Shown here: positions 1 through 64,000 of the stretch, in pieces | How the letters are laid out: each line of letters opens with the position of its first letter | Numbering within the stretch: position 1 is the stretch's first letter | Notes under the pieces: generated by a model | Seen by the model: the letters and a program-made list of their open reading frames with translations, nothing else | Database searches by the model: none | Told to the model about the DNA's origin: nothing | NCBI GenBank assembly: GCA_013153635.1 | Contig: JAADDZ010000003.1 | Span: 1-64,000, forward strand | Length of the DNA: 64,000 nucleotides | DNA from: Aquificota bacterium | GTDB lineage: Bacteria > Aquificota > Aquificia > Aquificales > Hydrogenothermaceae | Reading direction: 5' to 3' | Made by a program: the position numbers and the translations under genes

Positions 1-2
1 TA

Positions 3-755
3 GAAAGAATTTCACCTGTTAAAATGAAAGTATTTAAAAATAGTGAAAACTTAGGCATTTCAAAAAATCTAAATAGGTTAATTAGCCTAGCAAAGGGAAA
101 CATAATATCATTTATGGCTTCTGATGATAGATATTATGGAAAAAAAACCTTTTCAGAAAATTTAGACAAATTAGCGAAGAACCCAAAAATTCAAGCAATT
201 TATACAGAAGGGTATATATGGAATGGAAAAGATTTCTTAGGTAAAGCACAAGGCAGAAAAGAGGTTTCTTATATAAAAGCGAGAAAATACAAAGAATTAT
301 TAGATTATATGCTTTCAAATGTACCACACTTATTGATACAAGGAGGCTTTTTTAGAAAAAGCCTTTTAGATAGTATAAAAGGATTCGACGAAAATCTAAA
401 AGCTGATGATTGGGTTTTAAATATTAAAATAATTAAATATATATTAAATAACAACTTAGAAATTATATACAATGAAGAAATATGTTTTCTATATAGGAAA
501 CATGAAAGCAATACAACAAAAGATTTAGATAAAATCTATAATTTAATCCAAGAGGTAATTATTTCCTATACTCCATTTAACAAAAAAAAATGTTTACTAG
601 CTAGGTTAAATTGGCGACACGGTAAAAGATTGTTAAAGTTTAGAAAATCATTTTCAGGTTTTAAATATATGTTTAGTGGCTTAGTTTCTTGCCCAACATA
701 TATATTTGCTGATATATTAGAATATATCCAAAAAAAACTTAATTTAAAAAAATAA
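3..755 (+). CDS. Glycosyltransferase family 2, 5' truncated by window edge
   Basis: C-terminal part of a GT-A fold glycosyltransferase acting in surface-polysaccharide assembly at the cytoplasmic face of the membrane. The frame stays open to the left edge, so the ATG at 24 is probably internal and the N-terminal nucleotide-binding strand lies outside the window. Visible family-2 signatures are ENLGISKNLN (donor-site asparagines), then AKGNIISFMASDD, where ASDD is the metal-binding DxD-like motif, and a later FDENLKADDW acceptor-side motif. A basic C-terminal segment could lie on the membrane. It is followed after 10 bp by a sulfotransferase gene in the same direction. The sugar specificity cannot be read from sequence. 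Confidence 0.85.
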   Translation, partial: ERISPVKMKVFKNSENLGISKNLNRLISLAKGNIISFMASDDRYYGKKTFSENLDKLAKNPKIQAIYTEGYIWNGKDFLGKAQGRKEVSYIKARKYKELLDYMLSNVPHLLIQGGFFRKSLLDSIKGFDENLKADDWVLNIKIIKYILNNNLEIIYNEEICFLYRKHESNTTKDLDKIYNLIQEVIISYTPFNKKKCLLARLNWRHGKRLLKFRKSFSGFKYMFSGLVSCPTYIFADILEYIQKKLNLKK

Positions 756-765
756 TTGATTAATT

Positions 766-1701
766 ATGAAAAAACCAAATTTTTTCGTAGTTGGTGCCGC
801 AAAAGCTGGTACCACTTCTATATATAATTATCTAAAACCTCACCCACAAGTATATGTTTCTCCCATAAAGGAACCAAATTTTTTCTCTACTGATATAAAT
901 CCAGAAAAATTTAGAAAAAATTATAAAAAAGAGATAGAAAAAGATTATGATAAATACTTTAAATATGGAGAAGAAAGTCATTTGACATTTATACGTGATT
1001 TAAATGATTATTTAAAGTTATTTGAAAAGGTAAGTACAGAAAAAGCTATAGGAGAGTTTAGTACGTCCTATCTTTATTCAAAAGTCGCGGCACAAAACAT
1101 AAAGGATTTTAACCCAGATGCCAAAATTATTATTGTCCTAAGAAATCCTATAGAGAGAGCCTTTTCTCACTATTTAATGGATTTAAAAATAGGATATACT
1201 AATCTATCTTTTTGGGAAGCTATTCAAAGAGATATAAACTCAAAGGAAAAAGAATGGGGAATTACACATTTGTATTTGGAATTAGGTCTGTATTACAAAC
1301 AGGTAAAAAGATATTTAAATACATTTGATAAATCTCAAGTTAAAATCTTTCTATTTGAAGAATTAAAAAACACAGAAGAGTTTGTTAAAGCTCTATACAG
1401 ATTCTTAGAAATAGATGGAAATTTACATTTCCCAGATACTTCAAAAGTATATAACAAGAGTAAAGTTCCAAAATATAAAAATCTGTATTTTTGGGCATCA
1501 AACTTGGGAATAATACGATTTTCACAAAAAATCTTCCCTACAGGACTAAAAAAAAGCATAAAAAATATTCTTTTCTCTTCTGAAAATCTACCAAAATTAA
1601 GTGTTAAAGAAAAGGAATTTTTAAAAGAGTATTATAAAAAAGATATTGAAAATCTTTCAAATCTAATAGATAAAGATTTGAATTTTTGGTTAAAGGTATG
1701 A
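766..1701 (+). CDS. Sulfotransferase (PAPS-dependent), probably carbohydrate-modifying
   Basis: Transfers sulfate from PAPS, probably to a sugar hydroxyl given its neighbours. The 5'-phosphosulfate loop is seen at residues 8-20 (VGAAKAGTTSIYNYL, with the catalytic-type Lys). The 3'-phosphate-binding motif is near residue 120-135 (IIVLRNPIERAFSHY, with Arg and Ser). The 311 aa length matches bacterial Sulfotransfer_1 proteins, and there is no signal peptide. Its TGA overlaps the ATG of the next glycosyltransferase (ATGA), indicating translational coupling. A sulfated exopolysaccharide or O-antigen is inferred; a lipid acceptor is the alternative. Confidence 0.88.
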   Translation: MKKPNFFVVGAAKAGTTSIYNYLKPHPQVYVSPIKEPNFFSTDINPEKFRKNYKKEIEKDYDKYFKYGEESHLTFIRDLNDYLKLFEKVSTEKAIGEFSTSYLYSKVAAQNIKDFNPDAKIIIVLRNPIERAFSHYLMDLKIGYTNLSFWEAIQRDINSKEKEWGITHLYLELGLYYKQVKRYLNTFDKSQVKIFLFEELKNTEEFVKALYRFLEIDGNLHFPDTSKVYNKSKVPKYKNLYFWASNLGIIRFSQKIFPTGLKKSIKNILFSSENLPKLSVKEKEFLKEYYKKDIENLSNLIDKDLNFWLKV

Positions 1702-2741
1702 AAAAAGTTTATATTGTGATACTAAACTATAATAATTGGGCTGATACAATTGAATGTTTAGAATCAGTTTTAAAGTCAGACTATCAAAACTATCAGATAA
1801 TATTGGTGGATAACAACTCTTCAGACTCTTCAGAATATTACTTAAAAAAATGGCTAAACGGAGAGTTATGTATTTGGACTAATCCTAATCATAAATTAAG
1901 AAATCTGTCTTTCCCTCCCTCGGAAAAACCTATTCCTTATATTTTCTATACTAGAAAAGAAATAGAAAACATGGGAAAAAATTTTGTAGAAAAAAGCGAA
2001 TCACACAGCTCTTATTCTACTAAATATCCAAACCCTATAATATTTATACAAACCCATGAAAATTTAGGATTTGCAGGGGGCAACAACGTAGGAATAAAAT
2101 ATGCGTTAGCAAAAGATGATTTTGAATATATATGGCTACTGAATAACGATACAGTGATAGAGAAAAATACTCTATCAAAACTTATAGAATGTGCAACTAA
2201 AAAAGAAAAAAATTACGGATTATTTGGAACAGCTTTACTATACTACGATGCTCCTGATAGAATTCAGGCATTAGGAGGAAAATTTAATAAACTCTTTGCT
2301 ACTTCTAAGCATATTTTTGCTTTCAAAAAATATGAGAATATAACAGATATTCCAAAATTTGATTATATAATAGGTGCTTCCCTATTAATGACAAGAGATT
2401 TTATTAAAAATGTAGGTCTTTTATCTGAAGATTATTTCATATATTATGAAGAGATAGATTTAGCATTTCGAGCAGAGAAAAAAGGTTATAAAATGTTCAT
2501 ATGTAAGGATAGTATTGTTTATCATAAAGAAAGTGTAACTATAAAAAAACAAGAAAAAAAATCTAGTGAATTTTCTGATTATTTCAGAATTAAAAATAGA
2601 ATTAAAGTAACTAGAAAATTTAATCCTATTTATTTACCTTTTGTATATGGTGGAATAACACTATCTATCGTTAAACGATTAAAAAGAAGACAGTATAAAC
2701 AGGCGTTTAATGCTTTAAAAATATTGCTGGGTATGAAGTAG
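1698..2741 (+). CDS. Glycosyltransferase family 2 (rhamnosyltransferase-like)
   Basis: GT-A glycosyltransferase with the N-terminal motif YIVILNYNNW, the LVDNNSSD segment, ENLGFAGGNN, and WLLNNDT as the DxD-like metal site. This arrangement (SVVIVNWN..., GGNNxG, NNDT) is characteristic of the rhamnosyltransferase-like subgroup. About 70 residues with no obvious family match lie between LVDNNSSD and the GGNN motif, so the core is interrupted by an insert. I chose the ATG at 1698, which overlaps the preceding TGA, rather than an in-frame TTG at 1686. The stop TAG overlaps the GTG of the next gene by one base. Confidence 0.88.
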   Translation: MKKVYIVILNYNNWADTIECLESVLKSDYQNYQIILVDNNSSDSSEYYLKKWLNGELCIWTNPNHKLRNLSFPPSEKPIPYIFYTRKEIENMGKNFVEKSESHSSYSTKYPNPIIFIQTHENLGFAGGNNVGIKYALAKDDFEYIWLLNNDTVIEKNTLSKLIECATKKEKNYGLFGTALLYYDAPDRIQALGGKFNKLFATSKHIFAFKKYENITDIPKFDYIIGASLLMTRDFIKNVGLLSEDYFIYYEEIDLAFRAEKKGYKMFICKDSIVYHKESVTIKKQEKKSSEFSDYFRIKNRIKVTRKFNPIYLPFVYGGITLSIVKRLKRRQYKQAFNALKILLGMK

Positions 2742-3994
2742 TGAGTAGAAACTTTTGGTTTATAGTCATAACTATAATGTTTATTTTAATGTCTTTTTCA
2801 ACGTTAAGATTTAACGTTGGTTTTGAAATTCGTTTTAATCAAGTGTTCATACTTGTAGTGTTTGTCTTAATCCTACTAAATGACCTAAAAAATAAAACCT
2901 TGAACCTAAAAATACTTTTATACATGTTTTTAGCTGGAATGCTCCTATCACTTATAAGTTTAAACTCTATATACTACAAAACTGGAGAATTAAAATTCAT
3001 AATAAAATATCTATTTGTATTTCCTGCAGTATTCTATGTGGGAAGCAGACTTATAGACATCTTAGGACCTAAAAATCTAATCAAAGCTATAGAAATTGCA
3101 GTTTTTATCTATTGTTTAGATGCTATAATCTTGTATTACTTTCCTATCCCTTCATTGATACACGATAGAGGTTCTTTAACAGGCTTCCAAGGTACATTTT
3201 GGGAAACTGTGTGGTTAGCTAAAGCTTTAATGTTATTTTTCATCGCTTCTATCTCTTTAAGATTTGATTTTAAGATATTTCCACGGAAAAAGATATATCT
3301 AGCAATGTTTTATTTATTTTTGATAATCAACATGATAATAACTAAAAGTAAAGCAATATGGGTAGGACTTATTAGTGTCATTATCACCAGTTTATTAGTA
3401 TATTGGTATTTTGTAATACTATCTTACAGAAGATTAACATCTACAAAATTCTTTCTATTTTTAAATATACCAAACACCCTAAAGCGATTAAATTTCAAGT
3501 ATATCTTTGGTTTAACAGTTTTAATCTTTGTAGTGTTATTTATATTTAACAATTTCGTTTTTGAAAAACCTATAGTATCTAAAGAGATGATTATGTGGAA
3601 GCTACAAGGAGAAAGAGGCAAAGCATTCAAAGTAGCTATTCAACTATTAGAACAAAGTAACTGGATAGGAGGATATGGATTTGGTTTTATAGAAAAATAT
3701 TTTTCTACATTCTATAGAGATACTATCGTTGGTCTAGGAAAAGGGGTTAATATGATTTTTAACTCTTTTTTAGATATATGGTTATCAGCAAGTATAGTTG
3801 GACTAGTATATATCCTCTCATTAATAGCTTTATCTTTTAGCCCTAGATATTTATTTACTATAAGTATTCCAGCTTACTTATTTGTAGTAGGTAATATATC
3901 CCCTTACATAGGTTCTGAATATTTTTGGTTATTTTTAGGTATATCCTATGGCATAAAACGGTACTCTTTTGAAGGATTACCTAAAGATGCATAA
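2741..3994 (+). CDS. O-antigen polymerase/ligase-like membrane protein
   Basis: A 417 aa polytopic membrane protein with about ten hydrophobic segments and a large extracytoplasmic loop around residues 270-330, the usual topology of Wzy polymerases and WaaL ligases. The loop holds a WIGGYGFGF-type stretch resembling the G-x-G motif of O-antigen ligase-like proteins. The start is GTG at 2741, overlapping the upstream stop. The end overlaps the next glycosyltransferase by 8 bp. Sequence alone does not separate polymerase from ligase. Its place among glycosyltransferases makes a polysaccharide role likely. Confidence 0.75.
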   Translation: MSRNFWFIVITIMFILMSFSTLRFNVGFEIRFNQVFILVVFVLILLNDLKNKTLNLKILLYMFLAGMLLSLISLNSIYYKTGELKFIIKYLFVFPAVFYVGSRLIDILGPKNLIKAIEIAVFIYCLDAIILYYFPIPSLIHDRGSLTGFQGTFWETVWLAKALMLFFIASISLRFDFKIFPRKKIYLAMFYLFLIINMIITKSKAIWVGLISVIITSLLVYWYFVILSYRRLTSTKFFLFLNIPNTLKRLNFKYIFGLTVLIFVVLFIFNNFVFEKPIVSKEMIMWKLQGERGKAFKVAIQLLEQSNWIGGYGFGFIEKYFSTFYRDTIVGLGKGVNMIFNSFLDIWLSASIVGLVYILSLIALSFSPRYLFTISIPAYLFVVGNISPYIGSEYFWLFLGISYGIKRYSFEGLPKDA

Positions 3995-5168
3995 GTTAGC
4001 ATTCATTGCAACATCATACATAAGGAAGTACGATGGAGTTTCTGTATATTCAGAAAATTTATTACAGCAACTCTTATACCAGATAGATAATATAAAAAGA
4101 GAAATAAAATTAGATATATTTGTTAGAGAAGATAGCTATGATTTATTAAAAGAAAGAATAATAATCCCAAAAGAAATAAACAGATATGCAAATATAAATT
4201 TTATTTCAGTAAGCGGAAAATCTTATCCTACCAGACTTTTAAAACTTACAGCAATGTTATATAAACGAGGTAAATATGACCTTGTATACATGCCCAATCC
4301 AATGCCAGTAATATTTACTCCCGGGAAAAAAATGAAAACAATACATGATTTTTCATTTAAGATAGCTCCAGAGTACTATTCAACTTTTGAAAAAATTTAT
4401 TCTGATTTTTTAAGAAAAATAGCGATAAAATTTGACGATGCTATTGGATACATATCTCAATCAACCAAAAAAGATTTTGAGAGATTTTATGGTATTACTG
4501 ACAAAGATAAAACTTTTATATACTTACCAAACGGAATACCTTTTAAGGTTCAAAAACAAGAAAGACCTTCAAAAGAAGACTTTGAAAAAAAATTTACACA
4601 AAAGAAGCTAAAAATCTTAATTGTTGGAAGAATTAATAGACACAAAGGTTTTGATAGAGTTCTAAGATTTGTAAAATACCTTGATTCTATCTCTAAAGAA
4701 GATAAACAATTTGAAAATATACAGATACATATTGTAGGAAAAAAAACGAAAGAAACTGATGAACTTTTAAATGATTATAAACCTCAAAATGTTCAGCTAA
4801 ATTTTCCCGGATTTATATCAGATGAAGAGCTAAATGTCTTATACAAAACCTCACATTTCTGTTTTTTTCTCTCCAGAAATGAAGGATATGGACTTCCATT
4901 AGTAGAAAGTTTATGGTTGAAAACCATACCCGTTCTATCTAATATACCGATATTCAGAGAAATTATGGAAGAAGACTATCCATTATTTGAAGATAAAAAT
5001 TTAGAAGAGAATATATATAAATTTATAAAAAATATATTTAACGAAAAAGACTATAGGGAAAAAATTTATAATCATATAGAAAAGGTTGTAAAAAAAGAAA
5101 AAAAAGGATACGAAATTGCGGCAAAAAATCTACTAAATTATATAGGATATACAAGGAATGAAAAATAA
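3987..5168 (+). CDS. Glycosyltransferase family 4
   Basis: GT-B fold transferase of the GT4 group. The N-terminal half contains YDGVSVYSENLL, the acceptor-side glycine region. The C-terminal half shows ILIVGRINRHKGFDRVL at about residue 205 and a donor-binding EGYGLPLVESLW, which supplies the E-x7-E pair typical of retaining GT4 enzymes. The ATG at 3987 was preferred to the in-frame TTG at 3969 because it begins at the conserved hydrophobic strand. It overlaps the preceding stop by 8 bp and the next gene by 11 bp, so the cluster reads as a tight operon. Confidence 0.9.
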   Translation: MHKLAFIATSYIRKYDGVSVYSENLLQQLLYQIDNIKREIKLDIFVREDSYDLLKERIIIPKEINRYANINFISVSGKSYPTRLLKLTAMLYKRGKYDLVYMPNPMPVIFTPGKKMKTIHDFSFKIAPEYYSTFEKIYSDFLRKIAIKFDDAIGYISQSTKKDFERFYGITDKDKTFIYLPNGIPFKVQKQERPSKEDFEKKFTQKKLKILIVGRINRHKGFDRVLRFVKYLDSISKEDKQFENIQIHIVGKKTKETDELLNDYKPQNVQLNFPGFISDEELNVLYKTSHFCFFLSRNEGYGLPLVESLWLKTIPVLSNIPIFREIMEEDYPLFEDKNLEENIYKFIKNIFNEKDYREKIYNHIEKVVKKEKKGYEIAAKNLLNYIGYTRNEK

Positions 5169-5919
5169 AGTATATATAGGTATAGTTTCCCACGGACATG
5201 ACAAAATAATAAAAGAAAATTTTAAAAACTTTCCACGAAAATTTAAAAATTTTGAGGTTAAATTAGGATTAATAGACAATATAAATTCAAAAGAATTAGA
5301 GAAATTTTGTAAAAAAGAAAATATCTATTACTATGCTGATAATAAAACACGAGGATACGGAGAAAACATAAACAAAATTTTTTCAATTTTAAATCCAAGA
5401 GATGAAGACATATTTATAGTTTGTAATCCGGACATATACATACCTCCTGAACAGCTTGAAAAAATCATAGATTATTTTTTAAAAGAGAAACCTGATTTAC
5501 TTGGGGTAAAAGTTTACACAAACAAGGAATTAACAAAGGTTAGCTCCCAAAATAGAACGTTTCCCTGTATTTTAGATTTTGTAATATCATTTTTAACAAA
5601 AAAACGCCCTTATATGAAAAACCCAGATATAAAGACCAATCCAGACTGGATTTCTGGCGCCTTTATGGTATGGAATGCAAAATCCTTTAGAGAATTAGGA
5701 GGATTTGACGAATCATATTTTATGTACTGTGAAGATATTGATATATGTTTTAGAGCCAAAAAACTTAATATGAAAATTGTCTATAACCCTAACTTTTACG
5801 TTGTACATGAATCTCAATTAGAAAGTAGGAAATTTTTATCCAAACATTTCTTGTGGCATGTTAATTCTATAGTAAAATTTATAATAAAAAATAAAAGGTT
5901 CTGTTTATTTAAAAGCTAA
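5158..5919 (+). CDS. Glycosyltransferase family 2
   Basis: A 253 aa GT-A glycosyltransferase. Seen are the first strand VYIGIVSHGH, the RGYGENINKIF loop in the position of the GGNN motif, FIVCNPD as the metal-binding DxD-like segment, and DWISGAFMVW plus GGFDESYFMYCEDID, the acceptor-site ED motif common to rhamnosyl- and galactofuranosyl-transferases. The ATG overlaps the end of the GT4 gene. It is shorter than typical, with no C-terminal membrane helix. Confidence 0.86.
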   Translation: MKNKVYIGIVSHGHDKIIKENFKNFPRKFKNFEVKLGLIDNINSKELEKFCKKENIYYYADNKTRGYGENINKIFSILNPRDEDIFIVCNPDIYIPPEQLEKIIDYFLKEKPDLLGVKVYTNKELTKVSSQNRTFPCILDFVISFLTKKRPYMKNPDIKTNPDWISGAFMVWNAKSFRELGGFDESYFMYCEDIDICFRAKKLNMKIVYNPNFYVVHESQLESRKFLSKHFLWHVNSIVKFIIKNKRFCLFKS

Positions 5920-5935
5920 TAAAATTTACATAGAA

Positions 5936-6727
5936 ATGAAAGCAAATAAAAAAATACTGATACTAACAAATCTATATTCTATAACAGGAGCATCTTCTTT
6001 AGCCTCTTTATTAAAAGAAAATCAAAACATAGTTGAAGTTATCACTGTACAAGGAACAATAAAGAAAAAAACCCCTACACAATTTTTAACATATGCTATA
6101 AAAAAAGAAGGAGTAAAATACTTATACAATAAGTTAAAATTAGGAACTAAAACAAAAATCAGAGCAAAGTTCTCCAAATTTATACACAATAATAACAACA
6201 ATGAAATTTATTACTCTATAAATGAAGTAAAAAAGATATACAACTTTAAACATAAAATCGTCAAGGATATAAATGACCCAAAAGTCATTGAACATATTAA
6301 AAATCTTGATATAGACTTGTTAATAAGTTTAAGCTTTTCCTATATAATAAAACCAGACATTTTACAAATTCCTAAAATAGCAAGTATAAACTTGCACAGG
6401 TCTTATTTACCAAAATATAGAGGATGTAATCCTGTATTCTGGGTTAGAGCATTTAAAGAAAAGGAGACTGGTTATACATTCCATTATCTAAATGAAGAGT
6501 TAGACAAAGGTGATATTATTTTTCAAGAAAAAATACCTTTGTATGAAAAAAACACAAATACTGATATAATGATAAGAATGTCAAAAAAGATTGTTAAAAC
6601 AATCAATCCTATTGTTAATTCAGTTATAGAAGGAACCGCTCCACGAATAAGGCAAAATGAAGAGGAAGCCTCATATTTTAAATGTCCTACAAAAGAAGAT
6701 AGGCTCAAATATAATATTTGGGATTGA
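5936..6727 (+). CDS. Formyltransferase-family protein (sugar N-formyltransferase-like)
   Basis: Contains the formyl_trans_N core in its C-terminal two thirds. INLHRSYLPKYRG carries the Asn and His of the N-x-H catalytic motif, and ELDKGDI carries the catalytic Asp. TGYTFHYL is the usual substrate-loop region. The family transfers a formyl group from N10-formyltetrahydrofolate. In a polysaccharide cluster, N-formylation of an amino sugar is the natural inference, as opposed to Met-tRNA (Fmt) or GAR (PurN). The Fmt C-terminal OB domain is absent, supporting a small-molecule substrate. It follows the preceding gene by 16 bp. Confidence 0.8.
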   Translation: MKANKKILILTNLYSITGASSLASLLKENQNIVEVITVQGTIKKKTPTQFLTYAIKKEGVKYLYNKLKLGTKTKIRAKFSKFIHNNNNNEIYYSINEVKKIYNFKHKIVKDINDPKVIEHIKNLDIDLLISLSFSYIIKPDILQIPKIASINLHRSYLPKYRGCNPVFWVRAFKEKETGYTFHYLNEELDKGDIIFQEKIPLYEKNTNTDIMIRMSKKIVKTINPIVNSVIEGTAPRIRQNEEEASYFKCPTKEDRLKYNIWD

Positions 6728-6760
6728 AACTTAATAAACCAGTGTGAGATTGTTATAGTA

Positions 6761-7294
6761 ATGAATAAAAAATTTAAAATTATTAAGCAGATATTGATAG
6801 GTATCTTTTCTGTATCATTTATAAAAGATATTGTCTACACGTTTGCATTTTACTTACTAAACAGAGTATATGGATTAGTAAAAGTCCACAAAGGTAAAAA
6901 CGTAAAAATAAGACCTTACACAATGCTTAGAGACCCAGAAAGAATATACATAGGAGATAACTCAACTATAGGAGCCTATAATGTACTATGGGCAGGAAAG
7001 GAAAAAGCTGTTATAAAAATAGGAAAAAATGTAATGACAGGTCCCTATGTAAAAATATTTGCCTTTAATCATGGAATAGAACTATCAGATACACCAATGA
7101 TAGAACAGCCAGTAGTAGAAAAGGACGTAATCATAGGAAACGACGTATGGATAGGAGCTGGTGCTATAATTCTTCCCGGCTGTAAGATAGGTGATGGGGT
7201 TGTTATAGCCGCCGGCGCTGTTGTAACAAAAGACATTCCAAGCAATGTTATTGTTGGTGGAATTCCTGCGAAAATAATAAAAAAAAGAGCATAA
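6761..7294 (+). CDS. Left-handed beta-helix (hexapeptide) acyltransferase
   Basis: A 177 aa hexapeptide-repeat acyltransferase of the WbbJ/CysE type. Repeated [LIV]-G-x4 turns are seen from about residue 55 ([51 protein letters not shown]). The loop histidine in KIFAFNHG is in the place of the catalytic His. A hydrophobic N-terminus may associate with the membrane. It probably O- or N-acetylates a sugar of the local polysaccharide. Confidence 0.9.
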
Positions 7295-7301
7295 GACGAC
7301 C

Positions 7302-8480
7302 ATGCAAAAAATTACAGACATTAATGTTATCTTCCTTGGGGCAGGTCCAACAGCTTTGGCAGGTATAAGAGAAGCAGGAGAAAATAAATTTAACACCTAT
7401 ACCATAGGTCTTTATCCATATGAAGTAGGTCTATACTCTAAATACACTAAAAAATTAGGGTATGCACACCCAGAAAAAGAACCAGAAAAATTACTAAATA
7501 TACTAAATAAATTCTATGGAGAAAATCCTAACTCTACGAATATATTAATACCTACTGGAGATGAATCCATTGAATTCCTATCTAAAAACAAAGAAAAATT
7601 AAAAGATAGATTTGTATACAGCTTGCTCCTATCAGATATAAGCGAGATTATTTTAAACAAAGAAAAATTTGCCCAAATATGTGAAAAATACAATATTCCT
7701 GCACCAAAAACTTGGACAAAAAACACAAACATACCCTTAGAAGAATGGGCTAAACAAGTAAAATATCCGTGTTTCATAAAACCTGTCTACTACCATAAAT
7801 GGGCAAAAATGTTTGGACTAAAAAAAGGTTTTTTAGTTAACTCAAACAAAGAATTAATAGAAACATATAATAATCTATATAATAAATTTAGTGAACTAAT
7901 TATCCAAGAAGTCATTCCCGGAGATGACTCAAATATCGTAGTTTTTAGTGCTAACTTTACAAAAGACAATGTAGAGCAAATCTTCACCGGAAGAAAAATA
8001 AGGCAGTACCCTGTAAATTTCGGAACAACTACTTGTGCTATATCAGAAAATATCGAGGAAATAAAAGAATACTCTATAAAACTGTTAACCTCTATCAAAT
8101 ATATAGGTGTTTGTGATGTAGAATTCAAATACGATTATAGGGACAATACCTACAAGATAATCGAAGTCAACGCAAGGATAGGAAGATGGTATAGATTAGT
8201 TACAAAATCAAGAAAAATACCATTAACCGCCTCTATACACTACCTAGCAAATACAAATACAAAATTGAAAGAAACCCAAGAAAAAGAAAATATCATATGG
8301 CTATTTCCTATAAGAGATATACCAGCTATATTAAAACAAGAGAACAAACTAAAAGCCATAAAATACTACTTTAAAAGAAATAAAGTTTGGTGTATCTTTG
8401 ATAAAAAAGACCCTTTACCTTTTCTGATGTATTTTTTCGAAATGGGATACAAATATATAAAATATAAAAAAGGAAAGTAG
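7302..8480 (+). CDS. ATP-grasp domain protein
   Basis: A 392 aa protein with ATP-grasp architecture. It has an N-terminal Rossmann-like preATP-grasp strand (VIFLGAGPTALAGIR), an ATP-binding Lys segment (YPCFIKPVYY), an adenine loop (LIIQEVIPGDDS), and a metal-site strand with Asp/Glu and Asn (GVCDVEFKYD, IIEVNARIGRW). The family forms amide or ester bonds from a carboxylate via an acyl phosphate. Here it may attach an amino acid or similar group to the polysaccharide or a precursor. The substrate is unknown; carbamoyl-phosphate-synthase-like and D-Asp-ligase-like proteins are the nearest groups I recognise. Confidence 0.82.
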   Translation: MQKITDINVIFLGAGPTALAGIREAGENKFNTYTIGLYPYEVGLYSKYTKKLGYAHPEKEPEKLLNILNKFYGENPNSTNILIPTGDESIEFLSKNKEKLKDRFVYSLLLSDISEIILNKEKFAQICEKYNIPAPKTWTKNTNIPLEEWAKQVKYPCFIKPVYYHKWAKMFGLKKGFLVNSNKELIETYNNLYNKFSELIIQEVIPGDDSNIVVFSANFTKDNVEQIFTGRKIRQYPVNFGTTTCAISENIEEIKEYSIKLLTSIKYIGVCDVEFKYDYRDNTYKIIEVNARIGRWYRLVTKSRKIPLTASIHYLANTNTKLKETQEKENIIWLFPIRDIPAILKQENKLKAIKYYFKRNKVWCIFDKKDPLPFLMYFFEMGYKYIKYKKGK

Positions 8481-8483
8481 TAC

Positions 8484-9509
8484 ATGCACAGCAAATTTCA
8501 AGATTCTCCAAATGTAAACTGGTTTTCCTTCCCAAGGAAAAAAGAAGATGAACCAAACTTTCCCAATGTAATAAAAACATTTATGGGAAGAGATGCCCTT
8601 AACATCTACTTGTGGAACATAAAACAAAAAAGGGAAACATTAACAGCTCTTATTCCTGCTTATATATGTAAGGAGGTTCCTGACCAATTTAAAAGAAATA
8701 GCATTGACATCAAATACTATGATTTGAAAAACTTTCAAATAACTGTAAATGATATAAAATCATCTTTAGATAAAAGTATCGATATATTTTATTTTGTTCA
8801 TTATTTTGGAATATACCAAAAGAATATAAAGGAAATAATAAAAACTGTAAAAAACATTAACCCTAATGCTATTATCATAGAAGATAGAGCCCATTATCTT
8901 AGCGATAAATATATATTACCTGAAGTTGATGCGGTCATTTATAGCTTTAGAAAACTCCTTCCTATACCTGAAGGTGGAGGTATTTATTCAAAACAAAAAC
9001 TTACATACCAAAAAAAACCTCGACTATACTCAAATTTTTTAGTGAGCCTTGTTTTGCTAAAAAAGAAAATATTCGGACATAACCCAAAATTTTCTCGTTC
9101 CAATGTAATGAAAGACACCTTAAAACCTTCTAATGAACTCTTACTTCCATCTAGTTTTTCTGAAAAAGTTATAAACCAATACAATATAGAAGAAGAAATA
9201 CAGTTCAGGAGAAAACTTTTTTATTTATGGAAAGAAAATATAGAAGAACTTGGAATAAAACCTGTTTTTAAAGAATTATCTGAAAAAGATATTCCACAAG
9301 GATTTCCAATCTATGTAGATAATGCACAGCATTTTTTTGAGAATATGTTAAAAAAGGGAATTTTTCTAAAAAGACATTGGGAATTGCCAAAATATATTGA
9401 AAAAGTAGCTCCTTTTTCTTATAATTTATCTAATAAAATAATTACCCTTCCTATTTATAAAGGTATTGAAAATAGAAATGTTATTTTTTTAAAAAATCTA
9501 TTAAAATAA
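8484..9509 (+). CDS. DegT/DnrJ/EryC1-like PLP aminotransferase-fold protein
   Basis: A 341 aa protein that I read as a divergent DegT-type aminotransferase. GRDALNIYLW matches the phosphate-cup start, IPAYICKEV the substrate loop, VHYFGI the segment before the PLP Asp, and IIEDRAH is the Asp-x-Ala-His cofactor motif. YSFRKLLPIPEGGGIY fits the lysine segment, normally S-F-x3-K-x4-GEGG. The lysine is present but offset in spacing, so catalytic competence is not certain. The start ATG is 3 bp after the ATP-grasp stop. It may transaminate a keto-sugar, or be a reactivated relative of unknown role. Confidence 0.68.
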   Translation: MHSKFQDSPNVNWFSFPRKKEDEPNFPNVIKTFMGRDALNIYLWNIKQKRETLTALIPAYICKEVPDQFKRNSIDIKYYDLKNFQITVNDIKSSLDKSIDIFYFVHYFGIYQKNIKEIIKTVKNINPNAIIIEDRAHYLSDKYILPEVDAVIYSFRKLLPIPEGGGIYSKQKLTYQKKPRLYSNFLVSLVLLKKKIFGHNPKFSRSNVMKDTLKPSNELLLPSSFSEKVINQYNIEEEIQFRRKLFYLWKENIEELGIKPVFKELSEKDIPQGFPIYVDNAQHFFENMLKKGIFLKRHWELPKYIEKVAPFSYNLSNKIITLPIYKGIENRNVIFLKNLLK

Positions 9510-9552
9510 AGAATAATTTACTAAAACTAAATAAAACACGGGAGAATTAAAG

Positions 9553-11907
9553 ATGAGAAATATAATATTTCTTCTACTAACCTTATCACTATATTCTTTA
9601 TCGTTTGGAACTAACGCTAAACATCTAAACATATTCCCTGTTTTTATTGAAAACAAAGGACAAGTCCGCACAGATATTAAATATTACTTAAAATCTCCAG
9701 TGGGAACAGTAGGGATACAAGATAACGGTACTATTCTTTATTATCTTATAAACAATGGAAAAATAGAATACTTTGCGGAAGAACCTACAAATCATAAGAA
9801 AAAATTAGAAATACTAGGGTTAGAAAAACAGAAAGCTATCGTAAATTACTTTAAAGGAAATAAATATATAACTAATATCCCTACTTTTAAAAAAGTAAAA
9901 TTAACTAACGTCTTTCAAGGAATAAATATAGAACTAATATTAAACGACGGAAAATTAGAAAAAATATTCAAAGTAAAACCCTACAGCAAAGTATCTGACA
10001 TAAAACTTTCACTAAGCAATGTAAATAAAATAAGAATAAATAAAGAAGGTGAACTAGTTCTACAGCTAAAAGATAGTACCAAAAAATTCTCGAAACCAGT
10101 TGCATTTCAAATTATCAATGGAAAAAAACATTTTGTAAAAGTACATTACAAAATTTTAAACAAAAATACGTATTCTTTTGAAGTTGGAAAATATGACAAA
10201 TCCAAAGAGCTAATAATAGACCCGATACTCAATGGAATTTCGTTTGGAGGAACCAACGAAGAATTTGCAAAAAGCATAAGAATTGTAGGAGATAAAGTTT
10301 TTGTTGCAGGTTTTACCCGTTCTGAAGACTTTCCTGCTAAAAACGGATACGATACATCTTTTAATGGGAAAAAAATCATACCTAATGTTACATATGACGA
10401 AAACGAAGGAGTGTATCTAGATGAAAATAACCAGAGAGTAATCTGCCATGAGTATATAGAAGATACTAAGACCTGCATTATTTACAACCAGGATATTTTC
10501 GTAGTTAAACTTGATAAAAACCTAACACAGATAGAAAGCGCAACTTTTTTAGGTGGTTCAGAACTGGATAGAGCAGATAGTCTATTAGTTGATAATAATG
10601 GAAATATCATCATAGTGGGAAGTTCATATTCTCCAGACTTTCCAACTACAGACCTTGTAGATGGAGATGACCCTCTAAATCATGGAAATTGGGATATTAT
10701 TATTGCCGTTTTTAACAATGACCTAAACCAGCTTATAAAATCAGTACGAATTGGAGGCTCTAGAAAAGACAAAGCAACTGATGCAAAACTATCTGAAAAT
10801 TACATATATGTATATGGATATACAAGGTCAAGTAACTTTCCAACCACTCCTAACGCATACCAACCTTCAAAAATGATAGGAAACGATTATGATGCTTTTA
10901 TCATGAAAATTGATGTATCCCTGAACAAAATAGAATCCTCTACCTTTTTTGGAGGATTAGAAAAAGACCTAACATCAAAGATATATGTATCTGAAGATGC
11001 AGTGTATGGAACAGGAACAACTCATTCAAAATCTTTATCTAATGCAAACGTACCCGGATTCAATAAAACATTTAATAGTGGAGATTCCTCTAAGAAATAC
11101 TATACCGATGGATTTCTTTTCAAGATGGATAAAAATTTAGAACAGTTACAAGCATGGACTTTCATAGGAGGAAATGAGATAGATAAAACTAATGATGTTG
11201 GACTGTACAATGGTTCTGTATACGTAATAGGATATACTCATTCTGAAGATTTCCCAGTTACAGAAAACGCCTTTAGAAAAGAATTAACTGGAGAATATGA
11301 AGAATACACAATCGTAGAAGGAGGTACAAGTTATACAGTATACAAAAAACCTTTAGATGCATTTATAACTCAACTTGACGAGAATTTAACACAGATAATC
11401 AATTCTACGTATCTTGGAGGTTCTTTACATGATAACTCAAACACTATAAAAATTGACGATAGAGGTAATATCTACGTGAGCGGATTTACAAACTCCTATG
11501 ATTTTCCAATTACCTCTACAGCCATAAAAACAGAAATACAAGGAAGTGATGGTTTCATGCTAATAGCCTCTACCAATCTAGATAACGTAGTATATTCAAC
11601 CTTTATAGGAGGAGCTAATCAAGACTCTATTTGGGGATTTTGTACTGATTCTGAATATTCTATTTATACTCTTGGTGTAACAAACTCTATAGATTTTAAA
11701 AATTATCTAAACAATCCTAGCATAAGTAATGATGACGACATTTTTATTACTAATTTTTACTGGGAAGAAGGGAATTTGTTGACAAAATCGTGTGACAAAG
11801 GTAGTAACGGCTGTAATTATTCTTTTTATGGAAATAATTTAATATTCCTTCTAATAGCTATACTGTTTTTATCAATGAGAAGATTTACAATTAGAAACAT
11901 GGTGTAA
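9553..11907 (+). CDS. Secreted SBBP beta-propeller repeat protein with C-terminal sorting-like tail
   Basis: A 784 aa exported protein. The signal peptide is at residues 1-22. An N-terminal domain begins with IENKGQV, typical of proteins carrying SBBP repeats. About seven SBBP units follow from residue 225, each with FxGG-(x)3-D and an iyV-x-GyTxSxDFP strand; the GG-x3-D motifs are easily counted. The C-terminus carries G-C-N at 753-755, one transmembrane helix at about 761-775 and a double arginine at 776-777, resembling a CTERM sorting signal. A surface location is inferred. SD GGAG lies 8 bp before the ATG. Confidence 0.85.
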   Translation: MRNIIFLLLTLSLYSLSFGTNAKHLNIFPVFIENKGQVRTDIKYYLKSPVGTVGIQDNGTILYYLINNGKIEYFAEEPTNHKKKLEILGLEKQKAIVNYFKGNKYITNIPTFKKVKLTNVFQGINIELILNDGKLEKIFKVKPYSKVSDIKLSLSNVNKIRINKEGELVLQLKDSTKKFSKPVAFQIINGKKHFVKVHYKILNKNTYSFEVGKYDKSKELIIDPILNGISFGGTNEEFAKSIRIVGDKVFVAGFTRSEDFPAKNGYDTSFNGKKIIPNVTYDENEGVYLDENNQRVICHEYIEDTKTCIIYNQDIFVVKLDKNLTQIESATFLGGSELDRADSLLVDNNGNIIIVGSSYSPDFPTTDLVDGDDPLNHGNWDIIIAVFNNDLNQLIKSVRIGGSRKDKATDAKLSENYIYVYGYTRSSNFPTTPNAYQPSKMIGNDYDAFIMKIDVSLNKIESSTFFGGLEKDLTSKIYVSEDAVYGTGTTHSKSLSNANVPGFNKTFNSGDSSKKYYTDGFLFKMDKNLEQLQAWTFIGGNEIDKTNDVGLYNGSVYVIGYTHSEDFPVTENAFRKELTGEYEEYTIVEGGTSYTVYKKPLDAFITQLDENLTQIINSTYLGGSLHDNSNTIKIDDRGNIYVSGFTNSYDFPITSTAIKTEIQGSDGFMLIASTNLDNVVYSTFIGGANQDSIWGFCTDSEYSIYTLGVTNSIDFKNYLNNPSISNDDDIFITNFYWEEGNLLTKSCDKGSNGCNYSFYGNNLIFLLIAILFLSMRRFTIRNMV

Positions 11908-11923
11908 ATAAATTTTACACCAT
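11899..11923. repeat. Palindrome TGTAAA-N5-TTTACA (site 1) overlapping the SBBP stop codon
   Basis: A perfect 10-bp inverted repeat with a 5-base centre containing TGTAAA at 11903 and TTTACA at 11914. It covers the stop codon of the preceding gene and its RNA could form a hairpin, but no T-tract follows, so a simple terminator is less likely. The same 6-5-6 geometry recurs at 11971, 31876 and 31968, each time upstream of a sigma-54 promoter. It lies about 175 bp before the predicted start of transcription of the next gene. Confidence 0.6.
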
Positions 11924-11970
11924 TAAAATAAACAAGGAATACACATTTGTAAGGCTAATACATTTATCAG

Positions 11971-11989
11971 TTGTAAATAATTTTTACAA
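11971..11989. promoter_or_regulatory. Candidate enhancer site TTGTAAA-N5-TTTACAA (site 2)
   Basis: A perfect 7-bp inverted repeat with a 5-bp centre. Its midpoint is about 106 bp upstream of the transcription start predicted from the sigma-54 promoter at 12059, which is the usual distance for an NtrC-type activator. The 6-5-6 layout is the same as that of NtrC sites (TGCACC-N5-GGTGCA), with different bases. Confidence 0.6.
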
Positions 11990-12058
11990 TAATAAGTACT
12001 ACAAAATCTCTATTTTTAAATTTTGTAAATATTTCATAGCCTTACGAAAAGGCAATTT

Positions 12059-12076
12059 TTGGCATATAAATTGCTT
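12059..12076 (+). promoter_or_regulatory. Sigma-54 (RpoN) promoter for the choice-of-anchor-D gene
   Basis: TTGGCATATAAATTGCTT matches the -24/-12 consensus TGGCAC-N5-TTGC(A/T). The invariant GG (12061-62) and GC (12073-74) are separated by exactly 10 bases. Transcription would begin near 12086, giving a leader of about 40 nt before the ATG at 12128, with SD AGGGAGG at about 12113-12119. Two palindromes upstream supply likely activator sites. Confidence 0.8.
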
Positions 12077-12127
12077 AATAATTAAAATAACTTTAGTAAC
12101 TTAAAACTAAGTAGGGAGGTCTGTGTT

Positions 12128-13264
12128 ATGAAAAATACTCTAAAAACGGTAGTACTTGGAAGTGCTATATCTTCGGCACTTGTCTTGGGAAATGCTTTTG
12201 CAGGACCCATAGTAGATGTCAACCCGGGAACTACACAGTTTGGAGATGTTCTTGTTGGTACGACAGCTGGTCCAGAAACTATAATCATTACAAATACTGG
12301 TGATGCTGATTTGGTTATCTCTAGTATAACTCTTAGAGGTAGAGACTTTGATAACTATGCTGTAGCGGCAGGAACTACATGCCCAATGGGCGGTGGAACA
12401 TTAAGTGTTGGTCAATCTTGTGAAATAAAGGTAACTTTTACTCCAAACAGCATAGGCTACAAAAAGGCACTGTTTAAAATAGTATCAAATGGAGACCCTT
12501 CTCCAGCTTACGCTTATTTAAGAGGAACTGGAGTAGACCCAAGTGCTGAACTAACTCCAAGCTTCTATGACTATGGTCATGTATGGATAGAAGGTCCTAC
12601 ATTCCCAGTACAACAGTTCACCCTTCAAAACACAGGAAATACAGATTTGATAGTACAAGGTATCCATCTTAGAGGACAGTATGCCCCTAACTGGCAGTTT
12701 GTAAGTGGTACTGATGCATGTCCATATGGAACTACATTCACATTACCAGAAGGTCAAGACTGTCAAATCTACGTTGAATTTCATCCTATAGAAGTAGGAG
12801 AAATGAAAGCTGCAATAAAAGTTTATACAAATGATACTGACGAGCCTAAACTATATTCAAAACTCGTAGGAGTTGGAAGAAGTGCCTATGAACCAGATAT
12901 AGACCTGTGTGAATTCTCTGATCCAGCAGACTTTGGAGAGGTTCCTATCTGTACGGGAACTATAACTCATAGAATAGAACTCCAAAACGAAGGACAGATG
13001 GACTTGAATATCGATCAAGTTCTTTTAAGAGGAAGAGATGCGGCTAACTTTAGTATCGTAACTGACAACTGTAGCGGAACAACTCTAACAGCAGGTCAAA
13101 TTTGTGATGTCTATGTTCAGCTAGACCCAGCAGTAACAGGAACAGGTTATAAAAAGGCTGTACTTAAAGTTCGCTCTAATGATCCAGACGAAAATCCATA
13201 CATCATATATCTAAGAGCAACTGTTACTGATTGTAGTACCCTTAACGACATAATACCTCAATAA
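12128..13264 (+). CDS. Secreted triple choice-of-anchor-D (ASH/HYDIN-like) domain protein
   Basis: A 378 aa exported protein. The Sec signal peptide is cleaved after AFA (residue 25). Three immunoglobulin-like repeats of about 115 residues follow, at roughly 27-135, 137-250 and 255-368. Each has FGxV near its start, an IxNTGxxDL strand, an LRGxDxxNF/Y segment, a pair of cysteines (C-P-x-G...Q-x-C) and a closing LRGTG/LRAT. The cysteine pairs could form disulfides. There is no anchor, so it is probably secreted or assembled on the surface. It stands alone between a sigma-54 promoter and a strong terminator, and its codon use is visibly richer in G and C than the polysaccharide cluster, as if highly expressed. 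Confidence 0.85.
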   Translation: MKNTLKTVVLGSAISSALVLGNAFAGPIVDVNPGTTQFGDVLVGTTAGPETIIITNTGDADLVISSITLRGRDFDNYAVAAGTTCPMGGGTLSVGQSCEIKVTFTPNSIGYKKALFKIVSNGDPSPAYAYLRGTGVDPSAELTPSFYDYGHVWIEGPTFPVQQFTLQNTGNTDLIVQGIHLRGQYAPNWQFVSGTDACPYGTTFTLPEGQDCQIYVEFHPIEVGEMKAAIKVYTNDTDEPKLYSKLVGVGRSAYEPDIDLCEFSDPADFGEVPICTGTITHRIELQNEGQMDLNIDQVLLRGRDAANFSIVTDNCSGTTLTAGQICDVYVQLDPAVTGTGYKKAVLKVRSNDPDENPYIIYLRATVTDCSTLNDIIPQ

Positions 13265-13287
13265 TAGATTTGATAAATCTCCAATAT

Positions 13288-13312
13288 AGGAGGGTGTTAT
13301 GCCCTCCTTTTT
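13288..13312 (+). terminator. Rho-independent terminator
   Basis: AGGAGGG (13288-13294) pairs with CCCTCCT (13302-13308) across a 7-base loop and runs into a T-tract to 13312. It ends the monocistronic unit of the sigma-54-driven secreted protein. Confidence 0.9.
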
Positions 13313-13351
13313 CTTTATATATATCAAATTTCTTAATCAAAATCGGACGCG

Positions 13352-14206
13352 ATGAATATACTTACTTTTGATATTGAGGAATGGTTCCACATTATAGATA
13401 TTCCTAATATAAAAGGGGAAAAACATTGGGAATCTCTAGAAGTACGAATTCACAAAAATATAGATAGAATTTTAGAGCTACTATATATCAAAAATCAAAA
13501 GGCAACTTTTTTTTGTTTAGGCTGGATAGGTGAAAAGTATCCAGAAGTTATTAAAAAGATTGATGAACATGGTCATGAAATAGGCTCTCATTCTCGTCTT
13601 CACATTCCTGTATATCAAATGAAACCTGAAGATTTTGAAAAAGATACAGAATACTCTATCAAAACGTTAGAAGATATAACAGGTAAAAAAATCAGAATGT
13701 ATAGGGCTCCTAGTTTCTCTATTACTTCCAAGTCCATATGGGCTTTAGAGATTTTAGCAAAACTTGGAATAGAAATAGATGCTTCTATTTTTCCTGCTTC
13801 TAGATCACATGGCGGTCTCGAAACTTTTAGATATTCAAAACCTGTCTTAATAAATGTGAACGGTATTTTGTTAAAGGAATTTCCAATGAATACCGTAAAA
13901 CTCTTTGGTAGAAATATGGTTTTTTCTGGAGGTGGTTATTTTAGATTATTACCGTATAGATTAATTAAATTTTTTATGAAAAACTCCTCATATGTTATGA
14001 CCTATTTTCACCCAAGAGACTTCGATCCTTATCAACCTGTATTGAAAGGTTTGAGTTTAGGTAGAAAATTTAAATCTTATTACGGATTAAAAAATGCTTT
14101 TTCCAAATTAGAAAAACTAATTACTGATTTTGAGTTTGTTGACATAAAAACAGCCGAAAAAAGATTAAAATGGAATACTAAAATAAATTTGGGAGATATT
14201 AAATGA
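13352..14206 (+). CDS. Polysaccharide deacetylase (NodB family, exosortase-locus type)
   Basis: A 284 aa carbohydrate esterase family 4 protein that removes N-acetyl groups from a polysaccharide. Seen are [10 protein letters not shown] at the N-terminus with the catalytic Asp, ATFFCLGW, and [10 protein letters not shown], which supplies the metal-binding H-x3-H pair, then RAPSFS (the R-x-P motif). The opening [10 protein letters not shown] is typical of the deacetylase subfamily found at PEP-CTERM/exosortase loci. No signal peptide is present, so it may act in the cytoplasm. Its stop overlaps the start of rmlA. Confidence 0.88.
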
Positions 14207-15069
14207 AAGGAATAATATTAGCTGGAGGTAGTGGGACAAGGTTATACCCTATAACTATACCTACTATAAAACAGTTACTTCCTGTTTATGATAAACCTAT
14301 GATTTATTATCCATTGGCAACTCTTATGCTTGCTGGGGTGAGAGATTTTTTAATTATCTCTACGCCCAAAGATTTACCAAGGTTTCAAGAACTTTTCGGA
14401 GATGGAAGCAAATTAGGACTTAACTTTAGCTATGCTAAGCAAGAAAAACCAAGAGGTATAGCAGAAGCTCTTATTATAGGAGAAGATTTTATAGGTAACG
14501 ATAATGTTTGGTTAATACTCGGGGATAATCTATTTTTTGGGCATGGTCTTCCAGAACTTCTTAAGGAAGCTGGAGAGCAAAAGGAGGGTGCTACTGTTTT
14601 TGGTTATTACGTTTCTGACCCTGAAAGATATGGGGTTATTGAGTTTGATAAAGATGGAAAGGTTCTTTCTATAGAAGAAAAACCAAAAAAACCGAAATCG
14701 CATTATGCGGTAACAGGTCTGTACTATTACGATGGAGATGCTCCAAAGATAGCAAAATCTATAAAACCTTCACATAGAGGTGAGCTAGAGATTACAGATG
14801 TAAATAATGAGTATCTAAAGAGGGGAAAACTCCACGTGAAATTAATGGGAAGAGGTTATGCATGGCTTGATACTGGAACTCATGATTCTCTTTTAGATGC
14901 TTCTGATTTTGTTAGGATTGTAGAGCATAGGCAAGGTCTAAAAATAGCTTGTATCGAAGAAATTGCGTATAGAATGGGATACATAGATAAAGGTCAGCTT
15001 GAGAGTTTGGCTCAACCTTTGAAAAAAACAGGATACGGAAAGTATCTGTTAAAACTTCTTGAGGAGTAA
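14203..15069 (+). CDS. rmlA: Glucose-1-phosphate thymidylyltransferase
   Basis: Makes dTDP-glucose from dTTP and glucose-1-phosphate, the first step of dTDP-L-rhamnose synthesis. The N-terminal [14 protein letters not shown] nucleotide loop, the [12 protein letters not shown] sugar-site region, [10 protein letters not shown] (metal Asp) and [20 protein letters not shown] are all intact over 288 aa, the usual length. The ATG overlaps the deacetylase stop (ATGA). The gene meets agmatine deiminase tail to tail with 2 bp between stops. RmlB, C and D are not in the window. Confidence 0.95.
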
Positions 15070-15071
15070 CA

Positions 15072-16100
15072 TTATTTAGTTTTTGTAAAATATGGTATTT
15101 GTTGAGATAAACAGTGAAAGGCTCCTTGTCCTACTAATATGCTTCTTGCATCAATGCCTATTACTAATCTATCTGGAAAGTGTTCTTTGAGAATAGATAA
15201 GGCTGTGCTGTCTTCTTTTGTCTCAAAAACGGGAACAATTACAGCAAAGTTTGAGATATAAAAGTTTAGGTAGCTTGCTGGAAGTCTCATTTTTCCCCAT
15301 GGATAGTTGTAATATATTGGGGAGGGTTGGGGTATCTTTACGATATTAAATTTTCCAAGCTGTTCTAAGAATTCTAAATTCTGTTTTAGAGTTTTGTAAT
15401 TCTCGTCTTCTTTGTTTTTCGTGTATAAAACAGCTATTGTATTATCATCTAAAAATCTTGCTATATTGTCTATATGCCCATCTGTGTCGTCTCCTACTAT
15501 TTCTCCTCCGGGAAGCCATAATATTTGTGTGGCTCCTGTGTATTCTTTTATAGTTTCTTCTATCTCTTTTTGAGGTTTAGTTTTGTTTCGCTTTAGGACA
15601 CAACTTTTGGTTGTAAGTAGTGTACCTTTGGAGTTTATCTCTATAGCACCTCCTTCAAGGATTACAGAAGGTCTAAAGATTTTGTCTGCAAAGTATTTTG
15701 CTAGTTTGTATCCTGCAATTTTATCTTTTTCGTGTGGGTATTTTTCTCCCCAACCGTTGAACTCCCAAACAGTTGCACCTATACTGTTTTGTTTTTTTAA
15801 AAATGTTGGTGCGTAATCTCTACACCATGCATCATTTGTTGGAAGAACATTTATTTTTATCTGTCCTTGGACACATTTTTTTTCAAGTTTCTGCTCTAGT
15901 TCGTATCTGGTTAACTGGTCATTGACATTTATATACACCTCTTCTTCTAAGGCTATGATTTTTACAAATTCTACAAATGTGTTTTTTGCGTTTTCTAACT
16001 GGTCAAAGAATGTTTCTTTGTTTTGAGGATAGGTTAATATAGTCCCCTGATGTCTATACCATTCTGGGGGCATTTTGTAACCTTGTTTTTTGGGAGTCAT
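15072..16100 (-). CDS. aguA: Agmatine deiminase
   Basis: Hydrolyses agmatine to N-carbamoylputrescine and ammonia on the way to putrescine. This is a guanidino-modifying pentein-fold enzyme of 342 aa. Motifs seen are WCRDYAPTFL, ILEGGAIEINS, GDDTDGHIDNIARF with the catalytic His and Asp, and GQGAFHCLSQQIP with the nucleophilic Cys near the C-terminus. The start codon overlaps the stop of thiE upstream. The product would feed polyamine synthesis, which matters in thermophiles. Confidence 0.93.
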   Translation of the reverse strand: MTPKKQGYKMPPEWYRHQGTILTYPQNKETFFDQLENAKNTFVEFVKIIALEEEVYINVNDQLTRYELEQKLEKKCVQGQIKINVLPTNDAWCRDYAPTFLKKQNSIGATVWEFNGWGEKYPHEKDKIAGYKLAKYFADKIFRPSVILEGGAIEINSKGTLLTTKSCVLKRNKTKPQKEIEETIKEYTGATQILWLPGGEIVGDDTDGHIDNIARFLDDNTIAVLYTKNKEDENYKTLKQNLEFLEQLGKFNIVKIPQPSPIYYNYPWGKMRLPASYLNFYISNFAVIVPVFETKEDSTALSILKEHFPDRLVIGIDARSILVGQGAFHCLSQQIPYFTKTK

Positions 16101-16744
16101 ACCTGAAATCCCATTGTTTTTCCTTTTTTTATTTTTTCATAAAGGGATTTTGTATTTTGGGTTATGTTTTTTTTATCTTTGAATATGGCTGATACTACGG
16201 CTATATTTTTGCAACCTGTCTGCAAAACCTTATCTATATTTTGATGGTTTATACCTCCTATGGCTACTACAGGTTGTATTGAGAGAGTTAATGCTTTTTT
16301 TAAGGCTTCAAGTCCTGCAATTTTTACATCTTCTTTTGTTTTTGTAGAAAAGATACTTCCAAATCCGATGTAGTCTACGGGTAGTTTGTTTGCTTCTTTT
16401 ACTTGTTTTAAGTTTTTTGTAGATAGTCCTATTATTTTGTTAGTACCTAATAATCTTCTTGCTACTTCTACTGGTATGTCTTCTTGTCCTATATGAACTC
16501 CCGTTGCATCTACTGCTAAGGCTATATCTATTCTGTCGTTTATAATAAAGGGTATAGAGTATCTATCACATATTTTTTTTATTTTTAAAGCTTCTTCATA
16601 CATATCTTTTGTTTCTTTGTTCTTTGCTCTATACTGAACAACGGTAGCTCCTCCTTTTATTGCCTGCTCTACCGCTTTTTCTATATCTTTTTTTAGTAGA
16701 TGTTCGTCTGTTATTGCGTATAGAGAAAGGTCTATCTTTTTCAT
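16097..16744 (-). CDS. thiE: Thiamine phosphate synthase
   Basis: Joins HMP-pyrophosphate with the thiazole phosphate to form thiamine phosphate. TIM-barrel of 215 aa with YAITDE at the first strand, VVQYRAK (pyrophosphate-site Arg/Lys), FIINDRIDIAL (ND-R motif), GVHIGQEDIP, and GFGSIFSTKTK. It sits between the acyl-CoA ligase and agmatine deiminase genes with 4-bp overlaps on both sides, so it is translationally coupled to both although the pathways differ. ThiG is encoded 11 kb away. Confidence 0.93.
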   Translation of the reverse strand: MKKIDLSLYAITDEHLLKKDIEKAVEQAIKGGATVVQYRAKNKETKDMYEEALKIKKICDRYSIPFIINDRIDIALAVDATGVHIGQEDIPVEVARRLLGTNKIIGLSTKNLKQVKEANKLPVDYIGFGSIFSTKTKEDVKIAGLEALKKALTLSIQPVVAIGGINHQNIDKVLQTGCKNIAVVSAIFKDKKNITQNTKSLYEKIKKGKTMGFQV

Positions 16745-18309
16745 ATTTTTCCGTATTCTCCTTTGTTTAATTTTTCTCTAAGAACTCTTTTTAGTACTTT
16801 ACCTGTGGCATTTTTGGGAAGTTCTTGTAGTATTATAAATCTTTTTGGTATTTTGTAGTTTGCTAGTTTATCTTTTAGATAGTTTTTGAATATGTTAGGG
16901 TTTAGATTTTTTGGTGCATCTTCTTTCAGCTGAATGAATGCTACCGGAATTTCTCCATGTATGTCGTCTTTTTTTCCTACTACTGCACACATATCGATGT
17001 ACTCGTGTTGATTCAGTATTTCTTCTATTTCTCTAGGATAGATGTTGATACCTTTTGAGATGATTAGGTCTTTTTTTCTATCGACTATATAGAGATAACC
17101 TTCTTCGTCTAAATATCCTAAGTCTCCTGTTAAGAGCCAACCGTTTATAACTGTCTCTTCTGTAGCTTCTGGATTTTTATAGTATCCTTTCATTACATTA
17201 TCTCCTTTTTGGATTATCTCTCCTATCTCTCCTTGGGGAAGTTCTATAAATTCTTCATTTACTATCTTTACTTGATAGTCTGGCAAAGGTGGACCAACTG
17301 ATAACGGTTTTTGTTTTTCTAGTCTATTTACTGAAACGATAGGAGATGCTTCTGATAGCCCATACCCTTCTAAAAGGGGTACTTTTGGAAATTTTTTCTT
17401 CATTCTTTGTAAAGTAGATTCTGGTAAGGGCGCTCCTCCTGACACGAAAGCTTTTAGCTTGTTAAACCACATAAAGTACCAAGGTAAATTAGCTTTTGAT
17501 AAAGCGTTGTATACTTCTGGAACTCCCATAAATACAGTAACTCTCTTTAAAAGGGTCTGTTTTAATATGTTAGAAAATGGAAGTATAGACCTAATTACTA
17601 CTATAGGTGAAGCAAAATATAGAGGCATTAGTACAGTAGCAGTAAGGGTAAATGTATGAAACATTGGTAAATATACAATAAATCTATCTTTATGAGTGAT
17701 AGGTACTACTTTTTCGATATTTATTATGTTTGAAAATATATTTTTGTAGGTGAGCATTACTCCTTTTGGTTTTCCAGTAGTCCCAGAAGTATACAGGATA
17801 ACAGCGGTATCTTCTAAATCTGCCTGTGGTTCTAGATGTTTAACGTCTTTTATAGATAAACATTCCTCAAAAGGTATGTTATCTTTATCTAACTGTGTGG
17901 TTTTATCTTTCCAGATAATTTTTTCTATGGCTGTTTTATCTACTACTTCATTGATTTTTTTGTCAAATTCTGATTCTGTTATAAGTAGTTTTGCATCACT
18001 ATGGTTTAGTATATATTCGAGTTCATTTGGCTTTAAAAATGTATTGATAGGTACTGGTACTGCTCCTAGCTTCCCAATACCTAGGAAAGAGACTATAAAC
18101 TCTTTTGAGTTTTTTAACAAAATAGCTACTTTATCTCCTTTTTTTATACCTAAAAGCTCCAAGTACCTTGCGAAAGAATCTACATACTCTTTGAGCTGGA
18201 GGTTGTTTATTTTTGTATCTTCTTCAAAGATAATAGGTTTTTTCCCAAAATTTTTTGCATTTCTTTCCAAAATTTGGTAAAAGTTTTTAAAAGGATATTT
18301 TGTATCCAT
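16741..18309 (-). CDS. fadD: Long-chain acyl-CoA synthetase (AMP-binding)
   Basis: Adenylates a fatty acid and transfers it to CoA. A 522 aa ANL-superfamily enzyme. The P-loop-like LYTSGTTGKPKG is at about residue 170, GYGLSEASP is the adenine-site A5 motif, and TGDLGYLDEEGYLYIVDRKKD holds the hinge and the Asp/Arg pair. The C-terminal catalytic Lys lies in LPKNATGKVLKR. Length and motif spacing are standard. The substrate chain length is not determined by sequence; a medium-chain or aromatic acid cannot be excluded. It is divergent from the lipoprotein gene at 18374. Confidence 0.9.
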   Translation of the reverse strand: MDTKYPFKNFYQILERNAKNFGKKPIIFEEDTKINNLQLKEYVDSFARYLELLGIKKGDKVAILLKNSKEFIVSFLGIGKLGAVPVPINTFLKPNELEYILNHSDAKLLITESEFDKKINEVVDKTAIEKIIWKDKTTQLDKDNIPFEECLSIKDVKHLEPQADLEDTAVILYTSGTTGKPKGVMLTYKNIFSNIINIEKVVPITHKDRFIVYLPMFHTFTLTATVLMPLYFASPIVVIRSILPFSNILKQTLLKRVTVFMGVPEVYNALSKANLPWYFMWFNKLKAFVSGGAPLPESTLQRMKKKFPKVPLLEGYGLSEASPIVSVNRLEKQKPLSVGPPLPDYQVKIVNEEFIELPQGEIGEIIQKGDNVMKGYYKNPEATEETVINGWLLTGDLGYLDEEGYLYIVDRKKDLIISKGINIYPREIEEILNQHEYIDMCAVVGKKDDIHGEIPVAFIQLKEDAPKNLNPNIFKNYLKDKLANYKIPKRFIILQELPKNATGKVLKRVLREKLNKGEYGKI

Positions 18310-18332
18310 TTTTACCTCATCATTTTTACTAA

Positions 18333-18349
18333 ATTTTAAGTCTTAAAAT
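18333..18349. promoter_or_regulatory. Palindrome in the acyl-CoA ligase/lipoprotein divergent region
   Basis: ATTTTAAG-T-CTTAAAAT is a perfect 8-bp inverted repeat inside a 64-bp divergent promoter region. It could be an operator shared by both genes, but it is very AT-rich and chance is not excluded. Confidence 0.3.
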
Positions 18350-18373
18350 ATAATAATATAGGAGTTAAAGATA

Positions 18374-18901
18374 ATGAAAAAATTCATAGTTTTTATAATG
18401 GTTTTTCCTTTTTTCTTTTTTTCTTGTGTAAAAAAAGAGAATCTAACCTCTTATACTGTTGAGCTTTCTCCAAACATGATAAACAGCTTTTTGGAAAAAG
18501 AGTTCCCAGTAGAAGAAAAACTTACCATAGGAAAATTGATTTTGAGAGACCCTCAAGCAGACATTCAAAAAGATAAGATATATTTAGGTACTACAGTTGC
18601 TCTAGACCTTCCTCTAATTCAGGAGATTTCTGGAAGGGCTTATATATCAGGGAGTCTGTACTTTGACAGAGAATCTAAAGCCTTATATCTAAAAAATCCA
18701 TCAATAGAGAAGCTTATTTTTAATGATAAAGATTTTTTGAGGTATATTCCTCCTAGTAGCAAGGATATTCTCTTTGATTCTATAAAGAAAATTATATCTT
18801 CTATACCAATATACAGGTTTGAAAATAATTCGTTGTCTGAAAAGTTAATAAAAGATATTAAAGTCCAAAACGGTAAGCTTCTTGTAACCTTTGGCTTGTA
18901 A
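18374..18901 (+). CDS. DUF1439-like lipoprotein
   Basis: A 175 aa exported lipoprotein. The N-terminus is a hydrophobic stretch ending in FFFFSC, a lipobox with Cys near residue 18. The mature part has alternating beta-strand character and resembles the YceB/DUF1439 group, small lipoproteins of unknown function. SD AGGAG lies before the ATG. It is divergent from the acyl-CoA ligase and 84 bp upstream of the transporter permease gene. Confidence 0.65.
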   Translation: MKKFIVFIMVFPFFFFSCVKKENLTSYTVELSPNMINSFLEKEFPVEEKLTIGKLILRDPQADIQKDKIYLGTTVALDLPLIQEISGRAYISGSLYFDRESKALYLKNPSIEKLIFNDKDFLRYIPPSSKDILFDSIKKIISSIPIYRFENNSLSEKLIKDIKVQNGKLLVTFGL

Positions 18902-18985
18902 CTTATCAATTAAGTAGTATTTAGATTATTTTCGTTAAGGCTTACAATTTGCTTTGGCTTTGTTATGGATTTAAAATAAAAGGTT

Positions 18986-19972
18986 ATGTTTTCCTTTATA
19001 CTAAAACGGCTTATTCAGATGATACCTTTAATTATTGGAATCACTTTTATCTCCTTTATCATTATCCAGTTAGCTCCCGGAAGTTATTTAGACCAATTGA
19101 AGATGAACCCTCAAATATCCAAAGAAACTATAAAAAAACTAGAAGAAGCCTATGGACTAGATAAACCCTTACTTGTCCAATATTTTATGTGGCTTGTAAA
19201 TGCGTTAAGATTTGACCTTGGTTATTCTTTTAGTTACCATGTCCCTGTTACCCAACTAATTTGGGAGAGGATAGGAAATACTCTATTTTTGTCTATAACA
19301 TCTGCAGTAATAGCTTGGTTTTTAGCTATACCTCTAGGTATATGGGCGGCTCTTAAACCAAATTCTATAATAGATAAATTTATCCAGCTTTTTTCTTTTA
19401 CTTTTATGTCTATACCAAACTTTTTCTTGGCTTTTTTACTACTGTTTGTTGCTGTTAAAACAGGTGCTTTTCCTACAGGTGGAGCTGTAAGTCCTGATTA
19501 TGAACAGATGAGCTTTTGGGAAAAATTAGGTGATAGGCTATGGCATGTTTCCTTACCTGCATTTGTTTTAGGGATAAGCTCGTTAGCAGGTCTTGTAAGA
19601 CTCGTGAGAAGTACGATGATAGAGTCATTAAACTCTGAATATGTCTTATTTGCAAGAGCAAAAGGTCTTCCAGAAAGAGAAGTGATATTTAAGCATGCTT
19701 TAAAAAATGCTCTAAACCCTTTCATAACCCTTTTAGGCTTTGAAATAGCATCTTTACTGTCTGGAGCGGCTTTGATAGAAATTATTGTAAACTGGCCCGG
19801 AATGGGAATGTTAATGTTAGATGCTGTACTGTCCCAAGATTTGTATCTTGTGATGGGAGGTCTTTACATAGGAGCTATAATGCTTATTATAGGAAATCTA
19901 ATAGCTGATATTCTCCTTGCAAAACTAGACCCAAGAGTAAGACAGAGGGAAATAGAAGGAGTACTAAGATGA
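18986..19972 (+). CDS. dppB: Peptide/nickel-type ABC transporter permease, DppB-like
   Basis: Inner-membrane permease of 328 aa with the family start MxxFIxKRLxQxIPLxxGIT and six predicted membrane helices. The EAA loop that contacts the ATPase is seen at EYVLFARAKGLPEREVIFKHALKNALNP. It would import oligopeptides or similar solutes with the DppC-like permease encoded 1 kb downstream. No solute-binding protein or ATPase gene is adjacent. The stop overlaps the following lipoprotein gene (ATGA). Confidence 0.92.
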   Translation: MFSFILKRLIQMIPLIIGITFISFIIIQLAPGSYLDQLKMNPQISKETIKKLEEAYGLDKPLLVQYFMWLVNALRFDLGYSFSYHVPVTQLIWERIGNTLFLSITSAVIAWFLAIPLGIWAALKPNSIIDKFIQLFSFTFMSIPNFFLAFLLLFVAVKTGAFPTGGAVSPDYEQMSFWEKLGDRLWHVSLPAFVLGISSLAGLVRLVRSTMIESLNSEYVLFARAKGLPEREVIFKHALKNALNPFITLLGFEIASLLSGAALIEIIVNWPGMGMLMLDAVLSQDLYLVMGGLYIGAIMLIIGNLIADILLAKLDPRVRQREIEGVLR

Positions 19973-20940
19973 ACATACTTTTGTCTATTTTCTTCTTTTT
20001 TTTCCTTTTCTCGTGTAGCGGTGAAGATTCTAACTCTCCACAATCACAAAACTACAGAGAAATGATGAGAGATTTTGTAAAACAGATTTCAAACTATACA
20101 AAAACCAAAAAACAAGATTTTATAATAATAACCCAAAATGGAATAGAGCTTTTGATAGAAAACAGCACAGACCAAAATATCACAAGATACGACTACCTTG
20201 ATGCTGTTGATGGTATATCTCAAGAAGGCTTATTTTATGGGTATGAGGAGTTTAATCAAGAGACACAAGAAGAAATCACCACTTATCTTTTAAGTATTCT
20301 GATACAAGCAAAAAGGAATAACAAACCAGTCCTTATAACTGACTACTGTAAAGATGTGGACAAGATTAACCTTTCTTATCAAAAAAACAAAAGATTTGGC
20401 TTTATATCTTTTCAAGCAGATAGTCTTGAACTAGACCAAATCCCAAAATATCCAGAAAAACCTTGGGAAGAAAACTATGATAATATACAAAATCTATCAG
20501 ATGGAAAGAATTATTTATATCTCCTAAACTTTCGTAAATTCTCTTCAAAGGAAGACCTTATAGACAAATTAAACTCAACAAACTACGACATTTTGATAAT
20601 AGATGCTTTTTGGAGAGAGTTTGAAATGTTTTCCAAAGAGGATATACAAAATCTCAAAACCAAACAGAATGGAGGAAAGAGACTAGTAATAGCTTATCTA
20701 AGCATAGGAGAAGCTGAAAACTACAGGTATTACTGGAAAGATGAATGGAACTATCAATTACCTGACTGGATAAAAGACTACCAAGAATGGGAAGGAAACT
20801 TCCCAGTAGAGTTTTGGAACGGCACTTGGCAGGAAATAATCTATGATTACTTAGACAAGATAGTCACAGCAGGGTTTGACGGAGTTTTCTTAGATAAAGT
20901 AGATATTTTTGAATTTTTTGAAGGGAATTATAGCCTATGA
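19969..20940 (+). CDS. TM1410-like putative glycoside hydrolase lipoprotein
   Basis: A 323 aa protein with a lipobox-like LFSC at residues 14-17 of the N-terminus. The rest resembles the TM1410/MJ1477 TIM-barrel group, related to endo-alpha-1,4-polygalactosaminidase (GH114-like). Visible are ILIIDAFW, LVIAYLSIGEAENYRYYW, the EFWNGTWQEII segment and GFDGVFLDKVD, with acidic residues in the expected active-site strands. It overlaps dppB and dppC by 4 bp each, so it lies inside the permease operon. A role trimming an aminosugar polymer whose products are imported is an inference; its enzymatic activity is unproven. Confidence 0.75.
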   Translation: MNILLSIFFFFFLFSCSGEDSNSPQSQNYREMMRDFVKQISNYTKTKKQDFIIITQNGIELLIENSTDQNITRYDYLDAVDGISQEGLFYGYEEFNQETQEEITTYLLSILIQAKRNNKPVLITDYCKDVDKINLSYQKNKRFGFISFQADSLELDQIPKYPEKPWEENYDNIQNLSDGKNYLYLLNFRKFSSKEDLIDKLNSTNYDILIIDAFWREFEMFSKEDIQNLKTKQNGGKRLVIAYLSIGEAENYRYYWKDEWNYQLPDWIKDYQEWEGNFPVEFWNGTWQEIIYDYLDKIVTAGFDGVFLDKVDIFEFFEGNYSL

Positions 20941-21998
20941 AAGATATACTAAAATATATAAAAAAGAACAAATTAGCATATGTATCTCTTTATCTCTTAG
21001 GGATACTATACTTCCTTGCTATTTTTGCAGATTTTTTTGCACCATACCCTTATGATATACAGCATAGAGATACTCCTTATCACCCACCAACCCAGATACA
21101 TTTTATTGATAAAGAGGGAAAGTTCCACCTTAGACCTTTTGTATATGGATACAAGTTAGAAGACCCTGTATTTAAAATCTACAGTATAGATTACCAAAGA
21201 AAATATCTGATAAGATTCTTCTCAAAAGGTGAAAAACATTACATACTTGGAATTATCCCTACAGATATACATCTTTTTGGAGTTGAATATCCGGGAAAAA
21301 TATTCTTATTAGGAGCAGACCATCTAGGTAGAGACATATTTTCTAGACTGCTTTATGGAGCTAGAGTGTCTCTATCCATAGGATTAGTTGGGGTTCTACT
21401 TTCATTTACTATTGGAGCTGTAGTTGGAGGAATATCTGGATACTTTGGAGGAAAAATAGATAACATCTTGATGCGAATCTCTGAAATTATCATGTCTTTT
21501 CCCGGATTTTATCTGATGCTTGCCCTAAGAGCGGTATTTCCTATAACCCTTTCTTCTGTTCAAGTATACTTTCTTATTATAGTGATTCTCTCTTTTATAG
21601 GTTGGGCAGGTCTAGCAAGAATCATAAGGGGAATGGTTCTTTCTATAAGAGAACAAGAGTTTGTTCTTGCGGCAAAAAGCTATGGAGCTTCTTCTCTAAG
21701 AATCATATTAAGACATATACTTCCTAACACCTTTTCCTATCTACTTATAGCCGCTACTTTATCAATACCAGGATACATACTCGGGGAAAGTGCCTTGAGC
21801 TTACTAGGACTTGGTATCCAAGAACCTTACGCAAGCTGGGGAAATATGCTGTCTTCAGCACGAAGTATATCAGCAATCTCTTCCTATCCATGGATACTTG
21901 CTCCGGGAATAGCTATATTTATCACAATATTAGCGTTCAACCTCTTGGGAGATGCATTACGAGACGCTCTTGACCCAAAACTTAGAAAAATGCTTTAA
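20937..21998 (+). CDS. dppC: Peptide/nickel-type ABC transporter permease, DppC-like
   Basis: A 353 aa inner-membrane permease. The motif LGADHLGRDIFSRLLYGARVSLSIG is the DppC/OppC hallmark, and the EAA loop is EQEFVLAAKSYGASSLRIILRHILPN. The region between the first helix and the core is about 90 residues long, extended relative to typical DppC, and probably extracytoplasmic. It is coupled to the upstream lipoprotein gene by ATGA. Confidence 0.92.
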   Translation: MKDILKYIKKNKLAYVSLYLLGILYFLAIFADFFAPYPYDIQHRDTPYHPPTQIHFIDKEGKFHLRPFVYGYKLEDPVFKIYSIDYQRKYLIRFFSKGEKHYILGIIPTDIHLFGVEYPGKIFLLGADHLGRDIFSRLLYGARVSLSIGLVGVLLSFTIGAVVGGISGYFGGKIDNILMRISEIIMSFPGFYLMLALRAVFPITLSSVQVYFLIIVILSFIGWAGLARIIRGMVLSIREQEFVLAAKSYGASSLRIILRHILPNTFSYLLIAATLSIPGYILGESALSLLGLGIQEPYASWGNMLSSARSISAISSYPWILAPGIAIFITILAFNLLGDALRDALDPKLRKML

Positions 21999-22030
21999 TC
22001 AAAAGCAAAAATCTAAATGGAGAGTTGTTC

Positions 22031-22531
22031 ATGCAAGAAAAACAAGAAAAATTAGAAGCAAAAGATAACATCAGCCTGAAAGATTATTTAGCTTTTCTTG
22101 TAGCTACAGGAGGTTTTGTAGGCAAAATTCCTATAGCACCGGGAACTTTGGGAACACTAGTTGCTATCCCAATAATACTCATCTATTGGAACAAAGGAGT
22201 AATCGCCCAGTTATCTATAACAGCCGCAGTATTTTTTGTAGGTCTTTGGGCATCTATAGTTTTGGTAGAGAAATATAACGAAAAAGACCCAGAGTACATA
22301 GTAGTTGATGAAATAGCTGGATTTATGATAACTATGATAGCTATAGAACCTACTTTTGTTCATCTTGCTTTAGGATTTGTACTTTTTCGTCTATATGACA
22401 TACTAAAACCTCCCCCAATTAAAATGTTCGAAAGATTACCATCAGGGCTTGGTGTAATGGCAGATGATATTATAGCTGGTATATACGCTTGGCTATGTCT
22501 TCTCCTAATAATAAAAATATTCAATATATAA
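22031..22531 (+). CDS. pgpA: Phosphatidylglycerophosphatase A
   Basis: Dephosphorylates phosphatidylglycerophosphate to phosphatidylglycerol. It has KIPIAPGTLGTLVAIP near the N-terminus, DPEYIVVDEIAGFMIT (acidic metal site), and RLYDILKPPPIKMFERLPSGLGVMADDIIAG, the C-terminal catalytic region. There are three to four membrane helices in 166 aa. ATG at 22031, 6 bp after GGAGAG, is preferred to an in-frame TTG at 22025. Confidence 0.93.
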   Translation: MQEKQEKLEAKDNISLKDYLAFLVATGGFVGKIPIAPGTLGTLVAIPIILIYWNKGVIAQLSITAAVFFVGLWASIVLVEKYNEKDPEYIVVDEIAGFMITMIAIEPTFVHLALGFVLFRLYDILKPPPIKMFERLPSGLGVMADDIIAGIYAWLCLLLIIKIFNI

Positions 22532-22564
22532 AACTCTTGAAAAATCTTGCTTTTATAAGCATAA

Positions 22565-22583
22565 TAATCTGTAGTACAGATTA
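22565..22583. promoter_or_regulatory. Palindrome upstream of the amidohydrolase start
   Basis: TAATCTGTA-G-TACAGATTA is a perfect 9-bp inverted repeat centred on one base. It ends 15 bases before the proposed ATT start and abuts the GGGGG ribosome-binding region, so it could be an operator. As an RNA hairpin the arms cannot fold fully on a one-base loop. Confidence 0.45.
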
Positions 22584-22598
22584 GATGGGGGTTTAACA

Positions 22599-23906
22599 AT
22601 TAAAGCCGACCTTATAATAAAAGATGCTCATATTTTAACAATGGATAAAAATCTGACAGAATACAAATCAGCAGATATTATAATCAAAGACAAAAAAATC
22701 CTAGATATAGGAACCAACAAAGCTGAAAAATTTTCAGGCAAAACTATAGACGCATCAAATATGATAGCAATCCCCGGACTAATAAATGCTCATACACATG
22801 CGGCAATGACCCTCCTTAGAGGTTATGGCAGTGATAATCCATTAAAAGTATGGTTAGAAGAATATATCTGGCCTATAGAAAATAGATTTGTAAGTTATGA
22901 GTTTGTAAAAGACGGAACAGATATTGCTTGTTATGAGATGCTTAGAAATGGAATTACCTGTTTTGTAGATATGTATTTCTATGAAGAAGCGGTAGCCCAA
23001 AGGGTAAAGCAGTCAGGTATGAGAGCTGTTTTGTGTACTGGAATCTTAGATTTCCCATCTCCCGGAGCAAAAGACTCAAAAGAGAGCTTAGAAAAAACCA
23101 AAGATTTTATAGCAAAATTTAAAACAGACGAGCAGATATATCCATGTGTAGGTCCTCACGCTCCATATACCTGTTCTCCAGAGACATTAGAAAAAGCTAT
23201 GGAGATAGCTTTTGAGTTTGACACCTTGTTCCATATTCATCTATCAGAAACAGAGTTTGAAGTAGAACAGATAAAAGATAGATATGGAGCTACTCCAATA
23301 AAACATCTAGATAACATAGGTATATTAAACGACCGGATTCTAGCGGCACATGTAGTCCACCCAACAGAAGAAGAGATAAACCTGATGGCAGAAAAAGATG
23401 TAAAAGTTGCCCACTGTCCAGAAAGCAATCTAAAACTAGCTTCTGGCATATCTCCTGTTCCCCAGATGCTAAAAGAGGGAATTACTGTTAGTATAGGCAC
23501 AGATGGTACTGCTTCTAATGACGATTTAGACATTATTGGAGAAATATCCACCGCCGCAAAATTACATAAAGGTTTTTGGAAAGACCCTACTTTGCTAAAT
23601 GCAAAACAAGCTCTCTTGATGGCTACAAGAGAAGGAGCAAAAGCTCTAAGATTAGAAGATAAGATAGGCTCTATAGAAAAAGATAAATATGCAGACATCG
23701 TGCTAATAGACAAAAATACACCTCATCTTCAACCGATGTTTGACCCTTATGTCCAAATAGTGTATTCTGGAAAGGGATTAGATGTAGATACAGTTATAGT
23801 TGGGGGAAATATAGTAGTGAAAAATAAAGATGTAATAAATATAGACAAAAATTATATTTTAGATAGAGCCTCATATTGGTATAAAAAAATAACTGAAAAC
23901 ACTTGA
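22599..23906 (+). CDS. mtaD: 5'-methylthioadenosine/S-adenosylhomocysteine deaminase, probable ATT start
   Basis: Metal-dependent amidohydrolase converting MTA or SAH to the inosyl product. Seen are GLINAHTHAAMTLLRGY (metal His pair), HIHLSET, AAHVVH, HCPESNLKLASGISPV and GTDGTASNDDLD (catalytic Asp). The first ATG is at 22641, but 14 codons upstream in frame encode a clear family N-terminus (KADLIIKDAHILT), with no ATG, GTG or TTG between them and the stop at 22572. ATT at 22599, 8 bases after a GGGGG run, is the only plausible start. If the ATG is used instead, the first beta-strand would be lost. Confidence 0.85.
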   Translation: MKADLIIKDAHILTMDKNLTEYKSADIIIKDKKILDIGTNKAEKFSGKTIDASNMIAIPGLINAHTHAAMTLLRGYGSDNPLKVWLEEYIWPIENRFVSYEFVKDGTDIACYEMLRNGITCFVDMYFYEEAVAQRVKQSGMRAVLCTGILDFPSPGAKDSKESLEKTKDFIAKFKTDEQIYPCVGPHAPYTCSPETLEKAMEIAFEFDTLFHIHLSETEFEVEQIKDRYGATPIKHLDNIGILNDRILAAHVVHPTEEEINLMAEKDVKVAHCPESNLKLASGISPVPQMLKEGITVSIGTDGTASNDDLDIIGEISTAAKLHKGFWKDPTLLNAKQALLMATREGAKALRLEDKIGSIEKDKYADIVLIDKNTPHLQPMFDPYVQIVYSGKGLDVDTVIVGGNIVVKNKDVINIDKNYILDRASYWYKKITENT

Positions 23907-23930
23907 CTATAATAAGTATATTGCTATAAA
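23903..23930 (+). promoter_or_regulatory. Sigma-70 promoter for HU
   Basis: TTGACT (23903-23908) and TATAAA (23925-23930) with 16-bp spacing. It overlaps the end of the amidohydrolase gene and would give a leader of about 65 nt before the HU ATG. Confidence 0.65.
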
Positions 23931-24001
23931 TTAAGAATATTAAGATTTAAAACGATATAAAATAAAAGCGGAAAAAATAACTACTTTAGGAGGGTTGTAA
24001 A

Positions 24002-24286
24002 ATGACAAAAGCAGAGTTGGTTGCAAAAGTTGCGGCAGAAGCAGGTCTAACTAAAGCAGCAGCAGAAAGAGCTGTAAATGCTTTTATAAAAGCGCTGGCT
24101 GAAGCTCTTGTGAAAGGGGAAAGGGTAGCTTTACCAGGACTGGGGGTTTTCCACGTCAAAGAGAGAAAAGCTAGAAAAGGAAGAAATCCTAGAACTGGTG
24201 AAGAGATTACTATCCCAGCGAGAAAAGTTGTTACATTTAGCGCCGCTAAAGCTTTAAGAGAAGCTTTAAATAAAAAAAGAAGATAA
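24002..24286 (+). CDS. hup: HU-family DNA-binding protein
   Basis: A 94 aa nucleoid protein. It has the helical N-terminal dimerisation part (MTKAELVAKVA...), GLGVFHVKERKARKGRNPRTGEEITIPA as the DNA-binding beta-arm with the conserved Arg-Asn-Pro at its tip, and VTFSAAKALREALN at the end. SD AGGAGG lies 7 bp before the ATG. It is monocistronic between its own promoter and terminator, as usual for an abundant protein. Confidence 0.96.
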   Translation: MTKAELVAKVAAEAGLTKAAAERAVNAFIKALAEALVKGERVALPGLGVFHVKERKARKGRNPRTGEEITIPARKVVTFSAAKALREALNKKRR

Positions 24287-24296
24287 TTTGAAATCA

Positions 24297-24322
24297 TGGG
24301 GCATCTAGCCCCAGTTTCTTTT
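24297..24322 (+). terminator. Rho-independent terminator after HU
   Basis: TGGGGC (24297-24302) pairs with GCCCCA (24308-24313) across a 5-base loop, followed by a T-rich run. The next gene begins only 9 bases after it with no SD, so read-through or a leaderless transcript must serve it. Confidence 0.85.
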
Positions 24323-24330
24323 ATTTTAAA

Positions 24331-25068
24331 TTGAAAAAAATAAGATTAGACAAGTTTTTGTCCCATTTAGGTTTTGGTACAAGGAAAGAGGTCAAAAATC
24401 TTCTAAAAGAAGGGGTTGTAACGGTAAACGATGTAGTTACCAAAAAACCAATATCTATCGATATAGAAAAAGATACTGTCAAAGTTGAAGACAAACCAAT
24501 AAAATATAAAGAACATTTTTACTACATGTTAAACAAACCTCAAGGTTACATAACAGCCACCAAAAGCGAAGAACATTCTACTGTTATGGATTTGATGTCT
24601 GATGAACCTGTAGCTGATAAATTATTCCCTGTAGGTAGACTAGATATAGACACAGAAGGTTTACTAATAATAACAAATGATGGTCAGCTCTCTCATAGAT
24701 TAACCCACCCAAAATGGAATGTAGAAAAAGAATATTATGCAGTTGTAAAGGGAAACTTATCAGATAAAGATTTTAGCAAATATGAAAAAGAAGGATTAAA
24801 GATTGACAAAAACGAAAAAACAAAACCTTTCAAGATAAAAGTTTTATCTTCACAGGGAGATAAATCTCATATAAATATTACTGTAACAGAAGGAAAGTAT
24901 CATATCGTCAAAAGAATCATGGAAAAATTAGGATACCCTGTTTTATACCTAAAAAGAATTAGAATAGGCTCTTTGGTCTTGGATAAAGAGTTAAAAAGTG
25001 GAGAATACAGAGAACTAACAGAAAAAGAGGTAAAACAGTTAAAAAAAACGGTTAAAATGGAAGATTAA
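24331..25068 (+). CDS. rluB: Pseudouridine synthase RluB/RsuA family
   Basis: Isomerises a uridine in ribosomal RNA. It has an N-terminal S4 RNA-binding domain (KIRLDKFLSHLGFGTRKEVKNLL), a catalytic GRLDIDTEGLLIITNDG motif with the nucleophilic Asp near residue 107, and KEYYAVVKG. At 245 aa it is the standard size. The start is TTG at 24331, immediately downstream of the HU terminator and without a recognisable SD. An in-frame ATG does not occur until the middle of the domain, so TTG is preferred. The end overlaps the convergent kinase gene by 4 bp. Confidence 0.92.
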   Translation: MKKIRLDKFLSHLGFGTRKEVKNLLKEGVVTVNDVVTKKPISIDIEKDTVKVEDKPIKYKEHFYYMLNKPQGYITATKSEEHSTVMDLMSDEPVADKLFPVGRLDIDTEGLLIITNDGQLSHRLTHPKWNVEKEYYAVVKGNLSDKDFSKYEKEGLKIDKNEKTKPFKIKVLSSQGDKSHINITVTEGKYHIVKRIMEKLGYPVLYLKRIRIGSLVLDKELKSGEYRELTEKEVKQLKKTVKMED

Positions 25069-26075
25069 TTTTTAGGAATTTTTATGATAAATTCAGACCC
25101 TTTTCCTAAGTCGCTTTTTACCATAGCTTTACCTTCGTGAGCTTCTGCGATATGCTTAACTATAGAAAGACCAAGACCTGTACCTCCTACATCTCTACTT
25201 CTTGATTTATCTACTCGATAAAACCTTTCAAAAATCAAAGGAAGAGATTCTTTAGGGATACCTATTCCTGTATCTTTAACTGTGATGTAGCTGTAATTTT
25301 TATCCTCAAAAGATTTAACTTCTACTGTACCGTTTTCTTTGTTGTATTTAACAGCATTTTCTATAAGGTTCTTTAGTAAGATATAGAATTTTTCTTCATC
25401 TACAAACAGCTTAAAATCTGGTTCGATTTTGTTATACATCATTATGTTCTTTTCTTTTGCTGTAGATTTTAGGTCATTGAATATATTATTCACTGTACTA
25501 CGGATTTTTATAATTTTTTTATTTATCTTTTCTTCTTTTATCTCTAACTTTGCTAATGTCAATAAATCATTTATAAGATTGTTCATCTGTTGTATCCTTT
25601 TATAGGCTATCTTTGTAAAGTTCCTTATCTGGGTTAAGTCATTTTCATTTTGAATAGTTTCTAAAACCCCTTGGAGTACTGCTATAGGTGTTTTTAATTC
25701 GTGAGACACATTGGATACAAAATCTCTTTTTGCTTGTTTATACACCTCATAAGGAGTAACATCTGAAAGCTTGATAACGATATTTCTTTCTATGAAAAAA
25801 ATATTTAGAAGATAGACATTGTCATTTAGGGAGATTTCTTCATTTTTTATCAATATCTCGTTTTTCTCATCTATCTTTTGAAGAGCATAAGATATAACCG
25901 TTTCTAGATAGTTATCTTTTAGGATTTCATAAAAATTTTTTCCTTCGGGATTTTCTTCTAAAGAGAGAATCTTTTTTCCAAATTCATTTATAAACTTGAC
26001 TTTTAGGTTCTCATCTAAGATGATTATACCGTCTTTTTGATAATTCAGGATTTTAAGTAATAGCTTTTCATTCAT
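25065..26075 (-). CDS. Orphan PAS histidine kinase, PhoR-like
   Basis: Cytoplasmic sensor histidine kinase of 336 aa. A PAS-like N-terminal domain (LLKILNYQKDGIIILDENLKV...) is followed by the HisKA H-box FVSNVSHELKTPIAVLQG with the phospho-accepting His near residue 140. The ATP-binding N-box (LKNLIENAVKYNKENG), G1 (VKDTGIGIPKE), F-box and G2 (GGTGLGLSIVKH) motifs follow. No membrane helix is evident. No response regulator is adjacent. The ATG at 26075 overlaps the kdsB stop (ATGA); the TTG at 26087 is an alternative but lies within kdsB. Confidence 0.9.
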   Translation of the reverse strand: MNEKLLLKILNYQKDGIIILDENLKVKFINEFGKKILSLEENPEGKNFYEILKDNYLETVISYALQKIDEKNEILIKNEEISLNDNVYLLNIFFIERNIVIKLSDVTPYEVYKQAKRDFVSNVSHELKTPIAVLQGVLETIQNENDLTQIRNFTKIAYKRIQQMNNLINDLLTLAKLEIKEEKINKKIIKIRSTVNNIFNDLKSTAKEKNIMMYNKIEPDFKLFVDEEKFYILLKNLIENAVKYNKENGTVEVKSFEDKNYSYITVKDTGIGIPKESLPLIFERFYRVDKSRSRDVGGTGLGLSIVKHIAEAHEGKAMVKSDLGKGSEFIIKIPKN

Positions 26076-26806
26076 ACTATCTGACAAAATTTCTCAAAAT
26101 CTTCTTTAGTATCTATACCTATCGTTTCTTTTGAAGCTTTTATAACTTTAATCTTGTAATTATTATACAAAAGTCTTAACTGTTCTAACTTTTCTATCTC
26201 TTCTATTGGTGCATTATCTAACTTATAAGCAAAATCTAGTAATACTTCTTTTCTATATCCATATATTCCTATATGTCTAAGAGGTAGGTCTGGATACAAT
26301 TTTTTTAGTGTAGAAAAATCTATATCTCTATAAAAAGGTATAGGACTTCGTGAGAAGTAAAGGGCATAGTTATACTTATCTACTATAACCTTTACTATAT
26401 TTGGATTTAAAAAGTCTTCTTCTGAAGATATAGGATATGCAAGGGTAGTTATATCTGCCAACTTTAGCTCTTGTAAAAGATTTTCTATGTCTGTAGGAGG
26501 AATTAATGGTTCGTCTCCTTGGACATTTATAATAAATTCATCTTCTATATCTTTAGCTACATAAGCTATTCTGTCACTACCTGTTTTTAGATTTGAAGGT
26601 GTCATAACAACGTTTACCTCTGGAATATCCTTGAGTACTGATTTTATTTCTTCACTATCAGTTGCCACTATAACTTGATTTACTCCCTCTACTAAAAGGC
26701 AGTTCTCTACTGTCCACTGTATCACAGGTTTATTTTTTACATTTAGTAGGAGTTTATTTTTTAATCTTGTAGAGCCTTTCCTTGCTGGTATTATGATAAC
26801 AGCCAA
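26072..26806 (-). CDS. kdsB: 3-deoxy-manno-octulosonate cytidylyltransferase
   Basis: Activates Kdo to CMP-Kdo for lipid A core synthesis. It has VIIIPARKGSTRLKNKLL (nucleotide loop), VIVATDSEEI, INVQGDEPLI (metal Asp), and RHIGIYGYRKE. The 244 aa length is typical. Its presence shows a Gram-negative lipopolysaccharide. It is coupled to the downstream kinase. Confidence 0.95.
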   Translation of the reverse strand: MAVIIIPARKGSTRLKNKLLLNVKNKPVIQWTVENCLLVEGVNQVIVATDSEEIKSVLKDIPEVNVVMTPSNLKTGSDRIAYVAKDIEDEFIINVQGDEPLIPPTDIENLLQELKLADITTLAYPISSEEDFLNPNIVKVIVDKYNYALYFSRSPIPFYRDIDFSTLKKLYPDLPLRHIGIYGYRKEVLLDFAYKLDNAPIEEIEKLEQLRLLYNNYKIKVIKASKETIGIDTKEDFEKFCQIV

Positions 26807-26818
26807 TTACATACCCCC

Positions 26819-27898
26819 TTATTGAATAAAAACATTTCCTAAAAATGCTAACGGCTTTACTCCTGTATAAAAACCAAACGGAAGTTTCATATTGTACTTA
26901 TACGCTACAAAAGTATAAAACCCTTCTTTTTTTGGTTTTATCACCAAAGAGTTTGTATCGTGAGCGCTATATATCTGTCCATTTTTGTATACTACAATTA
27001 AAATATCTTGATTATCTAATGTGATAAAAATCTTTGGATTCTTCTCTACAGAGACAAGACTCCCTATAGGCTTTGTATCTCCACCCTCTTCTACAAAAAT
27101 GTCTCCTTTAAAATCTCTTGAAAAGATAGAGATAGTGTTCCCATTTTTTAAGGCATCAAATATCAGACTTTTGGAAAATGAAATATCTGAAGTTAGTTCT
27201 TGTGATAGATAGATTTTATTTAGTACTAGCGGTAGTGTGTAATTCACATCTAAAAAGGATATTGTTCCTTTTGTCTCTAAAAATTTTAATCTGCTGTAGA
27301 ATCCAACACCTGAAAGAAAACATGGATTATTTGAGAATCTTTTAAAGTCTAAATTAACGCTTACAAAATCTGTCAATTGGTCGTAAGCCTTCTTTTCATC
27401 AAAAAAGGAAAATAAGAAAAATTTAAATAAGGAAGATACATGTAACAAGTCAAAATTCACAGATTTAGTAAGATTAAACAGCTCATAACAGCTAGCATTA
27501 CTATCTTTGGATACAGAAAACTCATCATAAAAGTTTATGCCATTTTTTGTATAACATCTAGAGATTAGTATCTTGTCTCCGTAGATACCTTCTAAACGAG
27601 AAGATAGATATGTACAGTCTGACAAAAAAGCAATATCTATATTGTTTTTCATAAGAGCTTTTAAAAGCTCTTTCTCTCCTATGGTGGATAATCCAGATTT
27701 ATTAGTGTATACATCATATACAATAGAATACGATTTTAGAGACTCTTGCGGCATACTAGCTTTAGCTGGTTCATAAGGAGATACAGAAAAATGCTTTAAG
27801 GGAAGGAAGACATCTAAATTAAAAAAAATCAAGAATGCAAAAATCCCAAAAACGAAAAACTTCCATCTGTTTGTTGAGTTTTTTTGTCCAATATTCAT
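26819..27898 (-). CDS. Membrane-anchored protein resembling a degenerate PHP-domain phosphoesterase
   Basis: A 359 aa protein with one N-terminal membrane helix (residues 13-32) and a long extracytoplasmic part. I recognise the outline of a PHP-domain protein: VYDVYTNKSG in place of the usual D-x-H-x-H strand, ALMKNNIDIAFLSD in place of the DH-containing one, and a C-terminal beta-sandwich (GFYTFVAYKY...GVKPLAFLGNVFIQ) like the tail that ends in SNPIYV in PHP proteins. The metal-binding histidines are replaced by Tyr, Asn and others, so catalysis is doubtful. It lies 12 bp from kdsB and 10 bp from thiG. Assignment is tentative. Confidence 0.5.
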   Translation of the reverse strand: MNIGQKNSTNRWKFFVFGIFAFLIFFNLDVFLPLKHFSVSPYEPAKASMPQESLKSYSIVYDVYTNKSGLSTIGEKELLKALMKNNIDIAFLSDCTYLSSRLEGIYGDKILISRCYTKNGINFYDEFSVSKDSNASCYELFNLTKSVNFDLLHVSSLFKFFLFSFFDEKKAYDQLTDFVSVNLDFKRFSNNPCFLSGVGFYSRLKFLETKGTISFLDVNYTLPLVLNKIYLSQELTSDISFSKSLIFDALKNGNTISIFSRDFKGDIFVEEGGDTKPIGSLVSVEKNPKIFITLDNQDILIVVYKNGQIYSAHDTNSLVIKPKKEGFYTFVAYKYNMKLPFGFYTGVKPLAFLGNVFIQ

Positions 27899-27908
27899 TG
27901 AAGTATCC

Positions 27909-28709
27909 TTATCTTCCTATAACACCTTCTATCGGTGAAGAGGCTGAAGCATACATCTTTTTGGGAATCCTACCTGCAAGGTACGCTAACCTTCCAGCTC
28001 TTACAGCATACTTCATAGCTACTGCCATTTTTATGGGGTCTTTAGCTTCAGCTATTGCTGTGTTCATCAATACTCCATCGACTCCTAGTTCCATAACTAT
28101 TGCCGCATCAGAGGCAGTACCTATACCAGCATCAACTATTACAGGAACAGAAACAGCCTCTTTTATAAACAAGATATTGTACGGATTTTGCAAACCTAAA
28201 CCAGAACCAATGGGAGCCGCTAACGGCATAACAGCGGCACAACCTATATCTTCAAATTTTTTCGCCATTATTGGGTCATCTGTAATGTAAGGTAAAACTG
28301 TAAATCCTTCTTTTACAAGAATTTCTGCCGCTTTTAATGTTTGAATCATGTCTGGATATAGAGTTTTTTGGTCTCCTATAACTTCTAATTTTACAAATCC
28401 ATGTCCTAGAGCTTCTCGTGCTAATTTTGCAGTAAGTACAGCTTCCTCTGCTGTATAACAGCCAGCTGTATTTGGCAGTATCATTATCTTTGAAGTATCT
28501 ATAAAATCTAATAGATTTGGTTTGTTTGGGTCTGTGATATTTACTCTTCGTACAGCAACGGTTATGATTTGTGCTTCTGAAGCTTCTGTAGCCTCTTTTG
28601 TTTGCTGAAAATCTTTGTATTTCCCAGAACCAACGATAAGTCTCGATGTGAATTCTCTGTCCCCAATAACAAGTTTGTCATTCTTTAGAAGCTCCTGTTC
28701 GTTTATCAT
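27909..28709 (-). CDS. thiG: Thiazole synthase
   Basis: Forms the thiazole phosphate of thiamine from DXP, dehydroglycine and ThiS-thiocarboxylate. TIM-barrel of 266 aa. [22 protein letters not shown] (Schiff-base Lys region), [31 protein letters not shown] and [20 protein letters not shown] are all conserved. No TPP riboswitch is seen in the 67 bp upstream. ThiS is not adjacent. Confidence 0.95.
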
Positions 28710-28776
28710 CTGCTAGACCTCCTGTTATTTTGATAAAAAGTATAATTTTTTTTAAATTTTTCAAAAAATATATAAA

Positions 28777-29931
28777 TCATAAAAGAAATCTATCACTTTG
28801 GTATGGAAGCAATTCTAAACCCTTTATGTTAGGGTTTTCCACATTTTTGTACTGCACTAAGATTTTAAATTTTTCTCCCATTCCCTTTGGTAAAATCAAT
28901 GTTTTCAACCGATTTATTCTCTCAAAAGATGCATAATCATCTTTCTCTTGGAGTTGTGCAATTATATCCATCAAACCTAAATTCGTCAAAAAATGTGCTT
29001 GGTCAGTAAAACCAAGAGTTTTAAGACCTACTTTTTCTCCATAAAATTTTAATGCTGAAAAATTTACATGAGCGGTAATATCTTGAAGACCAACATTTTC
29101 ATAGAAATTTTCTGAATACTGATGTTTGTAATAACACAGCAACGTCCCTTTCATTCTGTAATGTTTGTATAGTTCTTTTGACGGATAACCATAATCTATA
29201 GTTAGTATGTAACCTCTATCTAACTTCTTCCCTATATCTTGGATATATTTTTTTGCATCTAGGTTCACTTCGGTAGTCATTCCCTCTGGAATATCTATCT
29301 TTAGTTCGTCTAAATACTCCAAAATCTCATGCCTTGGTTCTTTTTCTAACTCTATAACATAGTTATCTTTATCTACAGTCAGAAAAATCTCGAATATTTT
29401 TCCACCTCTCTTTCTAATCATATGTACCGGAAAGGAATCAAAAAGCTCATTAGAAAACATAATCCCTGTTATACCCTTCTCTTCTATATCTTCTATATCT
29501 TGCAACCATCTAATATTAGAAAACCCTTTAAGGAGTTCTTTTTGCTGTTTTATATGATAAGGGGATTTTTCAATCAAGATATATTCTGTTTTTTGATATA
29601 TCTGGGGATATGTATTTTCTAAATAACTCAAAATATCATGGGCTAGATAGCCCTTACCTGCACCAATCTCCACAATAGAAAATGTCTCTTTCTTTAGCTT
29701 GGAAAACATCTCTACAAACTGCTTGGCTAGGAGTTCACCAAAAGCTTTATCTACTTCAGAACTAGTAAAAAAATCCCCATATCCACCGATTTTGTCTTTT
29801 TTTGAGGTATAATAACCTAACTTTGGATAATATAAAGCCATATCCATAAAATCTCTAAAAGATATAGAACCTTCTTCTTTTATTCTATCTTTGATTAAAG
29901 AGACAAGTTCTGGTTTTCCAGACAGCTTCAT
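28777..29931 (-). CDS. SAM-dependent methyltransferase, MidA/NDUFAF7 family
   Basis: A 384 aa class I methyltransferase of the MidA group, whose eukaryotic member methylates an arginine of complex I. Motifs seen are FRDFMDMALYYPKLGYYTS near the N-terminus, GDFFTSSEV, IVEIGAGKGYLAHDIL (SAM glycine loop) and FSNELFDSFPVHM (NE-DAxP-like motif). It precedes thiG on the same strand with a 67-bp gap. A bacterial substrate is not established. Confidence 0.87.
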   Translation of the reverse strand: MKLSGKPELVSLIKDRIKEEGSISFRDFMDMALYYPKLGYYTSKKDKIGGYGDFFTSSEVDKAFGELLAKQFVEMFSKLKKETFSIVEIGAGKGYLAHDILSYLENTYPQIYQKTEYILIEKSPYHIKQQKELLKGFSNIRWLQDIEDIEEKGITGIMFSNELFDSFPVHMIRKRGGKIFEIFLTVDKDNYVIELEKEPRHEILEYLDELKIDIPEGMTTEVNLDAKKYIQDIGKKLDRGYILTIDYGYPSKELYKHYRMKGTLLCYYKHQYSENFYENVGLQDITAHVNFSALKFYGEKVGLKTLGFTDQAHFLTNLGLMDIIAQLQEKDDYASFERINRLKTLILPKGMGEKFKILVQYKNVENPNIKGLELLPYQSDRFLL

Positions 29932-29940
29932 ATCACAAAT

Positions 29941-30387
29941 CTATCTCATATTAGGAGGTAAAAAATCTTTTGGATACATATCTAGCTCTTTTTTCATCTT
30001 TTCTATGAGAGCTTTAAACTTCTCTGCCCTTAGAATCCATGTCTCCATAAAATCTTTTGAGCTTGGAAATTCACACAAAATATCATTATACTGACTCAAC
30101 CTATAATCAATAAAATTTATGATGTAATCAAGCATCTCTTTTAATTTATCCATCTGCTTTGCATATATAAAGATGTCCTTTAACATCTCTTTTCTTTCCC
30201 TTATACCAACCTCGACGCCTATAGCATTTGCAAGGTCTTTTATATCGTATCTAGATATGTATATCCCACTTTTAGATGGAGTAGTAAGTATAGATAAAAT
30301 TTTGTCAAATTCACTTTGTTCTTGGTTTTGCATGAATTTCATATTAGTTTGGAAAGGGTTTTTCATAAGGTCTTCATCTTTGAACAT
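29941..30387 (-). CDS. Conserved hypothetical protein, mostly helical
   Basis: I do not recognise this 148 aa protein. It is predicted to be mainly alpha-helical, charged and cytoplasmic, with no signal peptide, membrane helix or metal-binding motif. SD GAGGT lies just before the ATG. It is 9 bp upstream of the MidA-type gene on the same strand and likely co-transcribed. An accessory role to that methyltransferase or an unrelated Aquificota-specific function are both possible. Confidence 0.75.
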   Translation of the reverse strand: MFKDEDLMKNPFQTNMKFMQNQEQSEFDKILSILTTPSKSGIYISRYDIKDLANAIGVEVGIRERKEMLKDIFIYAKQMDKLKEMLDYIINFIDYRLSQYNDILCEFPSSKDFMETWILRAEKFKALIEKMKKELDMYPKDFLPPNMR

Positions 30388-30469
30388 TGTTTACCTCATA
30401 TAAAATTATTGATAATATACAATATACACCTATTTTTAATTATTTAAAATTAGCAAAAATAGGATTGAG

Positions 30470-31540
30470 ATGGAAAAAATTAACCTAAAAGACCTAAACT
30501 ACAAAGAACTAAAAGACTGGGTATTAAACCAAAACTGGAAACCCTTTAGAGCTAACCAAATTGCCAAATGGCTATACACAAAAAAGGTAGATTCGTATGA
30601 TAAAATGACAGACATCTCAAAAGATATAAGAGAAATTTTAAAAAAACATACCCAATTTGATTCCCTACAGCTAGTATCATACAAAAAATCCACGAAAGAT
30701 GGAAGCATAAAATTTCTATGGAGATTAAAAGATAAAAACACAATAGAAACTGTCTTTATACCAGAAGACAACCATAATACCCTATGTGTATCAACACAGG
30801 TTGGTTGTGCAGTTGGGTGTAAGTTTTGCTTCACAACAAAAGATGGTCTTATAAGAAACCTATCTACAGCAGAAATAGTTGACCAATATCTACAGGTACA
30901 AAGATTTGTAGGTCTAGAACCTGAAAAAAGAATATCCAATATCGTCTACATGGGAATGGGAGAACCTCTTGCTAACTACGAAAATGTAAAAAAATCTATC
31001 CAAATCTTAACAGATAAAAACCTAGCAGGCTTATCTAATAGAAAAATAACTATATCCTCTAGCGGTATTATCCACCAGATATTAAAAATGTATAACGATA
31101 AAGAATTCCCCCAAGTAAGATTAGCTATATCTTTAAATGCTCCTGACCAGAAAACAAGAGAAGAGATAATGCCTATCTCCCAAACAAACAAACTCCAAGA
31201 ACTGATGAAAGTTATAGACAACCTCCCATTAAAAGCTGGATACAGAATAATGTTAGAATATGTATTACTAAAAGGGATAAACGACAGACCTCACCACGCT
31301 CATAAACTAGCCAAACTCATTGGAAAAAACAAAAAGAAATTCAAAGTAAATCTAATACCATTTAACCCCTATCCAGAAGCTTTATATGAAAGACCCGAAG
31401 AAAAAGATATACTACTTTTTCAAAAAATACTGTGGGATTACGATATAAGTGCGTTTATCAGATGGAGCAAAGGACAAGATATATCTGCCGCCTGTGGTCA
31501 ACTTAGAAAAAAGGAAATCAGTAACCTTATAAAGATATAA
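30470..31540 (+). CDS. rlmN: Dual-specificity rRNA/tRNA adenine C2-methyltransferase
   Basis: Radical SAM enzyme methylating A2503 of 23S rRNA and A37 of some tRNAs. Seen are an N-terminal helical domain with FRANQIAKWLY, the cluster motif CAVGCKFCFTTKDG (C-x3-C-x2-C), YMGMGEPLANYENV, LAISLNAPD, and a C-terminal AACGQL that carries the methyl-bearing Cys. The 356 aa length is standard. The gene is divergent from the hypothetical gene at 30387. Confidence 0.96.
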   Translation: MEKINLKDLNYKELKDWVLNQNWKPFRANQIAKWLYTKKVDSYDKMTDISKDIREILKKHTQFDSLQLVSYKKSTKDGSIKFLWRLKDKNTIETVFIPEDNHNTLCVSTQVGCAVGCKFCFTTKDGLIRNLSTAEIVDQYLQVQRFVGLEPEKRISNIVYMGMGEPLANYENVKKSIQILTDKNLAGLSNRKITISSSGIIHQILKMYNDKEFPQVRLAISLNAPDQKTREEIMPISQTNKLQELMKVIDNLPLKAGYRIMLEYVLLKGINDRPHHAHKLAKLIGKNKKKFKVNLIPFNPYPEALYERPEEKDILLFQKILWDYDISAFIRWSKGQDISAACGQLRKKEISNLIKI

Positions 31541-31557
31541 ATCGAAAGGAGAAGAAA

Positions 31558-31737
31558 ATGGGAGGAGAAGACAATACAATAAATCATGCAGTAATGGGAA
31601 TCATACACTTAGTAGGGTGGTCTATAGTAATAGGTCTTATCATATACTTTTTCAAAAAACATAAAAAAGAAGCTAAAGAGGACGAAAGAATGAAAAAATG
31701 GATACAAAAACAAAACAGCAGAAAAGAAAATGGATAA
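31558..31737 (+). CDS. Small membrane protein, 59 aa
   Basis: Starts with an acidic stretch (MGGEDNTINH), has one hydrophobic helix at about residues 12-31 and a strongly basic cytoplasmic tail (FFKKHKKEAKE...). The start is well supported by SD AAGGAG 8 bp upstream. No recognised family. The size and topology resemble small subunits or assembly factors of respiratory complexes, but nothing more specific can be read. Overlaps the next small gene by 8 bp. Confidence 0.65.
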   Translation: MGGEDNTINHAVMGIIHLVGWSIVIGLIIYFFKKHKKEAKEDERMKKWIQKQNSRKENG

Positions 31738-31852
31738 ACCAACCTTTGTAATTTCCGCTTTGTTGTTCGTAATTTTTTCAGTATTAATAATATTTTTCCT
31801 TATAAAAGAAGGAATCAAATATTATAAAAATAATAAAGATAAAGAAGTATGA
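31730..31852 (+). CDS. Small membrane protein, 40 aa
   Basis: Single hydrophobic helix at residues 6-25 followed by a basic tail (KEGIKYYKNNKDKEV). The ATG at 31730 overlaps the end of the 59 aa gene, a layout consistent with coupled translation of a two-protein membrane unit. Positive-inside charges place the C-terminus in the cytoplasm. Function unknown. Confidence 0.5.
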   Translation: MDKPTFVISALLFVIFSVLIIFFLIKEGIKYYKNNKDKEV

Positions 31853-31874
31853 AATATGTTAAGCATCTTTACAC

Positions 31875-31893
31875 ATGTAAAATATATTTACAT
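31875..31893. promoter_or_regulatory. Candidate enhancer site ATGTAAA-N5-TTTACAT (site 3)
   Basis: A perfect 7-bp inverted repeat with a 5-bp centre, midpoint about 211 bp upstream of the predicted sigma-54 start at 32095. It shares the TGTAAA-N5-TTTACA core with sites 1, 2 and 4. An extra TTTACA half-site lies 2 bp to its left (31868-31873). Confidence 0.6.
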
Positions 31894-31965
31894 ATTTTAA
31901 CAACTTAAAAAATTTTTATAACGTTTATACACTTATGTAAAAATACAGCATAAATATTCTCGATT

Positions 31966-31986
31966 TTTGTAAACTTAATTTACAAA
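31966..31986. promoter_or_regulatory. Candidate enhancer site TTTGTAAA-N5-TTTACAAA (site 4)
   Basis: A perfect 8-bp inverted repeat with a 5-bp centre, the longest of the four sites. Its midpoint is about 119 bp upstream of the predicted start of transcription, a normal distance for a sigma-54 activator. Confidence 0.62.
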
Positions 31987-32068
31987 CAGTTTTAGGTAGA
32001 GATTTTCCAATAATTTTAGATAAAAGATATACCTAAGTTAAGATTATTAAAACAAAGTGTTAAAATTA

Positions 32069-32085
32069 TTGGCATTTTTTTTGCG
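32069..32085 (+). promoter_or_regulatory. Sigma-54 (RpoN) promoter
   Basis: TTGGCATTTTTTTTGCG has GG at 32071-32072 and GC at 32083-32084, exactly 10 bases apart, with the TGGCA and TTGC blocks intact. It is as good a match as the promoter at 12059. It would drive the leader and possibly the diguanylate cyclase/outer-membrane gene pair. Confidence 0.8.
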
Positions 32086-32124
32086 TTAAGGACTTGCAAA
32101 AACTATAAAAGGTGGAGTGAGAAA

Positions 32125-32217
32125 GTGCTGATTTTTAGCGTAAAGTATTTTTTTTATATGAAAATCGTTTTATGGGATGAAGTTGAGAGTTCTTGTCGTT
32201 TGATACTTGGGTGTTAA
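32125..32217 (+). CDS. Possible 30-codon leader peptide downstream of the sigma-54 promoter
   Basis: A GTG at 32125 is preceded by GGTGGAGTGAG, a fair ribosome-binding sequence, and opens a 30-codon frame with a hydrophobic first half (LIFSVKYFFYMKIVLW) and two cysteines. It has no known homologue that I recognise. It may be a leader peptide, a small membrane protein, or chance within a non-coding RNA. Confidence 0.25.
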   Translation: MLIFSVKYFFYMKIVLWDEVESSCRLILGC

Positions 32218-32322
32218 AGCTAGATATATCAACACCGACTATCCTAGTATTCAAATCCATAGAAAATTAGAAAAAAATATGGTACAAAAGTATAATCTTA
32301 TTAAAACTATTTAAAATAGTAA

Positions 32323-33216
32323 ATGAGTTTTATTATGATAAAAGAAAACTGCATACCTGATGTAGAAGAGAGTGTTATCTTCCTGTTTAATTTTCTAAAA
32401 AAGAAAAGATATACAAAAAAAGATTTCTATAGGTTTTTAGACCACATCATAGAGCTAACGAATGCCGAATTTATAACCTTATACCCTAACCTAAATTACC
32501 CTTCAAAACCACCTATTGATATTAAAAACTTCACTATTAACCCGAAAAAAAATAATTTTAAATTCCAAGATTTTTATGTATATTCTTACAAATTCAAACA
32601 CCCGGTACATTTTAATAGAGCTATTCTATTTAAAAGAAGAAGATTTTCTAAAAAAGAACAAGAATTTCTAAAATCCCTGTTTTCCTTTTGGGATTTTGTA
32701 AATTTTGAGAGAAAACAAAAGGAAAAACTGAAAAAATATGTTTACGTTGATGTATTGACAGGTCTCTACAATAGGTACTTTCTTGAAAATGTAATCCCTA
32801 GAGAATTAAAAAAAGTAGAAAGGTATAATCAGCCCCTTAGTGTACTCTTTTTGGATATAGACAACTTTAAATACGTAAATGACCTATATGGACATGATGT
32901 TGGTGACGAAGTACTAAAGATAATAGGAAAAATATTCAAAGAAAATATAAGAAAAACAGACATACCTATAAGATATGGCGGAGATGAGTTTATAATATTT
33001 TTACCTTTTACACCAGAAAGCTCTGCTATTAAACTTGCCGAAAAAATAAAAAGCAAAATAAGTCAAGAAATAGAAAAAAAGTTAGGTATATATGTAACTT
33101 TGTCTATAAGCGTGTTAGAAGTTAAAAAAGAGGTAAATCTATCTAAGATTTTAAAAAAATTAGATAGTTTACTTTATACAGCAAAGGAAAAAGGTAAAGA
33201 TACAATTGTCTCATAA
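32323..33216 (+). CDS. Diguanylate cyclase (GGDEF)
   Basis: Makes the second messenger c-di-GMP. A 297 aa soluble protein whose first 130 residues are an unrecognised sensory region; the GGDEF domain starts at DVLTGLYNRYFLENV. Intact features are the Mg-binding LDIDNFKYVND, the active-site RYGGDEF, and the inhibitory RxxD site (RKTD) five residues upstream of GGDEF. No EAL domain. The ATG at 32323 has no SD and lies 2 bp after an inverted repeat; ATG 32335 is an alternative. It overlaps the next gene by 11 bp. Confidence 0.9.
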   Translation: MSFIMIKENCIPDVEESVIFLFNFLKKKRYTKKDFYRFLDHIIELTNAEFITLYPNLNYPSKPPIDIKNFTINPKKNNFKFQDFYVYSYKFKHPVHFNRAILFKRRRFSKKEQEFLKSLFSFWDFVNFERKQKEKLKKYVYVDVLTGLYNRYFLENVIPRELKKVERYNQPLSVLFLDIDNFKYVNDLYGHDVGDEVLKIIGKIFKENIRKTDIPIRYGGDEFIIFLPFTPESSAIKLAEKIKSKISQEIEKKLGIYVTLSISVLEVKKEVNLSKILKKLDSLLYTAKEKGKDTIVS

Positions 33217-34105
33217 TAAATTTTATGTCAGATATATTATATGTGTATTAATATTTCTCTTTTTATACAAGAGTGATACCTTTGCTAATTCAAGATTTTA
33301 TTCCAAAAAAGAGCTAGCTGTAGGTTTTTATTCAGGAGAAGTCCAAGGGATAAGAAGCGTAATTTTTAGACCTAACTATTTCTTTAGTGCTGTTTTAAAG
33401 GATAATGTTAGCGATAGTTTTAGATTTGAGTTTTTTTTAAGAACTCTTTACGGCGATGCTAGGACAGGAGATAGCGATATTGAAAACCAGTTTCTCCAAA
33501 CTGACATTTTTTTTAAGCTTTTTTACAAACTTCAAGATAAAAGAAATTTTAAGATACTAACTGGTTTCTTTTCGGAGATATACATACCATTAAAAGATTT
33601 TGTCCCCTTTATAACGGAGGTTCAAAAAGAATACGGTGCTGGAGAAGATAAAATCCCTACCGATAAACCATTTAATTTTGGAATTAATATAAGATTTGAT
33701 GGTATTTACGATAAATTTTTTTCTAGTTTAGAGATAGCTTATTACATATACGGTCATAGGGTTGCTCCTAATCTTGCTCCTATGGCTCCTCTTTTTGGTA
33801 TCTTTTGGGAAAATAGAGTCTTTTTCTTTGGTGATTTTTATAAACCTGTTTTTTCATTTTTTATAAACTCTGGGTTTATAATGCAAAAAAAATATGATGG
33901 AAGCAAGATTTTAACTAAACATGATTTTTTTGCAGGAACTAAAAGGGAATTTGATATAGAGATGGGAATAGATTACATCTTTAGAACTCATTATCATTTC
34001 TTTTTTGTTTTTTACGGTTACAATAACCTAAATAGAGGTTGGAGCAGAACAGAACCTCATGCCTTTAGAGATGGATTTTTTACTGGTGTAGGGTACATTT
34101 TTTAA
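33206..34105 (+). CDS. Predicted outer-membrane beta-barrel protein
   Basis: A 299 aa exported protein with a signal peptide ending near SDTFAN. The rest shows alternating aromatic/polar beta-strands and a C-terminal Phe (GVGYIF), the usual terminal signature of outer-membrane barrels. The sequence has similarities to phospholipase A1-like barrels but the catalytic motif is not evident to me. The start is TTG at 33206 inside the end of the cyclase gene; no better start is in frame. Its stop is immediately followed by the tRNA on the other strand. Confidence 0.7.
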   Translation: MSHNKFYVRYIICVLIFLFLYKSDTFANSRFYSKKELAVGFYSGEVQGIRSVIFRPNYFFSAVLKDNVSDSFRFEFFLRTLYGDARTGDSDIENQFLQTDIFFKLFYKLQDKRNFKILTGFFSEIYIPLKDFVPFITEVQKEYGAGEDKIPTDKPFNFGINIRFDGIYDKFFSSLEIAYYIYGHRVAPNLAPMAPLFGIFWENRVFFFGDFYKPVFSFFINSGFIMQKKYDGSKILTKHDFFAGTKREFDIEMGIDYIFRTHYHFFFVFYGYNNLNRGWSRTEPHAFRDGFFTGVGYIF

Positions 34106-34178
34106 TGGAGTCGGCGGGATTCGAACCCGCGACCTTTGCCATGCCGAGGCAACGCTCTCCCAGCTAAGCTACGACCCC
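34106..34178 (-). tRNA. tRNA-Ala (anticodon GGC), unusual C33
   Basis: A full cloverleaf of 73 nt without encoded CCA. The acceptor pairs GGGGTCG/CGACTCC with A73 and contains the G3:U70 pair that is the alanine identity element. The D stem is GCTT/GAGC, the T arm is GCGGG-TTCGAAT-CCCGC. The anticodon stem TTGCC/GGCAA encloses the loop TCGGCAT, giving GGC at 34-36 and C rather than the near-invariant U at 33. Confidence 0.95.
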
Positions 34179-34212
34179 ATTGTTATTTACTATTATACGC
34201 TATTTTTGTAGA

Positions 34213-35577
34213 TTATTGGTAGTTTACCTGAATCCTTTTGTAAGGTCTTGCAAATCTTGAACTTATCCATTTTGGGTCTAGCCATTCTATTGGGTGAACT
34301 TCTAATCCTTGTATGATAACCCCAAAGTGGAGATGGTCTCCTTTGGCTAGTCCTGTGGTATCTGTCCTTGCTATAACTGTTTTTTTATCTACTTTGTCTC
34401 CCTCTTTGACATAAATCTCACTAAGATGGGAGTATAGGGTAAATACCCCTAATCCATGTTCTATTATTACTGAATTTCCATATATTCCTAAAAATCCAGT
34501 AAATACCACTATTCCGTTATTTGATGCGTGAACAGGAGCATTTTTAATCGAGGCAAAATCCATACCTTTATGGTACGCATCTGCTCCTTTTATTATTTTC
34601 CCTTTGTATCTGTATTTTCTATAGTCAGCAAAGCCTCCTAGCATAGACGAGTTTTTTAACTGTTGGAATGCTCCTTTGAAAAGAGGCTCTACTGTTGAAA
34701 TATTTTTTGTTATATTGTGTATCTGCTCTTCATCTCTCCTTCTTATCTCTACATTTACATACCTAAAGAGTTCTGCCGGGTCTTGTATATCCTTATCTGA
34801 TAAAGGTCTAACTTTAGATTCAATAAAATTATCATCTATATTTATTACTGGTCTTCTATATCTTACTTTTTTGAAGTAGTAGTTAATAGAGTTTGTCACT
34901 TTATTTCCTGCTTTATCTTCTGCATAGACTACTATCGCTTTCTTTGTATTCCAGTAATATGGATAAGGAAATGCACAACCGTAGATTCTATTGTCAGTAA
35001 ATATACCATTAAAACATTTAAAAGTAAGTTCTCCTACTTTTATACCTGTTTTAACTACATCTGAAGATATTCTATAAAATACAAACCCTGCACCTCCGTT
35101 CATAACTGAACCGGGAGCAGATAGTATACTAAGAGAAGGAGGACTCAAATCTACTTCTACCTGTTTTTCTATCGCTGTTTCATTCCCAAAAAATGATGTA
35201 TCTTTAGCTACAAATACTAGCTTGGCTTTTCCTTCTTTTAATCCTAGTCTCCTAGAAGGAATCTCTATCTCATACTCTTTTTCTTTTACGTTTTTCTTTA
35301 TGTCTTTGTCTTCTAAAAGGGTTATATCTTTATCGTACTGGATAACGTACACTTTTACTTCTTTTAAACCGGGTTTGTCGTCTTTTACTTTGAATTTGAT
35401 TTTACTTTTTGTTCCTATATATTTTGGCTCTTTTTCAAAAGAGAACTCTGGAGGCGAAAAGTTCAGTATCCCTTTAAAGTAACCATATACAGCACCGATT
35501 CCTAATAATATCAGGAAAAATAGAAAGATTTTTCCTTTGTAGCTTTTTTTCTCGTAACCGTATCCATATCCGTTCAT
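34213..35577 (-). CDS. M23-family peptidase, membrane anchored
   Basis: Cell-wall endopeptidase of about 454 aa that would cleave peptidoglycan cross-bridges or activate other hydrolases. A Gly/Tyr-rich N-terminus precedes one membrane helix at about residues 17-35 and a long immunoglobulin-like linker region. The LytM domain follows, with HKGMDFASIKNAPVHA (H-x3-D metal ligands), VIIEHG, LYSHLS and GDHLHFGV (H-x-H). ATG at 35577 with AGGAG 8 bp upstream was preferred to the GTG at 35586, which lies on the SD itself. Confidence 0.9.
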   Translation of the reverse strand: MNGYGYGYEKKSYKGKIFLFFLILLGIGAVYGYFKGILNFSPPEFSFEKEPKYIGTKSKIKFKVKDDKPGLKEVKVYVIQYDKDITLLEDKDIKKNVKEKEYEIEIPSRRLGLKEGKAKLVFVAKDTSFFGNETAIEKQVEVDLSPPSLSILSAPGSVMNGGAGFVFYRISSDVVKTGIKVGELTFKCFNGIFTDNRIYGCAFPYPYYWNTKKAIVVYAEDKAGNKVTNSINYYFKKVRYRRPVINIDDNFIESKVRPLSDKDIQDPAELFRYVNVEIRRRDEEQIHNITKNISTVEPLFKGAFQQLKNSSMLGGFADYRKYRYKGKIIKGADAYHKGMDFASIKNAPVHASNNGIVVFTGFLGIYGNSVIIEHGLGVFTLYSHLSEIYVKEGDKVDKKTVIARTDTTGLAKGDHLHFGVIIQGLEVHPIEWLDPKWISSRFARPYKRIQVNYQ

Positions 35578-35590
35578 TGAATACACTCCT

Positions 35591-37135
35591 TTATATTCCT
35601 TCTGATATTTTTCTCTCTATTACAGCCTTCTTTGCATAAAACCTATTGTAAGCATCAATGTATGCTTTTATACTGGCTTCTATTATATCTGTTGATGTAC
35701 CTTTTCCTGAAGTAGTTGAACCTTCAAAATCAACTACAACTCGAACTTCACCCATCGCATCTTTTCCATAGGTTAAAGACCTTATAGAAAAGTCTTTTAA
35801 TCTCCCTTTAATTCCTATTGCCTTTTCTACAGCTTTTAAGGCACTATCTATAGGACCATCACCATAAGCCGTTTTAATTATCTGCTCTCCCTCTTTATAT
35901 ATTTTAACAGTAGCGGTAGGTATAAGTTTATCTCCACTTGTAACATGGAAATATATCAGCTCTACTGGCGATTCTATGTTTGATATTTCTTCAAATATCA
36001 AAGCTTCTATATCTTCATCAAAGACCTCTTTCTTTTTGTCTGCAAGGGTCTTAAATTTTGTAAATAGTTTGTCTATCTCTCTTTCTGAAAGATTTGTATA
36101 ACCTAGCTCTTGTAGTCTGGTTTTAAATGCATGTCTTCCAGAATGTTTTCCTAGAACAATTTTGGATTCTGGAACTCCTACATCTTCAGCTTTCATTATC
36201 TCGTATGTTTCTCTGTGAGACAAAACCCCGTGTTGATGTATACCTGCTTCATGGGCAAAAGCGTTGTCTCCAACGATTGCTTTGTTTGGTTGTACAAAAC
36301 TTCCTGTAATCCTACACAGCAATCTACTTGTCTTATATATCTCTTTTGTATTTATATCCACATAAACCTCTTTAAAATAATCTTTTCTCACTTTTATAGC
36401 CATCACCACTTCTTCAACCGCCGCGTTTCCTGCCCTTTCTCCAATACCATTTATGGTGGCATGAACTTGTCTTGCACCATTCTTAACAGCTGATAGAGAA
36501 TTCGCAACCGCTAAACCTAAATCGTTATGGCAGTGTACACTTATCGTAGCTTTGTCTATATTGGGAATGTTATTTTTTAGGTCTTTTATCAGCTGTCCAA
36601 ACTCTTCTGGTATAGCATACCCTACTGTGTCTGGAACATTTATAGTCCTTGCTCCTGCTTCGATTACTGCTTCAAATATTCTGTACAAGAATTCTCTATC
36701 AGACCTAAAAGCATCTTCTGCAGAAAATTCTATATCGTCAGTGAAGTTTAGAGCAAACTTTACTGCATCTACCGCTTTTTCTAAAACTTCTTCTGGAGTC
36801 ATCTTTAGTTTGTACTTCATATGTATTGGAGAGGTAGCTATAAAGGTATGTATTCTCTTCTTTCGTGCTGGCTCTAAAGCTTCTCCTGCTTTTTCTATAT
36901 CAGAATGCAAAGCCCTCGCTAAAGAGCAGACAGTAGCCTCTTCTATTTCCTGTGCCACTGCCCTTACTGCGTTGAAGTCTCCTTCAGAAGCGGCGGCAAA
37001 TCCTGCTTCTATAACATCAACTCCCAATTTTTCTAACTGTTTTGCCATTGTAATCTTTTCTTCTACAGTCATAGAAAAACCCGGAGCTTGTTCTCCATCT
37101 CTCAAGGTAGTATCAAAAATAACTAATTTTTCCAT
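35591..37135 (-). CDS. leuA: 2-isopropylmalate synthase
   Basis: First enzyme of leucine synthesis, condensing acetyl-CoA with 2-oxoisovalerate. The catalytic TIM-barrel shows VIFDTTLRDGEQAPG (metal Asp), NVPDTVGY, SVHCHNDLGLAVANS (metal His pair) and NGIGERAGNA, followed by the KHSGRHAF linker. The C-terminal regulatory LeuA dimer domain (TTSGKGTSTDIIEASIKAYIDAYNR) is intact, so leucine feedback is expected. ATG at 37135, 5 bp after GGAGG, is preferred to the TTG at 37147. At 514 aa it is standard. Confidence 0.95.
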   Translation of the reverse strand: MEKLVIFDTTLRDGEQAPGFSMTVEEKITMAKQLEKLGVDVIEAGFAAASEGDFNAVRAVAQEIEEATVCSLARALHSDIEKAGEALEPARKKRIHTFIATSPIHMKYKLKMTPEEVLEKAVDAVKFALNFTDDIEFSAEDAFRSDREFLYRIFEAVIEAGARTINVPDTVGYAIPEEFGQLIKDLKNNIPNIDKATISVHCHNDLGLAVANSLSAVKNGARQVHATINGIGERAGNAAVEEVVMAIKVRKDYFKEVYVDINTKEIYKTSRLLCRITGSFVQPNKAIVGDNAFAHEAGIHQHGVLSHRETYEIMKAEDVGVPESKIVLGKHSGRHAFKTRLQELGYTNLSEREIDKLFTKFKTLADKKKEVFDEDIEALIFEEISNIESPVELIYFHVTSGDKLIPTATVKIYKEGEQIIKTAYGDGPIDSALKAVEKAIGIKGRLKDFSIRSLTYGKDAMGEVRVVVDFEGSTTSGKGTSTDIIEASIKAYIDAYNRFYAKKAVIERKISEGI

Positions 37136-37234
37136 TGTATCCTCCAAATAGTAACAATTACTATTAATGATATAGTATAACTTCTTTTAGTTTTAACAAC
37201 TTTTGGAAATATTTTATCATTTACAGTTAACAGT

Positions 37235-37243
37235 TGATATAAT
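37235..37243 (+). promoter_or_regulatory. Extended -10 promoter for the rubredoxin gene
   Basis: TGATATAAT (TG at 37235, TATAAT at 37238-37243) lies 32 bases before the rubredoxin ATG. No good -35 is present, which is common for extended -10 promoters. Confidence 0.5.
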
Positions 37244-37274
37244 AGTTTGGTTAAATTTAAAGAGTTAAAAAATT

Positions 37275-37517
37275 ATGGAAATCAAGATAAATTTCAAAAA
37301 GGTAGATACTGGTAAAAGAAGATGTCGTATATGTGGCTATATCTATGACCCAAAGAAAGGAGACCCTTTAAGGAATATATCCCCGGGGATATATTTTGAG
37401 GATTTACCAGATAGTTGGAGGTGTCCTGTTTGTAAATACCAAAAATGGCAGTTTTGGATAATTTTAGAAGAGCCTCCTATACCAGAAGAAAAAGAGTTAC
37501 TTCTTGATGAAAACTAA
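37275..37517 (+). CDS. Rubredoxin-like protein
   Basis: An 80 aa iron protein with both knuckles: [10 protein letters not shown] (C-x2-C-G-Y) near residue 17 and [11 protein letters not shown] near residue 52, which together bind one Fe(Cys)4. [10 protein letters not shown] matches the family. The protein has about 18 extra residues before the first knuckle and an acidic C-terminal tail. An electron-transfer role, for example in oxidative-stress defence, is likely but the partner is not identifiable. Confidence 0.92.
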
Positions 37518-37575
37518 AATATTTTATTTATATTAATTTTTACAAAAAGATTTACTGTAAGGAGGTGTTTTTAAA

Positions 37576-37797
37576 ATGGCATGTATGAGTATGGGAGCTA
37601 TAAGGGCGCAAAGAGCTATGATGGCTACACTTTTGATAGTGGCTCTTGTTCTGATGCATCTAGGATACAGTTGGGGAGAGTATATAATCTGGTTTATCAT
37701 CTTTATGCTCGTCTTTTCCGCTGTAACAGGTATATGTCCTTCTGATGCTATATTCTCTAGACTTTTTCCTTATAAAGGTGAACAGAAAACTGCATGA
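37576..37797 (+). CDS. DUF2892 small membrane protein
   Basis: A 73 aa protein with two hydrophobic helices (residues 18-34 and 37-55) and the ending VTGICPSDAIFSRL, typical of the DUF2892/YgaP membrane part. Good SD AAGGAGG upstream. Its stop overlaps the Mre11 start by 4 bp. The family is often found beside rhodanese and sulfur genes; none is here. Confidence 0.75.
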   Translation: MACMSMGAIRAQRAMMATLLIVALVLMHLGYSWGEYIIWFIIFMLVFSAVTGICPSDAIFSRLFPYKGEQKTA

Positions 37798-38954
37798 AGT
37801 TTCTCCATGTGACTGACACTCACCTTGGTTATCGTCAATACGGGCTTGAGGAAAGAGCCCGTGATTTTTTTGATGTTTTTGACGAAGCGATTGATTTGGC
37901 TATACAGCACAAAGTAGATTTTGTACTCCATTCTGGTGATTTTTTTCATACTTCTAGACCTTCTAATTCTGTAATCTTGGAAGGTTTACAGCTTTTGAGC
38001 AAATTAAAATCTGCTAATATACCTATCTTTTTGATTCCGGGTAATCATGACAGGGGTAACAAAGTAAAAGATGTTTCTCCACTACATATATTAAGAGATT
38101 TTGGAGCAAATCTCATTGAACAAGGAACAGTAGAATATGAGGGAATTTATATTTCTGGTGTTAAATATCTATCTAAAATAGCCTTAAAAAAGATAGGTAC
38201 TATTAAACCTGTCTTAGAGAGATTTTTAGAAAATAGTAAAAATAGAGGAATCCACCTATTAATGCTTCATCAAGAGTTTACCCCTCACTTTCCTCATGGT
38301 TTATATCTCTCCAAAGAGATTCCAAAAGGTTTCTCTTACGTAGGCATAGGTCACTTACATGAAAGGGTTATGCCTTTTTATAATCAAAACTGTATGGTGG
38401 TTTATCCCGGTTCTACCGAATTTACAGCTTTTTCTAAAAATGAGGAACAGACCCCTAAAGGTGTATTTTTAGTAGAAAAGAAAGAGAATTCCTTAGAGGC
38501 TAATTTTATAGAGTTGAAAAGAAGAAGACCTTTTTTGTCTTTTGAGTTTGAAGAAGAATCTTTTTTAGACACTGTGAAAGATATTAAAACAAAGCTAGAG
38601 AGTATAAGAGAGTATAGTGATAAATCTCCAGTTGTTATCCTAAAAGGGTATATAGAAAAACTTTCTATAAAAGACCTAAATGCTGTTTTAGCTAAAAATG
38701 GGATTTATTTAGACAAAAACAATGTATTACATATAAATTTTCTTTTGAAGACAAGGGAAGATTCTAAAAAACAGAAAGATATTTTTTCTTTACACACAAA
38801 ACAGATAGATATAGAAAAAGAGTTGAAAAGGCTTATTGGAGATGAGCTTCTTGTAAATCATGTTTATGAAATAATATCCCAAGCCAAATCTATGGAAAGT
38901 ATTGAAGATTTTAAAGAATTTCTAAAAGAAAACTACACTAAATTAGATATTTAA
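37794..38954 (+). CDS. Mre11/SbcD-family DNA double-strand-break nuclease
   Basis: A 386 aa metallophosphoesterase. The phosphoesterase motifs are HVTDTHLG (D-x-H), LHSGDFFH (GDxxH), PGNHD (GNHD) and LMLHQEF, GIGHLHER (GHxH-type metal ligands). The length and C-terminal region resemble Mre11 of archaea and SbcD. No Rad50/SbcC partner gene is adjacent, although the two are usually paired. The end overlaps the convergent Rrf2 gene by 4 bp. Confidence 0.88.
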   Translation: MKFLHVTDTHLGYRQYGLEERARDFFDVFDEAIDLAIQHKVDFVLHSGDFFHTSRPSNSVILEGLQLLSKLKSANIPIFLIPGNHDRGNKVKDVSPLHILRDFGANLIEQGTVEYEGIYISGVKYLSKIALKKIGTIKPVLERFLENSKNRGIHLLMLHQEFTPHFPHGLYLSKEIPKGFSYVGIGHLHERVMPFYNQNCMVVYPGSTEFTAFSKNEEQTPKGVFLVEKKENSLEANFIELKRRRPFLSFEFEEESFLDTVKDIKTKLESIREYSDKSPVVILKGYIEKLSIKDLNAVLAKNGIYLDKNNVLHINFLLKTREDSKKQKDIFSLHTKQIDIEKELKRLIGDELLVNHVYEIISQAKSMESIEDFKEFLKENYTKLDI

Positions 38955-39382
38955 AACACCACATTTATACATAACTTTTCCATATCTCCAACTATCTCCT
39001 TTAATGACGTTTCAGAAAACATCTTATATATAGCTTTTCTTTTGTCAGACCATTTGTGGTGTATGGCACAAGGGTGTTCATCAGAACAGTCTTTGAAACC
39101 TAGCAAGCATGTTTCAAAAAATTCTAAACCATCTATAGCCTCTACTATATCAATTAACATAATCTCTTCTGGTTTTTTTGCTAGTTTTACACCACCTTTT
39201 GGACCTTTGTAAGAGAACAATAACCCTGCTTTTACCAATTTTTGTACATTTTTCGCTAAAAAATAAAAAGAGGTGTCTAGTTTTTCTGCGACCTCTTTTA
39301 CAGGAATAATTTTCCTCTCTCCACCAGCATGAGTTATGTATATCATAGCTCTTATACTTTCTTTGCAAGCTGATGACAGCAT
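38951..39382 (-). CDS. Rrf2-family regulator, probable Fe-S or NO sensor
   Basis: A 143 aa transcription factor. The winged HTH covers about residues 5-65 (ACKESIRAMIYITHAG, VAEKLDTSFYFLAKNVQKLVKAG, SYKGPKGGVKLAK). Cysteines at 92, 99 and 105 (C-x6-C-x5-C) are placed as the cluster ligands of NsrR, IscR and RsrR. NsrR-like proteins sense nitric oxide, which fits the neighbouring nir/nap island; IscR-like regulation of Fe-S assembly is the alternative. ATG 39382 has a good SD (GAGGTAG); an upstream in-frame start at 39439 is less likely. A palindrome at 39433 may be its own operator. Confidence 0.85.
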   Translation of the reverse strand: MLSSACKESIRAMIYITHAGGERKIIPVKEVAEKLDTSFYFLAKNVQKLVKAGLLFSYKGPKGGVKLAKKPEEIMLIDIVEAIDGLEFFETCLLGFKDCSDEHPCAIHHKWSDKRKAIYKMFSETSLKEIVGDMEKLCINVVF

Positions 39383-39432
39383 CTTAATACTACCTCTTTC
39401 AAAATTAGTTATATTAATTATCATATATTCGT

Positions 39433-39451
39433 ATATCATTATAAATGATAT
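39433..39451. promoter_or_regulatory. Palindromic candidate operator of the Rrf2 gene
   Basis: ATATCATT-ATA-AATGATAT is a perfect 8-bp inverted repeat, 51 bp upstream of the Rrf2 ATG and between the divergent genes. An AT-rich dyad of this size is compatible with autoregulation by an Rrf2 protein. Confidence 0.45.
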
Positions 39452-39503
39452 TTGTCAATATTCAACAATTTTATGAATAACTATCTGGCTATATAAATTT
39501 ATA

Positions 39504-39532
39504 TTGACATATAAAAATTTATCTTCTATATT
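39504..39532 (+). promoter_or_regulatory. Strong sigma-70 promoter for the zinc-ribbon/HTH gene
   Basis: TTGACA (39504-39509) and TATATT (39527-39532) are separated by exactly 17 bp. Transcription would start near 39539, inside the inverted repeat at 39531-39559. Confidence 0.7.
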
Positions 39533-39559
39533 TAAGAATAAGGAGTCTTAATTCTTAAA
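39531..39559. promoter_or_regulatory. Inverted repeat over the transcription start
   Basis: TTTAAGAAT (39531-39539) and ATTCTTAAA (39551-39559) form a perfect 9-bp inverted repeat with an 11-bp spacer, overlapping the -10 and start of the promoter. The position suits a repressor site. A terminal inverted repeat of an insertion sequence is the alternative. Confidence 0.45.
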
Positions 39560-39579
39560 TTATTATTAGGGAGTTTATT

Positions 39580-39828
39580 ATGGTTTGTTGTCCAGATTGC
39601 GGCTCCTCTCAATGTATAAAGGACGGAAAAGTAAATAACAAACAGACCTATCTGTGCAAGTGCTGTTATAGAAGGTTTATCATAAATCCTGCCAAGAAAC
39701 ATCATACAAATAAAGAAAAAAAGGAAGCTATCCTTCTCTACAAGGAAGGAAACTCCATAAGAGCAATATCCTCTAAACTTGGAATCCCTTTTACTACTGT
39801 TGCCTATTGGATAAAAAAATATCATTAG
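39580..39828 (+). CDS. Zinc-ribbon/HTH protein related to IS1 InsA
   Basis: An 82 aa protein. The N-terminus has a four-cysteine zinc ribbon (CPDCGSSQCIKDG...YLCKCCYRRF). The C-terminus is an HTH (EAILLYKEGNSIRAISSKLGIPFTTVAYWIKKY). This is the layout of InsA, the DNA-binding regulator of IS1-type elements, and of the N-terminal part of other transposases. No catalytic transposase ORF follows: the next gene is the convergent nirDL. It is either a solo remnant or an adapted regulator; the strong promoter and intact frame favour expression. Confidence 0.65.
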   Translation: MVCCPDCGSSQCIKDGKVNNKQTYLCKCCYRRFIINPAKKHHTNKEKKEAILLYKEGNSIRAISSKLGIPFTTVAYWIKKYH

Positions 39829-40841
39829 ACATGTTCCTGTTCCCATTGGTAGTAATCCTCAATAAAATACTTTAGCCTCACTTTTTTGAATTCCTTTGTA
39901 GAAAAGAGAATATGGTAGTTACTTATCCCTGTTTCTTTCACCATATCATCTACCACTGTATATACTTCTTCTTTGGTTTTCCCATGTACCATAGAAAACA
40001 GATTGTACTTCCAATACTGGTTGGTTGTTCGTAGATAACAGTGAGTTACAGCTTTGTAAGAAGCCAATATTTTTCCTATCTGCTCTACCTTTTCTTCAGG
40101 GACTTCCCAAACAACCATACCATTGGCTTTAAATCCAGCTTTCCTATGATTTAGAATTCCTGCGAATCTTCTCATAAAACCTTCTTCCTTGAGCTGTTGT
40201 AATTTATCTATCAATCTTTGTTCAGATATATTTAGATTTTTTGCCAAATCCTCAAATGGATTTTCTTTCAGAGGAAGGTCAAACTGGGTCTCTTTTATAA
40301 TATGCTTTTCTTCTTCTGTTAAAGGTCTTGTAGCTGTTTTTTTCTCTTTATATTTTTCTTTTGATAAGTCTGTACCTTGGACGTTGAGTTTCACTCCTAT
40401 TTTAAAGAATTTTACTGTTTTAAGTATTACGTATTTATCTATTTTTGCTTTTTGAGCTAAAATCTGTACTGTTTTCTCTAGTCCTATTTTACTATCTGGA
40501 GGCACCGCTATTGTAAACCATAGGTTAAAATGATGATTTCTTTCGTAATTATGACTTACACCCGGGTGCTGGTTTATTATATTTGCAGTATCAAGCAGAT
40601 TCTCTTTTGGGGTACTAAACGCAACTAAGGAACTTTGGTAACCAAGAGATTTTGTATCGTATATCGGAGAAATCTGGCGGATTATTTTTTTCTCTTTTTG
40701 CTCTTTTAGAATATCTAACAGCTCTTGTTGGGATATGGACAGTTTTTGGGCTAATGTTTCAAAGGGATTTATCTGTATTGGTAGTCCTTCTTGTATCTCT
40801 TTTAGGATTTGGGTTTCTATATCTTTTGTCTGGATACTCAT
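39825..40841 (-). CDS. nirDL: Fused siroheme decarboxylase NirDL (heme d1 synthesis)
   Basis: A 338 aa protein consisting of two AsnC/Lrp-like halves, each with an HTH and a ligand-binding domain: roughly 1-160 and 180-338. Repeated signatures are NPFETLAQKLSIS / NPFEDLAKNLNIS and PGVSHNYERNHHFNLWF / KAVTHCYLRTTNQYWKYNLF. The histidines and arginines in the second motif correspond to residues needed for siroheme decarboxylation. It converts siroheme to 12,18-didecarboxysiroheme in the cytoplasm. Its start overlaps the nirE stop by 4 bp. This fused form is known in other denitrifiers. Confidence 0.92.
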   Translation of the reverse strand: MSIQTKDIETQILKEIQEGLPIQINPFETLAQKLSISQQELLDILKEQKEKKIIRQISPIYDTKSLGYQSSLVAFSTPKENLLDTANIINQHPGVSHNYERNHHFNLWFTIAVPPDSKIGLEKTVQILAQKAKIDKYVILKTVKFFKIGVKLNVQGTDLSKEKYKEKKTATRPLTEEEKHIIKETQFDLPLKENPFEDLAKNLNISEQRLIDKLQQLKEEGFMRRFAGILNHRKAGFKANGMVVWEVPEEKVEQIGKILASYKAVTHCYLRTTNQYWKYNLFSMVHGKTKEEVYTVVDDMVKETGISNYHILFSTKEFKKVRLKYFIEDYYQWEQEHV

Positions 40842-41608
40842 GCTATCTCCTCCTGTAGTTTTAGTAAAACTTCTGGCTTGAACCAGTCTATTAGGTTTCT
40901 TAATCTAACTACTTTACCTACCACCATTACAGAAGGAGGCTTTATACTAAGATTCGATGCTACAATTTTTTCTAGGGTTGTCTCTACTACTGACTGGGAA
41001 GAGGTAGTCCCCCTATGTATAAAAGCTACTGGTTCTTTTGGGTTTCTACCTATTTCAATCAGTTTTTTTGCTATATACTTACGATTATTCACACACATGA
41101 GAAATACCAAAGTGTCTATATCTTTTAAAGATTCCCAATTTATGGAGCTTTTAGCTTTTTCTGGGGTTTCGTGACCTGTGATTACCGCGAAAGAAGATGC
41201 AAGACCTCTATGGGTTATTGGTATTCCAGCATAAGCAGGAACACTTACCGCAGAGGTTATCCCCGGTACAATCTCAAAAGGTATTTTATGCTTTTTTAGA
41301 AAGATAGCCTCTTCTCCCCCTCTACCAAACACAAATGGGTCTCCTCCTTTTAAACGAACTACTGTTTCATATTGTTTTGCATAAAAAAGGAGAAGATTGT
41401 TTATCTCTTCTTGGGTTTTTAGATGCTTTCCATCTTCTTTTCCTACATAAACCAGTTTGCAGTCTGGTTTTGCGATTTCTAATATCTCTGGATTTATCAA
41501 TCTATCGTAAAGTATCACATCTGCATTTTTTATCAGCTTATAAGCTTTTACTGTGAGTAGTTCTGGGTCTCCGGGTCCGGCTCCTACTAAGTAAACTCTT
41601 CCAGCCAT
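40838..41608 (-). CDS. nirE: Uroporphyrinogen-III C-methyltransferase (NirE/CobA)
   Basis: Methylates uroporphyrinogen III at C2 and C7 to precorrin-2, the entry to siroheme and heme d1. A 256 aa SUMT with VYLVGAGPGDPELLTVKA at the N-terminus, RLKGGDPFVFGRGGEE (SAM-binding loop), and GITSAVSVPAYAGIPITHRG. There is no CysG N-terminal dehydrogenase/ferrochelatase part. Located within the nir operon, it is named NirE on context. 16 bp separate it from nirF. Confidence 0.94.
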   Translation of the reverse strand: MAGRVYLVGAGPGDPELLTVKAYKLIKNADVILYDRLINPEILEIAKPDCKLVYVGKEDGKHLKTQEEINNLLLFYAKQYETVVRLKGGDPFVFGRGGEEAIFLKKHKIPFEIVPGITSAVSVPAYAGIPITHRGLASSFAVITGHETPEKAKSSINWESLKDIDTLVFLMCVNNRKYIAKKLIEIGRNPKEPVAFIHRGTTSSQSVVETTLEKIVASNLSIKPPSVMVVGKVVRLRNLIDWFKPEVLLKLQEEIA

Positions 41609-41623
41609 CTCTTGATACCTCCA

Positions 41624-42688
41624 TTATTTTTTTATAAAAACTCCAGAAGGAAAGGGTACATCTATCTCTTTTATTACTTCCCAACTTGCAGTATTAAAGA
41701 TTTTTAACTTGTTGTCAAAATAAGAGGACAGATACAATCTTTGACCATCTTTTGAAAACCTAAAATGCATAACTCTCTCTCCAGCTTTTAGATGTTTTAG
41801 AACTCTGTTTTCTTTGATAGTAATTACAGATATGTAGTCTTCTTTTTCCCCACTGTAATTAACTACCAAAAAGTTCCCAATTGGAGAAACAGTAACGAAA
41901 ACAGGGAATCCTAGTACTTCTATAAATCCTCTATATGAAAAGTTCTGTAAATCTATGATATGTATTTTGTTATCTCCTACTGCTGGGATATAGGCTTTTG
42001 TACCATAAATCCCCCATGTACCAAAGTGGGGAATCTTTAGGGGAATTCCTTCTTTTATCTCTTTTAGTTTTTGTTTTTTGTATAAGAAATTTTCTAAATT
42101 TAGTATACCTAAGCTACTTTCTCTAAAGAATCCTACGATATAAGCTCTATCTTTTAGTAAAGCATCAAAAGGCATCTTCCCTACTTCATAAAATTTCTTA
42201 GATACTCTAAAATCCTCTTTCGAATCTAGTATCCATATCTGGTCTTTATCCATAAGAGAAAAGACAACATATCTTCCATCTGTTTTTATTCCTACATTTC
42301 TTGAATCTGTGTTTATCCTAATTTTTTGGTCTAGATTCTTTTCTAAAATTACTACCTCTCTTGGTTCGTAGTGTGCTATAGCTATATGATTTTTCAAAAT
42401 AGTAAAACCGATACCGCTTTTTCCTGTTTTTACTTTTTTCAAAAGCTTATCTTCCTTTGTATCAATCTTAGAAAAGTATCCATCTCTACTTATTACATAG
42501 GCAGAGTTTTTATAAAACGGGTCAAATTTTAAAACTGCATGGTTCAAATTTCCCAATGAGCATATCTCTCTTTTTAGCTCAAATCTGTCTATAACTGCCA
42601 CACAGCTGTTTTCTCTCTGGATTACATAGACTTTTTCATATCCAAAGACCATATTTAAAGTGAGCAAAAAGGCTATTATATATAACAT
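41624..42688 (-). CDS. nirF: Heme d1 biosynthesis protein NirF
   Basis: A 354 aa eight-bladed beta-propeller related to the d1 domain of NirS, exported by a signal peptide (residues 1-16). Propeller strands such as VYVIQRENSCVAVIDR, AYVISRDGYFSKID, and YISVITIKENRVLKHLKAG recur. It acts on a late heme d1 precursor in the periplasm. The ATG overlaps the end of nirJ by 13 bp and has an excellent SD (GGAGG). The lack of a c-type heme motif separates it from NirN and NirS. Confidence 0.88.
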   Translation of the reverse strand: MLYIIAFLLTLNMVFGYEKVYVIQRENSCVAVIDRFELKREICSLGNLNHAVLKFDPFYKNSAYVISRDGYFSKIDTKEDKLLKKVKTGKSGIGFTILKNHIAIAHYEPREVVILEKNLDQKIRINTDSRNVGIKTDGRYVVFSLMDKDQIWILDSKEDFRVSKKFYEVGKMPFDALLKDRAYIVGFFRESSLGILNLENFLYKKQKLKEIKEGIPLKIPHFGTWGIYGTKAYIPAVGDNKIHIIDLQNFSYRGFIEVLGFPVFVTVSPIGNFLVVNYSGEKEDYISVITIKENRVLKHLKAGERVMHFRFSKDGQRLYLSSYFDNKLKIFNTASWEVIKEIDVPFPSGVFIKK

Positions 42689-43764
42689 GCAGGGTCCTCC
42701 GCTTTGTAGCTCCCATACGTAAAAAATGCTCTTGGTCTTGAACTTCCGTTACATATATCTATGAATTTGCAGTTAGCACACTTACCATCTAAGATTCGTG
42801 GATAATGGTTTAACATTCTTATTAAGGTACTCTCTTCTAGTATCTGTTTTAGAGGTTTTTCTCTGATGTTTCCTATACTATGATGGTAAAAAGTATCTGG
42901 TTTAACATTCCCTTGAAAGTCTATATTCAAAATTTTATCTCCAGAACGGTTTCCTCCCCACTTTTTCAATCTTTTGTATAATTTTTCTGAATGTTCAGGA
43001 TATTTTTCTTTGAATTTAAGATAAAGATAAACAGCATCAGCTTCATTGTTACCTGTTACCACATCTATCTTTATATCGTTTTCCACATAGAAAAAGGATT
43101 TTTCTAATATGTAATCTACCGCTTTTTTATAAAAGTCCTTTAAAAGTTCAGAGAGATTTTGACCTCTTCCAGAATATACTAGATGAGAGATATATATTTT
43201 GGGTATATTCTCCTCCTGTGCTAACTGGAAGATATGCTTTAAACTGTCGTATGTATTTGGTGATAAGGTAAATCTCAAACCAACTTTTATCCTTTGTTCT
43301 AGGCATAGTTTTACAGCTTTTAAAGAACCTTCATAAGCTCCTTTTCTTCCTCTAAAGAGGTCATGAATCTCTTTTTTCCCGTCTATACTTATACCTACAT
43401 AGTTAAATGTTTCTTTTATCTGATGGATATTGTTTCCGTCTATAAGTAAACCATTTGTAGACAAGTAAGTAACGATACCTTCTTCTCTTATCTTTTTCGC
43501 TATATCAAATATATCTTTCCTTAGGAGAGGTTCTCCTCCTGAAAGGATAACTATTTTTATATTATTTTCTTTTAACTGTGGTATAAAGCCTATAACCTCT
43601 TCATAAGAAAGTTGATTCTCTGTTATCTGGTTTGCTGATGAATAACAATGCTTACAGTTAAGGTTACATATATTGGTAAGATTCCAAATTAGTACCCTTC
43701 CATCGAACTTTCTAGCTTCTTTATTTTGTAAAATTTCTTTTATGTATTCTGTTATCCTTAACAT
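42676..43764 (-). CDS. nirJ: Radical SAM heme d1 biosynthesis protein NirJ
   Basis: Removes the propionate side chains of didecarboxysiroheme during heme d1 synthesis. The radical SAM cluster is C-x3-C-x2-C at residues 33-40 (ICNLNCKHCYSS), with VILSGGEPLLR following. The C-terminal C-x2-C-x5-C segment (CANCKFIDICNGSSRPRA) is the auxiliary cluster of the family. The length, 362 aa, is typical. Its start codon overlaps the preceding stop (TAATG). Confidence 0.93.
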   Translation of the reverse strand: MLRITEYIKEILQNKEARKFDGRVLIWNLTNICNLNCKHCYSSANQITENQLSYEEVIGFIPQLKENNIKIVILSGGEPLLRKDIFDIAKKIREEGIVTYLSTNGLLIDGNNIHQIKETFNYVGISIDGKKEIHDLFRGRKGAYEGSLKAVKLCLEQRIKVGLRFTLSPNTYDSLKHIFQLAQEENIPKIYISHLVYSGRGQNLSELLKDFYKKAVDYILEKSFFYVENDIKIDVVTGNNEADAVYLYLKFKEKYPEHSEKLYKRLKKWGGNRSGDKILNIDFQGNVKPDTFYHHSIGNIREKPLKQILEESTLIRMLNHYPRILDGKCANCKFIDICNGSSRPRAFFTYGSYKAEDPACYI

Positions 43765-45401
43765 TACTTATCCTCTTTAAACTTTTTGATAAATGAAATT
43801 ACTGCTTGTAGCTCCTCTTTTGAAAAGTTGAATCTAGGCATGTAGTTTTCTTTGTAACCTAGGAGTCTGTATGTTCCTCCGGGATTCAATATCTGTGCCA
43901 TTATCAATTTTTCATCTCTAGTCATAGCGATTCTCTTAAAAGATGGAGCAAAAGCTTCTTCTTGGGTATGGTGACAACCCCAACATTTTTGTATATATAT
44001 CTGCTCTCCCAGTAATTGGGGTAAGAATCTTCTGTCTTTATTTATATAGTTGTACTTACCTACTGGTAAAGATGCTGAAAATTTAGAAACTTCTTTTAGA
44101 GTTTGAGAATTTAAAATTAAGAGATAGCCGTTTTTATCATATATAGAAAGGTATGCTAACTTACCGTCTCCTGAAAATTCTGTGTGAAGAAATGTTTTGC
44201 CTTTTATAGGAGTTATCTGTTTTGTTTGAAAATTCCTTTTGTTTATAAGAACTAATGTATCAGAGGACACATCTGTCCATAGATAAGGTGTATCTGGGTG
44301 AGTTCTTACAAAAAAGCCGTTTCCTGACAGTTTTATCTGCTTTTCCAAACTCCAATCATACATCTTCCATACAGTAAGTATTGGAGAGCTTATGTGCCTA
44401 GTACCAAAATAAAAATTTCCCTTGTTATACCAAACAGCAACAGAAAAAAGATGAGGCATTGAGGGAATATCATTTTTAAATACAATAGACCCACTTTCTA
44501 AATCATAAACAAAAAGTTTTTTCTCTTCTTTAGAGCTACCTATAAGGTATCTATCAAATGGGTCTATAAAAAAACCTACTATAGAAGACTTTGTATCTAT
44601 CCTTCTAAATTTAAAATCGTTTAAATCTAACAGATATATACCTGTTTTATCCCTAAAAGAAAACACCGCTTTAGGCTCTTTATAAAGAGAATATACAGCA
44701 GAGATTTTGCCACCTACTTTAAATATTTTTACAGGTTTTAAACTTTTCTTATCCAAGAGAACTAGGGATTTAGGAAGCCAACATGAAGCTAGTATGTAAT
44801 CCTGTGATATATCTATATTCCTCAAGTACACACACGGTCTTACTTTACCTACAAAACTGCCCCTTTTTATATTGACTTTTGCTACCCAACCATCTCTAGA
44901 AGGAACAAAGACATAGTTACCTGTTTTTGAAAATTTTATACCTCCATGAACATTAGAAAACTTAAACTTTCCAAGAAGATTTTCCTTTTCTAATATCCAT
45001 ATAGAATTTTTACCTCTTTCAACCACTAAGGTAACATTTTTAATATCTTTGTAAGGGTACAGTTGGAATTTTTTATTTAGGATTTTTATACTTTTTTCTA
45101 TATCTTTCTTTTTCCAACTAATTTTTATTGGTTTTTTTACATAGCTGTACAATGCCTGTATCTGCTCCCTCGAAAGAAAAGAAAAAGAAGGCATTTGACT
45201 AGCTGGGATACCATTTTTCACCACTTTTGTGAACTTTTCTAAACTCATCTTTTTCAAAAAGATAGGTAAAAGAGGAGGTGCAAGTTTTCCTAACCTATTT
45301 TTTCCATGACAGCTAGCACAATGCTTTTTATATAAGGTGTCCCCCTCTCCAAACGAGTAGAGAGGGACAAGAAGCAGCAGCAGAACTAAAAAAAATTTCA
45401 T
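43764..45401 (-). CDS. nirN: Cytochrome c-d1-cytochrome c fusion (NirN with a C-terminal NirC-like domain)
   Basis: A 545 aa periplasmic protein with a signal peptide at 1-17. The N-terminal cytochrome c domain has CASCH at 28-32 and a likely axial Met in SQMPSF. The middle is a d1-type eight-bladed beta-propeller (about 110-450) as in NirN and NirS. The last ~85 residues are a second cytochrome c domain with CWGCH at 473-477 and an axial Met in YMPRF at about 521. NirN takes part in the last steps of heme d1 maturation and NirC is a small electron-carrier cytochrome; no separate nirC is present. ATG 45401 follows the nirS stop; ATG 45413 is also possible. Confidence 0.88.
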   Translation of the reverse strand: MKFFLVLLLLLVPLYSFGEGDTLYKKHCASCHGKNRLGKLAPPLLPIFLKKMSLEKFTKVVKNGIPASQMPSFSFLSREQIQALYSYVKKPIKISWKKKDIEKSIKILNKKFQLYPYKDIKNVTLVVERGKNSIWILEKENLLGKFKFSNVHGGIKFSKTGNYVFVPSRDGWVAKVNIKRGSFVGKVRPCVYLRNIDISQDYILASCWLPKSLVLLDKKSLKPVKIFKVGGKISAVYSLYKEPKAVFSFRDKTGIYLLDLNDFKFRRIDTKSSIVGFFIDPFDRYLIGSSKEEKKLFVYDLESGSIVFKNDIPSMPHLFSVAVWYNKGNFYFGTRHISSPILTVWKMYDWSLEKQIKLSGNGFFVRTHPDTPYLWTDVSSDTLVLINKRNFQTKQITPIKGKTFLHTEFSGDGKLAYLSIYDKNGYLLILNSQTLKEVSKFSASLPVGKYNYINKDRRFLPQLLGEQIYIQKCWGCHHTQEEAFAPSFKRIAMTRDEKLIMAQILNPGGTYRLLGYKENYMPRFNFSKEELQAVISFIKKFKEDK

Positions 45402-45402
45402 C

Positions 45403-47040
45403 TTAATAAACATCTCTCATAGTGTTATAAACATTGAACTTCCCTGTAGGAGTTCTTACCCAATCTCCAGTTATAGCCTTTTTAATCTTTAGAGTGTTCG
45501 CATCGTAAACCAGTATGGCGGTAGGTTCTTCTTTTTTACCCCATATAGATACCCACAGCTCTGTACCATACTTGTCAAAATCAAAATGAACAACTCTTCC
45601 TTTGTATTTCTTAGGAACTTCTATCGTTTTGATAACTTTTAAACTCTTTTTATCAATAACATGAAAACTTCTTTGGAGTTTTATATCAGGGTTCAATGTT
45701 CTATCTGCAAAGATATACTTCACTTTTGGGTGAGTCTTAACAAATAGATTTCCACCTCCTTCTCCGGGAAGTTTGATTCTAGCAACAACCTTCCACGCAT
45801 ATTCAGGGAAATTTCTCTTGTCTACACCGATACATACAATAGAACCTTCCCCTATATGTCCTGTACACCAGATAGGTCCGTATGTATCATGATAAACATT
45901 AGCACCTCTTCCCGGGTGAGGTTTCGTTCCTGTATCTACCAAAGCTTCTAATTCCTTCTCTACAGTATCAACAACTACCACTTTATTTCTCATATTAGCC
46001 GCAACAAGGAAATATCTCTTTGAAAAGTCCCAACCACCATCATGCAAAAATCTCTCTGCATCTATTATCGCTACCTTTAGATTGTGTATATCTGAATAAT
46101 CTACTAGCCACACCTTTCCAGTCTCTTTCATATTAACAACCCATTCAGGTTCTTCATGAGAAGCAACGATAGAAGCAACCCTCGTCTCCCTCATAAACTC
46201 ATTTGTATCGTAGGTATAATCACTTGTTCCTACTATTTTTAGAGGCTCTAGAGTCTGCCCGTCCATTATCACAAAAGAAGGAGGCCAGTAACAACCAACA
46301 ATAGCAAGCTTATCTTTGTAATTTCCATACTTACCTGCATACTTACTAACATCTACAGAACGAGCATCATAACAAGCCTTAACCTCTGCAACTTTATCAG
46401 GTTTTGGCAACCATAGGTCGATAAGAGTAACCTTTCCATCTCTACCGATAGAATAGAAGTATCTACCAGAAGCAGAAGCCCTTAGTATATGGACAGCAAA
46501 ACCTGTATCTACAATATTGACTAACTCCTTTCGGCTACCGTCTATTATCGCTACCTTTCCAACATCTCTAAGGATAACTCCAAAGAAGTTCTGCCAATCT
46601 CTATCATGAGCAGGAGAAGTAGGTCTATGGTCTACAGGTACATAAACCTTCCATGTACTTTTTATCTGTGCCAAAGACCTCTCTGGAGGTTCTGGAGGAG
46701 GATTAAATAGATACTTTGCCAATAGCTTAATCTCTTCTTTTGTTAAAACCCCCTGTCTTCCCCAGTCAGGCATTCCCCCGGGAGTACCATAATAGATAAA
46801 ATCTTCTATAACCTTAGGGGTAAAACCCTTCTTCTTAAGTGTGTGAGGTTCTAAGTTAGGACCAGTTGCCCCTTTACGGAGCATTCCGTGACAACCAGCA
46901 CACCTATCAAAGTAGAGTTGAGCCGCCTTTTCCATCTCTTCAGGAGTTAATGTATAATCCTCCTTTGCCGATGAAGTAGAAGAAAACATAAAAAACCCGA
47001 CAGACACAGCTAAAAGACCTGTCATCAACCGCCTTCTCAT
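45403..47040 (-). CDS. nirS: Cytochrome cd1 nitrite reductase
   Basis: Reduces nitrite to nitric oxide in the periplasm. A 545 aa precursor with a signal peptide (1-25). The cytochrome c domain holds CAGCH at 47-51 and a Met in PGGMPDW as axial ligand. The d1 propeller starts near 130. His184 in FAVHILRASASG is in the position of the d1 iron ligand, and His333 (FLHDGGW) and His375 (KPHPGRG) are 42 residues apart like the catalytic pair His327/His369 of the Pseudomonas enzyme. SD AAGGAGGG precedes the ATG. It is the first gene of the nir operon and probably controlled by the FNR-type site 93 bp upstream. Confidence 0.96.
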   Translation of the reverse strand: MRRRLMTGLLAVSVGFFMFSSTSSAKEDYTLTPEEMEKAAQLYFDRCAGCHGMLRKGATGPNLEPHTLKKKGFTPKVIEDFIYYGTPGGMPDWGRQGVLTKEEIKLLAKYLFNPPPEPPERSLAQIKSTWKVYVPVDHRPTSPAHDRDWQNFFGVILRDVGKVAIIDGSRKELVNIVDTGFAVHILRASASGRYFYSIGRDGKVTLIDLWLPKPDKVAEVKACYDARSVDVSKYAGKYGNYKDKLAIVGCYWPPSFVIMDGQTLEPLKIVGTSDYTYDTNEFMRETRVASIVASHEEPEWVVNMKETGKVWLVDYSDIHNLKVAIIDAERFLHDGGWDFSKRYFLVAANMRNKVVVVDTVEKELEALVDTGTKPHPGRGANVYHDTYGPIWCTGHIGEGSIVCIGVDKRNFPEYAWKVVARIKLPGEGGGNLFVKTHPKVKYIFADRTLNPDIKLQRSFHVIDKKSLKVIKTIEVPKKYKGRVVHFDFDKYGTELWVSIWGKKEEPTAILVYDANTLKIKKAITGDWVRTPTGKFNVYNTMRDVY

Positions 47041-47097
47041 CTAAACACCCTCCTTGGATTTATTTGGTTAAACTTCAACTTTTAACTTAAAAGTGGG

Positions 47098-47140
47098 CTA
47101 ATAGCCATTCAATACAGTGTATAAATTTGATGAAAATCAT
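47098..47140 (-). promoter_or_regulatory. FNR/CRP-type site and -10 of the nirS promoter
   Basis: TTGAT-GAAA-ATCAT (47127-47140) matches the FNR consensus TTGAT-N4-ATCAA in 9 of 10 positions. On the nirS strand, TATTAG (47103 down to 47098) suits a -10, placing the centre of the dyad about 42 bp before the start of transcription, the classic activator position. The start would be near 47091, leaving a 50-nt leader. Confidence 0.6.
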
Positions 47141-47183
47141 AAAAACAGTCTAAAGCATTGAAATTATTGTATTTACTGGAATA

Positions 47184-47195
47184 TGAGATAAATCA
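47184..47195 (+). promoter_or_regulatory. Second FNR/CRP-type dyad, probably for napA
   Basis: TGA-GATAAA-TCA is an inverted TGA-N6-TCA dyad, the core of FNR and CRP family sites, centred 88 bp upstream of the napA ATG, about the same distance as the nirS site is from its gene. No convincing -10 is seen at the matching distance. Confidence 0.45.
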
Positions 47196-47277
47196 TCAAA
47201 GTTGTACAATCTATTGTTTGATGGTTTGTAAACACTTAACTAATTAGTAAAAGAAAACCAAAGGAGGCACCTTTGTG

Positions 47278-50082
47278 ATGGAAAATTTAAAAATTAATAG
47301 GAGAGACTTTCTAAAAACAGCCGCGGCAGTATCAGCCGCTTTGACAGTCGGGATAGATGTTCCACAGGAGGCTATCGCCGCCATAAAAGAAGCAGAAAAA
47401 GATTGGAGATGGGACAAAGGTGTATGTAGATTCTGTGGGGTCGGGTGTGGAATTTTGATAGCCACAAAAGGAAACCGCGTAGTAGCAGTAAAAGGAGACC
47501 CTCAAGCACCTGTTAACAGAGGTCTAAACTGTATAAAAGGATACTTCAATGCAAAGATAATGTATGGAAAAGACCGTCTTACAAAGCCCTTACTTAGAGT
47601 AAATGAAAAGGGAGAATTCGATAAAAAAGGAAAATTCAAACCTGTAAGTTGGGAAAAAGCATTCCAAGTGATGGTTCAGCAGTTCAAAAAAGCCTACAAC
47701 GAACTAGGACCTACAGGAGTAGCCATATTTGGCTCTGGACAGTACACAATATTTGAAGGCTATGCGGCGGCAAAATTGATGAAAGCTGGTTTTAGAAGTA
47801 ACAATATAGACCCAAATGCAAGACACTGTATGGCAAGTGCAGTTGCTGGATTTATCCAAACATTTGGTATAGATGAACCTTCTGGGTGTTACGACGATAT
47901 AGAGCTAACAGACACAGTAGTTACATGGGGTGCAAACATGGCAGAATGTCACCCTGTTCTATGGTCAAGGGTAGCAGACAGAAAACTTAGTAATCCAGAT
48001 AGAGTCAAAATCGTAAACCTATCTACTTACAGAAATAGAAGCTCTGACTTAGCAGATATGGAAATCATCTTCAGACCTCAAACAGACTTAGCAATCCAAA
48101 ACTATATACTAAGGGAAATTGTATACAATAACCCAGACGCCATAGATAAAGAATTCGTAAATAAATACTGTGTATTTGCTACTGGTTATGTTGACATTGG
48201 ATACGGAATGAGACCAAATCCAAATCACCCAAAATACAGCCCAAAAGAAAGAGAAACAATGAAAAAAGAAGTTGAAAAAATCGTATCAAGAAGAGAAGAA
48301 GTTTCTTTGAAATACCTAGGAGTAAGAGCTGGTCAAATTATGAAAATGAAACATAACAAATCCGCCGGCAAACACTGGCTTATAAGCTTTGAAGATTTCA
48401 AAAAAGCCTTAGAACCATACACTTTAGATTTTGTTGCCGAAATTGCAAAAGGAGACCCAGAAGAACCATTAGACTCTTTCAAAGAAAAGCTAAAAACCCT
48501 TGCAAACCTGTACATGGAAAAAGGCAGAAAAGTAGTAAGCTTTTGGACAATGGGTTTCAATCAGCACAATAGAGGAACATGGGTAAACGAAAATATCTAT
48601 TCTATCCATCTCCTTCTAGGAAAACAAGCAAAACCGGGAAGTGGAGCTTTTAGCTTAACAGGGCAACCATCTGCATGTGGAACAGCTAGAGAAGTTGGAA
48701 CATTTTCCCATAGATTACCTGCAGACATGGTAGTATTCAATCCAAAACATAGAAAAATATCTGAAAAGATATGGAAAGTTCCTGAAGGAACTATAAATCC
48801 AAAAGTAGGCTCTCACATCGTTAAAATTATGAGAGATATAGAAGATGGAAAGATAAAATGGGCTTGGGTTCAAGTTTGTAACCCATGGCAAGATACAGCC
48901 AACCTAAACCACTGGCTCAAATCAGCGAGAGATATGGACAATTTTATTGTTGTTTCAGATGCATATCCTACAGTTTCCTGTAAAGTCGCTGACCTGATTT
49001 TACCTAGTGCTATGATTTTTGAAAAATGGGGTATGTATGGAAACTCTGAAAGAAGAACCCAAGCATGGAGACAGCAGGTAGTAGCCCCGGGAGAAGCTAT
49101 GCCAGATGTATGGCAGATAGTAGAATTCTCCAAGTACTTTAAACTAAAAGAAGTATGGAAAAAGTGGAAACTCCCTGATGGAACTGTACTTCCTAATGTA
49201 TTAGACAAAGCAAAAGCTATGGGATACAGTCCAGACGACACCCTTTTCGATGTTCTATTTGCAAACGAAGAAGCCAAAAAATATAGATGGCCAGACCCTA
49301 TCGGAAGAGGATTCCATAACACAGAAGCCGCAGGAGACGGAAGAAATATAATAGGTACTGATGGAAAACTATTCAAAGGATACGGTTTCTTCATACACAA
49401 ATACATGTTCGAAGAGTACAGAAAATTTGGTCTTGGTCATGCTCACGACCTTGCAGATTTTGACACATACTACAAAGTAAGAGGTCTTAGATGGCCTGTA
49501 GTAGACGGAAAAGAGACCCCATGGAGATTCAATGTAAAATACGACCCTTACGCACGAAAACTTAGAACGAACCCTGACGATGAGTTTGCCTTTTATGGAC
49601 CAGCCCTAAAATCTCTTCCAAAAGGAGACTTAATAGAACCTAAAACAAAAGAAAAATTCAGCCTAAAAAATAAAGCAAAAATCTTTTTCAGACCGTATAT
49701 GGACCCTCCAGAACTCCCTGATAATGAATATCCTTTCTGGCTAGCTACTGGAAGAGTTATCGAACACTGGCATACAGGTTCTATGACTATGAGAGTTCCT
49801 GAACTATACAGAGCAGTACCAGAAGCGGTCTGTTTTATGAACCCTAAAGACGCCAAAGAGATAGGTGTAAAAGATGGAGAATACGTATGGGTTGAAAGTA
49901 GAAGAGGTAGAGTTAAAGCTAGAGTAGAAACAAGAGGAAGAAATAAACCTCCTAGAAAATATGTATTCATTCCTTTCTTTGATGAAAGGATATTAGTTAA
50001 TAAGGTATGTTTAGACCATACCTGTCCAATATCCAAAGAAACAGACTACAAAAAAGCGGCTGTAAAAATATATAAGGCATAA
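47278..50082 (+). CDS. napA: Periplasmic nitrate reductase catalytic subunit
   Basis: Reduces nitrate to nitrite with a Mo-bis-MGD cofactor. A 934 aa precursor with a twin-arginine signal ([13 protein letters not shown]). The [4Fe-4S] ligands are Cys50, 53, 57 and 85 (CRFCGVGC..., LNC). The Mo ligand is Cys184 in [11 protein letters not shown], and [17 protein letters not shown] is a typical MGD-binding segment. A linker with inserts around 310-350 makes it long, as in Campylobacterota NapA. SD AAGGAGG at 47261; ATG 47278 chosen, GTG 47275 is equally close. First gene of napAGHBFLD. Confidence 0.96.
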
Positions 50083-50891
50083 TGGAAAAGAAAAAGCAAA
50101 AGAACTTAAGTAGAAGAAAATTTTTTATAAAAAGTTTCCAAGCAGTAGGCTTATCTGTATTAGGGGGTTTAATGTGGGGAGCATATATAGATGAAGCTGT
50201 CAGCGCTCCCCTTGTTTTAAGACCTCCCGGAGCTTTACCAGAAAAAGAATTTTTAAAAAAATGTATAAAATGTGGGCTTTGTGTAGAGTACTGCCCGTAT
50301 GAAACTCTCAAACTTGCCAAACCCGGAGAAAATCTTCCATTAGGTACACCTTACTTTGAACCTAGGAAGGTACCCTGTTACATGTGTACTGATATTCCGT
50401 GTGCAGTAGCTTGTCCCACAGGAGCATTAGATACAGATACAGTATCAGACATAGAAGATGGGAAAAAAGTTTTGAATATAAACAAAGCCCGTATGGGTTT
50501 AGCTGTGATAAATACAGAATCCTGTATAGCATACTGGGGTATTCAGTGTGACGCGTGTTATAGAGCCTGTCCCTTGATAGACAAAGCTATAACCATAAAC
50601 TACATGAGAAACGAAAGAACAGGAAAACATGCCTATCTAGTTCCTGTAGTTCACAGCAATCATTGTACAGGTTGCGGTCTTTGTGAATATGCTTGTGTTA
50701 CAGTAGAACCTTCTATATATGTTTTACCAAGGCATATAGTAAAAGGAAAAGCTGGACAGCATTATCTAAAAGGTTGGGAAACAGAACAAAAGCTCCAAAT
50801 GATACAAGAAAAAAGAAGTAGGTTTGTTACTCCAAGAAGTGAAAAATCCCCCCTCGAATATCTAAACGAAGGAGACCTTCTAAATGATTAG
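50082..50891 (+). CDS. napG: Ferredoxin-type protein NapG
   Basis: A 269 aa exported iron-sulfur protein with a twin-arginine signal (SRRKFFIKSFQ). Four [4Fe-4S] motifs are seen: CIKCGLCVEYCPYETLKL, CYMCTDIPCAVACPTGAL, CDACYRACPLIDKA and CTGCGLCEYACVTVEP. With NapH it forms a quinol dehydrogenase feeding electrons to NapAB. Begins one base before the napA stop ends and overlaps napH by 8 bp. Confidence 0.94.
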   Translation: MEKKKQKNLSRRKFFIKSFQAVGLSVLGGLMWGAYIDEAVSAPLVLRPPGALPEKEFLKKCIKCGLCVEYCPYETLKLAKPGENLPLGTPYFEPRKVPCYMCTDIPCAVACPTGALDTDTVSDIEDGKKVLNINKARMGLAVINTESCIAYWGIQCDACYRACPLIDKAITINYMRNERTGKHAYLVPVVHSNHCTGCGLCEYACVTVEPSIYVLPRHIVKGKAGQHYLKGWETEQKLQMIQEKRSRFVTPRSEKSPLEYLNEGDLLND

Positions 50892-51708
50892 CAAATTTAT
50901 CTTTAAACATAGATACCTTCTTCTTAGAAGAGCTGTCCAGATAAGCATCATTTTTTTATATATCGCAGGGAATATATACGGCTGGAACATACTAAAAGGA
51001 AACCTAAGCATGGGAAAACTCTTCGAAGTTATACCTTTGGCTGACCCATATGCAGTACTACAGATGATATTCGCTGGAGCATTATTACTATGGGACGTTC
51101 TGATAGGAGCTGTTATAGTTTTTATCTTTTATGCACTTTTTTCTGGCAGAGCTTTTTGTAGCTGGGTCTGTCCAGTAAATATCGTTACAGACACAGCTAA
51201 CTGGATAAGAAAAAAATTCAAACTAGACAAAGATGAATGGCAATTAAGATTTTCTAGAAAAGTTAGATACTGGATACTAGGTTTAAGTCTTGTAATGTCT
51301 CTAATAATGGCTGTCCCTGTATTTGAGTTTGTAAGCCCTATATCTATGCTCCATAGAGGACTCATATATGGAATGGGATTTGGTTGGGCGGCAGTTTTAA
51401 CAGTATTTCTATTTGATTTATTTGTTACAAAAAACGGGTGGTGTGGACATCTTTGTCCATTAGGAGCTTTTTATTCTTTAACAACTTCTAAATCAGTTCT
51501 TAGGGTATATCATATCCAACCTCACTGTACCCTATGTATGAACTGTAAAAATATATGTCCAGAAAAACAAGTACTCTCCATAATAGGAAAAGAAAGCGGT
51601 TATATAAACTTTGGAGAGTGTATAAACTGTGGAAGATGTATAGAAGTATGCAATGATGATGCTTTGAAATTTTCTCTAAGATACATAAAAAAAGAAAAGG
51701 AGGGTTAA
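50884..51708 (+). CDS. napH: Membrane ferredoxin-type quinol dehydrogenase NapH
   Basis: A 274 aa inner-membrane protein with four helices. Cytoplasmic C-x3-C-P motifs occur at CSWVCPVN and CGHLCPLG, and two [4Fe-4S] sites at CTLCMNCKNICPEKQ and CINCGRCIEVCNDD. It oxidises the quinol and passes electrons to NapG. No napC is found, so NapGH is the likely quinol route as in Campylobacterota. Confidence 0.94.
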   Translation: MISKFIFKHRYLLLRRAVQISIIFLYIAGNIYGWNILKGNLSMGKLFEVIPLADPYAVLQMIFAGALLLWDVLIGAVIVFIFYALFSGRAFCSWVCPVNIVTDTANWIRKKFKLDKDEWQLRFSRKVRYWILGLSLVMSLIMAVPVFEFVSPISMLHRGLIYGMGFGWAAVLTVFLFDLFVTKNGWCGHLCPLGAFYSLTTSKSVLRVYHIQPHCTLCMNCKNICPEKQVLSIIGKESGYINFGECINCGRCIEVCNDDALKFSLRYIKKEKEG

Positions 51709-51711
51709 AAA

Positions 51712-52191
51712 ATGCTTAAGCAGAGTATATCCGTCTTCATTGGAACAATGATTGTAGTAGGAAGCGTCCTGTACATGAGCGGGACAATAGCAGGAGAAAA
51801 AACGATAGCTCCAGAAGAGATAGGTATTAGAAAACAGACAGTTTTTACAGAAAACACCCAAGTACCAGAAGTAAAATATCCAGATACACCTCCCGGTACA
51901 GGAAAAACACTATCTAGGGCTTATCCTACTGTACCTCCCCAGATACCCCACAGCATTAAAGACTTTTTGCCTATAACAGCAAAAGAAAATGCGTGTCTAA
52001 ACTGTCATATGCCAGATGTAGCCAAAACAGTAGGCGCAACACCTATACCCCCTTCTCACTTCCAAAGAAGATTCTCCAAAACAGGAAAACCTATCTACAA
52101 AATAGCCGGAGCAAATTACTACTGTGTATCTTGCCATGTACCCCAAGCAAATGTAGAGCCACCAATAGAGAACGTTTTTGGCAAACAATGA
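51712..52191 (+). CDS. napB: Diheme cytochrome c subunit NapB
   Basis: Small electron-transfer subunit of periplasmic nitrate reductase, 159 aa. Signal peptide at about 1-27. Heme c motifs CLNCH (95-99) and CVSCH (138-142) are present. His80 (PQIPHSI) and His116 (PPSHF) are in the positions of the axial ligands of NapB. SD GGAGG precedes the ATG. Its stop overlaps napF. Confidence 0.94.
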   Translation: MLKQSISVFIGTMIVVGSVLYMSGTIAGEKTIAPEEIGIRKQTVFTENTQVPEVKYPDTPPGTGKTLSRAYPTVPPQIPHSIKDFLPITAKENACLNCHMPDVAKTVGATPIPPSHFQRRFSKTGKPIYKIAGANYYCVSCHVPQANVEPPIENVFGKQ

Positions 52192-52688
52192 ACAGACGCC
52201 AGTTCTTTAAAAAGCTTCCTCATATGGCTAAAGACCTGATAGCGGAAGAAAAACCTGTTATCAGACCTCCCTATTTTTCAGAAGAACATATACAAAAATG
52301 CAAAAAGTGTGAAGGCTTTTGTGTTACAGCCTGCGAAGAAAGAATAATATTTAGGTTAGAAGACGGTTCTCCATACCTTGAGTTTAGAGAATCAGGGTGT
52401 ACTTTTTGTAGAAAGTGCAGTGATGCATGTTTAGAAGATGTTATATCTTATGAAAGCCTACCCCAAGACAAAATCAAAACCACTATAAGAATCCAAACTC
52501 AAACATGCCTCGCATGGAATAAAACCATATGTAATTCGTGTAGAGACGTTTGTATAGAAAATGCCGTCAAATTTTTAGGTCTATTTAATCCTCAAATAGA
52601 CCATGACAGATGTACAAGCTGTGGGTTTTGTGTAGCAAAATGTCCTGTCTCTGCAGTACAGACAGTACAAAAAGAGGAGATATATTGA
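52188..52688 (+). CDS. napF: Ferredoxin-type protein NapF
   Basis: A 166 aa cytoplasmic iron-sulfur protein thought to interact with NapA during cofactor loading. Motifs: CKKCEGFCVTACEE, CTFCRKCSDACLED, CNSCRDVCIEN and CTSCGFCVAKCPVSA. The N-terminal MNRRQFFKKL looks like a weak Tat-like sequence, as in known NapF. The ATG at 52188 overlaps the napB stop (ATGA); an open frame continues upstream to 51993 but has no family similarity there. Confidence 0.9.
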   Translation: MNRRQFFKKLPHMAKDLIAEEKPVIRPPYFSEEHIQKCKKCEGFCVTACEERIIFRLEDGSPYLEFRESGCTFCRKCSDACLEDVISYESLPQDKIKTTIRIQTQTCLAWNKTICNSCRDVCIENAVKFLGLFNPQIDHDRCTSCGFCVAKCPVSAVQTVQKEEIY

Positions 52689-53635
52689 AAAAATTTCTTC
52701 CAGCTATTTTACTTTTTTATACGGTGTATGCTCAAACCGTTTTAACCCCAGAAAAAATACTCTTAGCCGAAGGGGGTGTAAAAGATGTCACTTACAAAAA
52801 CCAGCTTCTTTATATCGCCACAGAGATAGGAACAGTAGAGATATTTAACCTAAACACAGGAAAAAAAGTCCAAAAAATCACCCTACCAAACATAAAAGAT
52901 TTCTTCGATGAACCTATAAAACCAAAAGTGTACTCCATAGACGTATCATCAGACGGGACAATCTATATGTTAGTCCAATCTACTGAAGGATTCTCCCAGC
53001 TTTACAGATACAAAAACAAAAAACTAGAACTCCTTATCCCAGAAAAACAAAAACTACTCGCAGTAAAAGCTAAACTGTACAAAGACAGATACATACTTCT
53101 TGGTTTACCAGCAAACGACATCATCTTATATGACCTGAAAAATAAGAAAAAAGTCTACCAGCTACATATTAGCCGTTCTCCTTTTTCAGATTTTGCAATA
53201 AACAAAGACCATGTAGCGATAGCCTGTGAATCAGGTATAGTCTATATAGTACACATACCTACAGGAAAGATAGAACAAAACATTCCTAAAATGAACCTCG
53301 ATAAAACATTCAAAATAGACTTTAAAGGAAACTACATATTTACCGGAGGAAGAGATAAAAAAGCCACCCTCTATAACCTAAAAACAAAAGAAAAACATGT
53401 ATTCAAAGCAAAATTCTTCGTATATTCGGTAGGTTTAAGCCCGTCCTTAAAATACGGAGCTTACGGTATAAACGAACAAAGTGATATAGCAGTCTTTGAT
53501 ATACCATTAAAAACAACCAGATACATACTAAAGGGACATTCTTATGCTCTTAACAATATTCTGTTTATAACAGATAACCAGCTAGTTACAACAGACGAAT
53601 CAAGGAAAATCCTTTATTGGAGGTTAAAACAATGA
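52685..53635 (+). CDS. napL: WD40-like periplasmic protein NapL
   Basis: A 316 aa exported beta-propeller with a signal peptide (LKKFLPAILLFYTVYA). Propeller strands occur regularly (LYIATEIGTVEIFNLNTGK, YIFTGGRDKKATLYNL, YILKGHSYALNNILF). It fits NapL, an accessory protein found in the Campylobacterota nap clusters; its exact role is not settled. TTG start at 52685 overlaps the napF stop and has SD GAGGAG 5 bp upstream; the open frame to 52610 has no family similarity. Confidence 0.82.
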   Translation: MKKFLPAILLFYTVYAQTVLTPEKILLAEGGVKDVTYKNQLLYIATEIGTVEIFNLNTGKKVQKITLPNIKDFFDEPIKPKVYSIDVSSDGTIYMLVQSTEGFSQLYRYKNKKLELLIPEKQKLLAVKAKLYKDRYILLGLPANDIILYDLKNKKKVYQLHISRSPFSDFAINKDHVAIACESGIVYIVHIPTGKIEQNIPKMNLDKTFKIDFKGNYIFTGGRDKKATLYNLKTKEKHVFKAKFFVYSVGLSPSLKYGAYGINEQSDIAVFDIPLKTTRYILKGHSYALNNILFITDNQLVTTDESRKILYWRLKQ

Positions 53636-53934
53636 ACATCTCTAGTGCTGTAGTTAAAGTAGCCCCTAAGTATCTTAACCAAGTCCTAAATCTCCTAGAA
53701 GAATCGCAACTATGTGAAGTTCATTTTTACGACGACCAAGGAAAGATAATCATAACAGTAGAAGCAAACAACGTAAGTGAAGAAATGGAAAAATTTGACA
53801 GAATATCCAAACTAGACCACGTACTATCTGTAGACCTTGTTTACTGCTACAGTGAAGAAGAGCTAGCAGACGCCATAGATGAATTTCATAGACTAGAAGA
53901 TAAATATGTACCAGATGCCTTGAAAGATGCCTAA
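53632..53934 (+). CDS. napD: Nitrate reductase chaperone NapD
   Basis: A 100 aa cytoplasmic protein that binds the twin-arginine signal of NapA and holds back its export until the cofactor is inserted. Ferredoxin-like fold with ISSAVVKVAPKYLNQVLNLLEES and KIIITVEANNVSEEMEKFDRISKLDHVLSVDLVYCY. The ATG overlaps napL stop. Overlaps the next gene by 8 bp, which indicates the operon continues. Confidence 0.88.
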   Translation: MNISSAVVKVAPKYLNQVLNLLEESQLCEVHFYDDQGKIIITVEANNVSEEMEKFDRISKLDHVLSVDLVYCYSEEELADAIDEFHRLEDKYVPDALKDA

Positions 53935-54493
53935 AAATCAGATTCTTGAAAAAACTTTCGATATGTTTTGGGAAACAGATGTCCCAGAAAACGAACTTAT
54001 CATATCTAGGACAGACCTAAAAGGCACAATAACATATGCAAATGAGACCTTTGCAAAAATATCAGGATACTCTGTAGATGAACTAATAGGAAAACCTCAT
54101 AATATCATAAGACACCCAGACATGCCCAAAAGCATATTCGAAAATCTCTGGAGTACAATCAAGCAAGGAAAAAAATGGGAAGGATATATCAAAAACCTAA
54201 GGAAAGATAAAGGATACTACTGGGTTAAAACAGAAATATCAGGAATATACAAAAATGGAAAACTTATAGGATACAAATCAATGAGATACAAAATATCTGA
54301 TACCCAAAAAAGACAGATGCAGAACCTATACGACAAAATAAGAGAAGAAGAAGAAGGAATAGTAAGGTTAGTCATATATACAAAAAAAGAAGTATACGAA
54401 AAATTAGAAGAACTTTCAAAAAAACTAAACAAACACCCAGTAGAGATAGTAGAAGAGGCAATTTTAAACTTTGATTACATAAAGGAGGGGTAA
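53927..54493 (+). CDS. PAS (Aer-type) protein with probable C-terminal ribbon-helix-helix domain
   Basis: A 188 aa protein coupled to napD by an 8-bp overlap. Residues 20-125 form a PAS domain of the Aer type, with LIISRTDLKGTITYANETFAKISGY, the HNIIRHPDMPK motif, and YYWVKTEISG; such PAS domains often bind FAD and sense redox state. After a short charged helix (126-143), residues 145-183 look like a ribbon-helix-helix DNA-binding unit: a strand (VRLVIYT), a helix (KEVYEKLEELSKKLN) and a second helix (PVEIVEEAILNF). No chemotaxis or kinase output domain follows. A one-component redox-responsive regulator is inferred. Confidence 0.72.
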   Translation: MPKNQILEKTFDMFWETDVPENELIISRTDLKGTITYANETFAKISGYSVDELIGKPHNIIRHPDMPKSIFENLWSTIKQGKKWEGYIKNLRKDKGYYWVKTEISGIYKNGKLIGYKSMRYKISDTQKRQMQNLYDKIREEEEGIVRLVIYTKKEVYEKLEELSKKLNKHPVEIVEEAILNFDYIKEG

Positions 54494-54495
54494 GC

Positions 54496-55779
54496 ATGAA
54501 GAAAAAATTTGTATTAGCAGGAGCAAGCTTATTGACCTTTGGGTTATTAAGTTTACATCAAACAGAAGGAATCAAGCTAAAAAAAGCTTTTGCAGACCAA
54601 CCATTTATCAGCGGAATCGAAGCCCACTTACAGATTAGACCTAGATACGAATACGTTGATGTAGAAAACAGCCCAAACAAAGATGCAAACGCACTTACAG
54701 TGAGAACAGCAATTACTACAAAACTAAAATCCCTATTTGGAATAAAAGGATTTAACGGAATCATAGAAGCCGCAAATGTTGGTGCTATCATAGACGACTA
54801 CTCACCTCAAAAGCCAAACTATGAATTAGTTCCAGACCCGCCAATAACTAGATTTTCCCAATTTGCAGTAACCTATACCAAAAATAAAACGACCTTCATA
54901 GGAGGTAGAGTTTACGTAACCATAGATGACCATAGATTTATCGGTAATGTTCCATGGAGACAGATGTATCAATCTTTTGGTGTTTTAGCAGTTTCAACAA
55001 AAGCGGTTAAAAACTTTAACCTACTTCTTGCTGGGATATACGAAAGAAAAGGAATTATAGACGATCTCAATGCTGACTGGAGACTAGATAAAATGCCTCT
55101 AGTACTAGATATAAACTATTCAGCCCACAAATCACTAAGACTAAAAGCGTTTGCCTATATGATAACAGACGTTCACGACACATTTGGTCTAAAAGCTTCA
55201 GGAAAAGTAAAACTAGGAAAAGTAAAACTCTCCTACCTAGGAGAATACGCAAAACAAGACAGTCCTTATGCTTTAGATAATCTCCCTGCCAATCCAAACA
55301 TAGACGCAAACTACTACAGATTATCTCTTGGAAGTGTTTCTGGTGGTTTCTTTGGAAACATTATGTACACACATTTTGATGGAAGAGATACAGGAGAAGA
55401 CAAAGGATTTTCCACACCGTTAGCTACACTGCACAAATTTGAAGGGTGGTCTGATGTACTCCTACTCGGAGCCGCAAACGGATTTGACTATGGGCTAAAC
55501 GAAGTAGGACTCACTTTAGGATATAAAAAACCAGACCTTGGAAATCTTATGCTTATTTATCTCATATTTAAATCTGATATGAATCCTACAGACCCAACAG
55601 TAGGAAAAGATATTGGAAAAGAGCTTGATGTACAATACACCAAAAAACTCACACCTCATTTATCCTTCTTAGCAAAAGCCGCATTTTACAGAGCAGATGA
55701 CGGGTATTACACAGGAGGCACCCTAAAAGGTACTCAAGATGTAAAAAAATATTGGCTTCAGCTTAACTACCTATACTAA
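54496..55779 (+). CDS. Porin-like outer-membrane protein
   Basis: A 427 aa exported protein. Signal peptide near 1-35. The mature part shows repeated amphipathic strands with aromatic girdles and ends in LNYLY, as in OprP-like or alginate-export-like barrels. It is 2 bp downstream of the PAS gene and so probably in the nap operon. A channel for nitrate or nitrite is an inference; general porin function is equally possible. Confidence 0.72.
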   Translation: MKKKFVLAGASLLTFGLLSLHQTEGIKLKKAFADQPFISGIEAHLQIRPRYEYVDVENSPNKDANALTVRTAITTKLKSLFGIKGFNGIIEAANVGAIIDDYSPQKPNYELVPDPPITRFSQFAVTYTKNKTTFIGGRVYVTIDDHRFIGNVPWRQMYQSFGVLAVSTKAVKNFNLLLAGIYERKGIIDDLNADWRLDKMPLVLDINYSAHKSLRLKAFAYMITDVHDTFGLKASGKVKLGKVKLSYLGEYAKQDSPYALDNLPANPNIDANYYRLSLGSVSGGFFGNIMYTHFDGRDTGEDKGFSTPLATLHKFEGWSDVLLLGAANGFDYGLNEVGLTLGYKKPDLGNLMLIYLIFKSDMNPTDPTVGKDIGKELDVQYTKKLTPHLSFLAKAAFYRADDGYYTGGTLKGTQDVKKYWLQLNYLY

Positions 55780-55794
55780 AAATGAGGTAATAAT

Positions 55795-56835
55795 ATGGAA
55801 AAATTTTTAAAAACCGTGGGCGTTGGTGTCCACGGTTCTAAAGCTTTGTCCTTTGAAGAAGCAGAAGAAGCGATGAGAATCATTCTCAATGGAGATTGTG
55901 ATGACATAGAAACAGGTGCCTTCTTTATGGCGATGAGATACAAAGGAGAAGAGATACAAGAACTAAAAGGTTTTTTAGAAGCTCTTAGAGATGAAACCAA
56001 AATCACCCATACCCCAAAATTTAAACCATTAGATATATCAGTACCTTATGATGGTAAAAACAGAACACCTCATATACTGCCTGCTTCAATATTTATCGCC
56101 ACCTCCTCTGGTCTAAAAATCACTGGACATGGAAGTGAAAATGTCCCAGCCAAATACGGAACAAATTATTATGACGTTCTTATAGAGATGGGGTGCTGTT
56201 ACCTAAAAGACAAAGAAGATGTCCTAGACGCTTTAGAAATATCAGGATTTGCATACCTTCCCCAGTGGTGTTTCAACAGGAAATTATTTGCTCTACTACC
56301 AAAGAGAAGAAAATTCCATCTACGCACATTTATAAATGTGATAGAAAAACTATTAAACCCCTTCAACACCAAAAAAATCGCAGTAGGAATATTTCACAAA
56401 CCCTACTTTAAAAAACTCAAAGAACTACTGACACACCTACAGTTTGAGGATTTTTATGTAATAAAAGGTGTAGAAGGTGGAATAGAGACAAACCCTTTCA
56501 AACCAACCACCATAATAGATAAAGAAGGAAAAGAGATAAAAATATCTCCTTCCAAGCCAATAAACATAGAAGAAAAATCTATCTCTCTAAAAGAGAATGC
56601 AAAACTCTGTTACCAGATACTCAAAGGAGAATCCCACCCCCTTGAACAATGGGCAGTAGAAACAGCTGGTTTACTATTATTTATAGGTGGTGTAGCATCA
56701 TCTATTGAAGAGGGAATAGAGTTAGCAAAAGAAAATCTAAAAACCAAAAAAGCCTACAAAACCTTTGAAAATTTCCAAAAAATAACAGTACACAGTAGCG
56801 ACAAAATACGGTTTAGTTATAAACCTCTAAGGTAG
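55795..56835 (+). CDS. TrpD2/YbiB-type protein (anthranilate phosphoribosyltransferase-like)
   Basis: A 346 aa protein with the two-domain TrpD fold. The helical N-terminus shows LSFEEAEEAMRIILNGD...ETGAFFMAMRYKGEE. The canonical GTGGD phosphate loop is replaced by SVPYDGKNRTPHILPAS, and KITGHGSEN stands for the usual KHGNR. These changes match the YbiB/TrpD2 group, which binds nucleic acids rather than making tryptophan. It probably does not catalyse the Trp reaction. It is 15 bp downstream of the porin, and overlaps tsaB tail to tail by 19 bp. Confidence 0.82.
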   Translation: MEKFLKTVGVGVHGSKALSFEEAEEAMRIILNGDCDDIETGAFFMAMRYKGEEIQELKGFLEALRDETKITHTPKFKPLDISVPYDGKNRTPHILPASIFIATSSGLKITGHGSENVPAKYGTNYYDVLIEMGCCYLKDKEDVLDALEISGFAYLPQWCFNRKLFALLPKRRKFHLRTFINVIEKLLNPFNTKKIAVGIFHKPYFKKLKELLTHLQFEDFYVIKGVEGGIETNPFKPTTIIDKEGKEIKISPSKPINIEEKSISLKENAKLCYQILKGESHPLEQWAVETAGLLLFIGGVASSIEEGIELAKENLKTKKAYKTFENFQKITVHSSDKIRFSYKPLR

Positions 56836-57428
56836 ATAGGCTCTAACTTGTGAATATCCTCTATTAAATCATTCTTCAATGAAAAGATACCCCCTTCAAA
56901 ACCTACAGACTCTTTTAAATGTACTACATTATCAAAATCTATATCTACATTTTTCAAAATAACTAATCTATCTTGAGATAAAAAAGTACCTACCTTATTT
57001 TGAGGTATCAACTTCAAATCAGAATTCGGCTCTATCCAAAAACCGTTAGATACATAATCTCTGTAATAAACTTCCCCTTTACCTGCATTAACCACAACAG
57101 ATATATAACCCTTATAAACCCTATATTTATAAGCTATTGCATCAAGACTTACAAAAGCATAAATTGGTATTCCAACAGAATAAGCTATCATCTTAGCTAT
57201 ACTTACCCCTACTCTCACACCTGTATAAGAACCGGGACCTTTGTCTACTATAACTCCAGAAAGATTATCAAAATCAAAATCCAACTCTTCTTGTAACTGT
57301 TTTAGCTTATAAGGAATAAAATCAGAAAATTGTCTACTTTTAGAATACATTACACGAGTAAGTAACTGATTTTCTGTAAAAATACAAATTTCAAAAATTT
57401 CAGAAAAAGTATCTATTGCTAAGTACAT
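56817..57428 (-). CDS. tsaB: tRNA threonylcarbamoyladenosine synthesis protein TsaB
   Basis: A 203 aa ASKHA-fold protein that joins TsaD and TsaE in modifying A37 of tRNAs reading ANN codons. Typical YLAIDTFSE at the start and VDKGPGSYTGVRVGVSIAKMIAYSVGIPIY in the centre. Length is normal. Essential in most bacteria. Confidence 0.92.
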   Translation of the reverse strand: MYLAIDTFSEIFEICIFTENQLLTRVMYSKSRQFSDFIPYKLKQLQEELDFDFDNLSGVIVDKGPGSYTGVRVGVSIAKMIAYSVGIPIYAFVSLDAIAYKYRVYKGYISVVVNAGKGEVYYRDYVSNGFWIEPNSDLKLIPQNKVGTFLSQDRLVILKNVDIDFDNVVHLKESVGFEGGIFSLKNDLIEDIHKLEPIYLRGL

Positions 57429-57496
57429 GATTCTCCTATTATTTTAATTAAAGTGATATTAAAATTATACCGAAAATCTGCACAGGAAGAGAAAAA

Positions 57497-57706
57497 ATGG
57501 CAAAAAGAAAATTGAGGAAAATTTTAAAAAAATATCTTTCAGATAAGGAAATAGAAAAATTAGAAAAAATGTTTCTGGAGGACAAATATATGCCCAGAAG
57601 TGAAAAATTAAAAAATATCAAAGAGAAAATCCAAAGAGGAGAGTATAACATACCTCCTGAAGAGTTAGCAGAAAAAATGCTAGAATTCTTTAAGAAAAAT
57701 AAATAA
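57497..57706 (+). CDS. flgM: FlgM-like anti-sigma-28 factor
   Basis: A 69 aa helical protein. The second half (RSEKLKNIKEKIQRGEYNIPPEELAEKMLEFF) matches the sigma-28-binding part of FlgM, with the conserved K-x2-I-x-GxY-x(5-6)-AxKM arrangement. The first half is a basic helix. FlgM holds FliA inactive until the hook is finished. It overlaps the convergent cysteine desulfurase by 17 bp; no other flagellar gene is near. Confidence 0.72.
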   Translation: MAKRKLRKILKKYLSDKEIEKLEKMFLEDKYMPRSEKLKNIKEKIQRGEYNIPPEELAEKMLEFFKKNK

Positions 57707-58838
57707 ATTTCATGTAATTATCGTATATTTCTTTGATAAAAGAGATAGTTTTATCCACTTCTTCTTTAGAATTAAAAATTCCAAAAGAAAATCTTACAGC
57801 TCTCAAAGCTTCCTCCTTAGAAAAACCATAAGAAAGCAAGACATGTGAAGGATTTACAGCACCGGAAGAGCAAGCTGACCCAGAAGATACACATACCCCC
57901 TTAGAGTCTAATGCCAGTATCATAGTTTGGGCATCGATTTTAGGAAAAATAACACAACTAATATGAGGTAGCCTATCTACACTGTCACTAACAATATAAA
58001 CATCTGGTATAACCTCTTTCAGTCTACCCTCAAAATACTCTCTCAACCCCTTTAAATGGTTATAAAACTCACTTTTATTACTATTCCATATCTTTACAGC
58101 ATCAGATATAAACTTTATATATTGAGGATTTTCTGTACCAGAGCGATAACCTTTTTCTTGACCACCACCAAGTAATAAAGGCTCTATTTCTATATCTTTC
58201 CTTTTGTAAAAAAGACCTATCCCTTTAGGAGCATTTATCTTATGCCCAGACACAGAAAAAAAATCGATAAATTCCAAATTTATATCTTCCTTCAAAAAGG
58301 ATTGGACAACATCAGAAAAAAACAAAACCTCCCTTTCTCTACACAGCTTTCCTATCTTTGTAATATCCTGTAGTACTCCTGTCTCATTATTACCATGTAT
58401 TACAGACACCAAAAAAACATCTTTATCCAACCGTTTTTCTAAATCATCTATGTCTACAACACCTGTTTTATCAACCTTTAAAAATTCAACTGAAAAACCC
58501 CTCTTAGCAAGGTATCTAGCAGGATTTAAGACAGATTTATGCTCAATAGGAGAAACAAGTATTTTATTTTTATCCTTTTGAATGTATGCTGTACCTCTTA
58601 TAATCGTATTGTTACTCTCTGTAGCACAAGAAGTAAAGATTATCTCATCTTCACTAGAACCAACAAATTTAGATATAATTCTACGGGAATCTTCTATAAG
58701 ATTACGCACCCTTTGTCCTTGAGTATGGATACTATTAGGATTTGCAAAATATTTCTCAAAAATATCAGGCATTTGAGAAAGAATCTCATTAAAAACGCGA
58801 GTAGTAGAAGCATTATCAAGATATATAAAACTAGCCAT
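57690..58838 (-). CDS. Cysteine desulfurase (NifS/IscS family)
   Basis: PLP enzyme mobilising sulfur from cysteine for Fe-S cluster and thiolation pathways. A 382 aa protein with IYLDNASTTRV, FTSCATESNNTII, HGNNETGVLQD, the PLP lysine in FSVSGHKINAPKGIG, and the catalytic Cys in GSACSSGAVNPSH. The ATG at 58838 has a good SD (GAGAGGAAG); the start at 58859 is less supported. A cluster scaffold gene is not adjacent. Confidence 0.94.
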   Translation of the reverse strand: MASFIYLDNASTTRVFNEILSQMPDIFEKYFANPNSIHTQGQRVRNLIEDSRRIISKFVGSSEDEIIFTSCATESNNTIIRGTAYIQKDKNKILVSPIEHKSVLNPARYLAKRGFSVEFLKVDKTGVVDIDDLEKRLDKDVFLVSVIHGNNETGVLQDITKIGKLCREREVLFFSDVVQSFLKEDINLEFIDFFSVSGHKINAPKGIGLFYKRKDIEIEPLLLGGGQEKGYRSGTENPQYIKFISDAVKIWNSNKSEFYNHLKGLREYFEGRLKEVIPDVYIVSDSVDRLPHISCVIFPKIDAQTMILALDSKGVCVSSGSACSSGAVNPSHVLLSYGFSKEEALRAVRFSFGIFNSKEEVDKTISFIKEIYDNYMKFIYFS

Positions 58839-58909
58839 TGACTTCCTCTCTAACTTCACAGAAGTTTAAAATATAATAGTATCAAAATTACACATCTAGG
58901 AGGTATGTC

Positions 58910-59746
58910 ATGAAAAAAATCCTATATATAGGACTTTCTATAATAACTAGCTTTACAATAGCCACAGCAAAAGATGTTAGATTAGGAATACCTCCTAAAA
59001 CATTAGAAAAGTATTATCCACCAAATTCAGAAAAATACGAATTTTTGATGAATATGTACAAAGCCTCTACAGCTTTTACTGGTCTCTCTACCAGTATAAG
59101 AGAAAAAGATTGGCAAAGAGCTGAAAAATGGGCTAAAACCTTAAAAGACGCTTATCTAAAAATAGGAGAGCTTGTTCCCCAATGGGATAAAGTTCTTAGA
59201 AAAGAAGAAGCAAACTTCTTAGTCCAAGCAGTAAAAAACAAAGATATACGAAAAATACAATTTTTTGCCAATGCAGTAGGGAACACCTGCTCCAAGTGCC
59301 ATGATAGATACTTAGCATCAACTAAATTGCTATACCACTTTCCAGATTTTGATACAGTAACGCTAGAAGACCCGATAACATCAGTAGAATACAACGTTTC
59401 AGACTATATGAAAAAAATGATAACCTCCTTTAAGCTCCTAAATGTATACATGCACGACAGCAAATCAAAAAAAGCCAAAAAAGAAGGCATGAACTTTGTA
59501 AAAAGACTAAAAGGTCTATCCCAGATGTGTAGTGAATGTCACACAAATCAACTTTCAGAAAAAGTATACTTTGGAAAAGATTTCTACCAAAAAGTAAAAC
59601 AACTAGAACAATCTATCAAAAATCTCAATCCTAATAAAATATCCCAGACATTCAACTGGATAAATAAAAATAACTGCTCAAAATGTCACAATGTTCATGA
59701 AGTACCTACAATGATAAGAGAAAAAATAAAGAAAAAGCAAAAATAA
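58910..59746 (+). CDS. Triheme c-type cytochrome
   Basis: A 278 aa periplasmic protein with signal peptide at 1-20. Three heme c motifs are seen: CSKCH at 127-131, CSECH at 207-211 and CSKCH at 256-260. The first ~120 residues are helical and resemble the cytochrome c'/b562-like bundle in composition. Distal ligands are not obvious. It stands alone with SD AGGAGG and its own leader, divergent from cysteine desulfurase and convergent with a glycosyltransferase gene. Its electron partners are unknown; the nitrate/nitrite reduction genes 4 kb away are a plausible link. Confidence 0.85.
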   Translation: MKKILYIGLSIITSFTIATAKDVRLGIPPKTLEKYYPPNSEKYEFLMNMYKASTAFTGLSTSIREKDWQRAEKWAKTLKDAYLKIGELVPQWDKVLRKEEANFLVQAVKNKDIRKIQFFANAVGNTCSKCHDRYLASTKLLYHFPDFDTVTLEDPITSVEYNVSDYMKKMITSFKLLNVYMHDSKSKKAKKEGMNFVKRLKGLSQMCSECHTNQLSEKVYFGKDFYQKVKQLEQSIKNLNPNKISQTFNWINKNNCSKCHNVHEVPTMIREKIKKKQK

Positions 59747-59747
59747 C

Positions 59748-60848
59748 TTAAGACTCCTTTGCAAGCTCTCTAAAAAGCTCAAGATACTTTTGAGCTGTGT
59801 TTTCAATAGAATATCTAGAAGCTGTTTTTACAGCTTCTTTTGAAATCTTATCATATTCTTCTTCACTAAGAGAAAGCATCTTTTCCATTTTGGCAGAAAG
59901 ACCCTTTACATCACCTACAGAAACGGCAAAACCATTTACACCATCTTTCAGGTACTCTCCTATACCTCCAGCCAAAGTAGACAAAACAACTTTTCCTGTT
60001 GCCATCGCTTGTAATAAAGCCCCAGCTATCCCCTCCGAATGAGAAGAAAGTACAAAAAAATCTGAAGCATTTAAAATATCTGGTACATCTTCCCTAAATC
60101 CTAACCCAAACACTCTACCCTCTAAACCAAAATCCTTTATTAGCCTTTTAGCTTCTTCCTTATCTGTATTATTTCCTACAAGGTACAGTACACAATCTTC
60201 ACAATCTAGCTGGGCAAAAGCCTCCAAAAGAATATCTTGACCTTTTCTCCAAAGTTGCCAATTTGCTACATTTACAAAAATTTTCTTATCTTTAGGAAAA
60301 CCTAACTTTTCCCTTAACTCTTTTTTCCTAAAAGGTTCTGGAGCAAATCTACCAAGGTCAACACCACTTTCAATAGGAACTAATTTTTCTGGGAAAAAAT
60401 CAGCTTCCTTTAGATTCTCATAAACATCAGAAGAAACAACCACGATTTTATCTGCAATTTTGTATTTAAAATTTTTAGAAATAGACGAAGGTATAAACCC
60501 AGACCTCCTTACAGCTACAAGCTTTGGCTTTTTTTTCAAAAAAGGATAAATAAGCCTCAAGTAATTAAAAGTAGTAGAAGAATTTGCAACCACGATGTCA
60601 TAGTTCCCTTCTATGATAATATTTAGGAGTCTTTTGTAGTTTTTCAGATTGTACCTCCTTAAACCTCCATTATCCATCTCATAAAACTTCAATGGAACTA
60701 CACCATCTAGCCTATCTATAAGCTCCCTATGCTCAAAAGGAAGAGCCAAATGTACATCTATATGTTTTGCCAGCTCTTTAGTTATCAAAAATGTTTGCTC
60801 TTTAGTACCACACCAACCTTTTTTATCTATAACCTCTAAAACTTTCAT
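59748..60848 (-). CDS. Glycosyltransferase family 4
   Basis: A GT-B transferase of 366 aa. Motifs: AVRRSGFIPSSI, FVNVANWQLWRKGQDILLEAF, GLGFREDVPDIL and SSHSEGIAGALLQAMATGK, the E-x7-E region of the donor site. The closest groups I recognise are lipopolysaccharide-core and sugar-transfer GT4 enzymes. ATG 60848 with GAGG 8 bp upstream is preferred to GTG 60857. Its target is unknown, and it lies far from the polysaccharide cluster at the window start. Confidence 0.88.
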   Translation of the reverse strand: MKVLEVIDKKGWCGTKEQTFLITKELAKHIDVHLALPFEHRELIDRLDGVVPLKFYEMDNGGLRRYNLKNYKRLLNIIIEGNYDIVVANSSTTFNYLRLIYPFLKKKPKLVAVRRSGFIPSSISKNFKYKIADKIVVVSSDVYENLKEADFFPEKLVPIESGVDLGRFAPEPFRKKELREKLGFPKDKKIFVNVANWQLWRKGQDILLEAFAQLDCEDCVLYLVGNNTDKEEAKRLIKDFGLEGRVFGLGFREDVPDILNASDFFVLSSHSEGIAGALLQAMATGKVVLSTLAGGIGEYLKDGVNGFAVSVGDVKGLSAKMEKMLSLSEEEYDKISKEAVKTASRYSIENTAQKYLELFRELAKES

Positions 60849-60947
60849 TGTTCCCACCTCTTAATAATAATAACTATTATTAGTATATTGTAATATACAA
60901 AATATTGCAAAAAACCCTAAAGGGAAATATCTTTTTCTTTCAAGTTG

Positions 60948-60956
60948 TGCTATAAT
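60948..60956 (+). promoter_or_regulatory. Extended -10 promoter for rplU-rpmA
   Basis: TGCTATAAT is a perfect extended -10 (TG-N-TATAAT) 35 bases before the L21 ATG. The expected -35 region is only a poor match, as is common with extended -10 promoters. Confidence 0.65.
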
Positions 60957-60990
60957 AGATGGTTCAAATTGCTATTATAGGAGGTACAAC

Positions 60991-61287
60991 ATGTATGCTG
61001 TTATAAAAACAGGCGGTAAGCAGTACAAAGTAGAACCGGGAAATCAACTGAAAGTAGAAAAAATCAAAGCAAATCCCGGAGATACAGTTAGTATTCCTGC
61101 AGTTTTGATAAAAGACGATACTGGCAATATCACTTTTTCTGGAACAGTAGAAGCAGAAATAGTAAAACACGCAAAACACAAAAAAGTAATAGTTTTTAAA
61201 TTCAAAAGAAAAAAAAGATACTCTAGGAAAAGAGGACACAGACAACCATATACTTTACTCAAAGTAAAAGAAATCAAAGCTTCATAA
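60991..61287 (+). CDS. rplU: Ribosomal protein L21
   Basis: Component of the 50S subunit, 98 aa. MYAVIKTGGKQYKVEPG and VVFKFKRKKRYSRKRGHRQ-type C-terminal segment are the family signature. SD AGGAGG precedes the ATG. Linked to rpmA as in most bacteria. Confidence 0.97.
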   Translation: MYAVIKTGGKQYKVEPGNQLKVEKIKANPGDTVSIPAVLIKDDTGNITFSGTVEAEIVKHAKHKKVIVFKFKRKKRYSRKRGHRQPYTLLKVKEIKAS

Positions 61288-61299
61288 GGAGGTTTAGTA

Positions 61300-61560
61300 A
61301 TGGCTACGAAAAAAAGTGGTGGTGCGGCAAAGAACGGAAGAGATAGTATTTCAAAAAGACTTGGTGTTAAAAGATACGATGGACAGTTTGTAAAAGCTGG
61401 AAACATCTTAGTTAGACAAAGGGGAACAAAATTCTATCCCGGAAAAAATGTAGGTCTAGGGAACGACTACACTTTATTTTCTCTAATAGATGGATATGTA
61501 AAATTTGAAACATCAAAAGGAAAAAAAGTAGTCAGCGTTTATCCAGAAAAATTAAACTAA
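61300..61560 (+). CDS. rpmA: Ribosomal protein L27
   Basis: Component of the 50S subunit near the peptidyl transferase centre, 86 aa. [16 protein letters not shown] and [23 protein letters not shown] are diagnostic. The N-terminus starts directly with the mature sequence, so no Firmicute-type leader is cleaved. Confidence 0.97.
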
Positions 61561-61561
61561 C

Positions 61562-61583
61562 AGCAGAGACCCCTCTCTGCTTT
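61562..61583 (+). terminator. Hairpin after rpmA
   Basis: AGCAGAGA and TCTCTGCT form a perfect 8-bp stem with a CCCC loop, followed only by TT. It is probably an attenuating terminator between rpmA and the lolC gene 6 bp downstream. Confidence 0.6.
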
Positions 61584-61588
61584 CAATA

Positions 61589-62806
61589 ATGCCTTTATAT
61601 ATAGAACTCGCCCTTAAATATCTCTTTTCAATTCGTTCAAAAGCCTTATCTTTTATGACATTTATCTCTATCATAGGAATAACTGTAGGAGTGTCCGCTC
61701 TTTTGATAACACTAGCAGTAATGAGCGGATTTGAGTATGGTTTAAAAACAAAGATAGTAGACAACAACCCCCATATTCTTGTACTAAAACTAGGAGGATA
61801 CATAGATTCCCAAGAACTACCCCTACTAGAAGAAAAACTAAATCAGATAAAAGATATACAAGCGATAGAACCTATTATATACACCCAAGCCGTAGCAAAA
61901 AAGAAAAACAATATCACCCCTGTCTTTGTCAAAGGGATTATACCCCAAAAAGAAAAACAAGTCTCCCATCTAGACAAAAAAATAATAGCTGGAGATTTTT
62001 CTCTTTTAGAAAAAACAGGATTTGCAGTAATAGGTTCAGACCTTGCATTTATACTAGATGTCTGGATAGGAGACAAAATAAACATATTTTCTCCATACGG
62101 AAAAAGAACACCTTTTGGTTACGTACCAAAAACCAAAACATTCCAAATATCAGCTATAGCTGACTTTGGAGTGTACGAACTAAACTCTACATTTGTAGCA
62201 ATAAACTTACTCGACGCCCAGCAGTTATTCAACCTAGAAAACAGATTTACTGGAATACAGCTTAGACTAAAAAACCCAATGCAAGCAGACACAGTAAAAC
62301 AAAAACTCCTATCAATACTCCCCTCCCAATACATCATAAAATCGTGGATAGATATAAACAGAAGTCTCTTTCAAGCACTACAATTAGAAAAATTTGGTAT
62401 GTTCTTAGTACTAACGTTGATAGTGCTAGTAGCATCTTTTAATATATCAAGTCTTCTAATCACCAAATCTAGAGAAAAAAGAAAAGAAATAGCCATACTA
62501 AAAACATTAGGAGCTACTAACAGTTTCATTCTAAAAATATTTATCTGGCAAGGAATCATAATAGGAATGATAGGGATAACTCTTGGGTTAATTTTAGGAA
62601 TAACAACAATTTTTGTAGCAGACCATTATCATCTGATAAAACTAAACCCAGAAGTTTATATGATAGAATACCTCCCCCTTAAGATAAGCTTAGAAGAATC
62701 CATAGCAGTTGTAGTATCTGCTCTCGTTATCTCATTTTTATCCTCGCTTATTCCTGCTAAAATGGCATCAAAAGAAATACCAGTGGAAATCCTAAGATAT
62801 GAATGA
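61589..62806 (+). CDS. lolC: Lipoprotein-releasing ABC transporter permease LolC/E
   Basis: Inner-membrane subunit of 405 aa that releases mature lipoproteins towards the outer membrane. One N-terminal helix (TFISIIGITVGVSALLITLAVMSGF), a large periplasmic domain, and three C-terminal helices form the FtsX/MacB topology; LITKSREKRKEIAILKTLGAT is the cytoplasmic loop typical of LolC/E. A single gene for both LolC and LolE is usual outside gamma-proteobacteria. Overlaps lolD by 8 bp. Confidence 0.9.
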   Translation: MPLYIELALKYLFSIRSKALSFMTFISIIGITVGVSALLITLAVMSGFEYGLKTKIVDNNPHILVLKLGGYIDSQELPLLEEKLNQIKDIQAIEPIIYTQAVAKKKNNITPVFVKGIIPQKEKQVSHLDKKIIAGDFSLLEKTGFAVIGSDLAFILDVWIGDKINIFSPYGKRTPFGYVPKTKTFQISAIADFGVYELNSTFVAINLLDAQQLFNLENRFTGIQLRLKNPMQADTVKQKLLSILPSQYIIKSWIDINRSLFQALQLEKFGMFLVLTLIVLVASFNISSLLITKSREKRKEIAILKTLGATNSFILKIFIWQGIIIGMIGITLGLILGITTIFVADHYHLIKLNPEVYMIEYLPLKISLEESIAVVVSALVISFLSSLIPAKMASKEIPVEILRYE

Positions 62807-63491
62807 AAAAAAGGCAGTAGTAACTCAAAACTTAGAAAAGATATATCACACAAAAACAGACATCGTTCACGCCTTAAAAGGAATATCTATCCAGATACAA
62901 AAAGGGAATATGGTAGCTGTTATGGGACCCTCTGGTTCAGGCAAAAGTACATTTTTACACCTATTAGGAGGCTTAGACAGACCAACCAAAGGAAAAGTCT
63001 ATATCGACGAAACTGATATTTTCTCTCTTTCAGATAACCAATTAGCCAAATTTAGAAACCAAAAAATAGGATTTGTCTTCCAATTTCATTACTTACTACC
63101 AGAACTAACAGCTTTAGAAAACGTTCTAGTACCTGTGAAACTGTATCAAAAAAATAAAACTACCAATAACAAAGCCTATAATCTCCTAAAAGAACTAGGA
63201 CTAGAAAAAAGAATAGACCATTTACCTTCTCAACTATCTGGAGGAGAACAGCAGAGAGTAGCTATAGCTAGAGCTATAATAAACTCACCAGATATAATCC
63301 TAGCAGACGAACCTACAGGAAACTTAGACAGCAAAAACACACAAAAAGTTATGAACATTTTAAAAGAACTAAACGAAAAGAAAAATACAACGATAGTAAT
63401 AGCTACACACGACAAAGAGGTGGCAAAATACTGCAAATATATTCTTCATATGAAAGATGGTAAAATTGTAAATAAGGAATCTATATCATAG
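62799..63491 (+). CDS. lolD: Lipoprotein-releasing ABC transporter ATPase LolD
   Basis: A 230 aa ATPase of the MacB/LolD group. Walker A GPSGSGKST, Q-loop FQFHYLLPELTALENV, signature LSGGEQQRVAIARAI, Walker B ILADEPTGNLD and the H-loop THD are intact. Coupled to the permease. Confidence 0.93.
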   Translation: MNEKKAVVTQNLEKIYHTKTDIVHALKGISIQIQKGNMVAVMGPSGSGKSTFLHLLGGLDRPTKGKVYIDETDIFSLSDNQLAKFRNQKIGFVFQFHYLLPELTALENVLVPVKLYQKNKTTNNKAYNLLKELGLEKRIDHLPSQLSGGEQQRVAIARAIINSPDIILADEPTGNLDSKNTQKVMNILKELNEKKNTTIVIATHDKEVAKYCKYILHMKDGKIVNKESIS

Positions 63492-63612
63492 TTTTATAAA
63501 GATAAATAAGTATAATTTATAGTAATAGAAACCACACAGACTTGACAAAATCAAGGTATGGCAAATTTTATTAGGCAATTATATAAAAGCGAATAAAAAG
63601 AGGTGCATAAAG

Positions 63613-64000
63613 ATGTTTGAAAAATTTACTGAAAAAGCAAGAAAAATAATATTAGATGCAAGAGAAAAAGCTTTAGAATATAAAAGTAACTATCTAGGAA
63701 GTGAACACCTACTTTTATCACTCCTAGAAGACGAAGACATAACTGTACTAGTCTTATCTAGATTTGGTCTTACTATAGACAAAGTTAAAAGAACATTAAC
63801 TTCCCAAATGGTAAAAGGTTCTCACACAGGAGAAGTACTCTTTGCCCCTGATGCCAAAAGAGTACTTGAACATGCGGTTGAGGAAGCCAGAATCCTTCAC
63901 CACCAATTTGTAGGACCAGAACATCTCCTCATTGGAATAGTAAGGGAAAAAACTGGACTTGGAGGAAGAGTCCTAAGAGGATTCGGTATAGACGAATATT
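63613..64000 (+). CDS. clpC: ClpC-type AAA+ ATPase, 3' truncated by window edge
   Basis: The first 129 residues of a Clp/Hsp100 unfoldase. FEKFTEKARKIILDAREKALEYKSNYLGSEHLLL and the second repeat VLEHAVEEARILHHQFVGPEHLLIG are the two Clp_N repeats that distinguish ClpC and ClpA. SD AGAGG lies 8 bp before the ATG. The AAA domains lie beyond the window. TTGACA at 63542 with the dyad CTTGA-CAAAA-TCAAG in the 121-bp leader may be part of its promoter. Confidence 0.9.
   Translation, partial: MFEKFTEKARKIILDAREKALEYKSNYLGSEHLLLSLLEDEDITVLVLSRFGLTIDKVKRTLTSQMVKGSHTGEVLFAPDAKRVLEHAVEEARILHHQFVGPEHLLIGIVREKTGLGGRVLRGFGIDEY

Follow-up and report, generated by a model that had tools for sequence, protein, structure and literature searches.

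Several described systems share one part of the protein analysed here. The Aer protein of Escherichia coli (8dik) carries a PAS domain followed by a membrane anchor, a HAMP domain and a chemoreceptor signalling domain. Its FAD is contacted by H53, R57, W70, N85 and R115 (PMC9668731), and residues R57, H58 and D60 are needed for FAD binding (PMC2628428). NifL and MmoS are redox sensors of the same FAD-PAS subfamily with kinase-like or protein-protein outputs. CetB, which functions in Campylobacter energy taxis, and the CetB-like proteins are small soluble proteins with an Aer-type PAS domain, and the CetB-like proteins are encoded beside chemoreceptor-like genes. A PAS domain-containing protein has been drawn together with nap, nir, nor and nos genes in the denitrification map of Nitrosophilus labii; it was annotated as PAS only, and its C-terminal domain was left undescribed (PMC11539149, Fig. 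5A legend). Archaeal Arc-RHH-HisKA-REC proteins, which contain a ribbon-helix-helix (RHH) domain, exist (PMC5847659), but that pairing differs from PAS-RHH. The initial annotation of our locus held that no common regulator is known to combine a PAS with an RHH domain, and our search of open-licence PMC papers likewise found no description of a PAS-RHH protein or regulator.

We analysed a 64,000-nucleotide stretch of DNA (the window) from a member of the Hydrogenothermaceae (Aquificota), which contains a periplasmic nitrate reductase operon of the napAGHBFLD type. The operon encodes a PAS-RHH protein, hereafter nap-PAS, and its genes are as follows.

47275-50082, + strand: napA, the first gene of the operon (NCBIfam NapA)
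50082-53635, + strand: napG, napH, napB, napF and napL (NCBIfam for G, H, B and F; NapL by position and WD40-like sequence, with no NCBIfam match)
53632-53934, + strand: napD, chaperone for NapA (NCBIfam NapD, E 8e-9)
53927-54493, + strand: nap-PAS, 188 amino acids, ATG start, TAA stop (open reading frame, translation and orthologues)
54496-55779, + strand: outer-membrane porin-like protein, the next gene (open reading frame; class by inspection, with no NCBIfam match)

Since napD spans 53632-53934, it overlaps the nap-PAS gene by exactly 8 bp, as first annotated, and the stop codon of nap-PAS is separated by 2 bp from the porin-like gene, which adjoins the nap-PAS orthologue in many genomes. 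The napD overlap and the operon position support a geometry of co-transcription, in agreement with the earlier proposal that the protein is made from the same mRNA as nitrate reductase. Next to napA, a divergent gene (45403-47040, - strand) encodes a protein whose N-terminal part is a cytochrome c and whose C-terminal region, by eye, resembles cytochrome cd1 nitrite reductase (NirS-like); in two related genomes (G004 and G016) a similar gene is placed after the nap operon instead.

The nap-PAS protein consists of an Aer-type PAS domain, a short linker and an RHH domain, an architecture in which the membrane anchor, HAMP and signalling domains of Aer have no counterpart and in which an RHH domain takes the place of the outputs of NifL and MmoS. 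Its parts were delimited as follows.

53975-54298, + strand: Aer-type PAS domain, residues ~17-124, signature IIRHPDMP (Pfam, PDB 8dik, Foldseek and invariant columns)
54299-54349, + strand: linker helix, residues 125-141, with conserved MQxxYDxMR (model and alignments)
54362-54385, + strand: ribbon strand, residues 146-153 (VRLVIYTK), with R147 and Y151 unchanged in all rows of the 12-row alignment (alignments)
54386-54487, + strand: RHH helix A (154-167), turn and helix B (171-187) (model, hhalign, Pfam and Foldseek)

The assignment of the first part to an Aer-type PAS domain, already made in the initial annotation, was confirmed by a Pfam PAS_3 match (E 1.8e-18), by Foldseek and by the conserved RHPDMP signature. 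The nearest solved structures to residues 17-126 were the PAS domain of E. coli Aer (8dik, E 4e-35), followed by MmoS and NifL (2gj3), and the PAS domains of nap-PAS and Aer are 40-45% identical. The residues that contact FAD or are required for its binding in Aer map at an offset of +5 to H58, R62, W75, N90, R120, H63 and D65 of nap-PAS, and all seven were invariant in a 12-row alignment covering two phyla; a further FAD contact of Aer, M69, corresponds to L74. The invariance of these positions makes it likely that nap-PAS binds FAD.

The C-terminal part was identified less directly. As a single sequence, the C-terminal 43-residue fragment matched Pfam RHH_3 with an E-value of 2.6e-4 and 21.3 bits, 0.3 bits below the curated cut-off of 21.6, and a PDB sequence search with the C-terminus alone gave no significant match. 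On its own, this near miss would be compatible with a plain helical tail that resembles RHH by chance. However, the C-termini of 43 orthologues matched RHH_3 (13), RHH_1 (13), RHH_5 (9) and RHH_7 (7), alongside the non-RHH families DDRGK (8) and IF2_N (7) with weaker or similar E-values, and one orthologue C-terminus (G008:C29:58753-58848) was picked up above the RHH_1 cut-off when its genome was searched blind. When the orthologue C-termini were compared by hhalign with 29 RHH_1 proteins from the same order, the probability was 96.7% with a score of 43.5 over 38 columns, whereas 100 column-shuffled controls reached 16.0 at best. A Foldseek search with the C-terminal model returned mostly RHH chains, with CopG on top at a TM-score of 0.76-0.80, normalized by target length; the E-values were weak because the domain is tiny. 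The AlphaFold monomer showed the linker helix (125-141), an extended segment, a helix (154-167), a turn and a second helix (171-187), which ruled out a lone coiled coil, the structure that the initial annotation had set against its own RHH proposal.

These four independent tests firmly establish residues 146-180 as an RHH fold homologous to MetJ, Arc and CopG, with the same strand-helix-helix order and matching core positions and turn. The RHH pattern first noticed in the last 40 residues thus stood, and the profile comparison that had been suggested for it was borderline for the single sequence and firm with the orthologues. A chance resemblance, ruled out by the shuffled controls and by the Pfam families across the orthologues, is highly improbable.

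In RHH proteins the ribbon face that meets DNA corresponds to positions 147, 149 and 151 of nap-PAS. The aligned residues of nap-PAS, R147, V149 and Y151, form the most conserved part of its C-terminus. R147 and Y151 fit DNA binding, because R-x-Q-x-Y is also found in ordinary RHH proteins from the same family (MKRTQIYLDEE; L115, L120 and L122). Position 149 is hydrophobic (V or I) in nearly all nap-PAS proteins, whereas the RHH proteins compared have mostly S, N, T or Q; in the middle of the presumed DNA-contacting face such a residue is less usual and, unlike R147 and Y151, does not fit DNA binding, and it also distinguishes nap-PAS from CopG, MetJ and Arc. Net charge was dropped as an indicator of DNA binding; it was uninformative because RHH_1 proteins from the same order span -4 to +8.

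Orthologues of nap-PAS occur in two phyla. Among 136 Aquificota genomes, 17 carried the gene, all of them Hydrogenothermaceae, and in a sample of 397 genomes from the class to which an Arcobacter belongs (Campylobacterota) it was found in 95, a count made at E <= 1e-50 in which a few weaker matches may be paralogues. The profile separated orthologues (204-285 bits) from other Aer-type PAS proteins, most of which scored below ~150 bits and a few at 175-186. The PAS gene of Nitrosophilus labii probably belongs to the same family, to judge from its place with the nap, nir, nor and nos genes.

CetB-like proteins share with nap-PAS the linker-helix region (xxxLYxxL), but they score below 150 bits and have a different C-terminus. 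Their genomic setting also differs: a CetA-like chemoreceptor gene did not characterise the neighbourhood of nap-PAS, and nap genes were present in the window and near 77 of 86 orthologues, within ~1.5 kb of flanking sequence (more for some loci). The remaining nine loci (L043, L051, L052, L064, L070, L073, L075, L077 and L094), of which some have a full RHH and some an eroded one, had no nap gene within ~1.5 kb, and no common theme was found in their neighbourhoods. The gene keeps a conserved place within the nap operon or at its end, with a gene order that differs among loci (L044, L050, L053, L057, L061, L066, L067, L071, L089, L025, L026 and L028): it follows napD in Aquificota and Arcobacter, but in Sulfurimonas-type and some Sulfurovum-type loci it comes after napL and before napD. 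Of 20 relatives with napA, 15 carried the nap-PAS gene and five did not; since four of the latter (G004, G009, G016 and G059; the fifth is G022) have complete and otherwise similar nap operons, nap-PAS is accessory and not essential.

A tree of the PAS region, rooted with CetB-like PAS proteins, placed full-length RHH forms at its base, so the RHH domain appears to be ancestral among nap-PAS proteins, although the tree was built from few alignment columns relative to its number of sequences and its deep forks are therefore uncertain. A clade of 31 members (Arcobacter, Sulfurimonas and relatives; support 99/95) has lost the helices: 29 proteins stop no more than a few residues past the ribbon, and the other two retain a short stub. 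The 29 ribbon-ending orthologues keep R-x-[VI]-x-Y, and because they end at the ribbon they cannot bind DNA as RHH proteins do. A second erosion was found in Sulfurovum-like lineages. Across the shortened forms, R147 and Y151 were kept in 44 of 44 proteins and position 149 was V, I or L (R-x-[VIL]-x-Y). Neither a remnant of the RHH nor an RHH gene of its own was found in the 400 bases downstream, or anywhere in six long loci, so an RHH gene split off downstream in the truncated species was rejected for the stretches searched. Loss of the helices with retention of the ribbon is the main new fact of this analysis and the main reason for caution about function.

In the full-length proteins the helices are maintained. 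Among 11 full-length Hydrogenothermaceae orthologues, pN was lowest in the PAS domain (0.051), followed by the ribbon (0.075) and the helices (0.19); pS, near 0.7 (0.72 for the helices), was saturated. The RHH helices are under purifying selection in this family and are less constrained than the ribbon.

These patterns bear on whether the RHH fold is a DNA-binding module at all. It might instead serve for dimerization or partner docking, with nap-PAS as a CetB-like signalling adaptor in which the R-[VI]-Y face docks on the PAS domain or on a partner, such as a chemoreceptor or a nap maturation protein, and the helices are merely stabilizing and dispensable. The helix-less Arcobacter and Sulfurimonas clade, the persistence of the ribbon motif in the short forms, the lack of a downstream remnant or split-off gene and the hydrophobic centre of the would-be DNA face all favour docking, as does the location of the closest PAS-only paralogues (L016-L020) beside chemoreceptor-like genes, resembling the CetA/CetB arrangement of Campylobacter jejuni (PMC2628428). 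However, the full-length helices match many DNA-binding RHH families without gaps over their whole length and are under selection, the C-terminus of nap-PAS is unlike that of CetB-like proteins, and no partner was identified. We consider dimerization or docking without DNA binding a serious candidate but, on balance, somewhat doubtful.

The region upstream of napA contains two features of possible regulatory relevance.

47078-47094, no strand assigned: perfect 17-bp palindrome ACTTTTAACTTAAAAGT, a possible operator in the interval that separates napA from the divergent cytochrome gene
47127-47140, + strand: Crp/Fnr-type box TTGATGAAAATCAT in the napA upstream region (PMC11539149 gives the consensus TTGA-N6-TCAA)

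The palindrome ACTTTTAACTTAAAAGT is the only copy in the genome at zero or one mismatch. Within the genus, both remaining genomes have a counterpart, G001 an exact one and G002 the core alone, but none was found in other genera that carry the nap-PAS gene; the palindrome therefore cannot be assigned to nap-PAS. Across the napA upstream regions of genomes with and without the gene, palindromes differed between genera, and no operator tied to the presence of nap-PAS was found. Crp/Fnr boxes, also reported in Nitrosophilus labii (PMC11539149), were present upstream of napA in the Hydrogenothermaceae examined, whether or not they had nap-PAS, and the genome of the window encodes one Crp-type HTH protein (PF13545).

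The prevalence of these boxes would agree with a scenario in which Crp/Fnr took over nap from an ancestral PAS-RHH regulator whose RHH part is now a fading relic, eroding stepwise from the C-terminus in most lineages, that of the window included. Partial forms that look like stages of loss (L025, L027, L046, L054, L064, L070, L073, L075, L089 and L094) point the same way, but the ribbon stays conserved in truncated proteins even where it forms their very end, and the full-length Hydrogenothermaceae forms are under purifying selection. We regard decay of this kind as unlikely.

A separate element, an ACCGCC-loop-GGCGGAATAnAAnTAnCC leader, is conserved upstream of napA in 12 loci (L134-L137, L139-L143 and L151-L153; for example, L135:1609-1650, L152:1754-1777 and L153:600-622) and is missing from the window. 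It resembles an H-type pseudoknot in which the loop strand pairs with a strand further downstream, and the paired sequences covary (CTGGG/CCCAG, GTATG/CATAC and GGTTCGG/CCGAACC). No Rfam match was obtained at the gathering threshold in five of these loci and the window, or at E-values up to 5 in five loci. The leader is a candidate riboswitch or nap leader of the Hydrogenothermaceae.

Our preferred reading is that nap-PAS is a flavin-based, redox-sensing PAS dimer that, in the full-length lineages, binds DNA through its RHH domain, a proposal that we judge to be evenly balanced. The FAD-PAS sensor would be soluble, most likely a homodimer, and expressed together with the periplasmic nitrate reductase operon, and its flavin, like that of Aer, would follow the respiratory chain's redox state. 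A redox change might then travel along the conserved linker helix (MQxxYDxMR) and alter how the two ribbons pair or how exposed they are. In the full-length lineages the ribbons may contact an operator and adjust nap or related respiratory genes beside a Crp/Fnr regulator.

Because one lineage has shed the helices and kept the ribbon, the ribbon may have a second role, for example docking between PAS and ribbon that gates DNA binding by redox. The fuller history that combines such a role with a PAS one-component regulator with RHH output, ancestral to the nap operons of two phyla, is tentative, and we place it a little short of even. The structural reading given in the initial annotation is right; its functional reading, a gene switch, is plausible but unproven, because in many relatives the greater part of the DNA-binding fold is gone.

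If nap-PAS does bind DNA, one small protein, translated from the nitrate reductase transcript itself, would let the respiratory redox state control nitrate reductase expression; feedback by this route is undescribed for nap in the literature searched. Even without DNA binding, nap-PAS is a widespread and uncharacterized member of the nap operons of vent bacteria and Campylobacterota that is usually annotated as PAS only, and its family presents a testable puzzle, in which a DNA-binding fold has been stripped back to its ribbon while the ribbon itself stays invariant.
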